Below are positions 1 through 57,554 of a stretch of 57,554 bases of DNA, piece by piece. The notes under the pieces are model-generated. The model ran no database searches and was not told the DNA's origin. It saw nothing but the letters and a program-made list of their open reading frames with translations. The DNA is from a bacterium. Lineage in GTDB: Bacteria; Bacteroidota; Ignavibacteria; Kapaibacteriales; UBA2268. Made by a program: the position numbers and the translations under genes. The DNA lies in assembly GCA_030431515.1 (NCBI GenBank), contig JAUIIX010000012.1, positions 1 through 57,554 on the forward strand. Reading direction: 5' to 3'. The stretch's first letter is position 1; each line of letters opens with the position of its first letter.

Positions 1-1
1 T

Positions 2-1660
2 TTACCAATAATGGCATTCTTCATTGTCGCTGCTGAAAAGCAAGGAATTAGCCCAGATAAGCTATCTGGCACAATCCAAAATGATATTTTAAAAGAATAT
101 ATGGTTAGAAACACATATATTTATCCTCCTAAAATGTCTTTAAGAATAATCTCCGATATATTTTCTTACACTTCTAAAAATATGCCTAAGTTCAATAGTA
201 TATCTATTTCTGGCTATCATATCCAAGAAGCAGGAGCAACTGCCGACTTAGAACTTGCATACACAATCTGCGATGGAATAGAGTATATCAAAGCAGGTTT
301 AGATGTTGGATTATCTATTGATGAATTTGCTCCAAGATTATCTTTCTTCTGGGGAATAGGTAAAAATGTATTTATGGAAATTGCTAAACTACGTGCAGCA
401 AGAGTTATTTGGGCAAGTATAGTAAAACAATTTAATCCAAAAAATCCAAAATCATTAGCATTAAGAACTCACTCGCAAACATCTGGTTGGAGTTTGACCG
501 AACAAGATCCATTCAATAATGTTGCTCGTACTACTTTAGAAGCAATGGTAGCAGTATTTGGGGGAACGCAGTCGCTACACACTAACTCTCTCGATGAAGC
601 AATCGCACTACCTACCGACTTTTCGGCAAGGATATCACGTAATACACAGCTTTACTTGCAAATTGAAAGTGGCATTACTAAAACAGTTGACCCATTTGCT
701 GGTTCTTATGCAATTGAAAAATTAACTGATGAACTAATTACAAAAGCATTTAAGCATATCAATGAAATCCAAGAAATGGGCGGTATGGCAATAGCAATTG
801 AAGATGGTCTTCCAAAACTTAGAATCGAAGAAGCCGCTGCAGTTCGTCAAGCACACATAGACTCCAAATCTGAAATCATAGTAGGAGTAAATGACTTTAT
901 TGCAAATGATGAACAAGAATTTGAGATTTTAGATATTGATAATACTGCAGTTAAGATTGGACAAATCAAAAGAATTGAACATTTAAAAAGCACAAGAAAT
1001 AATGTTGAAACTCTAAAATCTTTAGAAAATATTACAAAATCTGCTGAAACAAACACAGGTAATTTGCTAGAACTTTCAGTTATAGCAGCTCGAAATGGAG
1101 CTACTTTAGGTGAAATTTCTGATGCAATTGAAAAAATTTCTGGCAGACACAAACCATCAATCAGATCTATTTCAGGTGTATATAGCGGAGCATATAAGGA
1201 TATGACAGAAATCGATAAAGCAAGAGCATTAAGCGATAAATATTTTGAACTCGAAGGACGAAGACCTCGTATTTTAGTCGCAAAAATGGGACAAGACGGA
1301 CACGACAGAGGTTCTAAAGTTATTTCATCTGCATTTGCAGACTTGGGCTTTGATGTTGATATTGGTCCTTTATTCCAAACACCTTACGAAACAGCAAAAC
1401 AAGCAGTTGAAAATGATGTACATATAATTGGTGCATCTACTTTAGCTGCAGGACACAAAACTTTAATTCCTAACTTAATTAAAGAATTAGAGAAATTTGG
1501 TAGAAAAGATATAATGATTGTAGCAGGTGGAGTTATACCAAAACAAGACTATGATTTCCTTTATAAAAATGGTGTAACTTTTATCTTTGGACCTGGTACA
1601 ATTATCCCTGTTGCAGCAATTGATATTTTAAATAAATTAATAAAAGAAGTAGAGGACTAA
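2..1660 (+). CDS. mutB: Methylmalonyl-CoA mutase large subunit, 3' part (5' end outside window)
   Basis: This is the C-terminal 552 residues of the adenosylcobalamin-dependent enzyme that interconverts methylmalonyl-CoA and succinyl-CoA. The frame is open to the window edge: residues LPI precede the ATG at 11, which matches an internal part of the family, so that ATG is not the start. The catalytic barrel shows [14 protein letters not shown] followed by DPFNN. The C-terminal B12-binding domain has DGHDRG (about 430 visible residues in), with STLAAGH and VAGG further on, the usual DxHxxG...SxL...GG set. The family is about 700 residues, so about 150 are missing upstream. The next gene begins directly after the stop. 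A biotin carboxylase 2.4 kb downstream fits a propionyl-CoA route, but that link is inferred. Confidence 0.95.
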
Positions 1661-2029
1661 ATGAATAAGCAACATATTGTAAACGCTACAAATGCTTTAA
1701 TCTTAATTGGTGTTGGCTTATTCTCATATTTCTCAAATGAAACAAGACCACTTTCAGCTTTAATTGCTCCACTTGTTGGTTTTATTTTATTATCTTCAAG
1801 CTCTGGTTTAAAAAGTGGCAATAAACATATTGGGCACTTAGTAGCAGCGATTACATTATTATTTGCTATTGCTTGTATAGTGCAATTTACTTTATCTCTT
1901 GATTTTCCTGATGAAATTGCAAGAAGCAGAAGATTATTTTCTTTTGGAATAATGTCAATTTCTAACTTACTGGCAACAGTATATTATGTTAGAAGATTTA
2001 TTTGGATAAAAAGAAATATAAATAATTAA
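1661..2029 (+). CDS. Small four-helix membrane protein, function unknown
   Basis: This encodes 122 residues and starts at the ATG immediately after the mutase stop, so it is probably translated by coupling in the same operon. Four hydrophobic stretches are visible (about residues 9-26, 30-46, 58-78 and 90-108), with basic residues at the C-terminus (RRFIWIKRN), so it is probably a polytopic inner-membrane protein. No catalytic motif is recognisable. It resembles the small uncharacterised TMEM14-like membrane proteins in size and spacing, but I cannot assign a family. Its stop overlaps the stop of the convergent hpnD gene by 4 bases. Confidence 0.7.
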   Translation: MNKQHIVNATNALILIGVGLFSYFSNETRPLSALIAPLVGFILLSSSSGLKSGNKHIGHLVAAITLLFAIACIVQFTLSLDFPDEIARSRRLFSFGIMSISNLLATVYYVRRFIWIKRNINN

Positions 2030-2922
2030 CTTTTTATTCGCTTAACAAATAACTTAACAGAAAGCCAATGTTTTAGAGCCATCATAATTTTATGAGAAGT
2101 AGATACTTTAATCTTCTTCTCCCAGATATTATAATCATTTAACTCAATTTTATCTAAAAGTCTAAAATAAATATCATCCATAATTTCAGCGGCAATAAGT
2201 CTATTTCTTTCGTCGGGTCGCATAAATGATCTTGCTCTATGATAATATTCTCTGGCTCTCTTCACTTGAAAACTCATCAAATCTCTAAAATTATCATTAT
2301 ATACTTCATTAAATAAATCTTGTTCAGAATACTTGAATTTAATCAAATCTTCTTTAGGTAAGTATATATATCCCCTATCCTTATCAACCTTTACATCTCT
2401 AATAATATTAGTAAGTTGTAAAGCATATCCTAAATTTATTGCATAGTTTTTTGTGTCTTCATATTTATATCCAAATATCTCAATACAAGTCAGACCAACA
2501 ATGCTCGCCACAGAATAACAATACTCCTTTAAATCCTCAAAAGTCTCATATCTATTTTGACTTAAATCTCTTCTACAACCATCAATCAAAGTCATAAAAT
2601 ATTGACGTGGAATCATAAACCTATCAATTGTTTTTACTAATGGTTTCAATAAATTAGAATTTTCCTTTTTGTCATAAATTTTATTGATAGAATTATCCCA
2701 AAATTCAAGTCTTTTTAATTTCTTATCATAATCGCTTTTGTCAATAGTTGGCGTGTCATCTACTATATTATCAATATAACTAAAAAAAGCATAAACAGAA
2801 TTAATAGCCGCTCTTTCCTCTTTTGGTAAAAAGGAAAAAGAATAAAGAAAATTCGACTTCTCGAATTCTTCCCTACTTACATTTTCGTAATCTGCTAAAT
2901 TTGATTGAGTTATCACTTCCAT
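2026..2922 (-). CDS. hpnD: Presqualene diphosphate synthase HpnD (squalene/phytoene synthase family)
   Basis: This encodes 298 residues. HpnD condenses two farnesyl diphosphates to presqualene diphosphate in the HpnCDE squalene route. The N-terminus carries LYSFSFLPKEERAAI, like the SFYYSFLFLPPERRRAI block typical of HpnD. The first aspartate-rich motif is DNIVDD at residues 51-56, and the second lies in NIIRDVKVDKDRGYIYLP (about 172-189). HpnD ends in LTNIxRDV whereas HpnC has LTNFWQD, and this feature assigns the two neighbours. It overlaps the upstream hpnC by 10 bases, indicating translational coupling. Phytoene synthase for carotenoids is the alternative, but the pairing with hpnC makes that less likely. 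Confidence 0.85.
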   Translation of the reverse strand: MEVITQSNLADYENVSREEFEKSNFLYSFSFLPKEERAAINSVYAFFSYIDNIVDDTPTIDKSDYDKKLKRLEFWDNSINKIYDKKENSNLLKPLVKTIDRFMIPRQYFMTLIDGCRRDLSQNRYETFEDLKEYCYSVASIVGLTCIEIFGYKYEDTKNYAINLGYALQLTNIIRDVKVDKDRGYIYLPKEDLIKFKYSEQDLFNEVYNDNFRDLMSFQVKRAREYYHRARSFMRPDERNRLIAAEIMDDIYFRLLDKIELNDYNIWEKKIKVSTSHKIMMALKHWLSVKLFVKRIKS

Positions 2923-3809
2923 TTTATTGCTTTATAAACTAAATTTATATAATCTTTTTTCTCTAATTTTGGTCTTTCTACTAATAATCTATGTTTCATT
3001 TCATTACATTGTTTCAATATTTCAAGCCCACCCAGAATCGTAAGTTTCAATTCAAACCTTAGTCTTCTATTCTTAACTTGCTGAATTAACAAACTACCTT
3101 CGTCAAATAAATCAAAAGTAATCTTAAATAATTCATCTAAACATTGATTTATTTCTTCATAACTTTGCAAATTTAATAAATCTTTTTCACTTAAACCATA
3201 TTTCTCTAATAAGTTATTAGGAATATAATTTCTTCCATTTACTAAATCTCTAGATAAATCCTGCCAAAAGTTAGTCAATTGCAGTGCAGAACATATACTA
3301 TCACTCAAATTTACGTTCTTCTTAATATCATCATTAAAAACTCTTAACACAATTCGTCCGACAGGATTTGCCGATTTTGAACAATAAGCAAGCAATTCGT
3401 CTATCGAATCATAACTTTTAAACTCAATATCTGATTTAAATGCAATAAGTAAATCAATTAACAGTTGCTTATCCAATTTTATTTTTTTAATTGTATCTTG
3501 TAAAGCCCAAAATACTGGATTGCTTTTATTTTCAACGCTAATATTTTCTTCTAAGAAATGTAAACTTTCTATTTTATTCAATCCATCAATATTTTCATCA
3601 GCAATATCATCAGCCAACCTAGCAAATGCATAAATTGAATAAATATACTTACGATATTCTTTTGCAATTAAAATTGATGCAACTGGAAAATTCTCATAGT
3701 GTGATTTTGTCAATTTTGAACAAAAAGTATAAGCTTTTTCCAAACTAGAAACTTGGAATCTACCACCATCATTTTTTAATAATTCTGTAATTAATTCTAA
3801 ATTTAGCAT
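2913..3809 (-). CDS. hpnC: Hydroxysqualene synthase HpnC (squalene/phytoene synthase family)
   Basis: This encodes 298 residues. HpnC converts presqualene diphosphate to hydroxysqualene, which an HpnE oxidoreductase reduces to squalene. Diagnostic blocks are SHYENFPVAS near residue 37, AFARLADDIADE at 61-72 (the first DxxxD region) and NFWQDLSRDLVNGRNYIP near 182, all typical of HpnC rather than HpnD. It is the first gene of a two-gene minus-strand operon. The upstream 220-base gap, shared divergently with the biotin carboxylase, should hold its promoter. No hpnE or squalene-hopene cyclase is in the window, so whether the product is hopanoid or another squalene derivative is open. Confidence 0.85.
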   Translation of the reverse strand: MLNLELITELLKNDGGRFQVSSLEKAYTFCSKLTKSHYENFPVASILIAKEYRKYIYSIYAFARLADDIADENIDGLNKIESLHFLEENISVENKSNPVFWALQDTIKKIKLDKQLLIDLLIAFKSDIEFKSYDSIDELLAYCSKSANPVGRIVLRVFNDDIKKNVNLSDSICSALQLTNFWQDLSRDLVNGRNYIPNNLLEKYGLSEKDLLNLQSYEEINQCLDELFKITFDLFDEGSLLIQQVKNRRLRFELKLTILGGLEILKQCNEMKHRLLVERPKLEKKDYINLVYKAIKWK

Positions 3810-4030
3810 TCAATATAATTTACATAACAAAACATCTATAGACTAAATAATCAATTTACTATTGTATAAATTCACTTTTTTTAACTTCTATTTTATAACT
3901 TTATAATTCTATTAATTAATATTAATGTTTTAATTAAATTAATCCACATTTCTATAAATGTATTTGTAAATATGAATAAAATTCCATATTATAGTGTTTT
4001 ATAAAAAATACAATTCAAATAATATAATTT

Positions 4031-5518
4031 ATGTTTAAAAGAATACTAATAGCTAATAGAGGTGAGATAGCAATAAGAATAATTAATGCAGCAAGAGAGT
4101 TGGGGATTGAAAGTGTAGCTATTTTTCATGAAGTTGACAAAAAAATGCCTTTTGTTATGAATGCTGATTTTGCTTATCAATTACAATCTGATACTCCGAA
4201 AAGTGGCTATTTAGATATTGAACAAATTATTGATATTGCTAAAAATTCTGGCTGTGAAGCTATTCACCCTGGATATGGTTTCCTTTCTGAAAACGCTAAG
4301 TTTAGTCAAGCATGTAATGATGCTAATATAAAATTTATTGGTCCTAAACCACACTCAATTGAAGTGATGGGTAGTAAAACTGAAGCCAGAATACTAATGG
4401 ATAAAGCTGGTGTTCCTATTGTTCCTGGTACTAAAGAAAAAATTGAAAACTTTGATGAAGCTAAAGAAATTGCTAATAAAATTGGATATCCTATTTTATT
4501 AAAAGCTGCGGCTGGTGGTGGTGGTAAAGGGATGCGATTAGTCCATAAAGAAGAAGAATTTATCGAAAGTTATCAAGCTGCTCAACGTGAAGCGATTAAG
4601 TCTTTTGGTGATGATTTAGTTTATATGGAAAAATATATAATTAACCCTAAACATATTGAAATTCAAGTAATTGCTGATCAACATGGTAACATTGTACACC
4701 TTGGCGAAAGGGATTGCTCTATTCAACGAAGACATCAAAAAGTAATCGAAGAAGCTCCTTCAGTTGTGCTGGATGAAGACCTTAGAAATCGAATGGGTGA
4801 AGTAGCTGTAAATGCTGCAAGAGCTTGTAATTATGAAGGTGTTGGTACAATTGAATTTCTCTTAGATTTGAATAAAGATTTTTACTTTCTTGAGATGAAT
4901 ACTCGTTTGCAAGTTGAGCATCCTGTTACAGAATTAGTGACAAATGTAGATCTTGCGAAAGAACAAATCAAAGTTGCTTATGGTTCTAAGTTGCCGTTTA
5001 CTCAAGAAGATATTAAAATTCAGGGATTTGCTATTGAATGTAGAATTTATGCGGAAGATCCACTTAATAATTTCTTACCATCTATCGGGAAAATCAACTA
5101 CTTACAATCTCCTTCTGGGAATGGAGTTAGAGTAGATGGTGGAATTGAATCTCAAGACGAGATTAGCATCCATTTTGACCCAATGATTTCAAAATTGATT
5201 ACTTATGCCCAAACAAGAGATGAAGCTCTTGATAAAATGAAAACAGCACTTAAAAATTATAAAATAATTGGTTTCAATAATATTATCCCTTTCTTGTCTA
5301 AAGTTATGGATGATAATACATTTAGAAATGAATGGTTTGATACCAGTTTTATTGATAAAAGTTTTGATAACAGAATTCTAGAAAATGACAAAATTGCAGA
5401 TAATGAAGACTTAGCATTAATTTCTTCATTTATGTATTTAAAAAATAAAAATAAGAAAATATTACCATCAACTGAGCACAAAATTAGTAATTGGAAAAAT
5501 CTATCATTTAAAAAATAA
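4031..5518 (+). CDS. accC: Biotin carboxylase subunit (acetyl-/propionyl-CoA carboxylase type)
   Basis: This encodes 495 residues. It performs ATP-dependent carboxylation of biotin on a carrier protein. It begins with FKRILIANRGEIAIRII. The ATP-grasp loop AAAGGGGKGMRLV lies near residue 162, the catalytic EMNTRLQVEHPVTE near 288, and the C-terminal biotin carboxylase domain follows. A tail of about 45 residues extends past the usual end near 450. No biotinyl (BCCP) domain with an MKM motif is present, so the carrier must be encoded elsewhere. The nearby methylmalonyl-CoA mutase makes a propionyl-CoA carboxylase role plausible; the fatty-acid AccC role is the alternative. A MarR gene follows after 14 bases. 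Confidence 0.9.
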   Translation: MFKRILIANRGEIAIRIINAARELGIESVAIFHEVDKKMPFVMNADFAYQLQSDTPKSGYLDIEQIIDIAKNSGCEAIHPGYGFLSENAKFSQACNDANIKFIGPKPHSIEVMGSKTEARILMDKAGVPIVPGTKEKIENFDEAKEIANKIGYPILLKAAAGGGGKGMRLVHKEEEFIESYQAAQREAIKSFGDDLVYMEKYIINPKHIEIQVIADQHGNIVHLGERDCSIQRRHQKVIEEAPSVVLDEDLRNRMGEVAVNAARACNYEGVGTIEFLLDLNKDFYFLEMNTRLQVEHPVTELVTNVDLAKEQIKVAYGSKLPFTQEDIKIQGFAIECRIYAEDPLNNFLPSIGKINYLQSPSGNGVRVDGGIESQDEISIHFDPMISKLITYAQTRDEALDKMKTALKNYKIIGFNNIIPFLSKVMDDNTFRNEWFDTSFIDKSFDNRILENDKIADNEDLALISSFMYLKNKNKKILPSTEHKISNWKNLSFKK

Positions 5519-5532
5519 GGGGTTTAAAGGGT

Positions 5533-6051
5533 ATGAGTGAAGATGTATCAAAAACATCAAAAGTGAATCCGAAAAATGCTAATAGTAATAGCGATGACTT
5601 AATAAACGATTTAGAATCAATAGTTTACAAACTTGAAGAATCAATTGGATATAATGTCAGACATTTTACTAAGCAATTAAGATTCAGAATTCTATCGAAT
5701 TTTAAAGAGAATGGAATAAAAGTATCTATAGAAGAATGGATTTGTTTAGCTTTTATTTTCAGATATGAAGATAGAAATCAGAACCAACTTGGCGATTTAC
5801 TTATGCAAGACAAAACTGCTGTTACTCGTTTACTTGATACAATGGAAAGTAAAAAACAAGTTAGACGTTTAATTGACCGAAGAGACAAACGAAATAGAAT
5901 AATTAAGTTAACTGCTGAAGGGAAAAGGCAGTACAATAAATTAAGACCTATTGTGGAATATACTATTGCAACTGCTAAGAAAAACATTAGCGAACAAGAC
6001 TACAACACAACAGTTGAAACATTAAGAAAAATGTGTATCAATCTCGAGTAA
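5533..6051 (+). CDS. MarR-family transcriptional regulator
   Basis: This encodes 172 residues. It is a winged-helix dimeric repressor. The recognition region NQLGDLLMQDKTAVTRLLDTMESKKQVRR (residues about 92-120) is followed by the wing DRRDKRNRIIKLTAEG, the standard MarR layout. The N-terminal 40 residues, rich in Ser/Asn, are probably disordered. A purine-rich stretch (aggggtttaaagggt) precedes the ATG. Its position 14 bases after the biotin carboxylase gene suggests it may respond to an acyl-CoA or fatty-acid ligand, but nothing in the sequence shows the ligand. A clear terminator follows. Confidence 0.88.
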   Translation: MSEDVSKTSKVNPKNANSNSDDLINDLESIVYKLEESIGYNVRHFTKQLRFRILSNFKENGIKVSIEEWICLAFIFRYEDRNQNQLGDLLMQDKTAVTRLLDTMESKKQVRRLIDRRDKRNRIIKLTAEGKRQYNKLRPIVEYTIATAKKNISEQDYNTTVETLRKMCINLE

Positions 6052-6061
6052 GGTTTTTTTT

Positions 6062-6089
6062 AAAAGGATTATTTATAATCCTTTTTTTT
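6062..6089 (+). terminator. Rho-independent terminator after the MarR gene
   Basis: The stem aaaaggatt / aatcctttt with a 6-base loop runs straight into an eight-T tract, 10 bases after the MarR stop. It ends the accC-marR operon before the repeat array. Confidence 0.85.
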
Positions 6090-7049
6090 ATGTTTATGCT
6101 TTTTATTTCTTCTTAATTTATCCTTCCTTTTTAATTAATTTTTGATTATTTTATTTTTGGTATTTTTATTGTATTAGCTATGCTGAATATTTTGTGTTAT
6201 CCTCCGGATGAAAAAAATTGCTGGAAATGCCGGTGTTTTTTTGTTTTTGTAAAGAACTGGATTCAGAATTACGTTGGAAATTTTTGGGAGATTCTTCACT
6301 AGGTTCAGAATAACCTAGAGTTTTTTATGGATTCATCGCTTCGCTCTGAATGACGAAACATTTCGACTCCGCTCAATGACCCAGTTTTTTGCAGTTTTTT
6401 GCAGTGATTTTTTTGTGCTTTTAGTTATTTTTTGCATTTCTATTCTTTGTAAATTATTGTTATATAAAGTATTATATCATTCCTGCAGTTTTTGCAGTTT
6501 TTCAAAGAACTGGGTTCAGAATTACGTTGGTAATTTTTGGGAGATTCTTCACCACGTTCTGAATGACGTAGAGTTTTTTGTGGATTCTTCGCTACGCTCT
6601 GAATGACGAAACATTTCGACTCCGCTCAATGACCCATTTTTTGCAGTTTTTGCAATTTTTGCAGTTTTTTTGCATTTTTTCAAAGAACTGGGTTCAGAAT
6701 TACGATTGAAATTTCTGGGAGATTCTTAGGCTACGCCTCAGAATGACATAGAGTTTTTTGTGGATTCTTCGCTACGCTCTGAATGACGAAACATTTCGAC
6801 TCCGCTCAATGACCCAGTTTTTGCAGTTTTTGCAATTTCTGCAGTTTTTTTGCATTTTTTCAAAGAACTGGGTTCAGAATTACGATTGAAATTTCTGGGA
6901 GATTCTTCACTACGTTCAGAATGACGTAACGTTTTTTTTGGATTCATCGCTTCGCTCTGAATGACGAGACATTTCGACTCCGCTCAATGACCCATTTTTT
7001 GCAGTTTTTTGCAGTTTTTTGCAGTGATTTTTTTTAAATATTTTTAAAA
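6090..7049. repeat. Array of four ~180-bp HSERSEES-type intergenic repeat units
   Basis: This 960-base gap holds no convincing gene. It carries four copies of one unit, each opening with a form of caaagaactgggttcagaa: about 6250, 6503, 6681 and 6861. The spacings are 253 (a roughly 70-base insertion at about 6420-6485), 178 and 180. Each unit runs: caaagaactggg, a gattcttc...cagaatgac block, a second gattcttcgctacgctctgaa block, catttcgactccgctcaatg, then ttttttgcag runs. Read on the minus strand the blocks translate as RHSERSEES and SLSGVEMF, known as spurious peptides in Bacteroidota annotations. Units 3 and 4 are nearly identical over the first 50 bases, whereas unit 1 is the most diverged. 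The stretch 6090-6249 is AT-rich with nothing else visible. Confidence 0.9.
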
Positions 7050-7081
7050 TAAATAAATAAAAAAAGGAGCCGAAGCTCCTT
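7050..7081 (-). terminator. Rho-independent terminator of the 3-hydroxybutyryl-CoA dehydrogenase gene
   Basis: On the minus strand, aaggagc-ttcg-gctcctt (7064-7081) forms a 7-bp stem with a stable ttcg tetraloop, followed by a T-rich run. It lies 24 bases past the stop of the minus-strand gene. Confidence 0.9.
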
Positions 7082-7104
7082 AGAATAAATATAATTGAAA
7101 TTTA

Positions 7105-7983
7105 TTAGAATTTCATTGGTGTTGGAGTTTCAGTTGTGTAATCGTAGAATCCTTTTCCATTTTTACGACCGTAATGCCCTGCTGCTACTAACTTTTTAAG
7201 CAAAGGACAAGGACGATATTTCGTATCGCCAAGGTCATTATGTAGTACTTCCATAATTGCTAGGCAAGTATCTAAGCCAATTAAATCCCCAAGTGCAAGA
7301 GGTCCCATTGGATGTGCGAATCCAAGCATTGCTACCTTGTCGATACCGTCCACTGTTCCAATACCTTCCATCAAAGTGTAGCATGCTTCATTAATGAATG
7401 GAAGTAAAATACGATTTGCTATAAATCCAGGGAAATCATTTGCAGTAACAGGTATTTTTTTCAAGTCATTAGTTAGATTGATGATTGTTTCATAAGTATC
7501 ATCGTTTGTCGTCAGACCTTTGATTATCTCAACTAACTTCATTACTGGAACTGGGTTCATAAAGTGCATACCTACAACTTTTTCGGGTCTATTTGTGGCT
7601 GCAGCTATTTCTGTAATCGAAATTGTTGAAGTGTTAGAAGCAAGAATTGCATTACTATTAATTGTTTCGTCTAACATCTTGAATATTTTGAACTTCAAAT
7701 CTTTATTTTCTGTTGCAGCTTCGATAACAAAGTCAACATCTTTAGCATCACTAACATTGATAGTAGTTTTTATGTTCCCTAAAGTAGCTGCTTTTTGTTC
7801 ATCATTTATAATTTCTTTTTTGACCATTCTATCCAAAGACTTGCTGATAGTAGCAATAGCTTTCTCTAAGTTGCTATCAGATAAATCTTGTAAGATTACA
7901 TTATAGTTTTTAGTTGCAAGGACTTGAGCAATACCATTCCCCATTTGTCCAGCACCGATTACCAATACATTTTTAATTTCCAT
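7105..7983 (-). CDS. hbd: 3-hydroxybutyryl-CoA dehydrogenase
   Basis: This encodes 292 residues. It is an NAD(P)-dependent oxidation/reduction enzyme for 3-hydroxyacyl-CoA in beta-oxidation or butyrate-type metabolism. The Rossmann motif [16 protein letters not shown] is at residues 8-23. The catalytic-site block [15 protein letters not shown] follows near residue 140, and [11 protein letters not shown] introduces the C-terminal helical dimerisation domain, which also has [15 protein letters not shown]. The length is exactly that of the short monofunctional enzyme, not the multifunctional FadB. It lies 27 bases downstream of a lipoprotein gene on the same strand and ends at a strong terminator. 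Confidence 0.93.
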
Positions 7984-8010
7984 TATATCTCCGTTTTTAA
8001 ATAATAATAA

Positions 8011-8814
8011 TTATTGTTCTGTTTTAATTAAAATTGGATAGTAATGTTTGTAAACCTCTACCCCATCTAAAAATAAATCGCATTCAACTTCCCATCCACC
8101 AATATTTGGAACATAAATAGTTCCTTTATAAAAGCCATCTTTTATAAAAATCGGTGCAGCATTGTTATTAGTTTCAATCACACCATCTGTAACTTTAATA
8201 GTAGTTGTAAAATTATTGGAATAACTATACTTACCATCTTCTTTTTCGATAATCGACATATCAAAATCCATCACGCCAATACGTCCATTAATTGGATTTA
8301 TTTGGCTTATGAAATATTCTTTATTGTCATAAGTAAAGTCAGTAAAGAAGATATTGGAACTAACATCAATTTGCATTGTTTCTTTATATTCTTTGTTTTT
8401 ATACTTATAAGTTATTTCAAAAAACCATTTATCAATATTATTTTCGGATTTAGTGAAGTAGGTCGGTACTGGAAATATCTTCAAACTGTTTGCTTTATTA
8501 TCAGGAAATGTTGCTCCATAATATAGTTCATTCCCAGTCATCATATATGTTTTAGTTGAAAAAGTAATATCAGTTACCTTTAATTGTTTCTTTTCATCTC
8601 TAAACATTAAATACAAATCATTGTATCCTTCAGTTATCGTTAATTTTTCAGACTTTTGGAATAAAACGATAATATGATCACCTTTATCAATAGATGAAAC
8701 TGGCACATAATTAGGAATATTTATTAAAATAGTTTTGTCACCTTCTTCGTCTGAACACCCTAATAAAATTAAAGTTAAAAGAAAAGTTATTATAATTGAT
8801 TTTAATCTTTCCAT
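8011..8814 (-). CDS. Lipoprotein, function unknown
   Basis: This encodes 267 residues. The N-terminus MERLKSIIITFLLTLILLGC has a basic n-region, a hydrophobic core and a lipobox LLGC ending at Cys20, so the product should be lipidated and exported. The rest alternates hydrophobic and polar residues in a beta-rich pattern with many Tyr and Phe, but no motif or repeat allows a family assignment. It may share a transcript with hbd 27 bases downstream, but no functional connection is evident. It is divergent from the next gene with a 69-base gap. Confidence 0.75.
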   Translation of the reverse strand: MERLKSIIITFLLTLILLGCSDEEGDKTILINIPNYVPVSSIDKGDHIIVLFQKSEKLTITEGYNDLYLMFRDEKKQLKVTDITFSTKTYMMTGNELYYGATFPDNKANSLKIFPVPTYFTKSENNIDKWFFEITYKYKNKEYKETMQIDVSSNIFFTDFTYDNKEYFISQINPINGRIGVMDFDMSIIEKEDGKYSYSNNFTTTIKVTDGVIETNNNAAPIFIKDGFYKGTIYVPNIGGWEVECDLFLDGVEVYKHYYPILIKTEQ

Positions 8815-8883
8815 ATACTATCTGAATTATTTTTTTTAATTTCGTAAATATAAACTTTCCAAAATTAAAGGAATATTTTCAAT

Positions 8884-9867
8884 ATGCACGAAAATCTTGA
8901 TAAAAAATTTGAAAAACTTGAAAAAGAGAATAGAAAGTATAGAATATTTAACACACTTCTATCAATCACATTATTTTCTTTTTTAATTTATGGCTTCCAA
9001 CAAAAAGTAAAATTACCAGATTTTGAACTTCCTTCGATTATAGAAGCAGAAAAGTTTATTTTAAAAAGTGAAGATGGAAAAGTAGCCGAATTTGGATTAA
9101 CAAACAAAAACGAGGCGTCACTTACATTTTACAAAGAAAATGGTAAGAAAGTAAAATTATCAGTTGGAGTAAATAATGATAAAGCTTATATTTCAATTCC
9201 AGGTGAAAATAGTGCTAAAATGTATATTTCTGAGGAAGTGAAAAGTGCTTCATTGTATTTAGGAATGGATGATGGTGAAAGAGAATCTTTTCTACTTTTA
9301 GATCCTAATAATTATCAACCATATATTACTTTAAAAAAAGGTAGTACTGGCCCAAGTAATAAAAATGACTTTGCATATTATACTCCTTATGGAAGTAAGA
9401 TAATAAGAGATTCAATTTATATGGTTTATGGAAAAGACTTTGCATTTAATACTTCAAATAATACAAATGCTATGGTTGAATTGCCCGGAAGTTTTGGAAG
9501 TAATGTTTATACAGTTGACAATGTAAATCGTAAATTTTATTTCTCTGATGGATATGATCCAATAGCTAAAAATAGTTATGTAGAAGTTTATAATCCAAAT
9601 AGTGGCTCTTCTACATCGCTAAAAGTAATTCAAAATTTACCTGGTCTTGTTGGTATTAAAGATAATAAACTTAGATACTTATTATTAGTTGACGACCAAG
9701 ACAAAGCATCATTCAAGATTCACGACAAAGATGCAAAAGTTAGAACAGTTATTGGTTCTGAATCTATTAATGTATCAGGAAAGCAACAAATTAAAGAAGA
9801 ATCAAATATAATGTTCTTTAGCAAAGAAGGTAATTTAATTGAAATGTTACCAAAAGAAAATAAATAA
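8884..9867 (+). CDS. Anchored beta-rich protein with ILKSEDGK-type strand repeats
   Basis: This encodes 327 residues. A charged N-terminus (KKFEKLEKENRKYR) precedes one membrane segment at about residues 21-40 (IFNTLLSITLFSFLIYGF), suggesting an inner-membrane anchor or uncleaved signal. The remainder resembles bacterial proteins built from FILxDxxGKxxAxxG strand-turn units: FILKSEDGKVAEFGL near 59, then LTFYKENGKKVKLSVGV, and a late copy FKIHDKDAKVRTVIGSE near 278. Such regions probably fold as a repetitive beta structure; function is unknown. Kynureninase begins 23 bases downstream, so the two may be cotranscribed. Confidence 0.7.
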   Translation: MHENLDKKFEKLEKENRKYRIFNTLLSITLFSFLIYGFQQKVKLPDFELPSIIEAEKFILKSEDGKVAEFGLTNKNEASLTFYKENGKKVKLSVGVNNDKAYISIPGENSAKMYISEEVKSASLYLGMDDGERESFLLLDPNNYQPYITLKKGSTGPSNKNDFAYYTPYGSKIIRDSIYMVYGKDFAFNTSNNTNAMVELPGSFGSNVYTVDNVNRKFYFSDGYDPIAKNSYVEVYNPNSGSSTSLKVIQNLPGLVGIKDNKLRYLLLVDDQDKASFKIHDKDAKVRTVIGSESINVSGKQQIKEESNIMFFSKEGNLIEMLPKENK

Positions 9868-9890
9868 TTATAAATCAAATAAATATTAAA

Positions 9891-11147
9891 ATGGAATATC
9901 AAAACACAATAGAATTTGCGAAGCAATTAGATAGTCAAGATGAATTAAGAGAATACAGAAATAAATTTCATATACCTTTAGATAAAAATGGTGAAGAAAC
10001 AATTTATTTCACTGGGAATTCATTAGGATTGCAACCCAAACAAACAAAAGATTATATCAATCAAGAGTTAGAAGATTGGGCAAAGTACGGAGTAGAAGGA
10101 CATTTTCATGCTAAAAATCCTTGGATGCCATATCATGAAATAGTAACAAAAAAATTAGCAAATGTAGTGGGTGCATTACCTAATGAAGTAGTTGCGATGA
10201 ATTCTTTAACTGTTAATTTACATTTATTGATGGTTTCATTCTTTCAACCTAAAGGAAAGAAATGCAAAATAATGATAGCTAATAATGAATTTCCGAGTGA
10301 TATCTATGCTGTCAAGTCTCAATTAAAGTATCATAATCTAAATATTGAAGATAATTTAATAATTGCAAAAGCAAAAGACGGAAGTGATGTAATTAGTACT
10401 GAAGAAGTGCTTGAATTAATTAATTCTAATGCAGATGAACTTGCTTTAGTTATGTTTGCTGGGGTAAATTATTACACTGGGCAATATTTTGATATGAAAA
10501 GAATAACAGAAGAATGTCATAAACACGGAATAGTAGCTGGCTTTGATTTAGCACACGCAGCTGGTAATATTGACCTACAACTTCATGATTGGAATGTAGA
10601 TTTTGCAGTTTGGTGTTCGTATAAATATCTTAATTCTGGACCTGGTGGAATTGCTGGAGCTTTTGTTCATGAAAAACATAAAAATCATAGTGGCCCTCGC
10701 TTCGAAGGATGGTGGGGAACTAAAAAAGAAACTCGTTTTTTAATGAAGCCAGACTTTGAAGCAATTGAAGGTGTTGAAGCATGGCAACTCTCAAATCCTC
10801 CCATATTTCAACTTGCAGCATTAAATTCTTCATTAGATGTATTTGAAGAAGTTGGAATGAAAAAACTTAGAGATAAATCTGAAAAGTTAACTGAATACAT
10901 CTTATATTTATTAGGAACTTTAGATAAAAGTAATATTAATACAATAACACCAAATAATTTTGAGGAAAGAGGATGTCAGATTTCAATTAAAGTGAAAAAG
11001 GGTAAAGAAATCTTTAATACTTTAATGGAAAATGGTGTAATTGCTGACTGGAGAGAACCAGATGTAATTAGAATTGCCCCTGTGCCTTTATATAACTCAT
11101 TTTTAGATGTTTACAAGTTTTATAATATTATTAAAAATATCATTTAA
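9891..11147 (+). CDS. kynU: Kynureninase
   Basis: This encodes 418 residues. It is a PLP enzyme that cleaves kynurenine or 3-hydroxykynurenine to (hydroxy)anthranilate plus alanine, in tryptophan degradation or de novo NAD synthesis. The N-terminal block IYFTGNSLGLQPK, then GVEGHF and NPWMPYHE, are family signatures. GFDLAHAAGNIDLQLHDW holds the PLP-pyridine aspartate, and the Schiff-base lysine is in CSYKYLNSGPGG near residue 244. C-terminal DWREPDVIRIAPVPLYNS is also typical. The length matches the family. No other kynurenine-pathway gene is in the window. A weak AT-only hairpin lies just past the stop. Confidence 0.95.
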   Translation: MEYQNTIEFAKQLDSQDELREYRNKFHIPLDKNGEETIYFTGNSLGLQPKQTKDYINQELEDWAKYGVEGHFHAKNPWMPYHEIVTKKLANVVGALPNEVVAMNSLTVNLHLLMVSFFQPKGKKCKIMIANNEFPSDIYAVKSQLKYHNLNIEDNLIIAKAKDGSDVISTEEVLELINSNADELALVMFAGVNYYTGQYFDMKRITEECHKHGIVAGFDLAHAAGNIDLQLHDWNVDFAVWCSYKYLNSGPGGIAGAFVHEKHKNHSGPRFEGWWGTKKETRFLMKPDFEAIEGVEAWQLSNPPIFQLAALNSSLDVFEEVGMKKLRDKSEKLTEYILYLLGTLDKSNINTITPNNFEERGCQISIKVKKGKEIFNTLMENGVIADWREPDVIRIAPVPLYNSFLDVYKFYNIIKNII

Positions 11148-11234
11148 TTTTTAACATTAAAAATATATTTTTTTTATTTAAAATATATTACTTAATTTTC
11201 GGATAAATTAGTCTTAATTTAGGAAAAAGTATCT

Positions 11235-11732
11235 ATGGCTTTATTATCTAAAGCATGTATTTATGGAATTAGAGCATCAATTTTTATAGCTATCGAAGAT
11301 GGTGAAAATAAGTTTATACCTATTTCTAAAATTGCAAAAGAATTATATCTTTCTTCTCATTTTTTAACAAAGATTTTACAAGAGTTAACTAAAAAAGAAA
11401 TCTTTGAATCTTACAAAGGTCCAAATGGTGGAGTTAAGTTAGTTAAACCTGCAAAAGATGTTTCTTTGATGGAAATAGTTGAAGCTATAGATGGAAAAAA
11501 TTTATTTGAAGAATGTGCATTAGGATTAGAAGGTTGTGGTCATTACTACCCTTGCCCTCTTCATTATAGCTGGGTAGAACATCGTGAATCAATTAAGAAA
11601 TTATTTAATGATGAAAATCTATACACTTTAGCTGAAAGTGTTAAAACTGCTGGATTTAGATTACGTGCTGTTGATATGAATTTTATCCAAAAAGCTGGTG
11701 AAGCTAAAAAGGAAGAAAGCACAGATAAATAG
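11235..11732 (+). CDS. Rrf2-family transcriptional regulator with a three-cysteine motif
   Basis: This encodes 165 residues. The N-terminal winged helix (LSKACIYGIRASIFIA, then PISKIAKELYLSSHFLTKILQELTKK, then the wing GPNGGVKL) is typical of Rrf2. Three cysteines lie at residues 94, 101 and 107 (spacing C-x6-C-x5-C), in the position where IscR and NsrR bind an Fe-S cluster, though the first spacing is one longer than the common x5. It is therefore probably a cluster-based sensor of NO, oxygen or Fe-S status. The target is unknown; the nirK operon in this window is a possible but distant NO-related target. A promoter-like TAATTTTCG lies upstream and a strong terminator follows. Confidence 0.88.
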   Translation: MALLSKACIYGIRASIFIAIEDGENKFIPISKIAKELYLSSHFLTKILQELTKKEIFESYKGPNGGVKLVKPAKDVSLMEIVEAIDGKNLFEECALGLEGCGHYYPCPLHYSWVEHRESIKKLFNDENLYTLAESVKTAGFRLRAVDMNFIQKAGEAKKEESTDK

Positions 11733-11756
11733 TATATTTGAATATTTCAAAATTTT

Positions 11757-11790
11757 AAAGGAATTATATTTATCTATAATTCCTTTTTTA
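11757..11790 (+). terminator. Rho-independent terminator after the Rrf2 gene
   Basis: The stem aaggaattata / tataattcctt with a 6-base loop is followed by a T run. It separates the Rrf2 gene from the yqeY-mutS2-mfd operon. Confidence 0.85.
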
Positions 11791-11857
11791 TTTTAAATTA
11801 TATGAAATTTTGATTCTAATCGTCAATAGCTTAATAAAAATATATACGGGATATAAA

Positions 11858-12304
11858 ATGAATTTAGAACAATTAGTTAATGAGCAATTAACTACTGCAA
11901 TGAAAAATAAAGATAAAACAAAGTTAGATGTTTTAAGAGCAATTAAAAAATCTATTATTGAATTTAACACATCTGGCTCTGGAAAAGTATTGGATGAAGA
12001 TGAATCTATTAAACTGCTTAATCAACAAGCAAAAATGAGACGTGAATCTATTGAAATGTTCACTAATGGTGGAAGATTAGAATTAGCTGAAAAAGAAAAA
12101 GAAGAACTTGAAGTTATTGTTGGTTTTTTACCTAAACAATTAAGTGAAGACGAAGTTAAAGAAATTGCTTTAAAAGTTAAGCTTGATACAAATGCGAGTA
12201 CTATGGCAGATATGGGCAAACTGATGGGAGCTGTTATGAAAGAAGTATCAGGTAAAGCTGATGGTAAAGTGGTTCAAAGCATTGTTAAGGAGATTTTATC
12301 TTAA
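11858..12304 (+). CDS. yqeY: GatB/YqeY domain protein
   Basis: This encodes 148 residues. It is homologous to the C-terminal tail domain of the GatB subunit of Asp/Glu-tRNA amidotransferase, present as a free-standing protein of unclear role. The sequence MNLEQLVNEQLTTAMKNKDKTKLDVLRAIKKSI is the usual YqeY start, and this fixes the ATG at 11858. The longer frame from 11810 would add 16 unlikely residues. QAKMRRESIEMFTNGGR and LPKQLSEDEV follow as in the family, ending with GKADGKVVQSIVKEIL. The stop overlaps the mutS2 start (TAATG), so the two are coupled. Confidence 0.92.
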   Translation: MNLEQLVNEQLTTAMKNKDKTKLDVLRAIKKSIIEFNTSGSGKVLDEDESIKLLNQQAKMRRESIEMFTNGGRLELAEKEKEELEVIVGFLPKQLSEDEVKEIALKVKLDTNASTMADMGKLMGAVMKEVSGKADGKVVQSIVKEILS

Positions 12305-14655
12305 TGGAAAATAAGTTTAATTCCATTTTAGAAAGTTCTTTATTAGAGTTGGAATATCATAGTTTACTAAAAATACTTTCGAAATACGCATATTCTGAAA
12401 AAGCAAAAGAATCTATCCTTGCATTTAGACCAGATACAAACTCCTTAAATATTACTAATGAAATAAATTATGTTGATGAAATGTATAATTTACTTAGTAA
12501 TGAGGAAAATTTAACTTTCGCTGGTTTTGAAGATTATACTAAAATATTAAAAAAGACAAAAGTAATTAACTCTGTACTTAATACAGACGAGATATTAGAT
12601 GTTTTAGAATTGATTGCAGCATTTCGTAGATTATCAAATTACTTTGCTGGTGTAAACCAAATTTATCCTAATCTACTTGCTCTTTCTAATGAGATATATC
12701 ATAATAGAAATTTAGAAAAACAAATTACTGATATAATTGAATTATCTGGAGATATTAAAGATAATGCTTCTCCGGAATTACGTAGAATTAGAAGTGAAAT
12801 AAATGATAAAAGTAATAGATTACGAGATAGAATTCAAAAAATATTACGCAAGTCTTTAGATGATGATATTGCTCAAGATGACTTTGTTACCATCAGAGAA
12901 GATAGATTTGTAATACCTATAAAATCTTCAAATAAAAGAGCAACTGCTGGAATTATTCATGGCGTTTCGGCAACAGGTAGTACTGTGTTTTTTGAACCAC
13001 AAGAAATTGTGGAGATGAATAATGATATATCTTTACTTAAAAATGCTGAAAAACGTGAAATTTATAGATTACTTGAGATTTTAACTAAACAAATAGCGAT
13101 TGATGCTGATAGGTTCAAATATACTACTGAAGTTGTTACTCAAATTGATACTATTTGTTCAAAAGCAAGATATGCTTTAGAAAATAAGGGTGAAAAACCT
13201 ATAATTACTGATAATGATGAAATAATATTAGAAGATATAAAGCACCCTCTTTTAGTAAACAAATTAGGATTTGCAAAAGTTGTTCCTTTATCAATTAATA
13301 TTGATTCTAATAATATGGCTTATGTTATTTCTGGTCCGAATGCTGGTGGTAAAACTGTTGCTTTAAAAACAATTGGTATTACTGCATTAATGGTTGCAAG
13401 TGGAATTTTCCCAATTGGTAAAGTAAAAATAAAACCAAAATTGGTTTATTCTTCAATTGGCGATAACCAATCTATTGAAAATGATTTATCTACTTTTTCA
13501 TCGCAAATTAAAAGAATTAAAGATATTATTGATGACGCTGATAGAAACAGTATAGTATTAATTGATGAAATTTGCTCTGGTACTGACCCTCAAGAAGGTT
13601 CTGCTTTGGCTTGTGGAATTATGGATACTTTACTTGACTATAATATCAATTTTGTTGTTACTACTCACCAATCATCTTTAAAAAATTATGCTTTGAATAA
13701 AGAAGTTGTAAAAAATGCTTCTTTAGAATTTGACGGCGATAATCTAAGACCAACTTATAAATTCCTTGCTGGATTACCAGGTAATTCTTATGCCTTCAAT
13801 TTAGCAAAAAGCATTGGACTGAATAATGAAGTGATGAAACGTTCTGAAAAATATACTTTTGGTGGTCAACTTGATTTAGAAAAAAGTATTACAGAACTAA
13901 ATAAAATTAAAAAAGAACTAGACGATGCGAAAATTGAAACTATAAAAGTTAATAGATTAGCTAAAAATAAAGAAATTGAATATCAAAATAAAATCAAAGA
14001 TTTGAATATAAAAAAACAAGAAATTATTCAAAAATCTAGAGATGAAGCTGCTTCTATTGTAGATAGTGCTAATAAACTTATTGAAAATACTATTCAAAGT
14101 ATTCAAGACCAGAAGAAATCAATTTCTGAAATTAAAAAAGAATTTATTCAAGAAAAAGAAGTAATAATTCAAAAAGCTCAAAAGAGTGATAAGCCATTAA
14201 TTTCTAAAGACCAAAAATTATCCATTGGAGATAATGTAATCATAGATGGTGGTGATTCTATTGGACAAATTATTGAAATTGATGCTAGTAATTGTTTAGT
14301 AGAATTTAATGGAATTAAAGTAAAAACTAAACTAAAAAAACTATCTAAAACTGATTCTAAACCAAAAGAGATAATCAATAAAATAATTAATGTCGAACAA
14401 GATTATAAAATTGGAACATTATCACGTCTTGATATGAGAGGTATGAGAGCCGAAGCTGCAATTAATGAATTGGATAAAGCAATTTCGGATAGTATGACTA
14501 ATAACAATCCTGAAATTACTATTATTCATGGAAAAGGCACAGGTGCATTAAGGGTTGCAATTAGAGAATTTTTGTCTAACCATCATCTTGTTAAATCGTT
14601 CAGAGAAGGAACATTAGTTGAAGGTGGTTCGGGTGTTACTGTAGTAGAAATATAA
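12304..14655 (+). CDS. mutS2: Endonuclease MutS2
   Basis: This encodes 783 residues. It is a MutS-like ATPase lacking the mismatch-recognition domain, implicated in suppressing homologous recombination and, in Bacillus, in rescue of collided ribosomes. The core and clamp helices contain SSNKRATAGIIHGVSATGSTVFFEP. Walker A GPNAGGKT is near residue 345, Walker B/signature LIDEICSGTDPQEG near 419 and TTHQSSLK near 453. A long Lys/Glu/Ile-rich coiled coil spans about 520-620. The Smr nuclease domain (LDMRGMRAEAA near 708, IIHGKGTGALR near 740) ends the protein. The full length and all blocks are present, so it should be functional. It is coupled to yqeY and 10 bases before mfd. Confidence 0.95.
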   Translation: MENKFNSILESSLLELEYHSLLKILSKYAYSEKAKESILAFRPDTNSLNITNEINYVDEMYNLLSNEENLTFAGFEDYTKILKKTKVINSVLNTDEILDVLELIAAFRRLSNYFAGVNQIYPNLLALSNEIYHNRNLEKQITDIIELSGDIKDNASPELRRIRSEINDKSNRLRDRIQKILRKSLDDDIAQDDFVTIREDRFVIPIKSSNKRATAGIIHGVSATGSTVFFEPQEIVEMNNDISLLKNAEKREIYRLLEILTKQIAIDADRFKYTTEVVTQIDTICSKARYALENKGEKPIITDNDEIILEDIKHPLLVNKLGFAKVVPLSINIDSNNMAYVISGPNAGGKTVALKTIGITALMVASGIFPIGKVKIKPKLVYSSIGDNQSIENDLSTFSSQIKRIKDIIDDADRNSIVLIDEICSGTDPQEGSALACGIMDTLLDYNINFVVTTHQSSLKNYALNKEVVKNASLEFDGDNLRPTYKFLAGLPGNSYAFNLAKSIGLNNEVMKRSEKYTFGGQLDLEKSITELNKIKKELDDAKIETIKVNRLAKNKEIEYQNKIKDLNIKKQEIIQKSRDEAASIVDSANKLIENTIQSIQDQKKSISEIKKEFIQEKEVIIQKAQKSDKPLISKDQKLSIGDNVIIDGGDSIGQIIEIDASNCLVEFNGIKVKTKLKKLSKTDSKPKEIINKIINVEQDYKIGTLSRLDMRGMRAEAAINELDKAISDSMTNNNPEITIIHGKGTGALRVAIREFLSNHHLVKSFREGTLVEGGSGVTVVEI

Positions 14656-14665
14656 TCAGGTTGAC

Positions 14666-17600
14666 TTGAAAATACTAAAAAATTATAATACTTTAAGAGA
14701 AAAAATTTATTCAGATAAAAGAATAAATGATATTATCAGTTTAGCCGATAAAAAAGAATCTATAAATGTAAATAATATTAAGGCATCATTAAAGTCTTTT
14801 TTAATATCTGCAATTTCAGATAAATTAAATAAACCATTATATATTATTACTGAAAATGCTGCTATAGCAAGTGCATATTATTCTGATATTGAATTTATTG
14901 CTCCCAATGCTAAATTAATATCTGCTTTCAAATCTTCAAAATATCTTAAAAATAGTTTATCTGAAGAGAGTGATAATAATTCTTGGTTAATTCAGGCATC
15001 TACCGATATTATTTCTAATGATTCTCATATTGTTTTACTTACAAAAGATATTCTTAATCAAAAAATTAGAGAACCGGAAGAAATTTTCACTTCAAAAATT
15101 GAATTAAAAGTTAACCAAAAAATTAATTTTTCAGAATTTACAAATCATTTAATTAAAAGTGGATATAGCAGGAAAGATTACGTTGGTGATGTTGGAGAAA
15201 TAGCAATTAGAGGTGGAATTGTTGACCTCTACCCTATTTCGTTTAATCATCCTCTCAGATTAGAGTTTTGGGGTGATGAAATTGAATCAATTAGAGAGTT
15301 TGACCCAATCTCTCAAAGAAGTAATAAAGAACATTCTTCAGTTTCATTCATTCAATCATTTAATAATTATTCAACTGATTCTGAATTAATTACTTTTAAG
15401 GACATTATACCTAAAAATTCTATATTTATTATTGATGATTTAGAGTTTTTAAGAGATGAAGAGTTTAAGTTAATAGATGAATTTAATAAAATTATTTTAA
15501 ACTCATTTGAAAAAGCAAATGTAAAAATTAATTCTAAAGAACAAATGTTCTTTGATTCTTCTATTCAAGAATTTAGTAAAAAACTACTTTATCAAATTGA
15601 CGCAGGATTTGAAGTATTAATTAGTGCTGAATCTAAAAATTATTTAGAAAGATTATCAAATATTATTTTTGCACATTTAGAGAATGATTTATCTTTTGAT
15701 GAGAATAGAATAAACCAACTGTTTAATAAAATAAATTGGATAGATCACTCACTTTCTGCTGGATTTGAATTTAATGATAGTTTATTTGTTTATACTGAAC
15801 ATGAAATCTTCCATAGAAATAGAATTTATAATAAATCTAATAATAAAGCTAAATCTAATAAATCTATTGTAGAGTTAAATTCTTTAAAAAATGGTGATTA
15901 TATTGTTCACGAAGATAAAGGGATTGCAAGATTTGAAGGATTTAGAACAGTCAAGATTAGTGATAGTTATCAGGATTGTGTACAATTAGCATTCGAAGGT
16001 GGCGATGTTCTCTATGTTAATATGAATTATATTAATAAAATTCAAAAATATTCAGCACAAGAAGGTATTCAGCCAAAATTAAATAAATTAGGAAGTAGTG
16101 ACTGGGATAAGAGAAAAGCCAGACATAAAAAGAAAATTAAAGATATTGCTAGAGAGTTAATCAAACTCTATGCAAAAAGAAAATTACAAGAAGGATTTGC
16201 CTTTGATAAAGATTCGACTTGGCAAAAAGAATTTGAAGCATCATTTATTTATGATGATACTATTGACCAAAAAAGAGCAACCGAAGAAATCAAAGAAGAT
16301 ATGGAATCTTCAATGCCTATGGATAGATTACTTTGTGGTGATGTTGGATTTGGTAAAACTGAAGTTGCTATTCGAGCAGCATTTAAAGCTGTGCAAAGTG
16401 GAAAACAAGTTGCTGTTTTAGTCCCAACAACAATATTAGCTCATCAACATTTTATGTCATTCATTGATAGACTACATAGATACCCAGTGGATATTCAAGT
16501 GATGTCACGTTTTGTTCCACAAAAGAAACAAAAAGATATTCTCTCTAATATTAAAACTGGAAAAGTTGATATATTAATTGGTACTCATAGAATATTGAGT
16601 AAAGATATTATCTTTAAAAATCTTGGACTATTAATTGTTGATGAGGAACAAAGATTTGGAGTTAAAGCAAAAGAAAAGTTACGAGAATTAAGAGTTTCAG
16701 TTGATACACTAAATCTGACTGCAACTCCGATTCCGAGAACATTAAACTTTTCATTAATGGGTGCTAGAGATTTATCTATTATGGAAACTCCACCTAAAAA
16801 CAGATTACCTATTCAAACAGAGATTCAACAATGGGATATTGAATTAATAAAAGATGTAATCTCAAAAGAATTAAAAAGAGGTGGCCAAGTATTTTTTGTA
16901 AATGATAAAATATTAGATTTAGAATTAATAATGTATGATTTACAAGAAATAATGCCTTCTGTAAAGTTTAAAATGGCTCATGGGCAGATGCAATCAAAAG
17001 AGCTTGAAGATATTATGCAGAAATTTATCTCTGGTGAAATAGATGTCCTTTGTACAACCAAAATTGTCGAATCTGGATTAGATATTCCAAATGCAAATAC
17101 AATGATTATTAATAAAGCACAAAATTTTGGACTTGCCGAACTTTATCAATTAAGAGGAAGGGTTGGAAGAACTAATTTACAGGCATATTGTTATTTATTA
17201 ATTCCTAATGACACTAAAATCAGTAAAGTAGCTATCCAAAGATTACAAGCAATAGAAGAATTTACTGACTTAGGTTCAGGATTTCAAATCGCACTTAGAG
17301 ATATGGAAATAAGGGGTGCTGGTAATTTACTTGGTTCTGAGCAAAGTGGTGCTATTTATGATATTGGATTTGATTTGTATCAAAAAGTGCTTGATGAAGC
17401 AGTTAGAGAATTAAAAATTGATGAATTTGCTAATATTTTTGAATCTGAAGAACAATTAACAACAAGTTTACTTTTAAATAATGATGTTTCAATTGATACT
17501 GTTGATGATGCAATTATTCCTGAAGACTATATCTATACTGATACCGAAAGATTTGAATATTATAAAAGATTGTATTCTATAAGAGAAATTAAGCAATTAA

Positions 17601-17944
17601 CCGAAATTCAAAATGAATTAACAGATAAATTTGGAAAAATACCTATTCAAGTGATGAATTTATTATTTGTTATTAAATTGAGAATACAAGCAATTAAAAC
17701 TGGCTTCACTAAAGTATCAGTTAAGCATACCAATATGATAATTGAATTACCAGAAGCAAGTAATGAATTATTCTATCAACGTGCTTTTCCTATTGTATTA
17801 GATCATATTCAAACGATTGATAATTCAAAATTAAATCAAGGTAGAAATAAAATTACTTTAGAAATTCCAATAAGAAACAAAGAACATTCTGTTGAAATAT
17901 TATGGAAAATAAACAAATCATTAGAAGAGTTAGACTATGAATAA
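14666..17944 (+). CDS. mfd: Transcription-repair coupling factor Mfd
   Basis: This encodes 1092 residues. Mfd displaces RNA polymerase stalled at lesions and recruits UvrA. The start is a TTG at 14666, 10 bases past mutS2, preceded by a weak agg. The UvrB-homology region at the N-terminus includes RKDYVGDVGEIAIRGGIVDLYP. The RNAP-interacting (CarD-like) domain starts near 409 (GDYIVHEDKGIARFEG). The helicase has Walker A GDVGFGKTE near 558, DEEQRFG near 658, TATPIPRTL and a late QLRGRVGR. A TRCF C-terminal domain starts near 953. All parts are intact. It overlaps tsaB by 8 bases. Confidence 0.96.
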   Translation: MKILKNYNTLREKIYSDKRINDIISLADKKESINVNNIKASLKSFLISAISDKLNKPLYIITENAAIASAYYSDIEFIAPNAKLISAFKSSKYLKNSLSEESDNNSWLIQASTDIISNDSHIVLLTKDILNQKIREPEEIFTSKIELKVNQKINFSEFTNHLIKSGYSRKDYVGDVGEIAIRGGIVDLYPISFNHPLRLEFWGDEIESIREFDPISQRSNKEHSSVSFIQSFNNYSTDSELITFKDIIPKNSIFIIDDLEFLRDEEFKLIDEFNKIILNSFEKANVKINSKEQMFFDSSIQEFSKKLLYQIDAGFEVLISAESKNYLERLSNIIFAHLENDLSFDENRINQLFNKINWIDHSLSAGFEFNDSLFVYTEHEIFHRNRIYNKSNNKAKSNKSIVELNSLKNGDYIVHEDKGIARFEGFRTVKISDSYQDCVQLAFEGGDVLYVNMNYINKIQKYSAQEGIQPKLNKLGSSDWDKRKARHKKKIKDIARELIKLYAKRKLQEGFAFDKDSTWQKEFEASFIYDDTIDQKRATEEIKEDMESSMPMDRLLCGDVGFGKTEVAIRAAFKAVQSGKQVAVLVPTTILAHQHFMSFIDRLHRYPVDIQVMSRFVPQKKQKDILSNIKTGKVDILIGTHRILSKDIIFKNLGLLIVDEEQRFGVKAKEKLRELRVSVDTLNLTATPIPRTLNFSLMGARDLSIMETPPKNRLPIQTEIQQWDIELIKDVISKELKRGGQVFFVNDKILDLELIMYDLQEIMPSVKFKMAHGQMQSKELEDIMQKFISGEIDVLCTTKIVESGLDIPNANTMIINKAQNFGLAELYQLRGRVGRTNLQAYCYLLIPNDTKISKVAIQRLQAIEEFTDLGSGFQIALRDMEIRGAGNLLGSEQSGAIYDIGFDLYQKVLDEAVRELKIDEFANIFESEEQLTTSLLLNNDVSIDTVDDAIIPEDYIYTDTERFEYYKRLYSIREIKQLTEIQNELTDKFGKIPIQVMNLLFVIKLRIQAIKTGFTKVSVKHTNMIIELPEASNELFYQRAFPIVLDHIQTIDNSKLNQGRNKITLEIPIRNKEHSVEILWKINKSLEELDYE

Positions 17945-18572
17945 TTTAATTTTATCAATTGATTCTTCATCTAATTTATGTGCTGTTGCTCTAAGCGATA
18001 ACAATAAGTTAATTGCATCATATTCATTATATTTAAAGAATATTCATGATAAAATATTAACTAAAAATATAAATAGAGTTTTAAAGGATGTTGGTATTAA
18101 AGTATCTGATTTAAAATCAGTTGCTATTTCTGCTGGACCCGGGTCTTTTACTGGTCTAAGAGTAGGAATTTCATTAGCAAAAGCTTTAACTTTTGAAAAT
18201 AATCCTAAATTAATTGCAGTTTCTTCAACTGAAGTATGGGCTTATCCTTTGATTAATCAAACTAAAAACATATCTGTTATGATTAAATCACACGGACCAT
18301 TTTATTACACCCAAACATTTGATTCTAATTTGAATGAAATTGAATCAATTACACTAATTAACTCTGAAGAATATGATTTTGAACAAGTTAGTAATAATTT
18401 AAAAGCAGGTGAATTTCCTGATAATATTAAAGTTGATTATTCGTTTAATAAAATCGATAATTTGGTAGAACTTGCAAATCAAAAATACTTAAATAATGAA
18501 TTTGAAGATTCAACTAAGTTTGTTCCAAAGTACGTGCAGAATTTTATTCCTAAAACAAATATTAAAAAATGA
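17937..18572 (+). CDS. tsaB: tRNA threonylcarbamoyladenosine biosynthesis protein TsaB
   Basis: This encodes 211 residues. TsaB is the inactive ASKHA paralogue of TsaD, forming the TsaB-TsaD-TsaE complex that makes t6A37 on ANN-decoding tRNAs. ILSIDSSSNLCAVAL at the start and SAGPGSFTGLRVGISLAKAL near 64-83 are the family signatures. It overlaps the end of mfd by 8 bases and the next gene by 4, so it belongs to the same operon. The C-terminal part is less conserved, as expected. Confidence 0.93.
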   Translation: MNNLILSIDSSSNLCAVALSDNNKLIASYSLYLKNIHDKILTKNINRVLKDVGIKVSDLKSVAISAGPGSFTGLRVGISLAKALTFENNPKLIAVSSTEVWAYPLINQTKNISVMIKSHGPFYYTQTFDSNLNEIESITLINSEEYDFEQVSNNLKAGEFPDNIKVDYSFNKIDNLVELANQKYLNNEFEDSTKFVPKYVQNFIPKTNIKK

Positions 18573-19276
18573 AAAAAATTAATGAACTAAATGTATTAAT
18601 AACAGGTGGAACTCGAGGAATTGGATTAGCCACTGCAATATTACTATCTAATAAAGTAAGCAAAGTTTTTGTTTGTGGTAGAAATTATAGCAATGCTGAA
18701 TTACTTGATAAGCACAAAGTTGAATTTATCAAAACTGATTTAACAAAAGAAAATGAAATAGTTGACTTACACAACTCAATTGCAAGTAAAAATATAAAAA
18801 TTGATGTTTTAATTAATAATGCTGGATTTGCATTCTTTAAACCATTTTTAGAAACTGATATTAAAGAAGTAAGAGATTTATTTGAAATTAATTTCTTTAG
18901 TGTATATAATTGTATAAATTCATTTTTACCAGATATGATTTCAAACAATTATGGTAAAATTATAAATATTAATTCTGTAGTTACTAAAAAAGTATTCCCA
19001 TTTAACACTTCTTACTCTGCTACAAAATTAGCTTTAAAGGGCTTGACTAGTTCGCTAAGACAAGAAGTGCGAAGCAAAGGAGTTGATATAATTGATGTTT
19101 ATCCTGGTGCTACAGAAACAGATCTATGGGATAAAAACACAATAGACCAAAGAGAAGGTAGAATGATGGAAATTGAGGATGTTGCTCAAGGCATATATTC
19201 TGTTTTAGAATTATCTATGAATAGTAGATTAATTCCAGAAGAAATAACGTTAAGACCTAAACTTGGTGATTTATGA
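18569..19276 (+). CDS. Short-chain dehydrogenase/reductase
   Basis: This encodes 235 residues. It is a classical SDR with the cofactor motif TGGTRGIG (residues about 12-19), NNAG near 87, an active-site Ser in INSVVTK and YSATK (catalytic Tyr/Lys) near 149-153. After the catalytic region, DVYPGATETDLW is typical of SDRs that accept small oxo substrates. The substrate cannot be deduced. It overlaps both neighbours by 4 bases (ATGA-type junctions), so it is translated with tsaB and the MEMO gene. Confidence 0.93.
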   Translation: MKKINELNVLITGGTRGIGLATAILLSNKVSKVFVCGRNYSNAELLDKHKVEFIKTDLTKENEIVDLHNSIASKNIKIDVLINNAGFAFFKPFLETDIKEVRDLFEINFFSVYNCINSFLPDMISNNYGKIININSVVTKKVFPFNTSYSATKLALKGLTSSLRQEVRSKGVDIIDVYPGATETDLWDKNTIDQREGRMMEIEDVAQGIYSVLELSMNSRLIPEEITLRPKLGDL

Positions 19277-20472
19277 TTGATCAAATAATTCCAAAATTAA
19301 GAAGTGATTTAAAATATAATCAAATTGAACAAAATGGAGTTATTTTATTTGTTGTTTTTGATGAAATAGGTCTTATTCAACAACCAGTCGCTTTTCACGA
19401 AACTGAATTAGCTATATTAAAATTGATTGATGGAAATTCAAGTATCGAAATAATTCTTCAGAATTTGAATAATCCAAAAATAAGTACATATGATTTAATC
19501 GGATTTATTAATTTATTAGTTCAAAATAATTTTTTAGATACTGAAGATGTTCTAACTGCTAAAGAAAGAATAAAGAATTATTTAAAATCAAGTATAAAAG
19601 AAAGTGTATGTAATGGTAGTACTTACCCGAATGATCCTTATGAATTGAAAAAATATTTGAATTATATGTTAAATTCTTCGAAGAAGTCGGACATTAAATT
19701 TGATGGAATAATGGCTCCTCATTTAGATTATAGAACAGGACCAAACACACATTCAACCTATGCAAGAGCATTTAATTCTTTAGACACAGAAGATATAGAA
19801 CTAATAGTTTTATTTGGAACAGCACATTATAGATCTACAAATGATTTTATGTTTACTAAAAAAAATTACAAAACTCCTTTAGGAATAATTGATACTGACA
19901 AAGAATTCTTAAACTTATTAGAAGCAAATTGCAATATTCATTATGATGATTTAGCTCATATTAATGAACATTCCTTAGAATTACACATTGTTTTATTACA
20001 ACATATATTTAATAATAAAAAAATAAAAGTATTACCTATATTAACAGGTACTACTTATGAATATTTTAAATCTAACAATTCACCAAATAAAAATGAAGAG
20101 TACTTAGCATTTATTGATAATTTTAAGAATACTTTAACCCAATATAATAAAAAAACATTATTTTTAGCGAGCGGTGATTTATGCCATATTGGACAAAAGT
20201 TTGGAGACACTGAAGATGCTGCTATTCTCGAACAAGATATAAAATTATTTGATGATAAATTAATAAACTCAATTCAAAATAATAATAAAGACGACTTTTT
20301 CCAGTTAGTGAATACTCAATTTGAATCAAAAAGAGTGTGTGGTACATTTCCATTTTATGTCATTCAAGATATAATGAACCCAACTCAAATAGACAAACTA
20401 AACTATAACTTTTGGTACGAAAAAGAAACTAAATCAGCAGTTTCAATATGTAGTATGGGTCTAAAATATTAG
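19273..20472 (+). CDS. MEMO-family protein (AmmeMemoRadiSam system protein B type) with N-terminal domain
   Basis: This encodes 399 residues. From about residue 148 it is a MEMO1-like domain related to class III extradiol dioxygenases: GIMAPHLDYRTG, LFGTAHYRS, NEHSLELHIVLLQHIF and LASGDLCHIG give the conserved His/Asp set. The first 110 residues form a separate domain with FHETELAILKLIDGNSSIEIILQNL, which looks like a PqqD-like small winged helix. This two-part architecture is known in other phyla. MEMO-like proteins often occur with an AMMECR1 protein and a radical SAM enzyme, but neither is here. It ends the mutS2-mfd-tsaB run. Confidence 0.85.
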   Translation: MIDQIIPKLRSDLKYNQIEQNGVILFVVFDEIGLIQQPVAFHETELAILKLIDGNSSIEIILQNLNNPKISTYDLIGFINLLVQNNFLDTEDVLTAKERIKNYLKSSIKESVCNGSTYPNDPYELKKYLNYMLNSSKKSDIKFDGIMAPHLDYRTGPNTHSTYARAFNSLDTEDIELIVLFGTAHYRSTNDFMFTKKNYKTPLGIIDTDKEFLNLLEANCNIHYDDLAHINEHSLELHIVLLQHIFNNKKIKVLPILTGTTYEYFKSNNSPNKNEEYLAFIDNFKNTLTQYNKKTLFLASGDLCHIGQKFGDTEDAAILEQDIKLFDDKLINSIQNNNKDDFFQLVNTQFESKRVCGTFPFYVIQDIMNPTQIDKLNYNFWYEKETKSAVSICSMGLKY

Positions 20473-20890
20473 ATTATAGTGAATATTTTTTAACCATTTG
20501 AACATAGTCTGTTTAAATACAGCCATAATATTTACCCATAAACCACTATTAATCAATCACATTTTCTATATTTTGCACTTTTATAAATTAACCATTTTGG
20601 CTAATAAATAAGTGAATGAATAATATTCTCCACATTTTTTATTCATTATTATCAAATCTTTATTTCTGACATAACCACTCTATCTTATTTTTTTACAATT
20701 ACTTATATATCGCTTTTTTGCAATTTATTTTTTTTGGCACGAATTATTCATTAGTGAATTTTGAGATTTTAAAAAATATTTGTGTTCAAAGTTAAACATA
20801 GATAAAAATAAAATTAGAATTGAATTGGCACACTGATTGAAAAGTGTGTTGTATATATTCATTAGAATAAAAAATTTTATTAATTCACAC
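20473..20890. other. Noncoding region upstream of the flagellin genes
   Basis: This is an AT-rich gap of about 420 bases with no credible gene. Two copies of TTGGCAC (20734-20740 and 20825-20831) are each followed, 5 or 23 bases later, by a tattcattag-like string. The second copy overlaps a short inverted repeat, cacact / agtgtg (20829-20834 and 20843-20848). These are probably promoter or leader elements of the flagellin genes. Nothing else was seen. Confidence 0.5.
20825..20840 (+). promoter_or_regulatory. Possible sigma-54-like promoter for flagellin
   Basis: TTGGCAC-N5-TTGA gives GG, ten bases, then GA, against the sigma-54 pattern GG-N10-GC, so it misses one key base. It sits about 60 bases before the flagellin ATG. 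Flagellin genes are often controlled by sigma-54 or sigma-28; no sigma-28 pattern was clear here. This is a weak call. Confidence 0.3.
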
Positions 20891-20901
20891 GGAGGTGGAA
20901 T

Positions 20902-21837
20902 ATGCCTTTTGGAATAGGAGGAAACTCCAGAATCAGAACTAATATTTCCGCACTTAATGCCTACAACTCATTAGAAGTATCTAATAGAGATATATCAAAC
21001 AGGCAATTAAGATTATCTACAGGTAAGCGTATCAACAACGCTGCTGATGATGTTGCTGGATATATTACATCGCGTGCCTTGAAAGCAAGAAATGGTGCAT
21101 TAAGTGCTTCATTAAAAGCGGTTGGTGATGCTCAAAATACTTCTTATATCATAATGGATTCATTAGAAAACATTGCGAACTTAGTAGAAGATATTAAAAA
21201 TTCAACAGCTTCTGCAACTTCAGGTGTACAAGGTACTGCAGAAAAAGTTGCTTTAGCCAAAGCTGCATCTAGAATGGTTTCACAAATTCAAACAATTGTT
21301 GATTCAACAGTTTTTGGAGGAAGACAATTAATTGATGGTGGCTTCTCAGCAGAATTCGTAATTGCGACAAATGCTGTAAACAACCTAATTACACTTGCTT
21401 TAGATATGACAACGTCGAATGAAGATTTCAACGTTTCTAAAGGAGATTTCAACTTAAATTCTACATCTGTTACAGACTTTGCTGGTATTACCAGTTTAGA
21501 TATGAACAAATTTGATGAAGTTACAGCTGAAAACCTTGGTATATTTGACTCATCAGTAATTGGATTAACTTTAGTTTCTCTTGCTTCTGCAATTGAAAAC
21601 ATTAATAAAGTTGCATCTTATGTCGGTGGTGTTGTAAATAGACTAATTTCTCAAGAGGAAGCACTAAAAGGTCAAATGACTAATTATAAAGCCGCAATCT
21701 CGAGAATTGAAGACTCTGATATAGCATTAGAACAATTAGAATTAGTTAAATCTCAATTCTTACAAAATGCTTCATTGACTTCATTAGCACAAGCAAATTC
21801 AAATCCGCAATCTTTCTTACAATTATTACAAAGTTAA
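20902..21837 (+). CDS. Flagellin (first of a tandem pair)
   Basis: This encodes 311 residues. It forms the flagellar filament after export by the flagellar type III apparatus. The N-terminal D0/D1 region has QLRLSTGKRINNAADDVAGY and TAEKVALAKAASRMVSQIQTIVDSTVFGGRQLIDG. The C-terminal D1/D0 region has RISQEE-like helices, RIEDSDIALEQLELVKSQFL and ASLTSLAQANSNPQSFLQLL. Only about 90 residues lie between, so there is no large D2/D3 insert. A strong Shine-Dalgarno GGAGGTGG precedes the ATG, unlike most genes here. The paralogue follows after 48 bases. No other flagellar gene is in the window. Confidence 0.95.
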   Translation: MPFGIGGNSRIRTNISALNAYNSLEVSNRDISNRQLRLSTGKRINNAADDVAGYITSRALKARNGALSASLKAVGDAQNTSYIIMDSLENIANLVEDIKNSTASATSGVQGTAEKVALAKAASRMVSQIQTIVDSTVFGGRQLIDGGFSAEFVIATNAVNNLITLALDMTTSNEDFNVSKGDFNLNSTSVTDFAGITSLDMNKFDEVTAENLGIFDSSVIGLTLVSLASAIENINKVASYVGGVVNRLISQEEALKGQMTNYKAAISRIEDSDIALEQLELVKSQFLQNASLTSLAQANSNPQSFLQLLQS

Positions 21838-21885
21838 TAATGATAGTTTGGTGGTATAAATTTATGTTAATCAAGGAGGATAAAC

Positions 21886-22821
21886 ATGCCTTTTTCAACA
21901 GGTTCTAACTCAAGAATTAGAACAAATATAGCTTCGGAACTTGCATATAATGCAATGTCATCGGCTAATAAACAAATATCAAAAGAACAGTTGAGATTAT
22001 CAACGGGTTTGAGAATTAATAATGCTTCTGATGATGTTGCAGGATATATAACAGCAAGAGCATTAGAGTCCAGAAATGGTATTATTAAGTCTTCAATTAA
22101 TATTGTTGGTGATGCTCAAAACGTTGCTAATATATCAATGGATGCTTATGAAAATATAGCAGATATGATAAAAGAAATTCGTAAGCATACTGCTACAGCA
22201 ACTTCTGGTGCAATGGGTACAAATGAAAAAGTTGCACTTTCAAAAGCTGCATATAGGATGGCACAACAAATTCAAACAATTGTAGATTCATCAGTTTTTG
22301 GTGGAAGACAATTAATTGATGGTACATATTCAGCTAATTTCTTTGTGGGAACAAATTCACAGAATAGCTTATTAACAATTTCAATAAATCTAAAAGATGA
22401 TAACTCAGAATTTGACGTAAATTCACCTTCATTCGATATGAATGCAATGAATATAAGTAATTTTGGTGGTGTTACAGGTTTAGATTTAAGAGAACTAAAT
22501 AATGTAACTTCTAATGATATGGGTATATTCTCAGATACCAATATTGGTTTAACTCTTACATCTCTTGCTAATGCATTAGATAATGTAACTAAAGTTAACT
22601 CATATTTAGGTGGTATATACAATAGACTATCATCACAAGAAGATGTACTACAACAACAAGTAGTGAACTATGATGCTGCTATATCAAGAATACAAGATAC
22701 TGATGTTGCTAAATCTCAATTAGTATTAATTAGAGAGCAATTTTTACAACAAGCATCTTTGACTTCATTATCGCAAGCAAATCAAAATCCTTCTTCTTTT
22801 CTTCAATTAATTAGAGGATAA
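21886..22821 (+). CDS. Flagellin (second of a tandem pair)
   Basis: This encodes 311 residues, the same length as its upstream neighbour. The two share the ends (MPF-G-NSRIRTNI, QLRLSTG-RINNASDDVAGYITARAL, QIQTIVDSSVFGGRQLIDG, and a C-terminal SFLQLIRG), while the surface-exposed middle differs, as expected of duplicated flagellins. It has its own strong ribosome-binding site, AAGGAGGA at 21873-21880. The stop lies 28 bases from the convergent polA stop, and no clear terminator hairpin is visible between them. The two genes are probably cotranscribed from the promoter region before the first. Confidence 0.95.
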   Translation: MPFSTGSNSRIRTNIASELAYNAMSSANKQISKEQLRLSTGLRINNASDDVAGYITARALESRNGIIKSSINIVGDAQNVANISMDAYENIADMIKEIRKHTATATSGAMGTNEKVALSKAAYRMAQQIQTIVDSSVFGGRQLIDGTYSANFFVGTNSQNSLLTISINLKDDNSEFDVNSPSFDMNAMNISNFGGVTGLDLRELNNVTSNDMGIFSDTNIGLTLTSLANALDNVTKVNSYLGGIYNRLSSQEDVLQQQVVNYDAAISRIQDTDVAKSQLVLIREQFLQQASLTSLSQANQNPSSFLQLIRG

Positions 22822-22849
22822 GATTATGATTTTGTATTATTTAAATAAA

Positions 22850-25612
22850 TTAATGAGCTAAATACCAGTTTTCTCCGAATCCTGTTTCAACCAAAACTGG
22901 TACTTCTCCAAGTTTTAAAGAGTCCTGCATTAGTTCGACAACTAATTCAGTTAGTTTATTCAAGTCCTTTTTATGCACTTCGAATAACAACTCATCGTGA
23001 ATTTGGAGTATCATCTTAGCATCTATTTTTATTTCTTGTAATGCTTTGTGTATAGCAATCATTGCTAATTTAATCATATCAGAAGCAGTTCCTTGTATAG
23101 GAAGGTTTATTGCTGCTCTTTCGTCTTGTGAACGAATATTATGATTTGAATGATTGATGTTTTTAAAATATCTTCTTCGACCACAAAGTGTTTCTGTGTA
23201 TAGTTTTTCTTTAGTTGATTCTATTGTATTATCCATAAAACTTTTAATTCCTGGATAAGATTCAAAATAGTTTTCAATTATTTCTTTTGCTTTTGCTCTT
23301 GAAATACCAAGTCGTTGAGATAATCCATAAGTTCCTAATCCGTACATAATACCAAAATTTACGGTTTTTGCGACTCTTCTATCATCACTTGTTACATCTT
23401 CTAATTTCTTATTGAATAATTTAGATGAAGTTGCAGAGTGAATGTCCACCCCATTTTTAAATGCATCAATTAGATGTGAATCATTCGAAAAATAAGCCAT
23501 AATCCTTAATTCAATCTGAGAATAATCAGCAGAAAATATAACATAATCATTATTTTTTGGTATAAAAGACTTTCTTATTTCCTTCCCAAAATCTGTTTTA
23601 ATAGGAATATTCTGCAAATTTGGATTAGTCGAAGATAATCTTCCAGTACTCGCAACTGTCTGATTAAATGTTGAATGTAGTCTTCCAGTCTTTTTATTAA
23701 TTAACTTAGGTAATGCAGTTACATAAGTAGAGTTTAACTTAGTTAATGATCTATACTCTACAATTTTTTTTGCGATATCAAAAGATTGACTTAACTCAGT
23801 TAATACTTGATTGTCAGTGCTGTATCCGGTTTTAGTTTTTTTAATTACAGGTAAGCCCATTTTCTCAAACAAAACATCACCTAACTGTTTTGGTGAATCC
23901 AAATTAAACTCCAATCCAGTTTCATCAAATATTTCTGCTTTTATTCTATCTGCTTCTTTAGTGAGTTCAATTTCAATAATCTTTAATTCATTTTTATCTA
24001 TCTTAATTCCATTAAATTCCATCTCAGTTAATACTTCAACCATAGGAAATTCAATATCATAAGCTAATTTGTGCATTCCTTCTTTTTCAATTTCTTTTTC
24101 CAATTTATTTTTTAACTTTAAAGTTATATCTGCATCTTCACAAGCATAATCTTTTATTTCTTGTGGAGTTAATTCCTTCATTGTAATTTGAGTTTTTTTA
24201 TTCTCCCCTATTAATGAAGTAATTTTAACCGGTTTGTAGTTTAACCATTTTAGAGATAAATCATCCATATTATGCTTATCATCTGGATTTAAAACATAAC
24301 TTGCCAACATTGTATCAAAAGAAATTGGAGAAACAATTATATCATGTCTTCTTAATATCAATGAATCAAACTTAGAGTTTTGTCCAATTTTATTAATATT
24401 TTTATTTTCTAAAATTGGCTTCAATTTTTTAGCAACTAAGTCTATTGCTAATGTATCAACTTCTATTTTTTCAGAAAATAAATCTTCTTTTTGATCAGAA
24501 CTAAGTCCAATATAATATGCTTCATTTTCTTTAATTGATAGGGCAATTCCAACAATTTCACAAGTCATTGTATTTAAAGAATCAGTTTCCAAATCAAAAG
24601 AAATTTCTTTAGCTTTATTTAATTTTTCAAGTAAATTATCTAAATCAACCTCATTAACAATTAACTTATAATTAACCTTATCATCGTTAAATTCTTGAAT
24701 AGTAATATCTTCTTTAAATTCAATATTTGTTTCACTTTTTAGTGCTTTTTCTTGCCATTTTCTTCTTAAAGTTGTAAATCCAACTTCTTGAAAGAACTTA
24801 TCTAATGAATGAAAATCTGCTTCTTTCAAAAGTGCATCTTCTAATTTAAAATCAATAGGACAATCAATTTTAATAGTAACGAGTTTTTTAGACAAAAAAG
24901 CCATTTCTTTATCAGTTTCAAGTTTAGTTTTTACTGCTTTTTTTGTTATTTTTTCTAAATTGTCATACAATCCTTCCAAAGACCCGTATTCTTGAATCAA
25001 AGGAAAAGCTGTTTTCTCCCCTATTCCTTTAACTCCTGGAATATTATCAACGGAATCCCCTATTAATGCTTGAACATCAATCACCTGCTCAGGTGTAACA
25101 CCAAATTTTTCTCTAACTTCATCATAATCTATTAATTGCAGATCTTCAGATTTAGAAGTAGGTCTTAAAAGCTTTATATTTTCATCAACTAATTGCATAA
25201 AATCTTTATCAGAAGTCAAACAAAAAGTTTTAATATTTTCTTTAGAAGCATTTTTTGCTAATGTTCCAATAATATCATCTGCCTCAAAACCATCTAATTC
25301 ATATTGTGGAATATTAAGATGCTTCAACAACTCCTTAATTTTCAATAGTTGAGGAGCTAAGTCTTCTGGAAACTCTGCTCTATTAGCTTTATACTGATCG
25401 TAGATCGTATCTCTAAAAGTCGGTGCTGATGTATCAAAAACAACAACTATATTTTCAGGATTTTCAGAATCAAGTAACTTAGTAATAATATTTGTAAACC
25501 CAAATATTGCTCCAGTTGGCATTCCGTCAGGAGAAGAAAGACCAGATTTGAACATTGCATGATAAGCTCTAAAAACCAAAGACATTCCATCAATCAAATA
25601 TAATTTATTCAT
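22850..25612 (-). CDS. polA: DNA polymerase I
   Basis: This encodes 920 residues. It fills gaps and removes primers in replication and excision repair. The 5' nuclease domain begins LIDGMSLVFRAYHAMF and includes GFEADDIIGTLA and GVKGIGEKTA. The 3'-5' proofreading domain retains the acidic DxE motif in SFDLETDSL near 337, so proofreading is probably active. The polymerase domain has STGRLSSTNPNLQNIP, DYSQIELRI near 697, RRVAKTVNFGIMYG and QIHDEL near 870, ending in GFGENWYLAH. The length and all three domains are typical. A purine-rich gtggaaaa precedes the start. Confidence 0.97.
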   Translation of the reverse strand: MNKLYLIDGMSLVFRAYHAMFKSGLSSPDGMPTGAIFGFTNIITKLLDSENPENIVVVFDTSAPTFRDTIYDQYKANRAEFPEDLAPQLLKIKELLKHLNIPQYELDGFEADDIIGTLAKNASKENIKTFCLTSDKDFMQLVDENIKLLRPTSKSEDLQLIDYDEVREKFGVTPEQVIDVQALIGDSVDNIPGVKGIGEKTAFPLIQEYGSLEGLYDNLEKITKKAVKTKLETDKEMAFLSKKLVTIKIDCPIDFKLEDALLKEADFHSLDKFFQEVGFTTLRRKWQEKALKSETNIEFKEDITIQEFNDDKVNYKLIVNEVDLDNLLEKLNKAKEISFDLETDSLNTMTCEIVGIALSIKENEAYYIGLSSDQKEDLFSEKIEVDTLAIDLVAKKLKPILENKNINKIGQNSKFDSLILRRHDIIVSPISFDTMLASYVLNPDDKHNMDDLSLKWLNYKPVKITSLIGENKKTQITMKELTPQEIKDYACEDADITLKLKNKLEKEIEKEGMHKLAYDIEFPMVEVLTEMEFNGIKIDKNELKIIEIELTKEADRIKAEIFDETGLEFNLDSPKQLGDVLFEKMGLPVIKKTKTGYSTDNQVLTELSQSFDIAKKIVEYRSLTKLNSTYVTALPKLINKKTGRLHSTFNQTVASTGRLSSTNPNLQNIPIKTDFGKEIRKSFIPKNNDYVIFSADYSQIELRIMAYFSNDSHLIDAFKNGVDIHSATSSKLFNKKLEDVTSDDRRVAKTVNFGIMYGLGTYGLSQRLGISRAKAKEIIENYFESYPGIKSFMDNTIESTKEKLYTETLCGRRRYFKNINHSNHNIRSQDERAAINLPIQGTASDMIKLAMIAIHKALQEIKIDAKMILQIHDELLFEVHKKDLNKLTELVVELMQDSLKLGEVPVLVETGFGENWYLAH

Positions 25613-26053
25613 TTTTCCACTTTTAATATTATTATTTTCAAAATTACATAATTTTAAATAAATACTAAAAATAATTTCTAAAGGAATTCTATATTGTTTG
25701 ATTTATTCAATAATTTATTAATTAAGTGAGTGTCATTCTTCGATAAGAATAACGAATGGCATTTCGACTCCACTCAATGACCGAAGAAATTGCATTTTTT
25801 CAAAGAACTGGGTTATTAATTGTAATAAATATTTCGCACCTACGGAGCTTTATTTGTTTTTTGATTTTTCTATTTACAAACATTTTGCACCTAAAGACTC
25901 AATTTTCGATTAATGTAGAAGGTCGTTTGAATTTTCTGGGAAATTCTTCGGCTACGCCTCAGAATGACTTAGAGTTTTTTACTGAATATTCCGCTTTGCT
26001 CTGAATAACGGAAATAGAAAGAATAGATTCAACGCTTCTCTCTGAATTATTAT
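25613..26053. repeat. Intergenic region with a degenerate HSERSEES-type repeat copy
   Basis: This gap between polA and an M16 gene has no credible gene. It carries the same repeat family found at 6.2-7.0 kb in the same order but decayed. A catttcgactccactcaatg block is at 25758-25777, and gcattttttcaaagaactgggtt at about 25792-25814. A divergent stretch of about 115 bases follows, then a gaaattcttcggctacgcctcagaatgac block and a ccgctttgctctgaa block (25939-26010). An open frame crossing it is an accident of the repeat. The first 120 bases, next to polA, are plain AT-rich sequence. Confidence 0.8.
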
Positions 26054-26083
26054 ATAAAAAAAGCCGTTGAAATCAACGGCTTT
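26054..26083 (-). terminator. Rho-independent terminator of the M16 peptidase operon
   Basis: A perfect 11-bp stem, aaagccgttga / tcaacggcttt (26060-26070 and 26073-26083), lies 27 bases past the minus-strand stop. On that strand it is followed by a T run. The plus side also has a T-rich flank, so it may work both ways. Confidence 0.9.
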
Positions 26084-26110
26084 GTATTTTTTCTAACAAA
26101 CTTTAAAAGA

Positions 26111-27628
26111 TTATTTGAATAAATCTTCAACTGGAATAATTTTAATTTTCTCAGCTTTGAAATTAATTTTATATGTTGAGATTATTTTATCTTCTTCCAT
26201 TACATCGTCTGGCTTTGGAGTATCATATTCAATTGGACTATCAACATTTGAAACAATTTCTTTTGCAAATTTTCCAGCATCTTTTGTTATAAATGAGAAT
26301 TTAATATCATTATATTGAATGTATTTTTTAATCACTGCATTCACATCTGCTAATGTTAAATTCTTAATCATTTCTCTATAATGTTTGATATAGTTTCCAT
26401 TATCTTCTACACCATAAAATTTACTATCAATTTGATAACCCAAGCGAGTGTAAAGTGCTGGTGCATAATGTAAAGCATATTTATACAAGAATTGTTTAGT
26501 TACATCAAATTGTGCTTGTGTAAGTCCATTATCAACTACTAATTGCAATTCTCTCATCGCTGCTCTTAGTGCAAAATGTCTGTGTTTATGTTGAATTGGT
26601 CTAATCCAAACTTCAAATATTTGCTGAGATCTTGGATTATTTGGCACTGGCATAGAATACGAACCACCATTTAAGAATGCTTCGATATAGGCATAATCAC
26701 CATAATTTAAACCACGCTCTTCTCTTATAACTTCATATAAATGAGAAGATTGATTTCTATGTTCGCCAAACCAAGAACGGAAAATATCTAAAGCATAATA
26801 ATCTTTATCTGCTCTTGTTATCGGAATTGGAAATCCAAAACTGATTGCAGTTGAGTTATTATCTTTTTCAATCATTGTTACATCTAAGCCTTCAATTTTC
26901 TCTGGACTTATCGCTACTTTAGGATTTTCAGTACCTTCTGGAAGTTTTGCTAAATCACTTTCTAATTTAGCAAGGAAAGTATCATCAAAATTTCCAGCTA
27001 ATCCGATTACAAAATTATTTTTGTTAAAGTTAGTTTTGTAAAACTCTTTAACATCTACAATTGTAATAGCTTCAAGTGATGAAATAGTTCCATCTGTTAA
27101 ATGTTGATAAGGTGTACCTTTGAAAACTTCGCCATATAAAACTGCTTTCCCAAGTTCTTCATCAGATGAATAACGTAATTCATTCTTAATATTAGAGATA
27201 ATTTGATTTTTTATTCGAGAAAAATCTTCATTATCAAATTTAGGGTGAAGCAACATATCAGTAAATAAAGTATAGAATAAATCAATATTATCAGTGTGAA
27301 TTCTACCTTTGAAAGTAGTCATTTCTTTATCAATTTTAGCAGAATAAGAACCAGCTATTGGGTCAAGTTTCTCTAAAATTGTAGAATAAGGGTTACTTTT
27401 AGTAGAGCCATCAACCATTAATAAAGCAGTTAGATTAGCTAAGCCCTCTTTACCTTGTGGGTCATTAACTGAACCAACTTTAAACCAAATATTAAATGCA
27501 ATAGTTGGGTCATTTTCTACCTTCATCAAAACTTCTTTTGTAATTACTTGTTCTTCCATTTTTTGCTCTTTTTTACAAGAAATTAAAACTGTTGATACCA
27601 TTAAAATTAAGATTAAATATTGTCTCAT
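26111..27628 (-). CDS. M16-family peptidase-like lipoprotein, non-catalytic partner
   Basis: This encodes 505 residues. The N-terminus MRQYLILILMVSTVLISC is a lipoprotein signal with lipobox LISC ending at Cys18. The fold is M16 (insulinase/pitrilysin): NIWFKVGSVNDPQGKEGLANLTALLM aligns with the active-site helix, but the zinc motif HxxEH is absent. Domain 2 has the late RGLNYGDYAYIEA block. This is the usual inactive half of a bacterial M16 heterodimer, whose active half is the gene just upstream (1-base overlap). It probably acts in the periplasm or at a membrane surface on peptides. A terminator follows. Confidence 0.88.
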   Translation of the reverse strand: MRQYLILILMVSTVLISCKKEQKMEEQVITKEVLMKVENDPTIAFNIWFKVGSVNDPQGKEGLANLTALLMVDGSTKSNPYSTILEKLDPIAGSYSAKIDKEMTTFKGRIHTDNIDLFYTLFTDMLLHPKFDNEDFSRIKNQIISNIKNELRYSSDEELGKAVLYGEVFKGTPYQHLTDGTISSLEAITIVDVKEFYKTNFNKNNFVIGLAGNFDDTFLAKLESDLAKLPEGTENPKVAISPEKIEGLDVTMIEKDNNSTAISFGFPIPITRADKDYYALDIFRSWFGEHRNQSSHLYEVIREERGLNYGDYAYIEAFLNGGSYSMPVPNNPRSQQIFEVWIRPIQHKHRHFALRAAMRELQLVVDNGLTQAQFDVTKQFLYKYALHYAPALYTRLGYQIDSKFYGVEDNGNYIKHYREMIKNLTLADVNAVIKKYIQYNDIKFSFITKDAGKFAKEIVSNVDSPIEYDTPKPDDVMEEDKIISTYKINFKAEKIKIIPVEDLFK

Positions 27629-28971
27629 TAGTTAGATCCTCCTATTAAAGTAACTGTTGTTCTTGTTTCATTTTTAAGTAATTTAGCAGCATTTCTAATG
27701 TCCTCTGGCGTGATTTTCTCCATCGTTTGGAACATTGTTTCTATTCCTTCGATTCCACCAGTAATTGCAATAAATCTTGCCATACTACCAGCAGTTGCAT
27801 CAGGAGTATCCATATCCATTATGAATGAATATTTTTTCTTTTTCTTTAAATTACTTAATTCTGTTTCGCTAACTAATTCAGTTTGATACTTCTTGATTGT
27901 GTTGTCAATTTCTTTTTCAACATAATTCAAATCTTTATCAGTTTGTAGAACTGCATAAATTAACCATAAGAATTGAAATCTATTCATATCAAAACTTGGC
28001 TCAAGTGCGATTACTTTTCCTTCATTAACATATAATTTCTTATATAATTTAGAGTTTGAACCAAAAGCCAAATCACCTAATAATTGAGTTGCAATTATAT
28101 TTTTATTTGCTGGGTCGAAAGCTTCTCCTTTAAAACCTACTGCTAAAATTGGGTTAGTTTTTCCTGCATAATTTAAAGTAGAACGTCTTGGAGCAGTTTG
28201 AACTGGTTCAGTTGGAATATTTGGTTTTTGATAACCTTTTTCCCAAGATTTATAATACTTTTCAATCATTGCAAAAGTTTTGTCAGAATCAACATCACCA
28301 GCAACTACAATAACGCAATTTTCTGGTCTATAAAATCTAGAATAAAAATCCTTGCTAAACTCATATTGATTTGGCATATCGATAATATCTTTTTCATAAC
28401 CAATTGTTGAGTGTTTGTAAGTATGAACATCAAAAGCAGTACCTTTGATTTTTTCCCAAAGGTTTCTGAAAGGCACAGTTAAGTTCTTTCTATATTCACC
28501 ATAAACAGCACCAGCTTCAGTTTGAAAATCTGGCTCTTTGTAGTATAGATTTTGAAATCTTTCGCTTTCAATATCAATTACTTTTTCTAAATCTTCGCTT
28601 GCAATATTCAAATGGTAGCAAGTATAATCATCAGTTGTATAAGCGTTTGCATCAGCACCTAATGAAACAACAATCGAATCGTAAACTGTTTTTGGGTATT
28701 TTTTAGTACCACGAAACATCATGTGTTCAAAAAAGTGAGCAAATCCACTTTTTCCTTCTTCAACTTCGTCAACTGACCCAGTTCTTACAATAGTGTAATA
28801 TGAAGCAAGTCCTTCAGATTCCATAGGTATAACATATACCTTCAATCCATTCTCGAGAGTTTTTACTTTATACTCATAAGGAAAAATCTTCCCATCTTTT
28901 GCTTGTAAATTACTCGTTAAAGCAGTCATAAATATAACAACTCCTATAAAATGTATAATTTTACTTAACAT
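27628..28971 (-). CDS. M16-family zinc metallopeptidase, catalytic partner
   Basis: This encodes 447 residues. A cleavable signal peptide ending in NLQAKDG precedes the mature protein. The inverted zinc motif HFFEH is at residues 79-83 (GFAHFFEHMMFRGT), and the downstream glutamate ligand is probably in the GAVYGEYRKN region near 160. The second-domain block FYRPENCVIVVAGDVD follows. It should be the active subunit paired with the lipoprotein encoded downstream in an overlapping gene. The substrate is unknown; relatives degrade or process exported peptides. A 286-base AT-rich gap with no visible feature precedes it. Confidence 0.92.
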   Translation of the reverse strand: MLSKIIHFIGVVIFMTALTSNLQAKDGKIFPYEYKVKTLENGLKVYVIPMESEGLASYYTIVRTGSVDEVEEGKSGFAHFFEHMMFRGTKKYPKTVYDSIVVSLGADANAYTTDDYTCYHLNIASEDLEKVIDIESERFQNLYYKEPDFQTEAGAVYGEYRKNLTVPFRNLWEKIKGTAFDVHTYKHSTIGYEKDIIDMPNQYEFSKDFYSRFYRPENCVIVVAGDVDSDKTFAMIEKYYKSWEKGYQKPNIPTEPVQTAPRRSTLNYAGKTNPILAVGFKGEAFDPANKNIIATQLLGDLAFGSNSKLYKKLYVNEGKVIALEPSFDMNRFQFLWLIYAVLQTDKDLNYVEKEIDNTIKKYQTELVSETELSNLKKKKKYSFIMDMDTPDATAGSMARFIAITGGIEGIETMFQTMEKITPEDIRNAAKLLKNETRTTVTLIGGSN

Positions 28972-29257
28972 TTTACTCCTTTTAAAAAATTATAAATTAT
29001 TTATTTCATTAAATGATATGTATTTTGCTGTATTAAGTTTCAATTCAATATCTAAAAAGCATTGACTTTCTAAATAAATTTAATATTCAATTTTAAAATT
29101 AATATCTACAAATTTAAGAAGAAAAAATGAGAAATAAGAAAAGTGGATTGAGATGAATATTGTATCAAAATAATATACTGAGATTTGTTGGATTTATGAT
29201 AATTATTAATAATTTTGTATATTAAGAATTATTAATCCGTGCAATAACGACACCAAA

Positions 29258-29719
29258 ATGACAGAGTTAATTCCGACAATAAACGAAATCGTAAAATATG
29301 GACTTGAATCAAACTTGACTACGCCCCTCAAAGAAAAAGAGTTGGAAAAACACCTTGTGAAAATTTATAGCTTGTATTTTGATATTGAATTTAAATTTGA
29401 CGAAAAGGAATATCCTGATTTTGAGAAAACTGAATTTGCCTATATTAGACAAAATGTAACAAGTAATTTTAAAGATTTCGGTTTCTACAAAAAAGTGTCT
29501 AACATTGAAGTTATTGACAATTTAAATGACAATATAATTGGTGATGCATTAGACGACCTGACTGACATAATTTATGACCTATTAGAAATCAAATTGAGAA
29601 TAGAAAATAATAGTTTGGCTGACGGACTTTGGTTTTTTGAATTGATCTTTTATAGCCATACTCAACAACATATTCTTGACCTTTTAAAATATATGAAGCA
29701 GAGAAATTATTTAGATTAA
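29258..29719 (+). CDS. DUF5063-like protein
   Basis: This encodes 153 residues. It is all-helical and acidic. The C-terminal stretch DALDDLTDIIYDLLEIKLRIENN, followed by WFFELIFYSHTQQHILDLLKYM, matches the pattern I associate with DUF5063 (DDLADIYRDL...WxFxFxxHWxxHxxxAL). No catalytic residues are known for that family. The coding sequence is a little richer in G+C than its neighbours and it sits in an accessory stretch with another orphan gene and a transposase, so horizontal arrival is plausible. Confidence 0.65.
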   Translation: MTELIPTINEIVKYGLESNLTTPLKEKELEKHLVKIYSLYFDIEFKFDEKEYPDFEKTEFAYIRQNVTSNFKDFGFYKKVSNIEVIDNLNDNIIGDALDDLTDIIYDLLEIKLRIENNSLADGLWFFELIFYSHTQQHILDLLKYMKQRNYLD

Positions 29720-29782
29720 TATTTTTTTTGTAAATCAATATTAAAATTTATTTAGATACGAGTTATAGGGTATTAAAGAATA

Positions 29783-30244
29783 ATGAAGTTTAAGAATTAT
29801 AAATCGGCAATTCACAATTTTGCACACTCATTTCAAAGCATTGACTACACAAAAAGCGGGAAACTTGCTTTTAATGTTCTTGTCCATTTAAATAATCGCA
29901 ACCTTACTCCATCCGCCACATTTGACTTCATTAAAAAAACAATCCACCCGACTGATGCAATAAATTATGAAAGTAAACTACTACTCAATGACTATTTAGA
30001 CTGGTTGCCTTCACATTTTATAAATCACAATTGCGACTTGGATAAACTTGAGAAACTGTCAATTACAATTTCTGCTGGATTTGACAAAGCATATGAGCCA
30101 CCAGGAATGAATTACTGCAAGCAAATTAGAGTTTCTACTCTGACCTTGTGGAAAGCAGACGAGAAAGAAGAACAGACAATAGAGGTTTCACGGGACGAAT
30201 TAGTAGGCAATAACTTTTTAAAAATTGGAATACCTGAATTATGA
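29783..30244 (+). CDS. Hypothetical protein, probably acquired
   Basis: This encodes 153 residues and I do not recognise it. There is no signal peptide or membrane segment. Visible features are an N-terminal FKNYKSAIHNFAHSFQS, a TPSATFDFIKKTI segment and a C-terminal half alternating hydrophobic and charged residues. It is preceded by a gap of 63 bases and followed by gcacgataacagctgctac (from 30258), a sequence like the gene-end motifs of accessory cassettes. Its codon use is less AT-extreme than that of its neighbours. Cotranscription with the DUF5063 gene is possible. Confidence 0.6.
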   Translation: MKFKNYKSAIHNFAHSFQSIDYTKSGKLAFNVLVHLNNRNLTPSATFDFIKKTIHPTDAINYESKLLLNDYLDWLPSHFINHNCDLDKLEKLSITISAGFDKAYEPPGMNYCKQIRVSTLTLWKADEKEEQTIEVSRDELVGNNFLKIGIPEL

Positions 30245-30405
30245 AAGGAACAAAAACGCACGATAACAGCTGCTACCCAAAAGTGGCGATTCAGTGTTTA
30301 ATTGAAATTTACTATAAATCAATTTTATATACTTTAAATAAACTATTATTTTTTTGAATTATATTGCCATGACAAAGTCAGAAACCTTTGAAAAATTGTA
30401 CTTTA

Positions 30406-30432
30406 TGAATAGGAACGGGCTTCAGCCCGTTT
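30406..30432 (+). repeat. Left inverted end of the transposase element
   Basis: This 27-bp sequence is the exact reverse complement of 30954-30980 and contains the hairpin aacgggct-tc-agcccgtt. It is probably a REP-like folded substrate of the HUH transposase. Confidence 0.85.
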
Positions 30433-30466
30433 GTAAGGTGCAAGTAAGAGGTGGCTTTAGCCAAAT

Positions 30467-30904
30467 TCATTTAAGATATTTCTGAAAATTGTTCTTTTTT
30501 AGAAACTCAGAATATTCTACATCAAATGTTTTTTTCTTATGATGTTCTTCTTGATTTTTAATATATTCTCTAACTTTATCTAACATAGATTCAGATACTG
30601 ATAAAGCTAGATACTCATCTTGCCACTCAAATTTCAGTTTAGTCAATTTGTTTTTATTTATCCAAAAAGATGATTCACCTTTTAATAGTTGTACTATCTT
30701 TTGAATAGATTGATTTATACCTAAAGAAACTAAGCAGTGGCAATGGTCAGAATATCCGTTCACAAAATCAACAAATATTTCTTTTGAATTAGCATTATCT
30801 TTAATGTGGTCCCATACTCTTTTTCTTAGTTCAGGAGTGTTCAAATAAGGTTCACGGTTTTTTGTACTCCAAACAAAATGAATATTAACCTTAACAAACG
30901 GCAT
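30467..30904 (-). CDS. REP-associated tyrosine transposase (Y1/IS200-like)
   Basis: This encodes 145 residues. It is an HUH-superfamily single-strand DNA transposase. The HUH motif is DHCHC with histidines at 54 and 56. The catalytic tyrosine is probably Y114 in VREYIKNQEEHHKK. MPFVKVNIHFVWSTKNREP at the start is standard for this family, and the length is full. No frameshift or stop interrupts it, so it may be active. It is flanked by REP-like hairpins in inverted orientation, which the enzyme presumably recognises. It reads opposite to the two accessory genes before it. Confidence 0.92.
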   Translation of the reverse strand: MPFVKVNIHFVWSTKNREPYLNTPELRKRVWDHIKDNANSKEIFVDFVNGYSDHCHCLVSLGINQSIQKIVQLLKGESSFWINKNKLTKLKFEWQDEYLALSVSESMLDKVREYIKNQEEHHKKKTFDVEYSEFLKKNNFQKYLK

Positions 30905-30953
30905 ATTTTTTTCCTGTTTCTTTGGCTAAAGCCATATTATTTTATTGATTTAA

Positions 30954-30980
30954 AACGGGCTGAAGCCCGTTCCTATTCAA
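30954..30980 (-). repeat. Right inverted end of the transposase element
   Basis: This is the perfect reverse complement of 30406-30432, again with an 18-base palindrome of the aacgggct type. It lies 49 bases upstream of the transposase start. Confidence 0.85.
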
Positions 30981-31034
30981 ATTATTTCATAAAATTTAAT
31001 CGTAATTTAAATAATCTTTTAAAAAAATGATTTG

Positions 31035-31241
31035 TCAATTATTACTATCACTATCTAAATACTCCATAACTTCGTCATTTAAAACATATTCATTAGTTTT
31101 AATTTCATCCATTAGCATACCCAAAGTAATATCTTCTAAATCTCCATCACTTAAGTTTTTGACCGAAGCACCTAATTTTAAAGCACATTCTTTAATCAAT
31201 TTATTCTGTTTGGAATTTGATTTTATCAACAAACTTTCCAT
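31035..31241 (-). CDS. Small protein, antitoxin-like, function unknown
   Basis: This encodes 68 residues, acidic at the C-terminus (GMLMDEIKTNEYVLNDEVMEYLDSDSN). The layout, a basic N-terminal strand followed by an LxxEI...VLxxEVMEYL helix, resembles small antitoxin-like Bacteroidota proteins, but no toxin gene is adjacent. A good ribosome-binding site (aaaaggtgtgat) precedes the ATG, which is my main reason for calling it real. It lies 98 bases downstream of kdsA on the same strand, so read-through transcription is possible. Confidence 0.5.
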   Translation of the reverse strand: MESLLIKSNSKQNKLIKECALKLGASVKNLSDGDLEDITLGMLMDEIKTNEYVLNDEVMEYLDSDSNN

Positions 31242-31339
31242 ATCACACCTTTTTTAATAGTATTAACGATAATCATACTTCATTATTTTTTAACCAATCC
31301 AAAGCAGTTTAATCATTAATCACAATTTAAAAATTACTT

Positions 31340-32104
31340 TTATTTACACACTTCATTCACTTTCAAAACAGTAGTAATAAAGCTCTCAACTTCACTCAAT
31401 TTTATTTGAACAGCGGCATCACTTTTTGCATTTTTAGGGTCTGGGTGAGTTTCAATAAACAATCCATCAATCCCAATAGCAGTTGCAGCTTTTGCCAAGC
31501 CAAGAGTAAATTCACTTTTACCACCACTAACCTCACCAATGCTTGGTTGTTGCACGGAATGAGTTGCATCGTAAACAACAGGATAGCCACTTTCTTTCAT
31601 TATCATCAAGTTACGCATATCAACTACCAAATCGCCATAACCAAAGAAAGTTCCTCGTTCGGTTAACCATATATTTTTATTACCAGTTGAAGCAACTTTT
31701 ACAGCTGCTTTGCTCATATCTTTACCAGCCATAAACTGACCTTTTTTGATATTCACAATTTTGTCAGTATTCCCAGCAGCGATTAATAAATCAGTCTGAC
31801 GTGCTAAAAATGCAGGAATTTGGAGTACATCTACATACTTAGCCGCTAATGTAACTTCTTCTACACTATGCACATCAGTGATAGATTCAAGATTATACAT
31901 CTTAGCAGTTTCGCTCAAATATTGAAGAGCTAATTCATCACCAATACCAGTAAAAGAATCTAAACTCGTGCGATTTGCTTTCTTGTAAGAAGCTTTAAGA
32001 TATAACTTAAAATCATATTTAATACTTAATTCAGATAATTTAGATGCAACTTCTTCGATCACTTCTTTTGATTCTAATAAGCAGGGACCTGCGATTATAA
32101 ACAT
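31340..32104 (-). CDS. kdsA: 3-deoxy-8-phosphooctulonate (Kdo-8-P) synthase
   Basis: This encodes 254 residues. It condenses PEP and arabinose-5-phosphate to Kdo-8-phosphate for LPS inner core. FIIAGPCLLES opens the protein. KASYKKANRTSLDSFTG is the substrate-binding loop, IPAFLARQTDLL follows, and GTFFGYGDLVVDMRN is the conserved C-terminal half. The length matches stand-alone KdsA. The usual partners kdsB, kdsC and kdsD are not adjacent. The presence of Kdo synthesis agrees with lpxD in this window and with a Gram-negative envelope. Confidence 0.96.
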   Translation of the reverse strand: MFIIAGPCLLESKEVIEEVASKLSELSIKYDFKLYLKASYKKANRTSLDSFTGIGDELALQYLSETAKMYNLESITDVHSVEEVTLAAKYVDVLQIPAFLARQTDLLIAAGNTDKIVNIKKGQFMAGKDMSKAAVKVASTGNKNIWLTERGTFFGYGDLVVDMRNLMIMKESGYPVVYDATHSVQQPSIGEVSGGKSEFTLGLAKAATAIGIDGLFIETHPDPKNAKSDAAVQIKLSEVESFITTVLKVNEVCK

Positions 32105-32384
32105 ATTATTCTTTATTTTAAATTAAAATTCACACAAAATTACGAATAAAAAATGATATAAAGATTATAGATCTTGATGGTAGTTGAAATGGAATAATAA
32201 AGAATTAGTATAGTTTATTTGAAAAGATTTTTTGCTTTTCAAATATTGTAATTAAAAAGAATTGTGAGATTCAACAAAATTTCTATACAAATCAATCAAT
32301 TTTTTAATAAATAAATAGAAGCAATTTTTTCTATTTCTATTTTTTTCATATTTTGCAAAAAAAATATACCAAAAAGGAATAGAA
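32105..32384. other. Noncoding gap between kdsA and the large secreted-protein gene
   Basis: This is a 280-base AT-rich divergent intergenic region. A TATTTTGC string near 32349-32356, about 30 bases before the secreted-protein ATG, resembles a Bacteroidota-type -7 element, but no matching -33 box was clear. No repeat, hairpin or small gene was seen. Confidence 0.5.
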
Positions 32385-35159
32385 ATGAAAATTATATACT
32401 TATTTATACTATTAACTTTCTCTTTATCTGCTCAATATGAAAAGCCATTTATTGAGAAACATGGCATTTCTACCTTTGGAAAAGAATTCATTTTTTCCCT
32501 TCCTTCTATTTATTCTAATAATCAAAGTGTTGCTAAACTTATCTTATATTCTGAAATTAATTGTGATGTTAATATTAAAGGTAATTCGTTTGAGTATGAT
32601 GTTAAGTTAAAAGCTAATGAAAAAAAAGTTTTATTAATTCCTACCGAAGATATTATATTTAAAGAGATTACAAGTGGAAATTATTTAGCAAGTAATTCTG
32701 AAATAAAGCAAAACAAAGCTATTGAGATAATTTCAACTCAACCAATTCAATGTTTTGTCTCACATTCTGAAGGATTTATTGGTGAGGTAACTCAAATATT
32801 TCCTAATAGGATATTGGGCAATGATTATATTTTGCAAAGTTATACTGGTAGAAAGGTTAATAATAATAGTTTATCACCTATTTTTACAATAAGTTCAATT
32901 GAAGACAATACTTCATTGAAAATTACTTTAGGTGGTGAAAATAATACGACAATTAAATTAAATAATGTTTCTTATGACTTTGGGCAAGAAATTGATATTG
33001 TTTTAAATAAAAAAGATGTTTTGCAAATATTAAATTTTCAAAGTTCATTAACTGAATTTAGTGGAACAAGACTTACTGCTAATAATAAAATAAATGTGAT
33101 AAGTGGACATTTCTGTGCAGATGTTCCAAATGGTATTCCTGCTTGTAATTATTTACTTGAAAGCAATTTACCTATAAATTCTTTTGGAAACAAGTATTAT
33201 GTTCCTTATTTGAATAATAGATTATTTGGTGGTTTAATTAGAGTTTATGCTGTTGATAAGAATACTAAAGTCTATGAAAATGGTGTAGAAGTTTTGAGTT
33301 TATCTAACTCAAAACCAGGTTTAAAAGGTAATAGTTGGGGTGAATTTAGAGTAAACGAGAAGTCTTCTTCTAAGAAATTCTCTGTAATTACTTCTAATAA
33401 GCCAGTTGGAGTATCATTTTTAAATACAGGAGCAAATGAAGATAATAGTGGACATAAACCATTTATTGCAAATTTAATTCCCATAGATTTTTATTCTAAG
33501 TTTTCTAAAATTATTTATCCTTCAGATTTGAAGAATGACAAAGATTCTAACTTTGTAAAACTCATTTTACCCGCTAAAAATCAAAGAATAGATAATGAAG
33601 TTTATTTTAGAAATTCTACATCTAACGAATGGTTTAGATTAAATGAATATTATAATAATTTTGATATTTATGATAATGATTATGTAATATTGAATGACTT
33701 TGATGTTAATCAAGAAGTAGAGATTTGGTCAGAAAGAGGACATTCTGCATTTTTATATGGTAAATATAATCAGAATGGAACTAACTATGGTTCGAATGTT
33801 GTAAATTCATATTGGGATTTAAGCAAGAATGACACTATTCCTCCAAGTATTAAAATAATCGATTCTTTAAGAGTTGACTCTATTTTAACTATGAATTTTG
33901 AAATAAATGATAAAAAATCTAATTTAATAAGGTATATTTTAGAAAAAGAGTCTGAATCATATTCTGAGTTTATTCAAGATTTTGATTTATTAACTGCTGA
34001 AAGTAATACTTTTTCATCAACTTTTACAATTACACCAAAAGAGAATATTTTATATAATATATATGCTATTGATGAAGCAAATAATTATACGAAAGTAGAG
34101 CTTGGAGATATGTATGTAGAAGCGGAAGAAGAAATTATTATTGAATATGATTCGTTGATTTTTGATAAAGAATATTTAGATTTTGAATTAGTAGAGTTAA
34201 ATGATAGTTCAATTATTGAGTTAGAAGTTACTTCAATATCTTCAACCAATACAATGATTAATAATTTATCTATAAATTCAGATGATAATGTTTTTGAATT
34301 TATTGACTCTCCTACTTTACCTTTAAATATAGATGTTGATGAAAAACTAAAATTGAAAATAAAATATACGCCGACTATGGAGTTTACTCAAAGGGCTGAA
34401 AATTCAACTTATGGAAAAGTGGATTATGGTCAACTTTTAATTGAATCGAGTAATACTGTAACTAAATTTGATATTATTGGAAAAGGAGGAGTTGCTAGGA
34501 TTAATACCCGTTATGATAATAATATGTTTATTGATACTATGTCTTTTGGTTCAAGTCATTTAATTAGTGATGATAAGTTTTTTATTGAAAATTATAATAT
34601 CTCAACTAAAATTAATGGAACTTTTGATCTTAAGATAACTGCTTTGAACTTAGATAGTTTATATGATTTGGTAGGAACTAAAGTAGTCGCCGATAATATT
34701 CTATTTAAGGGTGAATTAGAGTTAGATGAGGAAAATAATTTAGTCGAACCAGTTCTTATAAAACCAGGTGAAAGGGTATTTTTTAATGATGTAGTAGAAT
34801 TTCAAGGAACTCGAGACGGAAGTTTTTATTATAAAATACCAATAGTTAGTAATGCAATTAATTCTAAAGATTTAGGATTTATACTGTTTGAATTTATTGT
34901 ATTTGAGAATAAACATTCAAATGTAAAATTAAGTAAGGATGATTTTAGAATAGAAAATAGTAATCTAATTATTAACAGTGAGAATTTTAAAAGTCATTCA
35001 GAGTTTAGTATGATAGACTTAAATGGTAAAAGAATAATTGATAAGACAAGTATTAGAGCTATGAATATTATAGATTTATCGGAATTTAAGAATAAAGTAT
35101 TATTTTTAGTTATTATTGAAAATGAAGATATTAAATACACAAAGATTTTGTTAAATTAA
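32385..35159 (+). CDS. Large secreted cell-surface protein with T9SS-like C-terminal region
   Basis: This encodes 924 residues. A signal peptide (MKIIYLFILLTFSLSAQ) starts the protein. The N-terminal 350 residues, with GKEFIFSLPSIYSNNQSVAKLILYS, IEIISTQPIQCFVSH and RILGNDYILQSYTG, resemble the IgGFc-binding N-terminal domain found in many exported bacterial proteins. The middle (about 585-720) resembles an Ig-like choice-of-anchor segment starting FDKEYLDFELVELNDSSIIEL. The last 70 residues (FSMIDLNGKRIID...IDLSEFKNKVLFLVI...YTKILLN) have the strand pattern of a type A T9SS sorting domain. It is probably exported across the outer membrane. The domain calls are by eye. Confidence 0.75.
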   Translation: MKIIYLFILLTFSLSAQYEKPFIEKHGISTFGKEFIFSLPSIYSNNQSVAKLILYSEINCDVNIKGNSFEYDVKLKANEKKVLLIPTEDIIFKEITSGNYLASNSEIKQNKAIEIISTQPIQCFVSHSEGFIGEVTQIFPNRILGNDYILQSYTGRKVNNNSLSPIFTISSIEDNTSLKITLGGENNTTIKLNNVSYDFGQEIDIVLNKKDVLQILNFQSSLTEFSGTRLTANNKINVISGHFCADVPNGIPACNYLLESNLPINSFGNKYYVPYLNNRLFGGLIRVYAVDKNTKVYENGVEVLSLSNSKPGLKGNSWGEFRVNEKSSSKKFSVITSNKPVGVSFLNTGANEDNSGHKPFIANLIPIDFYSKFSKIIYPSDLKNDKDSNFVKLILPAKNQRIDNEVYFRNSTSNEWFRLNEYYNNFDIYDNDYVILNDFDVNQEVEIWSERGHSAFLYGKYNQNGTNYGSNVVNSYWDLSKNDTIPPSIKIIDSLRVDSILTMNFEINDKKSNLIRYILEKESESYSEFIQDFDLLTAESNTFSSTFTITPKENILYNIYAIDEANNYTKVELGDMYVEAEEEIIIEYDSLIFDKEYLDFELVELNDSSIIELEVTSISSTNTMINNLSINSDDNVFEFIDSPTLPLNIDVDEKLKLKIKYTPTMEFTQRAENSTYGKVDYGQLLIESSNTVTKFDIIGKGGVARINTRYDNNMFIDTMSFGSSHLISDDKFFIENYNISTKINGTFDLKITALNLDSLYDLVGTKVVADNILFKGELELDEENNLVEPVLIKPGERVFFNDVVEFQGTRDGSFYYKIPIVSNAINSKDLGFILFEFIVFENKHSNVKLSKDDFRIENSNLIINSENFKSHSEFSMIDLNGKRIIDKTSIRAMNIIDLSEFKNKVLFLVIIENEDIKYTKILLN

Positions 35160-35236
35160 AACTTTATAATTTTACATTCGTATAAAATATATTCTTTTCG
35201 TAATTTACATTTTTTTATAAACAATTTAGGAAATTT

Positions 35237-35749
35237 ATGAAATATATTTTATTGATTGCATTGTTCGTAATTGGAGCTTCTACTGCTTCATCACAAATTA
35301 AAGTTGGAATTGTAAATTTAGAAGAAATTGGTCAAAATATGGCTGAAGCAAAAGATGCTGAAAAAATTATCACAGACTTAGGAAAAAAATATCAAGATAC
35401 TCTTCAGCAGATGCAAAAACAATTAGAAACTGATTATGCTGCATATCAAAAGCAAAAATCAATGATGCCTTTAGATCAACAACAAACTAAAGAGCAAGAT
35501 TTACAAGCACAACAAATTGCTTTACAACAATACTATCAAGATAAAATGGGGCAACAAGGTGCAATAATGCAAACAAGAATGGAATTACTTGCACCAATTA
35601 GAGAGAAAATTGATGTTGCTGTTTCTAAAGTTGCTAAAGATGAAGGATTAAGCATTGTATTAGATAAAGCAAATCCTGCATTATTATATTCAGAAGATAC
35701 TTTAGACATTACTTTTAAAGTTTTAGATAAATTGAAACGTGGTAAATAA
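35237..35749 (+). CDS. OmpH/Skp-family periplasmic chaperone (copy 1)
   Basis: This encodes 170 residues. Skp-type chaperones hold unfolded outer-membrane proteins in the periplasm. A signal peptide (MKYILLIALFVIGASTASSQ) is followed by KVGIVNLEEIGQNMAEAKDAEK, a long Gln/Lys-rich helical arm (about 55-115) and a C-terminal strand region ending LDITFKVLDKLKRGK. All parts of the family are present. Its stop abuts a TTG start of the next gene, the first of three consecutive OmpH genes before lpxD, as in the common bamA-ompH-lpxD arrangement (bamA not seen here). Confidence 0.9.
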   Translation: MKYILLIALFVIGASTASSQIKVGIVNLEEIGQNMAEAKDAEKIITDLGKKYQDTLQQMQKQLETDYAAYQKQKSMMPLDQQQTKEQDLQAQQIALQQYYQDKMGQQGAIMQTRMELLAPIREKIDVAVSKVAKDEGLSIVLDKANPALLYSEDTLDITFKVLDKLKRGK

Positions 35750-36187
35750 TTGAAATTATTGATTCCTATATTTTTTGTTCTTAGTTCTATTACTTTTGCT
35801 CAGAAAGTTACTTATATTTCTTCTGATTTTATTAGAGAAAAATTCCCTGAAGTTAAAATAGCTGAAGAGATAATTCGATCTAAAGTTGATTATTGGAAAA
35901 AAGAACTTGAGAATTATCAAACTAATATTGATAATATTCAGTTAGATATTGAAAAGAATAAATTAATATGGACTGACCAAGAACTTAAAGATAATTATGA
36001 AAGATTATCTTTGCTTAAAGTAGAGAGAGTAAGTTTTGCTTCTACTCGTTTTGAGTCGGGTGGAGAATACGATAAATTAGTTAAATCCGTTTGGGAGCCA
36101 ATAGAAAAAAAGATTTTTGCTGCTACTTCTAAAGATAGTTTAGGCAACAAAATTAATGTATTAGATAAATTTAAAAGTGGAAAATAA
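35750..36187 (+). CDS. OmpH/Skp-family protein, shortened (copy 2)
   Basis: This encodes 145 residues. It starts with TTG directly after the stop of copy 1, with no Shine-Dalgarno, so expression relies on coupling. Residues 1 to about 125 closely follow copy 3 (REKFPEVKIAEE, IWTDQELKD, FESGGEYDKLVKSVWEPIEKKIFAATS). The 40-residue C-terminal strand region is then missing and the protein ends INVLDKFKSGK, which instead resembles the end of copy 1. It looks like a mosaic formed by deletion or unequal recombination between tandem copies. Whether this shortened chaperone still works is unknown. Confidence 0.8.
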   Translation: MKLLIPIFFVLSSITFAQKVTYISSDFIREKFPEVKIAEEIIRSKVDYWKKELENYQTNIDNIQLDIEKNKLIWTDQELKDNYERLSLLKVERVSFASTRFESGGEYDKLVKSVWEPIEKKIFAATSKDSLGNKINVLDKFKSGK

Positions 36188-36985
36188 TTGAAATTATTAA
36201 TATCTATATTTTTTATTCTCAGCACTTTGACTTATGCTCAAAGAGTTGCTTTTATATCCTCTGATTTGATTAGAGAAAAATTCCCTGAAGCGAAAAGAGC
36301 AGAACAGAGAATTCAATCTAATGTTGATCAATGGAAAAGAGAACTTGAAAATTATCAAATTAAAATGGATAATATTGAGTTAGATATAAAGCAGAATAAA
36401 TTAATATGGACTGACCAAGAATTAAAAGATAGAAATGCAGAATTATCTATGATTAAAAGAGAAAGAGCATCTTTTGCTGCTTCTCACTTTGAATCTGGTG
36501 GTGATTATGATAAATTAGTTAAAGCTGTTTGGGAGCCGATTGAACAGAAGATTTTTGCTGCGACAAGTGAAGTAGCTGCTGAGCAAGGTTTCGACTTTGT
36601 CTTTGATAAAAGTTTACAACCTATCCCCTACACTAACTATAAATATGATTTAACATTAAAAGTTCTTGAAAAGTTAGGATATGATATTTCTCAATTACAA
36701 AGAGATTTGCAAAAGAAAATAGAAGCTGATCCTCGTAATCAACAAAAGACTTCAAAAACACCGGAAGGGAGAAGAAGTCGTGATGATTCTAGGTCTCGTT
36801 CGAGAAGTAGAACTGATTCAAGAGAAGAACAAGAAATGGAGCCAATTCAAACAGATAAAAAACCTGAGGGCATTGTTCCACCAGACAATTCAAATCCGAC
36901 TGAACTACCTCCCACTCCAGACCCGGAAGAGAAATCTCCAGAAGGTGAAGGTGGTGGTGCTACTATAACTCCAAATAAAAAATAA
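36188..36985 (+). CDS. OmpH/Skp-family protein with charged C-terminal tail (copy 3)
   Basis: This encodes 265 residues. A signal peptide (MKLLISIFFILSTLTYAQ) precedes an Skp-like helical core, and the C-terminal strand region is intact (AAEQGFDFVFDKSLQPIPYTNYKYDLTLKVLEKLGYD, about 135-172). It then extends by about 80 residues of low-complexity sequence, first Arg/Ser/Asp-rich and then Pro/Glu/Gly-rich, which is unusual for Skp. It starts with TTG at the copy 2 stop, repeating the same junction as between copies 1 and 2. lpxD follows after 9 bases. Confidence 0.85.
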   Translation: MKLLISIFFILSTLTYAQRVAFISSDLIREKFPEAKRAEQRIQSNVDQWKRELENYQIKMDNIELDIKQNKLIWTDQELKDRNAELSMIKRERASFAASHFESGGDYDKLVKAVWEPIEQKIFAATSEVAAEQGFDFVFDKSLQPIPYTNYKYDLTLKVLEKLGYDISQLQRDLQKKIEADPRNQQKTSKTPEGRRSRDDSRSRSRSRTDSREEQEMEPIQTDKKPEGIVPPDNSNPTELPPTPDPEEKSPEGEGGGATITPNKK

Positions 36986-36994
36986 TAGGATATT

Positions 36995-37969
36995 ATGAAG
37001 TTTACTTTATCTTCCTTACAAATAAATGAAATAATAAAAGGCGAACTAATCGGTTCGCCTAATCTATTTTTTTCAAGTTTGCAGAGAATTGAATTTGCAA
37101 ATGAAAAGGATATTAGTTTTTGTCAATCATCTGATTATTTAGAAATTGCATTGGATAAGAAACCTGGTTTATTAATTATATATCCAGAATCTGAGTATAA
37201 TGCAAATGATAATCAAGCTGTAATTTATCACAAAAATCCATACTTTGCATTTGCTCAACTATTAATTTACATTAATGAGAATTTTAATAAGCAATCTGGT
37301 ATAAGCGAAAAAGCGATTATAAGTGAAGCAGCAACTATTGGCAAGAACCCGACAATACTTGAAAATGTTGTGATTTGTAATGATGTTGTTATTGGTGATA
37401 ATTGCTTTATTCATCAAAATGTTACGATAAAATCAGATACTATAATAGGAGATAATGTAATAATTCATCCAGGTGCTGTAATTGGATCTGATGGCTTTGG
37501 TTATTTAGATAATCCTGATGGCTCTTACACTAAGATTCCTCAATTAGGAAATGTAGTAATTGGTAATAATGTAGAAATAGGTGCAAACACTTGTGTTGAT
37601 AGAGCTTTAATTGGTTCTACAATAATAAATAATGGTGTTAAAATAGATAATTTAGTACAGATTGCTCATAATGTGATTATTGGTGAAAATAGCGCATTTG
37701 CTTCTCAAGTTGGAATATCAGGCAGTGCAACTATAGGAAAAAGAGTTAGAATGGGTGGTCAAGTTGGCTCATCTGGTCATCTTGAAATAGCCGATGATGT
37801 AACTATAATCGCTCAATCAGGAGTTGCTAAATCTATTGAGAAAAAAGGAATTTACTTTGGCACACCTGTTAAACCAAGATTAGAAGCATTTAAAATTGAA
37901 GCAATTATAAAAAATCTACCTGCTATGTTTAACGATATTAAAGATATTAAGAAAAAATTAGATAATTAA
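36995..37969 (+). CDS. lpxD: UDP-3-O-acylglucosamine N-acyltransferase LpxD
   Basis: This encodes 324 residues. It adds the second acyl chain in lipid A synthesis, using acyl-ACP. An N-terminal uridine-binding region (about 1-100) precedes a left-handed beta-helix of hexapeptide repeats: IGDNCFIHQNVTIKSDTIIGDNVIIHPGAVIGSDGFGY and onward. The catalytic His is in VQIAHNVIIGEN near 226. GGQVGSSGHLEIADDVTI and GTPVKPRLE complete the typical C-terminal half. It follows three OmpH genes in one operon. Its stop overlaps that of the convergent cas6 gene by 4 bases, leaving no room for a terminator. Confidence 0.96.
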   Translation: MKFTLSSLQINEIIKGELIGSPNLFFSSLQRIEFANEKDISFCQSSDYLEIALDKKPGLLIIYPESEYNANDNQAVIYHKNPYFAFAQLLIYINENFNKQSGISEKAIISEAATIGKNPTILENVVICNDVVIGDNCFIHQNVTIKSDTIIGDNVIIHPGAVIGSDGFGYLDNPDGSYTKIPQLGNVVIGNNVEIGANTCVDRALIGSTIINNGVKIDNLVQIAHNVIIGENSAFASQVGISGSATIGKRVRMGGQVGSSGHLEIADDVTIIAQSGVAKSIEKKGIYFGTPVKPRLEAFKIEAIIKNLPAMFNDIKDIKKKLDN

Positions 37970-38874
37970 TTTTTTCCAAATTTAAAAAGATTTTTAACTT
38001 TACTCAGAATACCATCTTCATTAGTTTGAGTTGTTTCGGAGTTTTGGACTTCTATTTGTTGTGAGCTATCAATATTCTGAACTTCAATTTCTTCAACTTT
38101 GGGTAATAATTTCAGACTACCAAAACCAAATTTGTTTTTCATTCCAATACCACAAGTATAAGCAATATATTGCATTTCTGGACTTGCTTCTATAGTTAGG
38201 GGGCAGTAAAAAGAACGAATTTTATACTCTTTTTCAGTATTCTCTTTCATTGTAATTAACTTAGTTACTTTTCTAACTTTTTGATATTCTTCATCAAAAA
38301 ATAAGTTAATTTCTCCATCATATTCTTTTTTATAAACTAATTCATATTTTATTTTTAAATCATAAATTAATTTTTTTTCAAGAGTGCCATCACCGATTTT
38401 ATAAAAATGCCCGTAATTTCCAGTAAAGTAACAAGAAGAAGAAGTCATTCTATATTTACTAATTTCTTCAAATTCGACTTCATCTTGTTCAACTACATCA
38501 GTTATTATAAATTCTTGATTTTCTCTTTTCGCAGGATAAAAATGAATATCATTTCCTTTAAAAAGCTCTATTAAATAATCTTTTATTTCTTTATCAAATA
38601 TCGGAGCCGAAAATGTGAGTTCGATATTGCCACTACTTGTGATAGTAGCAGTTGATATATCTATAACTTTATCATTCATAAAATGAATATTCGAAAAATT
38701 ATAGAGATAGTATCGTCCATTTCTATTTGTATATTTATTCTTTGTTGCCCATTCTTTAAATTCTTCTTTAGCATTATCAAAAATAATAAAAAATGAGATG
38801 TAGAGGTAGTATTGATAATTAAGTGGCAAAGTGAAATCGTTGTTTTTTGGTTCTAATGTAAGTGTAAGACGCAT
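37966..38874 (-). CDS. cas6: Orphan CRISPR-associated endoribonuclease Cas6-like protein
   Basis: This encodes 302 residues. Cas6 normally cuts CRISPR precursor RNA. Evidence: the start MRLTLTLEPKN, PLNYQYYLY, YNFSNIHF, an IELTFSAPI strand and, decisively, the Gly-rich loop GIGMKNKFGFG near 242-252, matching GhGxxxxxGhG. Where many Cas6 proteins have the catalytic His (xFLHxxGF), this protein reads EFKEWATKNKY, with Thr44 at the expected place, so cleavage activity is doubtful. A tail of about 45 residues after the loop holds two EVQN repeats and ends SKVKNLFKFGKN. No CRISPR array or other cas gene is in the window. Confidence 0.8.
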   Translation of the reverse strand: MRLTLTLEPKNNDFTLPLNYQYYLYISFFIIFDNAKEEFKEWATKNKYTNRNGRYYLYNFSNIHFMNDKVIDISTATITSSGNIELTFSAPIFDKEIKDYLIELFKGNDIHFYPAKRENQEFIITDVVEQDEVEFEEISKYRMTSSSCYFTGNYGHFYKIGDGTLEKKLIYDLKIKYELVYKKEYDGEINLFFDEEYQKVRKVTKLITMKENTEKEYKIRSFYCPLTIEASPEMQYIAYTCGIGMKNKFGFGSLKLLPKVEEIEVQNIDSSQQIEVQNSETTQTNEDGILSKVKNLFKFGKN

Positions 38875-39028
38875 ATATTTTTAAATTATCTGTTTTTAAT
38901 AATGCAATTTAATAAATTTTATTTTAATATTAATTTTAGTTGATAAATAATATTAATATTTCGTAAGTTTTTTATCTGTTCAAGTATCAATTAAAGAATT
39001 AATAAAAGGTGTTAAATAAAAATCGTGC

Positions 39029-39081
39029 AAAAATTAATTGTCTTCAAAAACTATACTCTTTAAAAAATTCCTTAATTTTGT
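39029..39081 (+). repeat. 53-bp direct repeat, left copy
   Basis: This is identical to 41175-41227 over all 53 bases. It ends in TAATTTTGT, a Bacteroidota-type -7 promoter pattern, 82 bases before the endonuclease ATG, so it may bring a promoter to the R-M genes. Confidence 0.95.
39073..39080 (+). promoter_or_regulatory. Possible promoter -7 element of the restriction-modification genes
   Basis: TAATTTTG fits TAnnTTTG. No good -33 TTTG is placed upstream, so the call is weak. It is shared with the copy before mnmA. Confidence 0.35.
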
Positions 39082-39162
39082 GGATAATAATAGTTGTATT
39101 CAAGAAACTGAATATATTTTCAATTCGATATATTAAAAAAAAGATACTAAAGGTATTACATT

Positions 39163-40002
39163 ATGTCTAAGAAAAATCAATCAGAAAGATTAACTACTCA
39201 ACATAAAGAATCAAAAGGTGCAGAAGGTATTTATGGTATCAATGCAAAATCGCACGACTCCTCTGTTAGAGATATATCAAAACTTGTTATTCAAGAACTT
39301 GCATCTGAATATCCTAAATTAACTTTTCAATTTAAAAAAAGTATAAGAAAAGAAGAAATAAATGAAGCTCTAAATAAAATTGATTCAGATTTAGGGAAAA
39401 CCCTTTTCGTTTCAAATTCAAGCATTATTCCTGATGGTGGAATAATTGAAGTGGAAGATGATAAAGGTAATTGGAGAATAGTTCTAGTATCGGAAGCAAA
39501 ACATCAAGGAAAGGATATTGAAAATATTAAAAATGGTAAATTAGTTGGTAAGAAAAATAATCAAGACTTAATGGCTGCTGGCAATGCAATAGAAAGGTCG
39601 CATAAAAATATTTCAGAAATTGCAAATTTAATGTTGGCTGAATCTCATTTTCCTTATGTTTTATTTTTGGAGGGTTCAAATTTTTTAACAGAAACCATTT
39701 CAATTAAAAGGCCAGACGAAAGTGTTGTAACACTTGAATATGATTCAGGAACGTTAAACAGATTAGATAGATTGACCGCCGCTAATTATGGAATGCAAAT
39801 TAATGCTAATTTATGCAAAAATAAGTTTGTTAAGCATAAAGATAAAACTATTATGTTACAAGCAACGTCTATTTATACTCAAGGTAATGGAGAGAAATGG
39901 AATGATATAGATATGTTTAATATTATGTTCGAAATTTCAAAAACCTCTCTTGAAATTTTGGAAAGTGATTTATCTAATCAGATAACCAAAATTGATAATT
40001 AA
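39163..40002 (+). CDS. ecoRIR: Type II restriction endonuclease, EcoRI family (predicted GAATTC)
   Basis: This encodes 279 residues. Large blocks are near-identical to my memory of R.EcoRI (277 residues): NEALNKIDSDLG, LFVSNSSI, EAKHQGKDI, NQDLMAAGNAIERSHKNISEIAN, ESHFPYVLFLEGSNFLTE, LNRLDRLTAANYGM. The catalytic Asp91, Glu111 and Lys113 (PDGG...EAK) fall at exactly the EcoRI positions. The recognition-loop blocks AGNAIERSHKN and AANYGM also match, so GAATTC specificity is expected. It forms a homodimer cutting unmodified DNA. The methyltransferase follows 31 bases later. It is clearly of horizontal origin in this genome. Confidence 0.95.
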   Translation: MSKKNQSERLTTQHKESKGAEGIYGINAKSHDSSVRDISKLVIQELASEYPKLTFQFKKSIRKEEINEALNKIDSDLGKTLFVSNSSIIPDGGIIEVEDDKGNWRIVLVSEAKHQGKDIENIKNGKLVGKKNNQDLMAAGNAIERSHKNISEIANLMLAESHFPYVLFLEGSNFLTETISIKRPDESVVTLEYDSGTLNRLDRLTAANYGMQINANLCKNKFVKHKDKTIMLQATSIYTQGNGEKWNDIDMFNIMFEISKTSLEILESDLSNQITKIDN

Positions 40003-40033
40003 AAAGGAATTATTAAATCGATAAAGGTGGATA

Positions 40034-41068
40034 ATGGCAAGAAACGCAACAAATAAATTGCTTCAAAAAGCTAAAAAATCAAAAAGTGACGAATTTTACA
40101 CTCAAATTTCAGATATAGAAAGTGAGTTGCAATTTTATAAAAAACATTTTAAAAACAAAGTAGTTTATTGCAATTGCGACGACCCAAGAACAAGTAATTT
40201 TTTTAATTATTTTGTGACAAATTTCAAGGAATTAGGTCTAAAAAAATTAATAACTTCTTGTTATAGAAAGCAAGAAAACAACTTATTTAGCACCGAAGAA
40301 AATGAAAAAGGTTTTTACTTTGAATACGTTGGCGGAGATTTTGAAAAAAATAAACTCAATACATTTGATTTAATACCATTTAAAGGCGATGGAGATTTTA
40401 GAAGTGTTGAAAGTATTGAATTATTAAAACAATCCGATATTGTAGTAACGAATCCTCCTTTTTCTTTATTCAGGGAGTTTGTTGCTCAATTAGTTAAATA
40501 CGATAAAAAGTTTTTGATAATAGGTAACATAAACGCAATCACTTATAAAGAAATTTTCAAATTAATTAAAGAAAATAAAGCCTGGTTAGGAATAAATCTT
40601 GGTAGAGGCATTTCTGGTTTTATTGTTCCCGAACATTACGAACTTTACGGAACAGAAGCACGGATTGATAGTGAAGGCAATAGAATAGTTTCCCCAAATA
40701 ATTGTTTATGGCTGACTAATTTAGATAATTTACAACGGCATAAAGATATAGAACTTACAAAAAGATATTATGGAAATGAAGCAAAATACCCAAAATACGA
40801 CAATTATGACGGAATCAATGTTGATAAAACACAAGACATACCTTTAGACTATAACGGAACTATGGGTGTACCAATAACATTTTTGCATAAGTTTAATCCT
40901 GACCAATTTGAAATTATTAAATTTAGAAAAGGAAATGATGAAAAAGATTTAGCAATTGATGGGAAATGTCCATATTTTCGAATTCTAATCAGAAATAAAC
41001 GTATCCAAAATAAAATATTTGAAGAAAGTAACAAAAGCCAGCAAGTTTCTGCATATATGTGGCAATAG
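40034..41068 (+). CDS. ecoRIM: EcoRI-family DNA adenine methyltransferase
   Basis: This encodes 344 residues. It methylates an adenine in GAATTC and protects host DNA from the neighbouring endonuclease. Its start MARNATNKLLQKAKKSKSDEFYTQ, VVYCNCDDP, the catalytic SDIVVTNPPFSLF, GRGISGFIVPEHYELYGTEARID and PITFLHKFNP match M.EcoRI as I know it. It is about 18 residues longer at the C-terminus (after RIQNKIFEESNKSQQ). A GAATTC site lies within the gene (40980-40985). The R-before-M order is the same as in the EcoRI plasmid system. No terminator hairpin was seen after it. Confidence 0.95.
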   Translation: MARNATNKLLQKAKKSKSDEFYTQISDIESELQFYKKHFKNKVVYCNCDDPRTSNFFNYFVTNFKELGLKKLITSCYRKQENNLFSTEENEKGFYFEYVGGDFEKNKLNTFDLIPFKGDGDFRSVESIELLKQSDIVVTNPPFSLFREFVAQLVKYDKKFLIIGNINAITYKEIFKLIKENKAWLGINLGRGISGFIVPEHYELYGTEARIDSEGNRIVSPNNCLWLTNLDNLQRHKDIELTKRYYGNEAKYPKYDNYDGINVDKTQDIPLDYNGTMGVPITFLHKFNPDQFEIIKFRKGNDEKDLAIDGKCPYFRILIRNKRIQNKIFEESNKSQQVSAYMWQ

Positions 41069-41174
41069 TCTGGTAAATGTTATAATTGTATTTTAGAAAT
41101 AATTTTTAATTTAAAAACATATAAATCCATTCTTTAAATTTAGTTTAAAACCACAAATGTAATTCATTTAGTTT

Positions 41175-41227
41175 AAAAATTAATTGTCTTCAAAAACTAT
41201 ACTCTTTAAAAAATTCCTTAATTTTGT
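41175..41227 (+). repeat. 53-bp direct repeat, right copy (mnmA leader)
   Basis: This is identical to 39029-39081. It ends 23 bases before the mnmA ATG, so this copy is probably the native mnmA promoter or leader and the left copy the duplicate. Confidence 0.95.
41219..41226 (+). promoter_or_regulatory. Possible promoter -7 element of mnmA
   Basis: TAATTTTG (TAnnTTTG type) lies 24 bases before the ATG within the right direct repeat. No Shine-Dalgarno is visible before mnmA, as is common in this phylum. Confidence 0.4.
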
Positions 41228-41250
41228 AAATCTTAAATTAAATTTTTGAA

Positions 41251-42432
41251 ATGCAAAAAAAAATTAAAAAAGTTATAATTGGGCTATCAGGTGGAGTTGA
41301 TTCAAGTGTAGCAGCTAAATTGTTAAAAGATCAAGGTTATGATTTAACAGCTGTATTTATGCAAAACTGGGACGATACTACTGGTCTTCTTGATGGTGAT
41401 TGCCATTGGGAAGATGATTGGAATTTTGCTCAATTAGTTGCAAAACAACTTGATATTCCTATTTCAAAATTAGATTTATCCGCAGAGTATAGTAAACGTA
41501 TTGTTAATTATATGTTCGAAGAATATGAAAAAGGTAGAACTCCAAACCCTGATATTCTTTGTAATCGTGAAATAAAATTTGATGCTTTTATTGATGCTGT
41601 CAAAGATTTGAAAGCTGATGCAATTGCTACTGGTCATTATTGCGGAACTGAGTATGATAGTTCAACAAATGAATTCAAATTAATAACTGGGATTGATACT
41701 AATAAAGACCAAAGTTATTTTTTATCACAGTTGAACCAAGAGCAATTAAGCAAAGCACTTTTTCCTTTAGTTGATATTGAAAAACCAAAAGTTAGGGAAC
41801 TTGCTAAAGAATTTAACTTGCCTACATCTAACAAGAAAGATTCTCAGGGATTATGTTTTATTGGAAAGGTTGATTTACCTACTTTTTTAAAGCAACAACT
41901 AATTCCTCGACCTGGAAAAGTAATCGAAATAGATTTTGAAACTGGATTGAGAATTCACTCGGAAAAAGTTTTTAATAATTTAGATGATAAATGTTCTAAC
42001 TATTCAATTAATGAAAATGATGGAAAAGTAGTAGGCCAACATCAAGGTGTACAATTTTATACAATTGGTCAAAGGAAAGGTTTAAACTTAGGTGGATTTC
42101 CTAAGCCATTATATATTTTAAATATAGATAATGCAAAAAATATTATTTATGTAGGTCAAGGAGAAAACCATCCTTTATTGCATAGAATTGGATTAAAAAT
42201 AAAAAATGAAGATGTTCATTGGATTAGGGAATCGAAAAAATTAAAAGTTAGCGAAGAAAAAGAATTTTTAGTAAGATTTAGACATCGTCAAAATTTAGAA
42301 AAAGCTAAATTAATGCAAAAAGAAGATTTTTTATACATTGTTTTTGAAAAAGAACAAAAAGGTATATCCCCAGGGCAATTTGCAGCATGGTACGAAGGTA
42401 GAGAATGTTGTGGGTCTGGTGAAATTTATTAA
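41251..42432 (+). CDS. mnmA: tRNA-specific 2-thiouridylase MnmA
   Basis: This encodes 393 residues. It installs the 2-thio group at U34 of Lys, Glu and Gln tRNAs. The PP-loop ATP motif GLSGGVDSSVAAKLL is at residues 9-23 and QNWDD follows. The catalytic Cys is in NPDILCNREIKF near 110, and the second Cys (persulfide) in DSQGLCFIGK near 204. FYTIGQRKGLNLGG and ISPGQFAAWY mark the tRNA-binding and barrel C-terminal domains. The C-terminal region carries an extra CC in REGRECCGSG-like sequence, common in this family. It is followed by rpe in the same direction. Confidence 0.96.
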   Translation: MQKKIKKVIIGLSGGVDSSVAAKLLKDQGYDLTAVFMQNWDDTTGLLDGDCHWEDDWNFAQLVAKQLDIPISKLDLSAEYSKRIVNYMFEEYEKGRTPNPDILCNREIKFDAFIDAVKDLKADAIATGHYCGTEYDSSTNEFKLITGIDTNKDQSYFLSQLNQEQLSKALFPLVDIEKPKVRELAKEFNLPTSNKKDSQGLCFIGKVDLPTFLKQQLIPRPGKVIEIDFETGLRIHSEKVFNNLDDKCSNYSINENDGKVVGQHQGVQFYTIGQRKGLNLGGFPKPLYILNIDNAKNIIYVGQGENHPLLHRIGLKIKNEDVHWIRESKKLKVSEEKEFLVRFRHRQNLEKAKLMQKEDFLYIVFEKEQKGISPGQFAAWYEGRECCGSGEIY

Positions 42433-42453
42433 TAATATATTAGGAAAATAGTA

Positions 42454-43125
42454 ATGTCAAGAGATATAAAAATAGCTCCCTCGATTTTATCAGCCGACTT
42501 TGCAAACTTAGGTAGAGATATTAAAACAATGACCGAAGCTGGTGCAGACATAATTCATGTTGATGTGATGGATGGTCATTTTGTTCCTAATATTACAATA
42601 GGTCCTCTGATTGTGTCTGCGATTAGACCATATTCCACACTTCCTATAGATGTACATTTAATGATTGAAAAACCTGATAATTATTTGGAAGATTTTGCAA
42701 ATGCAGGTGCAGATTATATCTCTGTTCATGCAGAAGAAGTAAGACACTTGCATAGAAGTTTAAGTAGAATTAAAGAATTAAATTGCAAAGCTGGAGTTGT
42801 TCTTAATCCTATCACTCCCCTATCATTTGCTTTAGATGCGGCAGAATATTCTGATTTTATTTTACTTATGTCTGTCAACCCAGGTTTTGGTGGGCAAAGT
42901 TTTATTGAGTCATTTTATAGAAAAGCAAGTGAATTAAGAAACGAATTAAATAAACGCGGCTTAGAGAAAGTTGCAATTGAAGTAGATGGTGGTGTAAAAA
43001 TAGATAATTGCCAAAAAGTTGCAGAATCTGGTGCTGATTGGTTAGTTTCTGGTTCTGGATTATTTAAAGGTGATTTGACAGCTAATATTAAATTGATGAG
43101 ACAAGAATTAGATAAAGTTAAATAA
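42454..43125 (+). CDS. rpe: Ribulose-phosphate 3-epimerase
   Basis: This encodes 223 residues. It interconverts ribulose-5-phosphate and xylulose-5-phosphate in the pentose phosphate pathway, as a TIM barrel. APSILSADFANLG (residues 7-19), VDVMDGHFVPNITIG with metal-binding residues, DVHLMIEKP, SVNPGFGGQSFI and EVDGGVK are all present. The length is standard. It starts 21 bases after mnmA and overlaps the next gene by one base (TAATG), so the three are probably one transcript. Confidence 0.97.
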   Translation: MSRDIKIAPSILSADFANLGRDIKTMTEAGADIIHVDVMDGHFVPNITIGPLIVSAIRPYSTLPIDVHLMIEKPDNYLEDFANAGADYISVHAEEVRHLHRSLSRIKELNCKAGVVLNPITPLSFALDAAEYSDFILLMSVNPGFGGQSFIESFYRKASELRNELNKRGLEKVAIEVDGGVKIDNCQKVAESGADWLVSGSGLFKGDLTANIKLMRQELDKVK

Positions 43126-44021
43126 TGAAAGTTGCTTGGCATCAATTTTATAATCACCCACTGAAAGAAAATCATAAGTTTCCAATGAAGAAATATGATT
43201 TACTTAAAGAAGAATTATTAAATCAAATTATTATTCAAGAGAAAGATTTATTAATTCCAAATCAAATTTCTGAAGAAGATATTTTACTTGCTCATAATAA
43301 TGAATATTGGAATAAATTAAAAAATCTGGAACTTAACGAAAAAGAAGAAAGAAGAACTGGTTTTCCTCAAAGCGATAGATTAATCGAAAGAGAAAGACTT
43401 ATTATGCAAGGTACTTACCTTGTTTCTGAATATGCACTTACAAACGGACTTGGATTTAATATTGCAGGTGGCACTCATCATGCTTTTAGTAACAAGGGCG
43501 AGGGCTTTTGTTTACTTAACGATATGGCATTAAGTGCTTTAATGCTAATCAAGTACAAAAACATTTCTAAAGTATTAATAGTGGATTTAGACGTTCATCA
43601 AGGAAATGGTAGTGCTGAAATCTTACAAAATAATAAAAATATTTTTACTTTTAGTATTCACTGCAAAGAAAACTACCCTATTATAAAAGAGAAAAGTGAT
43701 TTAGATATTGAACTTGACCATAATACAGAAGATGAAGAATATTTAGATTTAGTTTATACTAATTTGAATAAATTAATTAATATGTTTGAACCTCAATTTA
43801 TATTATATCAAGCAGGTGTTGATATTCTTGAATCGGATAAATTTGGTCGCTTAAATATATCTGTTGAAGGATGCAAAGAAAGAGACAACATTGTTTTTGA
43901 ACTTGCAAGTAAGAATTCCTTGCCAATTACAACAACAATGGGTGGTGGTTATTCGGAAGATATTAATATAATATTAGACTCACATATTAATACTTATAAA
44001 TCTGCACTAAAATATTATTAA
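43125..44021 (+). CDS. Histone deacetylase / AcuC-family amidohydrolase
   Basis: This encodes 298 residues. It has the zinc-dependent deacetylase fold, with the His pair in GGTHHAF near 107, the metal-binding DLDVHQGNG near 151 and a late GGGYS loop containing the usual C-terminal glycines. Bacterial relatives deacetylate acetyl-lysine proteins or acetylated amines; the substrate is unknown. It is translated with rpe (TAATG overlap). A strong bidirectional terminator lies between it and the convergent rpsA. Confidence 0.9.
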   Translation: MKVAWHQFYNHPLKENHKFPMKKYDLLKEELLNQIIIQEKDLLIPNQISEEDILLAHNNEYWNKLKNLELNEKEERRTGFPQSDRLIERERLIMQGTYLVSEYALTNGLGFNIAGGTHHAFSNKGEGFCLLNDMALSALMLIKYKNISKVLIVDLDVHQGNGSAEILQNNKNIFTFSIHCKENYPIIKEKSDLDIELDHNTEDEEYLDLVYTNLNKLINMFEPQFILYQAGVDILESDKFGRLNISVEGCKERDNIVFELASKNSLPITTTMGGGYSEDINIILDSHINTYKSALKYY

Positions 44022-44065
44022 ATAATAATTTAACTAAATTTAAAAAATTGTTAAGATTAAATAAA

Positions 44066-44097
44066 AAAAAATCTGAGTTATTACACTCAGATTTTTT
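44066..44097. terminator. Bidirectional terminator between the deacetylase gene and rpsA
   Basis: The 9-bp stem aaatctgag / ctcagattt (44069-44077 and 44086-44094) is flanked by an A run on the left and a T run on the right. It can therefore stop transcription from both converging genes. Confidence 0.9.
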
Positions 44098-44124
44098 ATT
44101 TTTCTGCTTTATAATTTTTTTAAA

Positions 44125-46170
44125 TTATAATGGAGCAATTTCTTCGTCAGTAGATTCTGTTGTATCAGCAGCATCTTTTGCAACTTCTTCAGTTGGAGCT
44201 TCTTCAGTTTTAGAGTCTGAAGCAACTTCCTCTTTAGGAGTTTCTTCAACTTCTTCATCATTAGAATCTTTACCTTTTTTATCTTTTTTGCCATAATCAG
44301 ATGGTAAGTCAGATTCTACAAAAAAGTCATCAGATCCTTCATATACAGGAGGAGTATTGATAAATTTATCTGCATTAGGAACAGGGTGATTAGCGTTATA
44401 AGCATTTATAACATCTTCATCTTGTCCACGTAATCTTTCAACTACAGATAAAACAATTTTCTTAGCTTCTTTATCAAATTCAACAACTTTTAAAGGTAAA
44501 TCATCACCAAGTTTGAAGTATAAACTAATATCATCAACTGGAGCAAAAGATAATTGAGATACAGGAACGAAACCATCAACACTTTCTGGTAATTCAACAA
44601 TTACACCCTTGTCAATAATTCTTTCGATTTTAGCATCTGCTTCTGCACCAACTTGGTATTTAGTTTCAAAGAAATCCCAAGGGTTATCAGTATTTTGTTT
44701 GTGACCTAAAGCAATTCTTCTTTGATCAGATTCAATAGCTAATACAATCACTTCTAATTCATCACCTTTTTTAACGAATTCGCCTGGATGGCGGATTTTC
44801 TTCGTCCATGATAAATCAGAAATATGAACTAATCCATCTACACCTGGCTCTAATTCAACAAACACACCAAAGTTAGTAAGATTTCTTACAAATCCTTTAT
44901 GTTTTGAATCAACTGGGTATTTCTTCATTAAATCTTCCCAAGGATCTGGCTCTAATTGTTTCATACCTAAAGCTAATTTTTTATTATCTTTATCAATATT
45001 TAAAACAACTGCTTCCAATTCTTGTCCCATAGAAACCATTTGAGAAGGATGCTTAACATGTTGAGTCCAACTCATTTCAGAAATGTGGATTAATCCTTCA
45101 ATTCCTTTTTCGATTTCAATAAATGCACCGTAATCAGTTAAACTTACAACTTTACCAGAAACCTTAGTTCCTTCTGCGTAAGTATCACCAATACTTTCCC
45201 AAGGGTGAGTAGTTAATTGTTTCATTCCTAAAGAAATTCTTCTCTTCTCTTTATCAAAGTCAAGAATAACAACTTTAACAACTTGGTCAAGGTCAATGAT
45301 TTCTGAAGGATGAGAAACTCTTCCCCAAGATAAATCAGTGATGTGAACTAAACCGTCAACACCACCTAAATCAACGAATACACCGAAATCAGATATTGCC
45401 TTAACAACACCTTCAAGTACTAAACCTTTTTCAAGTTTAGACATAATTTCTTTTCTTTGTTCGTGTAGTGCTTCTTCTAATAATACTTTATGAGAAACAA
45501 CAACGTTTTCACTTGGATGATTTACTTTAACAACTTTTACGTCTATATCTTTTCCAACCCAACCATCGAAATCTCTAACTGGTCTTACGTCAATTTGAGA
45601 ACCAGGTAAAAATGCTTCAATACCAAGTAAATCTACAACCATTCCACCTTTAATTCTTCTTAAAATTCTTACGGCAGTAACATTTTGAGTATCAAAAAGA
45701 TCCATAATGTCTTGCCAAATTCTCATGAAATCAGCTCTTCTTCTAGAAAGAACTAATCTACCATTAGAATCTTCAATTTTCTCTACATAAACATCAACGT
45801 CATCACCTATACTATAAGTGTCAGCGTTTAGTAGTTCAGAACGAGGAACAACACCAAGAGATTTGAATCCTATATCAATTTGGATTTCATCTTTAGTGAT
45901 ATTTACAATTTTACCTTGAACCAATTCATCTTCTTTAATTTCTTTGATTTCTGCGTCAAATAATTTAGAAAATGTATCATCATCCATAGTTAAATCATTA
46001 AATCCATACTCCATTAATTCTTCAACAGTTACACCTGTTGATTCTTGAGTAGTTTCGTTTAATGCTTCTTGTGGATGATTAGTAGTAGTTGATTCTGCTA
46101 CTTCGTTGACAACATCTTGAGAGTTAGCTTGTTGTCCTTCTACAGATATGTCTTTGTTTTCTTCAGACAT
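44125..46170 (-). CDS. rpsA: 30S ribosomal protein S1
   Basis: This encodes 681 residues. It binds mRNA on the small subunit. Six S1 domains are visible: GKIVNITKDEIQIDIG, RILRRIKGGMVVDLL, GVVKAISDFGVFVDLG, GKVVSLTDYGAFIEIE, GFVRNLTNFGVFVELE and AKIERIIDKGVIVELP. Acidic N- and C-terminal extensions (about 75 and 60 residues) are typical of this phylum. A clear ggagaaata precedes the ATG, one of few good Shine-Dalgarno sites in the window. The 100-base leader may fold into a pseudoknot (separate entry), which would suggest autoregulation. Confidence 0.96.
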   Translation of the reverse strand: MSEENKDISVEGQQANSQDVVNEVAESTTTNHPQEALNETTQESTGVTVEELMEYGFNDLTMDDDTFSKLFDAEIKEIKEDELVQGKIVNITKDEIQIDIGFKSLGVVPRSELLNADTYSIGDDVDVYVEKIEDSNGRLVLSRRRADFMRIWQDIMDLFDTQNVTAVRILRRIKGGMVVDLLGIEAFLPGSQIDVRPVRDFDGWVGKDIDVKVVKVNHPSENVVVSHKVLLEEALHEQRKEIMSKLEKGLVLEGVVKAISDFGVFVDLGGVDGLVHITDLSWGRVSHPSEIIDLDQVVKVVILDFDKEKRRISLGMKQLTTHPWESIGDTYAEGTKVSGKVVSLTDYGAFIEIEKGIEGLIHISEMSWTQHVKHPSQMVSMGQELEAVVLNIDKDNKKLALGMKQLEPDPWEDLMKKYPVDSKHKGFVRNLTNFGVFVELEPGVDGLVHISDLSWTKKIRHPGEFVKKGDELEVIVLAIESDQRRIALGHKQNTDNPWDFFETKYQVGAEADAKIERIIDKGVIVELPESVDGFVPVSQLSFAPVDDISLYFKLGDDLPLKVVEFDKEAKKIVLSVVERLRGQDEDVINAYNANHPVPNADKFINTPPVYEGSDDFFVESDLPSDYGKKDKKGKDSNDEEVEETPKEEVASDSKTEEAPTEEVAKDAADTTESTDEEIAPL

Positions 46171-46188
46171 TATTTCTCCGAATGCTCA

Positions 46189-46268
46189 TCAAAGTATTTT
46201 AATTAGTAGCGAACAATACTAAACTAAAACTTTGAAGAATATATAAATTAATAAATCTTTTTGTTCGC
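46189..46268 (-). promoter_or_regulatory. Candidate pseudoknot leader of rpsA
   Basis: In plus coordinates TCAAAGT (46189-46195) pairs with ACTTTGA (46229-46235), and GCGAACAA (46209-46216) pairs with TTGTTCGC (46261-46268). The two helices interleave, giving an H-type pseudoknot in the rpsA mRNA leader, about 20-100 bases before the start codon. S1 is autogenously controlled in other bacteria, so a regulatory leader is plausible, but this is by eye only. Confidence 0.35.
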
Positions 46269-46639
46269 AAAAAATTTTTACAAAATTAAGTATTTTATAT
46301 CAAATAAAAAAATATAGTCCTATTTTATCCTAATTATTAGTGATAAAATCTTAGTTTTTCAAAAAAAATATGTTTTTAATAAATAAAAAACTAAAGAAAA
46401 AATAAAAGCACACAAAACATTAAAGAGTATTTTATCTTTAATATTTAATTATGTTGCAAAGTGTTGTTTATTTCTAATATACTCAATTTTATTACTTTAT
46501 AAATTTTCATTTTTTTTTTATTTTTTATATGTCTAAATTAATAAAATTTAATTCAAAATAATTTGGATAATAAATATATTTTCCATAGTTTCGGACAAGT
46601 TAGTATTAAATAATTTTATATTTTTATTTGGGGTTACTT
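46269..46639. other. Noncoding region between rpsA and nirK
   Basis: This is an approximately 370-base, very AT-rich divergent gap. It must hold promoters for both directions, but I can place none with confidence. A cggacaagtta string near 46592-46602 and tggggtt immediately before the nirK ATG are the only notable points; the latter serves as a ribosome-binding site. No gene or repeat was seen. Confidence 0.5.
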
Positions 46640-48097
46640 ATGAAAAACGCATTTATATTAATTACTATCCTATTAGGAGTAATTTTACTCAATTCTTGCG
46701 ATGAAAAATCTAATGAATTGAAAGACAGAAGTTTGGATCTTTTTGAAGTAAAAGGAGAAGAAATAGCTAAGCTAACTGATGCTCCTGAAGTTCCACCAGT
46801 TATTACTAGAAAACATCCAACAAAAGTAATTGTTAAATTAGAAGTGATTGAAACTGTAAAGGAAATTTCTGAAGGTGTTCAATATACATTTTGGACTTTT
46901 GGTGGAAAAGTACCTGGTAAATTTATTAGAGTAAGAGAAGGTGATCAAGTTGAGTTTCACTTGATGAACCATCCAGACAATAAAGTACCTCACAATATAG
47001 ATTTACACGCTGTTACTGGTCCAGGTGGTGGAGCAGGTGCATCTTTTGTTGCTCCTGGTCAAGAATCTAAATTTACATTTACTGCAACTAACCCAGGTTT
47101 ATATATTTATCACTGTGCTACAGCACCAGTGGGTATGCACATTGCTAATGGAATGTATGGTTTAATATTTGTTCAACCTAAAGAAGGATTACCACCAGTT
47201 GATAAAGAGTTTTATGTAGTTCAAGGTGATTTCTATACAAAAGGAAAATTTGGAGAAAAAGGACTTCAAGATTTTGATATGGAAAAAGCAATTGATGAAC
47301 ACCCTGAATATGTGTTATTCAACGGAAGTGTAGGTGCAAATGCTGGTGATAACGCAATGCAAGTTCAAGTTGGTGATAGAGTTAGGTTGTTCGTTGGTAA
47401 TGGTGGACCAAACTTAGTTTCTTCATTCCATGTTATTGGTGAAATTTTTGACAAAGTATATATCGAAGGTGGAACAAAATCTATTAATGAAAATGTTCAA
47501 ACGACCTTAGTTCCTGCAGGGGGATCTTCAATTGTTGATTTTGTTTGTGAAGTTCCAGGAGTTTTAAATTTAGTTGACCATTCGATTTTTAGAACATTCA
47601 ATAAAGGTGCCTTAGCTCAAATTAAAGTTAATGGTGATCCAAGATTAGAAGTATTTACTGGTAATCAAGAAACTAAAGTATATATGTTAGAAGGTTCGGC
47701 AATTGCTGAGACAGATAAAAAGACTGATACTAAAGTTGCAGTTCAAGGCGATATAGCAGCAGCGACTAAAGATGGAGAAAGATTGTACAAACAAAACTGT
47801 ATGTCTTGTCACATGGCTGACGGTGCTGGTATTCCACAAGCTTTCCCTCCATTAGCTAAATCTGATTATATGATGGCTGATAGAGAAAGAGCCATTAGTA
47901 TTGTGCTAAATGGTTTAGAGGGTCCAGTAACAGTTAATGGAACAACATATAACTCTGTGATGCCTAAACTAAATTTAAATGACGACCAAGTTGCAAGTAT
48001 TGTTACTTACATAATGAATAGCTGGGGTAACAAAGCTGATATGACTACAATTGAAGATGTTAAAAAAGTAAGAGCTTCTGGAAAAGGTGCACACTAA
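46640..48097 (+). CDS. nirK: Copper nitrite reductase (NirK) lipoprotein with C-terminal cytochrome c domain
   Basis: This encodes 485 residues. It reduces nitrite to nitric oxide. I chose the ATG at 46640, which gives [20 protein letters not shown], a lipoprotein signal with Cys20; an in-frame TTG lies 12 bases earlier. The cupredoxin core has [16 protein letters not shown] near 118 and [16 protein letters not shown] near 158 (type 1 Cu His, Cys, His, Met; type 2 His), FHVIGE (catalytic His) and LVDHSIF (third type 2 His). A cytochrome c domain follows with CMSCH near 387 and a Met in VMPKL. It heads an operon with a NirV-like gene, a SCO gene and a porin. Confidence 0.95.
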
Positions 48098-48854
48098 TCA
48101 TAACATAGTATTGTTATTTATAATATTATTTGCTTTTACACTTAGAAGTAAATCTAACAATGATTTTATTCATATTAAGGGTAGTATTTACTACCCTTTT
48201 TATGAAAATAAGGATAAATTAAAAGAAGTTGTTGATGACTTTTTAATATCAAAAAAACAAATTACTAACCAACAGTTTCTTGAGTTTGTGAAAGCAAAAC
48301 CTAAATGGCAAAGAAGTAAAATATCTAAACTTATGTCTGATGTTAATTACTTAAAACATTGGAAAAGTGACACCGAAATTGGAAACCCTAAAATAAATGA
48401 TTACCCTGTTGTTAATATTTCTTGGTTTGCAGCTCAAGCATATTGTAAATGGGCTGGAGGAAGATTACCTTCTACTGCTGAATGGGAAGTTGTTGCTAAT
48501 CAACAATTATTTGATGGCAAAAGCAAAGTAGAGACAAATGAAGTTGTTCTGAAATGGTATTCTTCACCTAAGACTGATTTTAATAATTTAGGCAAGTACA
48601 AAACAAAAGATGGTGTTGAAGATATGTTCTCAATAATTTGGGAATGGACTCAAGATTTTAATCAAGTAGTTATTAATAATGATTCAAGAGATGATGGAAG
48701 TCAAGAATCTGACTTAGTATGTGGAAGTGCTTCTTTGAATGCAACAGACAATAAGAATTATGCTAAATTTTTGAGATATGCTTTTAGAACAAGTTTAAAA
48801 GCAAAAAACTCAACAAATAATTTAGGATTTAGAATTGCTAAGAATGTTAAATAG
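48087..48854 (+). CDS. nirV: SUMF1/FGE-fold protein, NirV-like
   Basis: This encodes 255 residues. It starts with GTG inside the end of nirK (11-base overlap) and has a signal sequence ([14 protein letters not shown]). The fold is that of formylglycine-generating enzymes: [52 protein letters not shown] and a final [12 protein letters not shown]1-like NirV proteins occur beside nirK in several denitrifiers with an unclear role, possibly in NirK maturation. There is no obvious pair of active-site cysteines near the C-terminus, so sulfatase-activating chemistry is unlikely. The assignment rests on fold plus context. Confidence 0.82.
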
Positions 48855-48866
48855 AAGGATATTAAA

Positions 48867-49520
48867 ATGAGTAAATTAATGAATTTTTTTATTATAGTAT
48901 TAGTTTCTGTGTTTATATTTTCTTGTAATAGCAAGGAAAAAGTTGAAAGTGATGAACACTCACATAATGATACAACTGGTGCTGCTGAATGTTGCTCAAC
49001 TGATGAAGAAGTAAAAAGCTCCGAATTTGATAGTAATAATTCATTATATGATATTGACCTTGAATTTACTGATATGAATTCTGAAACTGTTAATATCGAA
49101 GATTTTAAAGGTAAGTATTTAATTACTTCGATGATATTTACTCAATGCGAATTTGCTTGTCCTACTATTGTTAACAACACAAAAGATATACAGAATTATA
49201 TAAAAGATAAAGCTGATTTTAAATATGTGATGGTATCGTTTGACCATAAAAGAGATACACCAAGTCAATTGAAATCATTTTACAAAGATAAAAATTTAAA
49301 TGAAGATTGGCACTTACTTACAGGTACTAGTTCTAATATTAGAATTTTCTCTATGATTTTTGATATTTCATACCAAGAGTTAGATAATGGAGATTTTTCT
49401 CATTCAAATGCTATTTTTTTAGTTGATAAAAATGGGAAAATATTAGATATGTATGAAGGATTAAAAATCAATACTAAAGAAGTAGCCAATAAAATCTTAG
49501 AAAAAATTTCTAAGAATTAA
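48867..49520 (+). CDS. SCO1/SenC-family copper-handling lipoprotein
   Basis: This encodes 217 residues. A lipoprotein signal ends FIFSC (Cys20). The mature N-terminal stretch is rich in His, Cys and acidic residues (HSHND, ECC). The thioredoxin-like SCO domain has the copper-binding CEFAC (CxxxC) near 94 and a His in DFSHSNAIFLVDKNG near 178. SCO proteins deliver copper or reduce thiols for CuA and related sites. Between nirV and a porin in the nirK operon, it most likely serves copper insertion into NirK. Confidence 0.9.
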   Translation: MSKLMNFFIIVLVSVFIFSCNSKEKVESDEHSHNDTTGAAECCSTDEEVKSSEFDSNNSLYDIDLEFTDMNSETVNIEDFKGKYLITSMIFTQCEFACPTIVNNTKDIQNYIKDKADFKYVMVSFDHKRDTPSQLKSFYKDKNLNEDWHLLTGTSSNIRIFSMIFDISYQELDNGDFSHSNAIFLVDKNGKILDMYEGLKINTKEVANKILEKISKN

Positions 49521-49537
49521 TAATAAGGGGAAATGTT

Positions 49538-50863
49538 ATGTATTACTTAATTATTATTTCAATATTTTTTTCAAATATTCTACTGTCTCAGACTGAATTG
49601 CAATTGCAATACAGAAATAGAGGTGAATTTAACAACTCACTTACAAAATTTTCTAATGAAGATTTAAACACTAATTACTCAACTGGACAAAGAACAAGAA
49701 TTGGCTTTTTTCACAACTCAGAAGATTATAATCTTGGCTTTCAAATTCAAGATGTAAGATTTTGGGGACAGGATAGAAGTACAATAGCTCCTAAATCTGA
49801 TCCAAGTTCTGACGGGTTATTAATTCATCAAGCATATTTGAATATTAGATTGAATAAATTATTCAATTTTAACTCAGGAATTAAGATTGGACGACAAGAA
49901 ATAAACTTTGATGATGTTCGACTGTTTGGAAATCTAAACTGGTTACATCAAGCAAGAAGACACGATATAGCAATTTTGAGCTTAGATCCTAATGAAACTA
50001 ATTCAATTAAAGTTGGATATGCTTTTAATCAAAACAAATTCAAGAGCAATGGTTCTATTTTTAATGGTGTTGGAGGTATTTATCCTTCTGGAACTAATGG
50101 TCTTTCTCAGAATTATAAAACTTTAGCATTATTATTTTATGAAAATAGTAATGATATTATTCCATTCAAACTATTATTTGCTAATGATAACTTCTCGGAA
50201 TTAGATACAAGTATGAATCCAACCACTGAAGTTTTTGGAAGATATACAACAGGTTTAAAATTATCTAAGAAAATTGATGCATTTACTGCAAATCTTGCAT
50301 ATTATCAACAAATGGGTACAACTCCTACTGGTAGTGATCTTAGTGCAAATATGATAAATGTAGATGCGACATATAACTTTGGTAAATTTGCAGCAACATT
50401 GGCTTATGATTATTTAAGCGGTACGGATATGGTTGATGGAATTAACCCAACTACTGAAGTAAATACTTTCGACCCACTTTATGGTACTGCTCATAAATTC
50501 TTTGGATTTATGGACTTTTTCTATGCACCAATAAATAATGGTTTAAATGGTTTTTCTGATGCTAATTTAAAATTAAATTATAAGCAAAATGATAAATTAA
50601 ATTTTCATTTAGCAACTCATATATTTAGTTTAACAAATACAGTTATCGAAAATGGTGCTGAGTTAGATGCAATGCTTGGTACTGAAATAGACTTTGTAAC
50701 AAAATATAAACTATTCGATAAAGTAGAACTTGAACTTGGAGTTTTATTCATGTTAGCTGAAGATAGTTTATATTCTCCATCTGTGATGAATATATCTGAC
50801 CCAAATAAATCACCTTATATGATTTATTTTATGGTTAATTTGGTTGATGTTTTAAAGTTATAA
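49538..50863 (+). CDS. Outer-membrane porin, alginate-export-like
   Basis: This encodes 441 residues. A signal peptide ends ILLSQTE. The rest is a beta-barrel pattern of alternating strands: LQLQYRNRGEFNNS at the start, then GQRTRIGFFHNSEDYNLGFQIQDVRFWGQD, LNIRLNKLFNFNSGIKIGRQEINFDDVRLFGN and a final aromatic-rich YMIYFMVNLVDVLKL. This start resembles the alginate_exp family of porins, used for diverse substrates. As the last gene of the nirK operon, a role in nitrite or copper passage is possible but unproven. A terminator follows. Confidence 0.82.
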   Translation: MYYLIIISIFFSNILLSQTELQLQYRNRGEFNNSLTKFSNEDLNTNYSTGQRTRIGFFHNSEDYNLGFQIQDVRFWGQDRSTIAPKSDPSSDGLLIHQAYLNIRLNKLFNFNSGIKIGRQEINFDDVRLFGNLNWLHQARRHDIAILSLDPNETNSIKVGYAFNQNKFKSNGSIFNGVGGIYPSGTNGLSQNYKTLALLFYENSNDIIPFKLLFANDNFSELDTSMNPTTEVFGRYTTGLKLSKKIDAFTANLAYYQQMGTTPTGSDLSANMINVDATYNFGKFAATLAYDYLSGTDMVDGINPTTEVNTFDPLYGTAHKFFGFMDFFYAPINNGLNGFSDANLKLNYKQNDKLNFHLATHIFSLTNTVIENGAELDAMLGTEIDFVTKYKLFDKVELELGVLFMLAEDSLYSPSVMNISDPNKSPYMIYFMVNLVDVLKL

Positions 50864-50887
50864 AAAATAATTTAATTTTTTAAAATT

Positions 50888-50917
50888 AGGGTGTTTATAA
50901 AAAGCACCCTTTTTTTA
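50888..50917 (+). terminator. Rho-independent terminator of the nirK operon
   Basis: The 6-bp stem agggtg / caccct with an approximately 11-base loop runs into a seven-T tract, about 25 bases after the porin stop. Confidence 0.85.
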
Positions 50918-51016
50918 TGTTCTAATAATCTTTATAAAATATAAAATTGTATTTTTGCATCTTAACTTTATAAATTTCGTTTAAAATAGATTAAATTCTC
51001 ATAATTAATATAATTG

Positions 51017-52429
51017 ATGTCTGAAAAAAGAATAGTAGCAAATAATATATTCTATCTTACCTTAGCAGAAGTTTTGGGAAGAATCTTCCAATTTTTCTAT
51101 TATAAACATATTACAGTAGCACTTGGAACAGATGCATTTGGTGTATTTTCTTGGTCTGTAACTAATGTTACTTACTTCTTTATCGTAGTTGGTGCTGGTT
51201 TAGATATATATGGCATAAGAGAGATTACTAAAGATAAAAGTAAACTCAAATATTACTCTGATGTAATACTCTCATTGAGGTTATTGTTATCAATATTAGC
51301 TTTTGCTTTACTTTGCTTTTATGCTTTTATGATACCCAAATCTTATGAAATAAAGTTAGTATTAGTAATATCAGGGATTAGACTATTCGGAGATGCACTT
51401 CTTCCTAATTGGGTATATCAAGCTGTTGAGAAAATGCAAGTTGTGGCAATTAGGAATTTTGCATTTAATATAATTAATTTTATCTTGGCTTATATTTTAG
51501 TTTCTAATGCAGGTGATATTTATTATGCCGCAGGTATCGTATCATTCAACTTGATTTTAACATCTGTTATAAGTTTGTATTATTTTTATTATAAAATTGA
51601 AAAAATAAATTTAATATTTGATTTTAAAAAGTTCTTTCAAATTCTTAAAGATTCAGTCCCCATTGGTTTGTCTGTCCAATTAATTATATTTTACAACTTT
51701 GCAGATATTGTGATGTTAGGGTTTTTGAGAGAAAATTTTGAATATGAAGTTGGGATTTACTCAGCAAGTATGAGAATTATTATTTTAGCTTCTTTGCCTA
51801 ATCAAATATTACATCAAGCATTCTTTCCTAAATTTTCAACTGATGATATTACAAAAGAGAATTCTTATACTAATCAATTCTCTAAAATGTTATATTTTAT
51901 TGGAACTTTTATAACTATTTTTTTTATAATTTATGCAGAAGAAATAATTTATTTACAATTTTCAAGAGAGTTTTATGCTTCTATCGATTTACTTAAATTT
52001 TTAGGATTAAAACTTTTTTTAACATATATTTCTGTATCTTTTAGTTCACCAATGTTAGCAAAAAGTCAAGAAAGAATAATAATGATTACTGTCGGGATTG
52101 CATTGCTTTTAAATGTTGTTTTAAATTATTACTTTATTCCAGAACATGGTTATTATGGAGCTGCATATACTACTATCTTTTGTGAATTAATGATTGCTAT
52201 TGTTTTTATGTATGTTAATTATAAACAGTATAATATTGTTTATTTCAAACATCTATTATTATCGATAATATCTTTAGTTTTAATCTATTTTGTGCATGAA
52301 TTAACTGATAATTATTTAGGTCTAAATACGTTAATATCAGCTATTTTTAGTATTTTTACATTTTTAGTTTTAACAATTCTCTTTAAAATTGTAAGTTTTA
52401 ATGAAATAAAATCCTTAGTGAAAAGATGA
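51017..52429 (+). CDS. Polysaccharide flippase (Wzx/MATE-like)
   Basis: This encodes 470 residues from the ATG at 51017; a TTG codon directly precedes it. About twelve to fourteen membrane helices are visible. Early blocks NIFYLTLAEVLGRIFQFFYYKHI and GTDAFGVFSWSVTNVTYFFIVVGAGLDIYGIREI are typical of O-antigen/capsule repeat-unit exporters of the PST family. Its substrate should be a lipid-linked glycan built with nearby sugars. It overlaps glf by 4 bases (ATGA). The nearest terminator is before it, so it heads a glycan operon. Confidence 0.9.
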   Translation: MSEKRIVANNIFYLTLAEVLGRIFQFFYYKHITVALGTDAFGVFSWSVTNVTYFFIVVGAGLDIYGIREITKDKSKLKYYSDVILSLRLLLSILAFALLCFYAFMIPKSYEIKLVLVISGIRLFGDALLPNWVYQAVEKMQVVAIRNFAFNIINFILAYILVSNAGDIYYAAGIVSFNLILTSVISLYYFYYKIEKINLIFDFKKFFQILKDSVPIGLSVQLIIFYNFADIVMLGFLRENFEYEVGIYSASMRIIILASLPNQILHQAFFPKFSTDDITKENSYTNQFSKMLYFIGTFITIFFIIYAEEIIYLQFSREFYASIDLLKFLGLKLFLTYISVSFSSPMLAKSQERIIMITVGIALLLNVVLNYYFIPEHGYYGAAYTTIFCELMIAIVFMYVNYKQYNIVYFKHLLLSIISLVLIYFVHELTDNYLGLNTLISAIFSIFTFLVLTILFKIVSFNEIKSLVKR

Positions 52430-53547
52430 TTTATGATTATTTAATAGTTGGTGCAGGTTATTCAGGTTGTGTTCTTGCAGAAAGAATTACATCTCAATTA
52501 GGCAAAAAAGTTTTAATTGTAGATAAACGAAATCATATTGCTGGAAACGCTTACGATGAATACAACGAAGAAGGTATATTAGTCCACCGATACGGACCTC
52601 ATCTTTTTCATACTAAAATGAAAAAGGTTTTTGATTATCTTTCTAATTTTACAAAATGGAGAGAATATAGTCATAAAGTACTTGCCGTAATTGAAGATAA
52701 GAAAGTTCCTGTGCCGTTTAATCTAAATTCGATTGATATTTTCTTTAGCCCAAAACAAGCTGAGAAATTGACTAATTTATTATTATCTAAATATAAACTT
52801 GAAACTAAAATTCCTATTTTAAAATTACTTGAAACATCTGATAAAGAATTGAAATTTTTAGCAGATTTTATCTATGAAAAAATATTTTTGGGTTATAATC
52901 TAAAGCAATGGGGAGTTAAACCAGAAGATTTAGATAGAACTGTTAGTGGTAGAGTTCCTGTTTTTGTTAGTCGTGATGACCGTTATTTTCAAGACCCCTA
53001 TCAAGCTGTTCCTTTATTTGGCTATACTAAAATGTTTAAAAATATGATTAACAATAAGAATATTAACGTTTTATTAAATACTGACTATAAAGATATTTTG
53101 AATACAATAAAATTTGATAAAATTATATATACTGGACCAATTGATGAGTATTATGATTATACTTTTGGGAATCTCCCCTATCGTTCTTTAAATTTTCAAT
53201 ATGAGACGAAAGAAAAGGAGTTTTTTCAAGAGTTAACTCAAGTTAATTATCCAAATGACAATGATTTTACCAGAATTACGGAATTTAAGCATATTACTGG
53301 ACAGAAACATCATAATACAACAATTGCTTATGAGTTTCCTGAAGAGTTTATTATAGGTAAAAATGACCCTTACTACCCTATTCCAAATGAAGAAAATCAT
53401 AATAAATTTGCTAAATATATTGAGTTGGCAGAAAAAGAAAAGAATGTCTTTTTTACTGGACGATTAGCTAATTACAAGTATTATAATATGGATGAAACTG
53501 TTGGAGTAGCTTTACAATTATTTGAAAAAACAATATCGAAGGTGTAA
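52426..53547 (+). CDS. glf: UDP-galactopyranose mutase
   Basis: This encodes 373 residues. It converts UDP-Galp to UDP-Galf using reduced flavin. The FAD motif VGAGYSGCVLAERI is at residues 8-21. YGPHLFHTK, REYSHKVLAVIEDKKVPVPFNL, WGVKPEDLDRTVSGRVPVFVSRDDRYFQD and YTGPIDEYYDY are family signatures. ENVFFTGRL-like sequence (KNVFFTGRLANYKYYNMDE) closes the protein. The length is standard. The next gene starts 3 bases after the stop, so it is part of the same operon and points to galactofuranose in the surface glycan. Confidence 0.96.
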   Translation: MIYDYLIVGAGYSGCVLAERITSQLGKKVLIVDKRNHIAGNAYDEYNEEGILVHRYGPHLFHTKMKKVFDYLSNFTKWREYSHKVLAVIEDKKVPVPFNLNSIDIFFSPKQAEKLTNLLLSKYKLETKIPILKLLETSDKELKFLADFIYEKIFLGYNLKQWGVKPEDLDRTVSGRVPVFVSRDDRYFQDPYQAVPLFGYTKMFKNMINNKNINVLLNTDYKDILNTIKFDKIIYTGPIDEYYDYTFGNLPYRSLNFQYETKEKEFFQELTQVNYPNDNDFTRITEFKHITGQKHHNTTIAYEFPEEFIIGKNDPYYPIPNEENHNKFAKYIELAEKEKNVFFTGRLANYKYYNMDETVGVALQLFEKTISKV

Positions 53548-53550
53548 AAA

Positions 53551-54963
53551 TTGTCTAATATTATTGTCTGTGATTTAGATGGAACATTAATAAAATCTGA
53601 TATGCTATTAGAATCTGTATTTATTCTAATTAAAAAAAATCCGATTTATATCTTTTTATTGCCTCTTTGGTTATTAAAAGGTAAAGCCCAACTAAAAGAT
53701 GAGATTAATAAAAGAGTTGAATTTAACCCTGAGACTTTGCCATACAATCAAGATGTTATAGACTTTTTGAATATCAAGAAAAGTGAGGGAAATAAGATAA
53801 TCCTTGCTACAGCAAGTAATCAAAACATTGCAACTAAAATTAGTGATTATTTAGGGATTTTTGACGAATCTTATGGAAGTACAAGTGAATTAAACTTAAA
53901 ATCAAAGAATAAAAGAGATTTTCTTAACGAAAAATTCGGTAAGCATCAATACTCTTATGTTGGGGATAGTTCAGCAGACTTAATAGTTTGGGAAGATAGT
54001 CAATATGCTTATGTAATGAATAATGGACTTTCAGAAAAAAATAATATTAGTAATTTAAAAGATGTAATTGGAGAGAAATCAAAATCTACTCTAAAACTTA
54101 TTATTAAAGAAATTAGAGTTTATCAATGGGTTAAAAACTTATTGCTTTTTATCCCTGCTTTGATGGCTCATAAAACTAATTTAGATTTTTATTTTACAAT
54201 TTCTATAGCTTTTTTATCATTCAGTTTACTTGCATCTTCTGTTTATGTATTGAATGATTTACTTGATTTAGATGCAGATAGGCAGCATCCGAGAAAGAAA
54301 AACAGACCATTTGCTTCAGGAAATTTATCACTACTTTATGGTTTTGTATTATTACCTATTTTGATAATCATAAGTTTTGCTTTAGCAATAATGTTTTTAC
54401 CTTTTGAATTTATACTTACTTTATTAGTTTATTATGTCATTACTAATTTGTATTCTTTCAAACTAAAACGAATGGAATTAATTGATATAATTACACTTGC
54501 TTCTCTTTATACAATAAGAATAATATCTGGTGGTTATGCAGTTGATGTACCAATTTCACCTTGGATGTTAGCATTTTCAATGTTCTTATTTTTAAGTTTA
54601 GCACTTCTAAAAAGATACACAGAATTACTATCTATGATAAAAGAAAATAAAGTAAAAGCAAGTGGAAGAGGTTATCATGTTGAAGATATTGATATGATAC
54701 GTGGATTTGGAACAAGTTCGGCATACATTGCAATACTTGTATATGCCTTATATGCCTATTCGGAGCAAGTGCAAATATTATATAATAAACCAAGTTTAAT
54801 GTGGTTAGTAGCAGTTTTATTACTTTATTGGATAACTAGAATTTGGCTTTTGGCACATCGTGGAAAAATGACTGACGACCCTATTGTGTTTACTGGAAAA
54901 GACCCTAATAGTTGGATTGTTGGATTGTTAATTGGAATACTAATGTTATGGGCAAAGATATAA
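53551..54963 (+). CDS. HAD-UbiA fusion: probable polyprenyl-phosphate phosphoribosyltransferase/phosphatase
   Basis: This encodes 470 residues and starts with TTG. Residues 1-190 are a HAD phosphatase (CDLDGTLIKSD at 7-17, ILATASNQ, YVGDSSADLIVWED). Residues from about 195 are an integral UbiA prenyltransferase with NDLLDLDADRQHPRKKNRP near 234 and about eight helices. In mycobacteria a stand-alone UbiA makes decaprenyl-phosphoryl-phosphoribose, which a phosphatase and DprE1/DprE2 turn into the arabinose donor. Here the phosphatase could be the fused HAD domain, with a DprE1-like gene following. It overlaps that gene by 16 bases. The substrate is inferred from context. Confidence 0.85.
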   Translation: MSNIIVCDLDGTLIKSDMLLESVFILIKKNPIYIFLLPLWLLKGKAQLKDEINKRVEFNPETLPYNQDVIDFLNIKKSEGNKIILATASNQNIATKISDYLGIFDESYGSTSELNLKSKNKRDFLNEKFGKHQYSYVGDSSADLIVWEDSQYAYVMNNGLSEKNNISNLKDVIGEKSKSTLKLIIKEIRVYQWVKNLLLFIPALMAHKTNLDFYFTISIAFLSFSLLASSVYVLNDLLDLDADRQHPRKKNRPFASGNLSLLYGFVLLPILIIISFALAIMFLPFEFILTLLVYYVITNLYSFKLKRMELIDIITLASLYTIRIISGGYAVDVPISPWMLAFSMFLFLSLALLKRYTELLSMIKENKVKASGRGYHVEDIDMIRGFGTSSAYIAILVYALYAYSEQVQILYNKPSLMWLVAVLLLYWITRIWLLAHRGKMTDDPIVFTGKDPNSWIVGLLIGILMLWAKI

Positions 54964-56276
54964 ATAAGTTTATAGAATATGAGGCATTTGGAAGATATCC
55001 TAAAATCTATCCAAAGAATGCAATTAAAATTAATTGGATTGATGAATTATCCAAGATTAAGAACTTAGATAAATATCTGCCTCGTGGCTATGGTAAATCT
55101 TATGGTGATTCTTGTCTAATTGAAGATGGAACTTTAGTTGATACTACTAATCTCAATCATTTAATCTCATTTGACAAAGAAAGTAGAATCGTAGAAGCTG
55201 AAGCTGGGGTTCAGTTTTCCACTCTTTTAGATTTTTTGCTTCCAAACAAGTCTTTCTTACCAGTTACTCCAGGTACTAAATATATTTCCATAGCAGGTGC
55301 AATCGCTAATGATGTTCATGGTAAAAATCACTTTAAAAAAGGAACTTTTGGCAATCATACACTTGAATTTGAATTATTAAGAACTAATGGTGAAATACTT
55401 ACCTGCTCTCCTACTCAAAATACTGATTTATTTAATGCAACTATTGGCGGGTTAGGTCTAACTGGAGTAATTACAAAAGCAAAATTTAAGGCAATTCCGG
55501 TTAGTAATCCTTATATGTATGTTGAAAATATTAAATTTAAAAACTTAAATGAATTTTTTGAAGTTAATGAAGATTCAGAGCAAGATTTTGTTTATACAGT
55601 TGCGTGGATAGACTCTACTGCAAAAGGCAAATCTATAGGCAGAGGAATATATAATCGTGGAAATCATACTAATCCTAATTTACATAAAGTTCCTGAAAAT
55701 GAAGGTGGTTTACCAATTCTTCCCTTTCCATTTGATTACCCTTTTATCAATAATTTATCTGTAAAAGCATTTAATTTACTTTGGTATAATAAACAGATTA
55801 AGAAAAAAGAAAATGTAATTGCACACTATAATCCTTTTTTCTATCCACTTGATGGAGTTAATGATTGGAATAAATCTTATGGAAAAAATGGCTTCTTGCA
55901 ATATCAATTTGTCATACCAACAGAAAAAGGTAAAGTATTGCTCCCTAAAATATTAAATGATATATCTAATAGTGGTTTATCTTCATTTTTAGTAGTTTTA
56001 AAAACTTTTGGCGATATTAAATCACCAGGTATGCTATCTTTCCCAGAACCTGGAATAACACTAGCCATAGATTTCAGAATGGATGGCGAGAAAACACTAA
56101 AATTACTTGACCACCTTGATAAATATATAGTTGAACTTGGTGGAAGAATTTACCCAGCAAAAGACGCAAGAATGAAAGCCGAACATTTTAAACTATTCTA
56201 TCCTAATTGGAAAGAATTTCTTCAATTCAAAGACCCAAATATTACTTCTGCTTTTTGGGAAAGAGTGATGAAATAA
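54948..56276 (+). CDS. FAD-dependent oxidoreductase, DprE1-like
   Basis: This encodes 442 residues from the ATG at 54948, within the end of the HAD-UbiA gene; a longer frame from 54912 is less likely. The FAD-binding (VAO) domain has LPRGYGKSYGDSCL near 45 and LPVTPGTKYISIAGAIANDVHGKNHFKKGTFG near 105, matching decaprenylphosphoryl-ribose oxidase DprE1. SPGMLSFPEPGITLAIDF is typical of the C-terminal half. It would oxidise C2 of the polyprenyl-linked ribose. The DprE2-like reductase expected next is not adjacent, as the following gene is a metallo-beta-lactamase. The SDR at 18.6 kb is distant. Confidence 0.87.
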   Translation: MGKDINKFIEYEAFGRYPKIYPKNAIKINWIDELSKIKNLDKYLPRGYGKSYGDSCLIEDGTLVDTTNLNHLISFDKESRIVEAEAGVQFSTLLDFLLPNKSFLPVTPGTKYISIAGAIANDVHGKNHFKKGTFGNHTLEFELLRTNGEILTCSPTQNTDLFNATIGGLGLTGVITKAKFKAIPVSNPYMYVENIKFKNLNEFFEVNEDSEQDFVYTVAWIDSTAKGKSIGRGIYNRGNHTNPNLHKVPENEGGLPILPFPFDYPFINNLSVKAFNLLWYNKQIKKKENVIAHYNPFFYPLDGVNDWNKSYGKNGFLQYQFVIPTEKGKVLLPKILNDISNSGLSSFLVVLKTFGDIKSPGMLSFPEPGITLAIDFRMDGEKTLKLLDHLDKYIVELGGRIYPAKDARMKAEHFKLFYPNWKEFLQFKDPNITSAFWERVMK

Positions 56277-56305
56277 TTTTTTATAAGTTTTATATTTTAT
56301 ATATC

Positions 56306-57268
56306 ATGAAAACATTCTTCTTTACACTATTATTAATTCTATTATATTCATGCAATAAACAAAACAATAAAATAGACAGAGCTATTAAAACGAAAGATTC
56401 AAATGAAACATTCTTAGTTATTTTAGGTACTGTTCAAGATGCTGGCTCACCTCATATTGCTTGTAAAAAGGACTGCTGTAAATCACTTTGGGGAAAAGAT
56501 AACATTGATAGACAAGTAGTTTCTTTAGGATTAATTGATTTTGAAAATAATTTAAAGTTTATTTTTGAAGCTACACCCGATTTTCCAAATCAAACTAAAA
56601 AACTAAAATCTTATTTACCTGATGATACAAGAGAAACTCCTAATGGAATATTCCTAACTCATGCTCATATTGGACATTATACTGGCTTAATGTATTTAGG
56701 CAAAGAAGCAATGAATGCAAAAAATATTCCTGTTTATGCGATGCCTAAAATGTTAGATTATCTATCTAATAATGGACCTTGGAGCCAGTTAGTTTCTACA
56801 AATAACATATTACTATCCCCTATTTTTAATGAACAAGAAGTAATTCTTTCAAACAATCTAAAAGTAATTCCTTATATTGTTCCTCATCGTGATGAATATT
56901 CTGAAACCGTTGGTTTTAAGATAATTGGTCCAAATAAAAGTGCAATATTTATTCCCGACATCGACAAATGGGAAAAGTGGGATAAAAGTATTATCGAAGA
57001 AATTTCTAAAGTTGATTATGCATTCCTTGATGCTACTTTCTATGATGGAGAAGAGTTAAATAATCGTGATATTTCCCAAATTCCTCATCCATTTGTAGTT
57101 GAAAGTATGGAAAAATTTAAAAATCTATCTTCAAATGAAAAAAGTAAGATATATTTTATTCATCTCAACCACACTAATCCGCTTTTAAATAAAAGTAGTA
57201 AGCAATACGAAACTGTTATTAAAAATGGATTTAAAATAGCAAGTATTAATGATAAATTTAATTTATAA
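56306..57268 (+). CDS. PqqB-like metallo-beta-lactamase-fold lipoprotein
   Basis: This encodes 320 residues from the ATG at 56306, which gives a lipoprotein signal MKTFFFTLLLILLYSC; an upstream in-frame extension to 56207 overlaps the previous gene and is rejected. The domain opens LVILGTVQDAGSPHIACKKDCC, like PqqB. The metal motif THAHIGHYTG (HxHxxH) is near 118, with further His in PHRDEYSETVG and HLNHTNPLL. PqqB-like proteins without other PQQ genes are common and of unknown function. Surface or periplasmic attachment is predicted from the lipobox. The next gene begins 3 bases downstream. Confidence 0.85.
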   Translation: MKTFFFTLLLILLYSCNKQNNKIDRAIKTKDSNETFLVILGTVQDAGSPHIACKKDCCKSLWGKDNIDRQVVSLGLIDFENNLKFIFEATPDFPNQTKKLKSYLPDDTRETPNGIFLTHAHIGHYTGLMYLGKEAMNAKNIPVYAMPKMLDYLSNNGPWSQLVSTNNILLSPIFNEQEVILSNNLKVIPYIVPHRDEYSETVGFKIIGPNKSAIFIPDIDKWEKWDKSIIEEISKVDYAFLDATFYDGEELNNRDISQIPHPFVVESMEKFKNLSSNEKSKIYFIHLNHTNPLLNKSSKQYETVIKNGFKIASINDKFNL

Positions 57269-57271
57269 TTT

Positions 57272-57554
57272 ATGAAAGAACTATTAAAAGATATTAGAAA
57301 TTGTAAAGTTTGTGAGAAATATCTTAAAGATGGAGTTAATCCTGTTTTAAGCGTTAGTAGCAATAGCAAAATCATCATAATAGGACAAGCTCCTGGCAAA
57401 GCTGTTCATATTAGTGGAGTTCCTTGGGATGACAAAAGCGGTGATAATCTTAGAAACTGGCTTGGAGTTAGCAAAGAACAATTTTATGATGATAATATTT
57501 TCGGAATAGTTCCAATTGGTTTTTGTTATCCAGGAAAAGGTAAATCTGGTGATT
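57272..57554 (+). CDS. Uracil-DNA glycosylase family protein, 5' part
   Basis: The first 94 residues run to the window end. The sequence begins MKELLKDIRNCKVCEKYLKDG, then IIIIGQAPGKAVHISGVPWDDKSGDNLRNWLG and IVPIGFCYPGKGKSGD. GQAPG and the WDDxSGxxLRxWLG block mark a uracil-DNA glycosylase-like fold of the subgroup found in many Bacteroidota and Proteobacteria. In canonical family 4 enzymes several cysteines bind an Fe-S cluster; here two (C-x2-C) are near the start. The frame is open at the end. It is 3 bases after the PqqB-like gene, so cotranscription is likely. Confidence 0.85.
   Translation, partial: MKELLKDIRNCKVCEKYLKDGVNPVLSVSSNSKIIIIGQAPGKAVHISGVPWDDKSGDNLRNWLGVSKEQFYDDNIFGIVPIGFCYPGKGKSGD

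Follow-up and report, generated by a model that had tools for sequence, protein, structure and literature searches.

An EcoRI-type restriction–modification unit enclosed by perfect 53-bp direct repeats upstream of mnmA

How does a pair of restriction–modification (R-M) genes without a recombinase of its own come to lie between two identical copies of a 53-bp sequence, the second of which leads into the tRNA modification gene mnmA? The locus is part of a 57,554-nucleotide stretch of DNA, analysed at its full length and here called the window, from a bacterium of the Kapaibacteriales whose species is represented here by one genome. A first-pass annotation had described identical 53-bp repeats that bracket the R-M genes, with only these two genes and no recombinase in between, and both statements hold. 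The copies at 39029-39081 and 41175-41227 agree in 53/53 bases at a start-to-start spacing of 2,146 bp. As judged from open reading frames and Pfam matches, the insert of 2,093 bp (39082-41174) contains the endonuclease gene R (39163-40002) and the methyltransferase gene M (40034-41068) only; a recombinase or transposase ORF between the repeat copies was not found, nor any other ORF of note. The locus is composed of the following features.

37966 to 38874, minus strand: Cas6-like gene, left neighbour (Pfam PF01881, 1.6e-11)
39029 to 39081, plus strand: left repeat copy, presumed target duplication, with TAATTTTG at 39073-39080
39082 to 39162, plus strand: left insert end and R leader, with an imperfect -7-like box TATATTTT at 39113-39120
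39163 to 40002, plus strand: EcoRI-type restriction endonuclease, 279 aa (Pfam PF02963, 3.8e-140; phmmer 6.4e-125 to R.EcoRI 1ckq)
40034 to 41068, plus strand: EcoRI-type adenine methyltransferase, 344 aa (Pfam PF13651, EcoRI_methylase, 1.3e-131)
41069 to 41174, plus strand: right insert end, non-coding
41175 to 41227, plus strand: right repeat copy with the likely mnmA promoter box TAATTTTG at 41219-41226
41251 to 42432, plus strand: mnmA (tRNA 2-thiouridylase), right neighbour (Pfam tRNA_Me_trans, 7.3e-76)

Both family matches assign the R-M pair to the EcoRI-type type II systems, and alignment to R.EcoRI indicates that the catalytic stretches PDGG and EAKHQGK are kept in R. As in the EcoRI system, R precedes M on one strand, and both proteins match their families, EcoRI and EcoRI_methylase, over the full length. 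EcoRI itself is plasmid-borne, whereas the window unit resides on a chromosomal contig and is bracketed by the 53-bp repeats. With a G+C content of 0.287 (R) and 0.284 (M), the two genes match the window as a whole (0.285), so that base composition offers no hint of a recent foreign origin. GAATTC, the predicted recognition sequence, occurs at 0.45 of its Markov expectation (867 kb), and other palindromes are depleted equally or more, so that its avoidance is uninformative as a sign of long residence. None of the examined neighbours of the Cas6-like gene beside the insert is a further cas gene; the sole Cas1 match is found on a different contig (G000:C28, L189), which also carries a CRISPR array of about 27 units with a period of 66.

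Chance is an almost negligible explanation for the repeat pair, since in ten window sequences simulated with an order-3 Markov model the exact direct repeats reached no more than 17-20 bp, compared with 53 exact bases here. The same low probability applies to an assembly artefact. The assembly is fragmented into 160 contigs, which would favour such an artefact, but a single contig of 57.6 kb contains both copies, and the repeat falls short of the 127-bp overlaps seen at the ends of one contig, which makes a repeat-induced misassembly unlikely. An assembly word length of 127 is suggested by the terminal overlap on contig C27 (G000:C27, L188; 3,565 bp), which begins and ends with the same 127 bases. 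This contig carries a single long ORF of 699 aa and represents either a circular molecule of 3.4 kb or a repeat in the assembly. A dispersed repeat across the genome, which the first-pass annotation had named as one of two findings that would speak against insertion, is ruled out: allowing up to three mismatches, the 3.55-Mb assembly contains only two copies of the 53-bp sequence.

In the 867 kb of this genome that were scanned, direct repeats in the 40-180 bp range are not uncommon. The longer cases inspected are mostly paralogue pairs, dispersed repeats or tandem arrays, with one set forming the CRISPR array, and most of the 17 that were checked continue into similarity on at least one side. 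Only the window pair, which is sharp-edged with no similarity past its edges, and the pair C15:124035/125657, which adjoins paralogues, share no 10-mers on either side. Within the window, the intergenic region 6270-7040 contains a cluster of repeated units of 40-68 bp (CGCTCTGAATGACGAAACATTTCGACTCCGCTCAATGACCCA), related stretches of which occur elsewhere in the genome. The frequency of local duplications in this size range would be compatible with an mnmA leader that was duplicated before or independently, with the R-M genes moving in between the copies or taking the place of earlier content. We consider such a history distinctly unlikely, as both copies directly border the R-M unit without additional genes, similarity does not continue past them, no remnant of a second mnmA is present, and two events would be needed instead of one.

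The position of the right copy relates the repeat to the mnmA promoter. Boxes of the form TAnnTTTG, which we take to be the Bacteroidota-type -7 element, precede about eight window genes at a distance of 32-77 bp, and the TAATTTTG of the right copy, 32 bp before the mnmA ATG, is likely the promoter box of this gene. The right copy had been described as abutting mnmA and ending with a promoter-like box. The box is present, but one further T follows it inside the repeat, and the repeat itself stops 23 bp before the ATG at 41251. In line with the proposal that R had thereby acquired the mnmA promoter, a copy of the box lies upstream of R, 90 bp before its start. Transcription of R from this copy is only possible, however, because, among the 72 relatives whose upstream sequence was long enough, 41 possess their own TAnnTTTG before R (versus 2 in a control stretch), mostly at a distance of 23-40 bp, while the window's own box TATATTTT at 39113, position -50, is imperfect.

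We propose, with a probability of about 0.7, that the 53-bp repeats are a target duplication produced when the EcoRI-type R-M unit inserted between cas6 and mnmA. A minimal unit of R, M and short flanks, devoid of a recombinase, would have entered the cas6-mnmA intergenic region and left one copy of the target on each side. If the target carried the mnmA promoter, the mnmA leader would have stayed intact and a second copy would have been placed upstream of R. The likely route is that host functions sealed an R-M fragment into a break with ends overlapping by 53 bp, either through a long stagger with fill-in or through copying repair. The junction without the R-M unit would read ...GGTGTTAAATAAAAATCGTGC, followed by one 53-bp copy and AAATCTTAAATTAAATTTTTGAAATG. 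Insertion with duplication is the best supported reading because the repeat is local and confined to two copies, the insert consists of the R-M genes only, and bracketing is enriched in the family (see below). The earlier claim that insertion copied the mnmA leader is in keeping with this local two-copy repeat, although we infer both the direction of the event and the break-repair route. Since all 53/53 repeat bases are identical, the locus is apparently a young example.

Whether the 53 bp belonged to the host or came with the unit bears directly on this model. The 53-bp repeat is absent from the viral contigs in which it was looked for, and its 24-nt core occurs in none of the other fetched loci, including 80 EcoRI-like loci of other genomes. 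As the core is missing from these 80 loci, the repeat is probably local host sequence and unlikely to travel with the R-M unit; the mnmA promoter box inside it, together with the missing core, makes a host target more plausible than a component of the mobile unit. The opposite course, arrival of the unit together with the 53 bp, for example on a circular molecule or plasmid that contained this sequence once, and homologous recombination with the mnmA leader, would produce the identical structure of one copy per end and nothing else, and the repeats would then mark a single crossover, not a staggered break. Recombination, either at insertion sequences or at 1-3 bp of identity, can indeed bring R-M DNA into a chromosome (PMC3031569). 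Circle integration nevertheless appears unlikely to us: besides the missing core in EcoRI-like loci and the negative search in viral contigs, the donor circle would have to contain this host's mnmA leader plus the R-M genes and nothing more.

Insertion of some R-M systems with long, variable target duplications on the order of 100 bp is known (PMC3874152), has been stated for all R-M system types (PMC3031569) and was seen in Helicobacter pylori (PMC1643837). These papers cite Nobusato 2000 and Furuta 2010 for the mode, which Kobayashi's group described from 2000 onward. The long duplication had been tentatively interpreted as a little-studied mode of insertion; it fits insertion, but the mode has been described since 2000 (PMC3874152, PMC3031569, PMC1643837). 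Such direct repeats permit amplification via unequal crossing-over (PMC3031569). The locus fits this known kind in that R-M genes alone are flanked by long direct repeats and no transposase is encoded. It differs by its EcoRI type, its Bacteroidota-type promoter boxes and a target that is a promoter region, and is known from one strain. Unlike a transposon or insertion sequence, the insert has neither a transposase nor terminal inverted repeats; its ends, read directly from the sequence, are GGATAATAATAG and CATTTAGTTT.

To place the locus within its family, EcoRI-like units with enough flank (67, window included) were compared with 158 pseudo-units of equal length from the same contigs, bracketing being defined as a same-strand repeat with a score of at least 16 within 400 bp on each side. 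Direct repeats bracket 13/67 units versus 1/158 control intervals, a roughly 30-fold higher frequency, and the sole bracketed control falls in the L080 array. The repeat sequences vary by locus. About seven of the 13 bracketed units resemble two-copy duplications:

L033: repeat of 102 bp
L085: repeat of 161 bp
window: repeat of 53 bp
L061: repeat of 62 bp
L073: repeat of 20 bp
L104: repeat of 17 bp
L076: repeat of 16 bp

The L085 repeat gives the impression of the end of a transposase gene, the L073 repeat duplicates half a terminator-like hairpin, and the bracketing repeat of L108 is a shared terminator-like hairpin. About five units (L080, L086, L060, L034 and L042) resemble repeat or cassette arrays with additional copies along the contig, and these look like the product of a different mechanism. 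Some of their repeats look like integron-type cassette sites; that of L042 has TAACAAGG...CGTTGCCT ends and a long complementary stem, with a folding z-score of only -1.7. Near the starts of many EcoRI-like units, about 60-110 bp upstream of R, a GTT...TGCAAGC motif is conserved in Bacteroidota, and a GTTATAC motif is found near the starts of others in Microcystis and Proteobacteria (L037, L042, L044, L059, L060, L063, L071, L072, L083; L038, L049, L068). These conserved motifs suggest that many EcoRI-like units travel as integron-type gene cassettes.

Several EcoRI relatives thus sit in multi-copy arrays with cassette-like motifs, which raises the question of whether the window repeats are themselves recombination sites, attL/attR-like or of the integron attC type, served by a site-specific recombinase encoded elsewhere. 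The window unit shares with integron cassettes that carry R-M genes the character of a small mobile R-M unit, and several of its EcoRI relatives are cassette-like. Its repeats, however, lack attC-like structure, are limited to two copies and do not lie in an array; they are perfect, AT-rich and fold weakly (z -1.2), and the unit is without a recombinase. We therefore regard recombination sites as a highly improbable origin of the pair.

Insertion with target duplication also has to be set against the relatives. The EcoRI gene is absent from both congeners compared (G001 and G002), as is a leader homologous to the 53-bp repeat before mnmA; in both genomes mnmA directly follows a different, unrelated gene and is not syntenic with the window, and no empty site with a single copy was seen there. 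Being missing from both congeners and matched in just 4/54 family genomes, the EcoRI-type unit is sporadic in the family. Four further methyltransferase loci in this genome (C25, C66, C138, C15) and three EcoRI loci from the family (G045, G023, G067) show no bracketing repeats. The bracketing signature is thus not a regular one, which counts against the insertion reading. In two of the family loci (G045:C126 and G023:C158) the endonuclease gene of the EcoRI-like unit is broken by a frameshift or stop codons, and the methyltransferase gene looks near full length.

New here are an EcoRI-type case in which a presumed target containing a promoter is duplicated exactly, and a survey across the family that counts bracketed EcoRI-like units against controls. 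A broader model, which we offer tentatively and hold to be rather unlikely, is that EcoRI-type units are recurrent, recombinase-free minimal mobile elements that would leave locus-specific duplications (~16 to 160 bp) in the leader and terminator regions of genes by way of break repair tied to the restriction activity itself. How R-M genes move without a recombinase has been a long-standing question since the first long target duplications were reported, and if empty alleles turn up, the lengths and positions of the duplications would constrain the repair mechanism.
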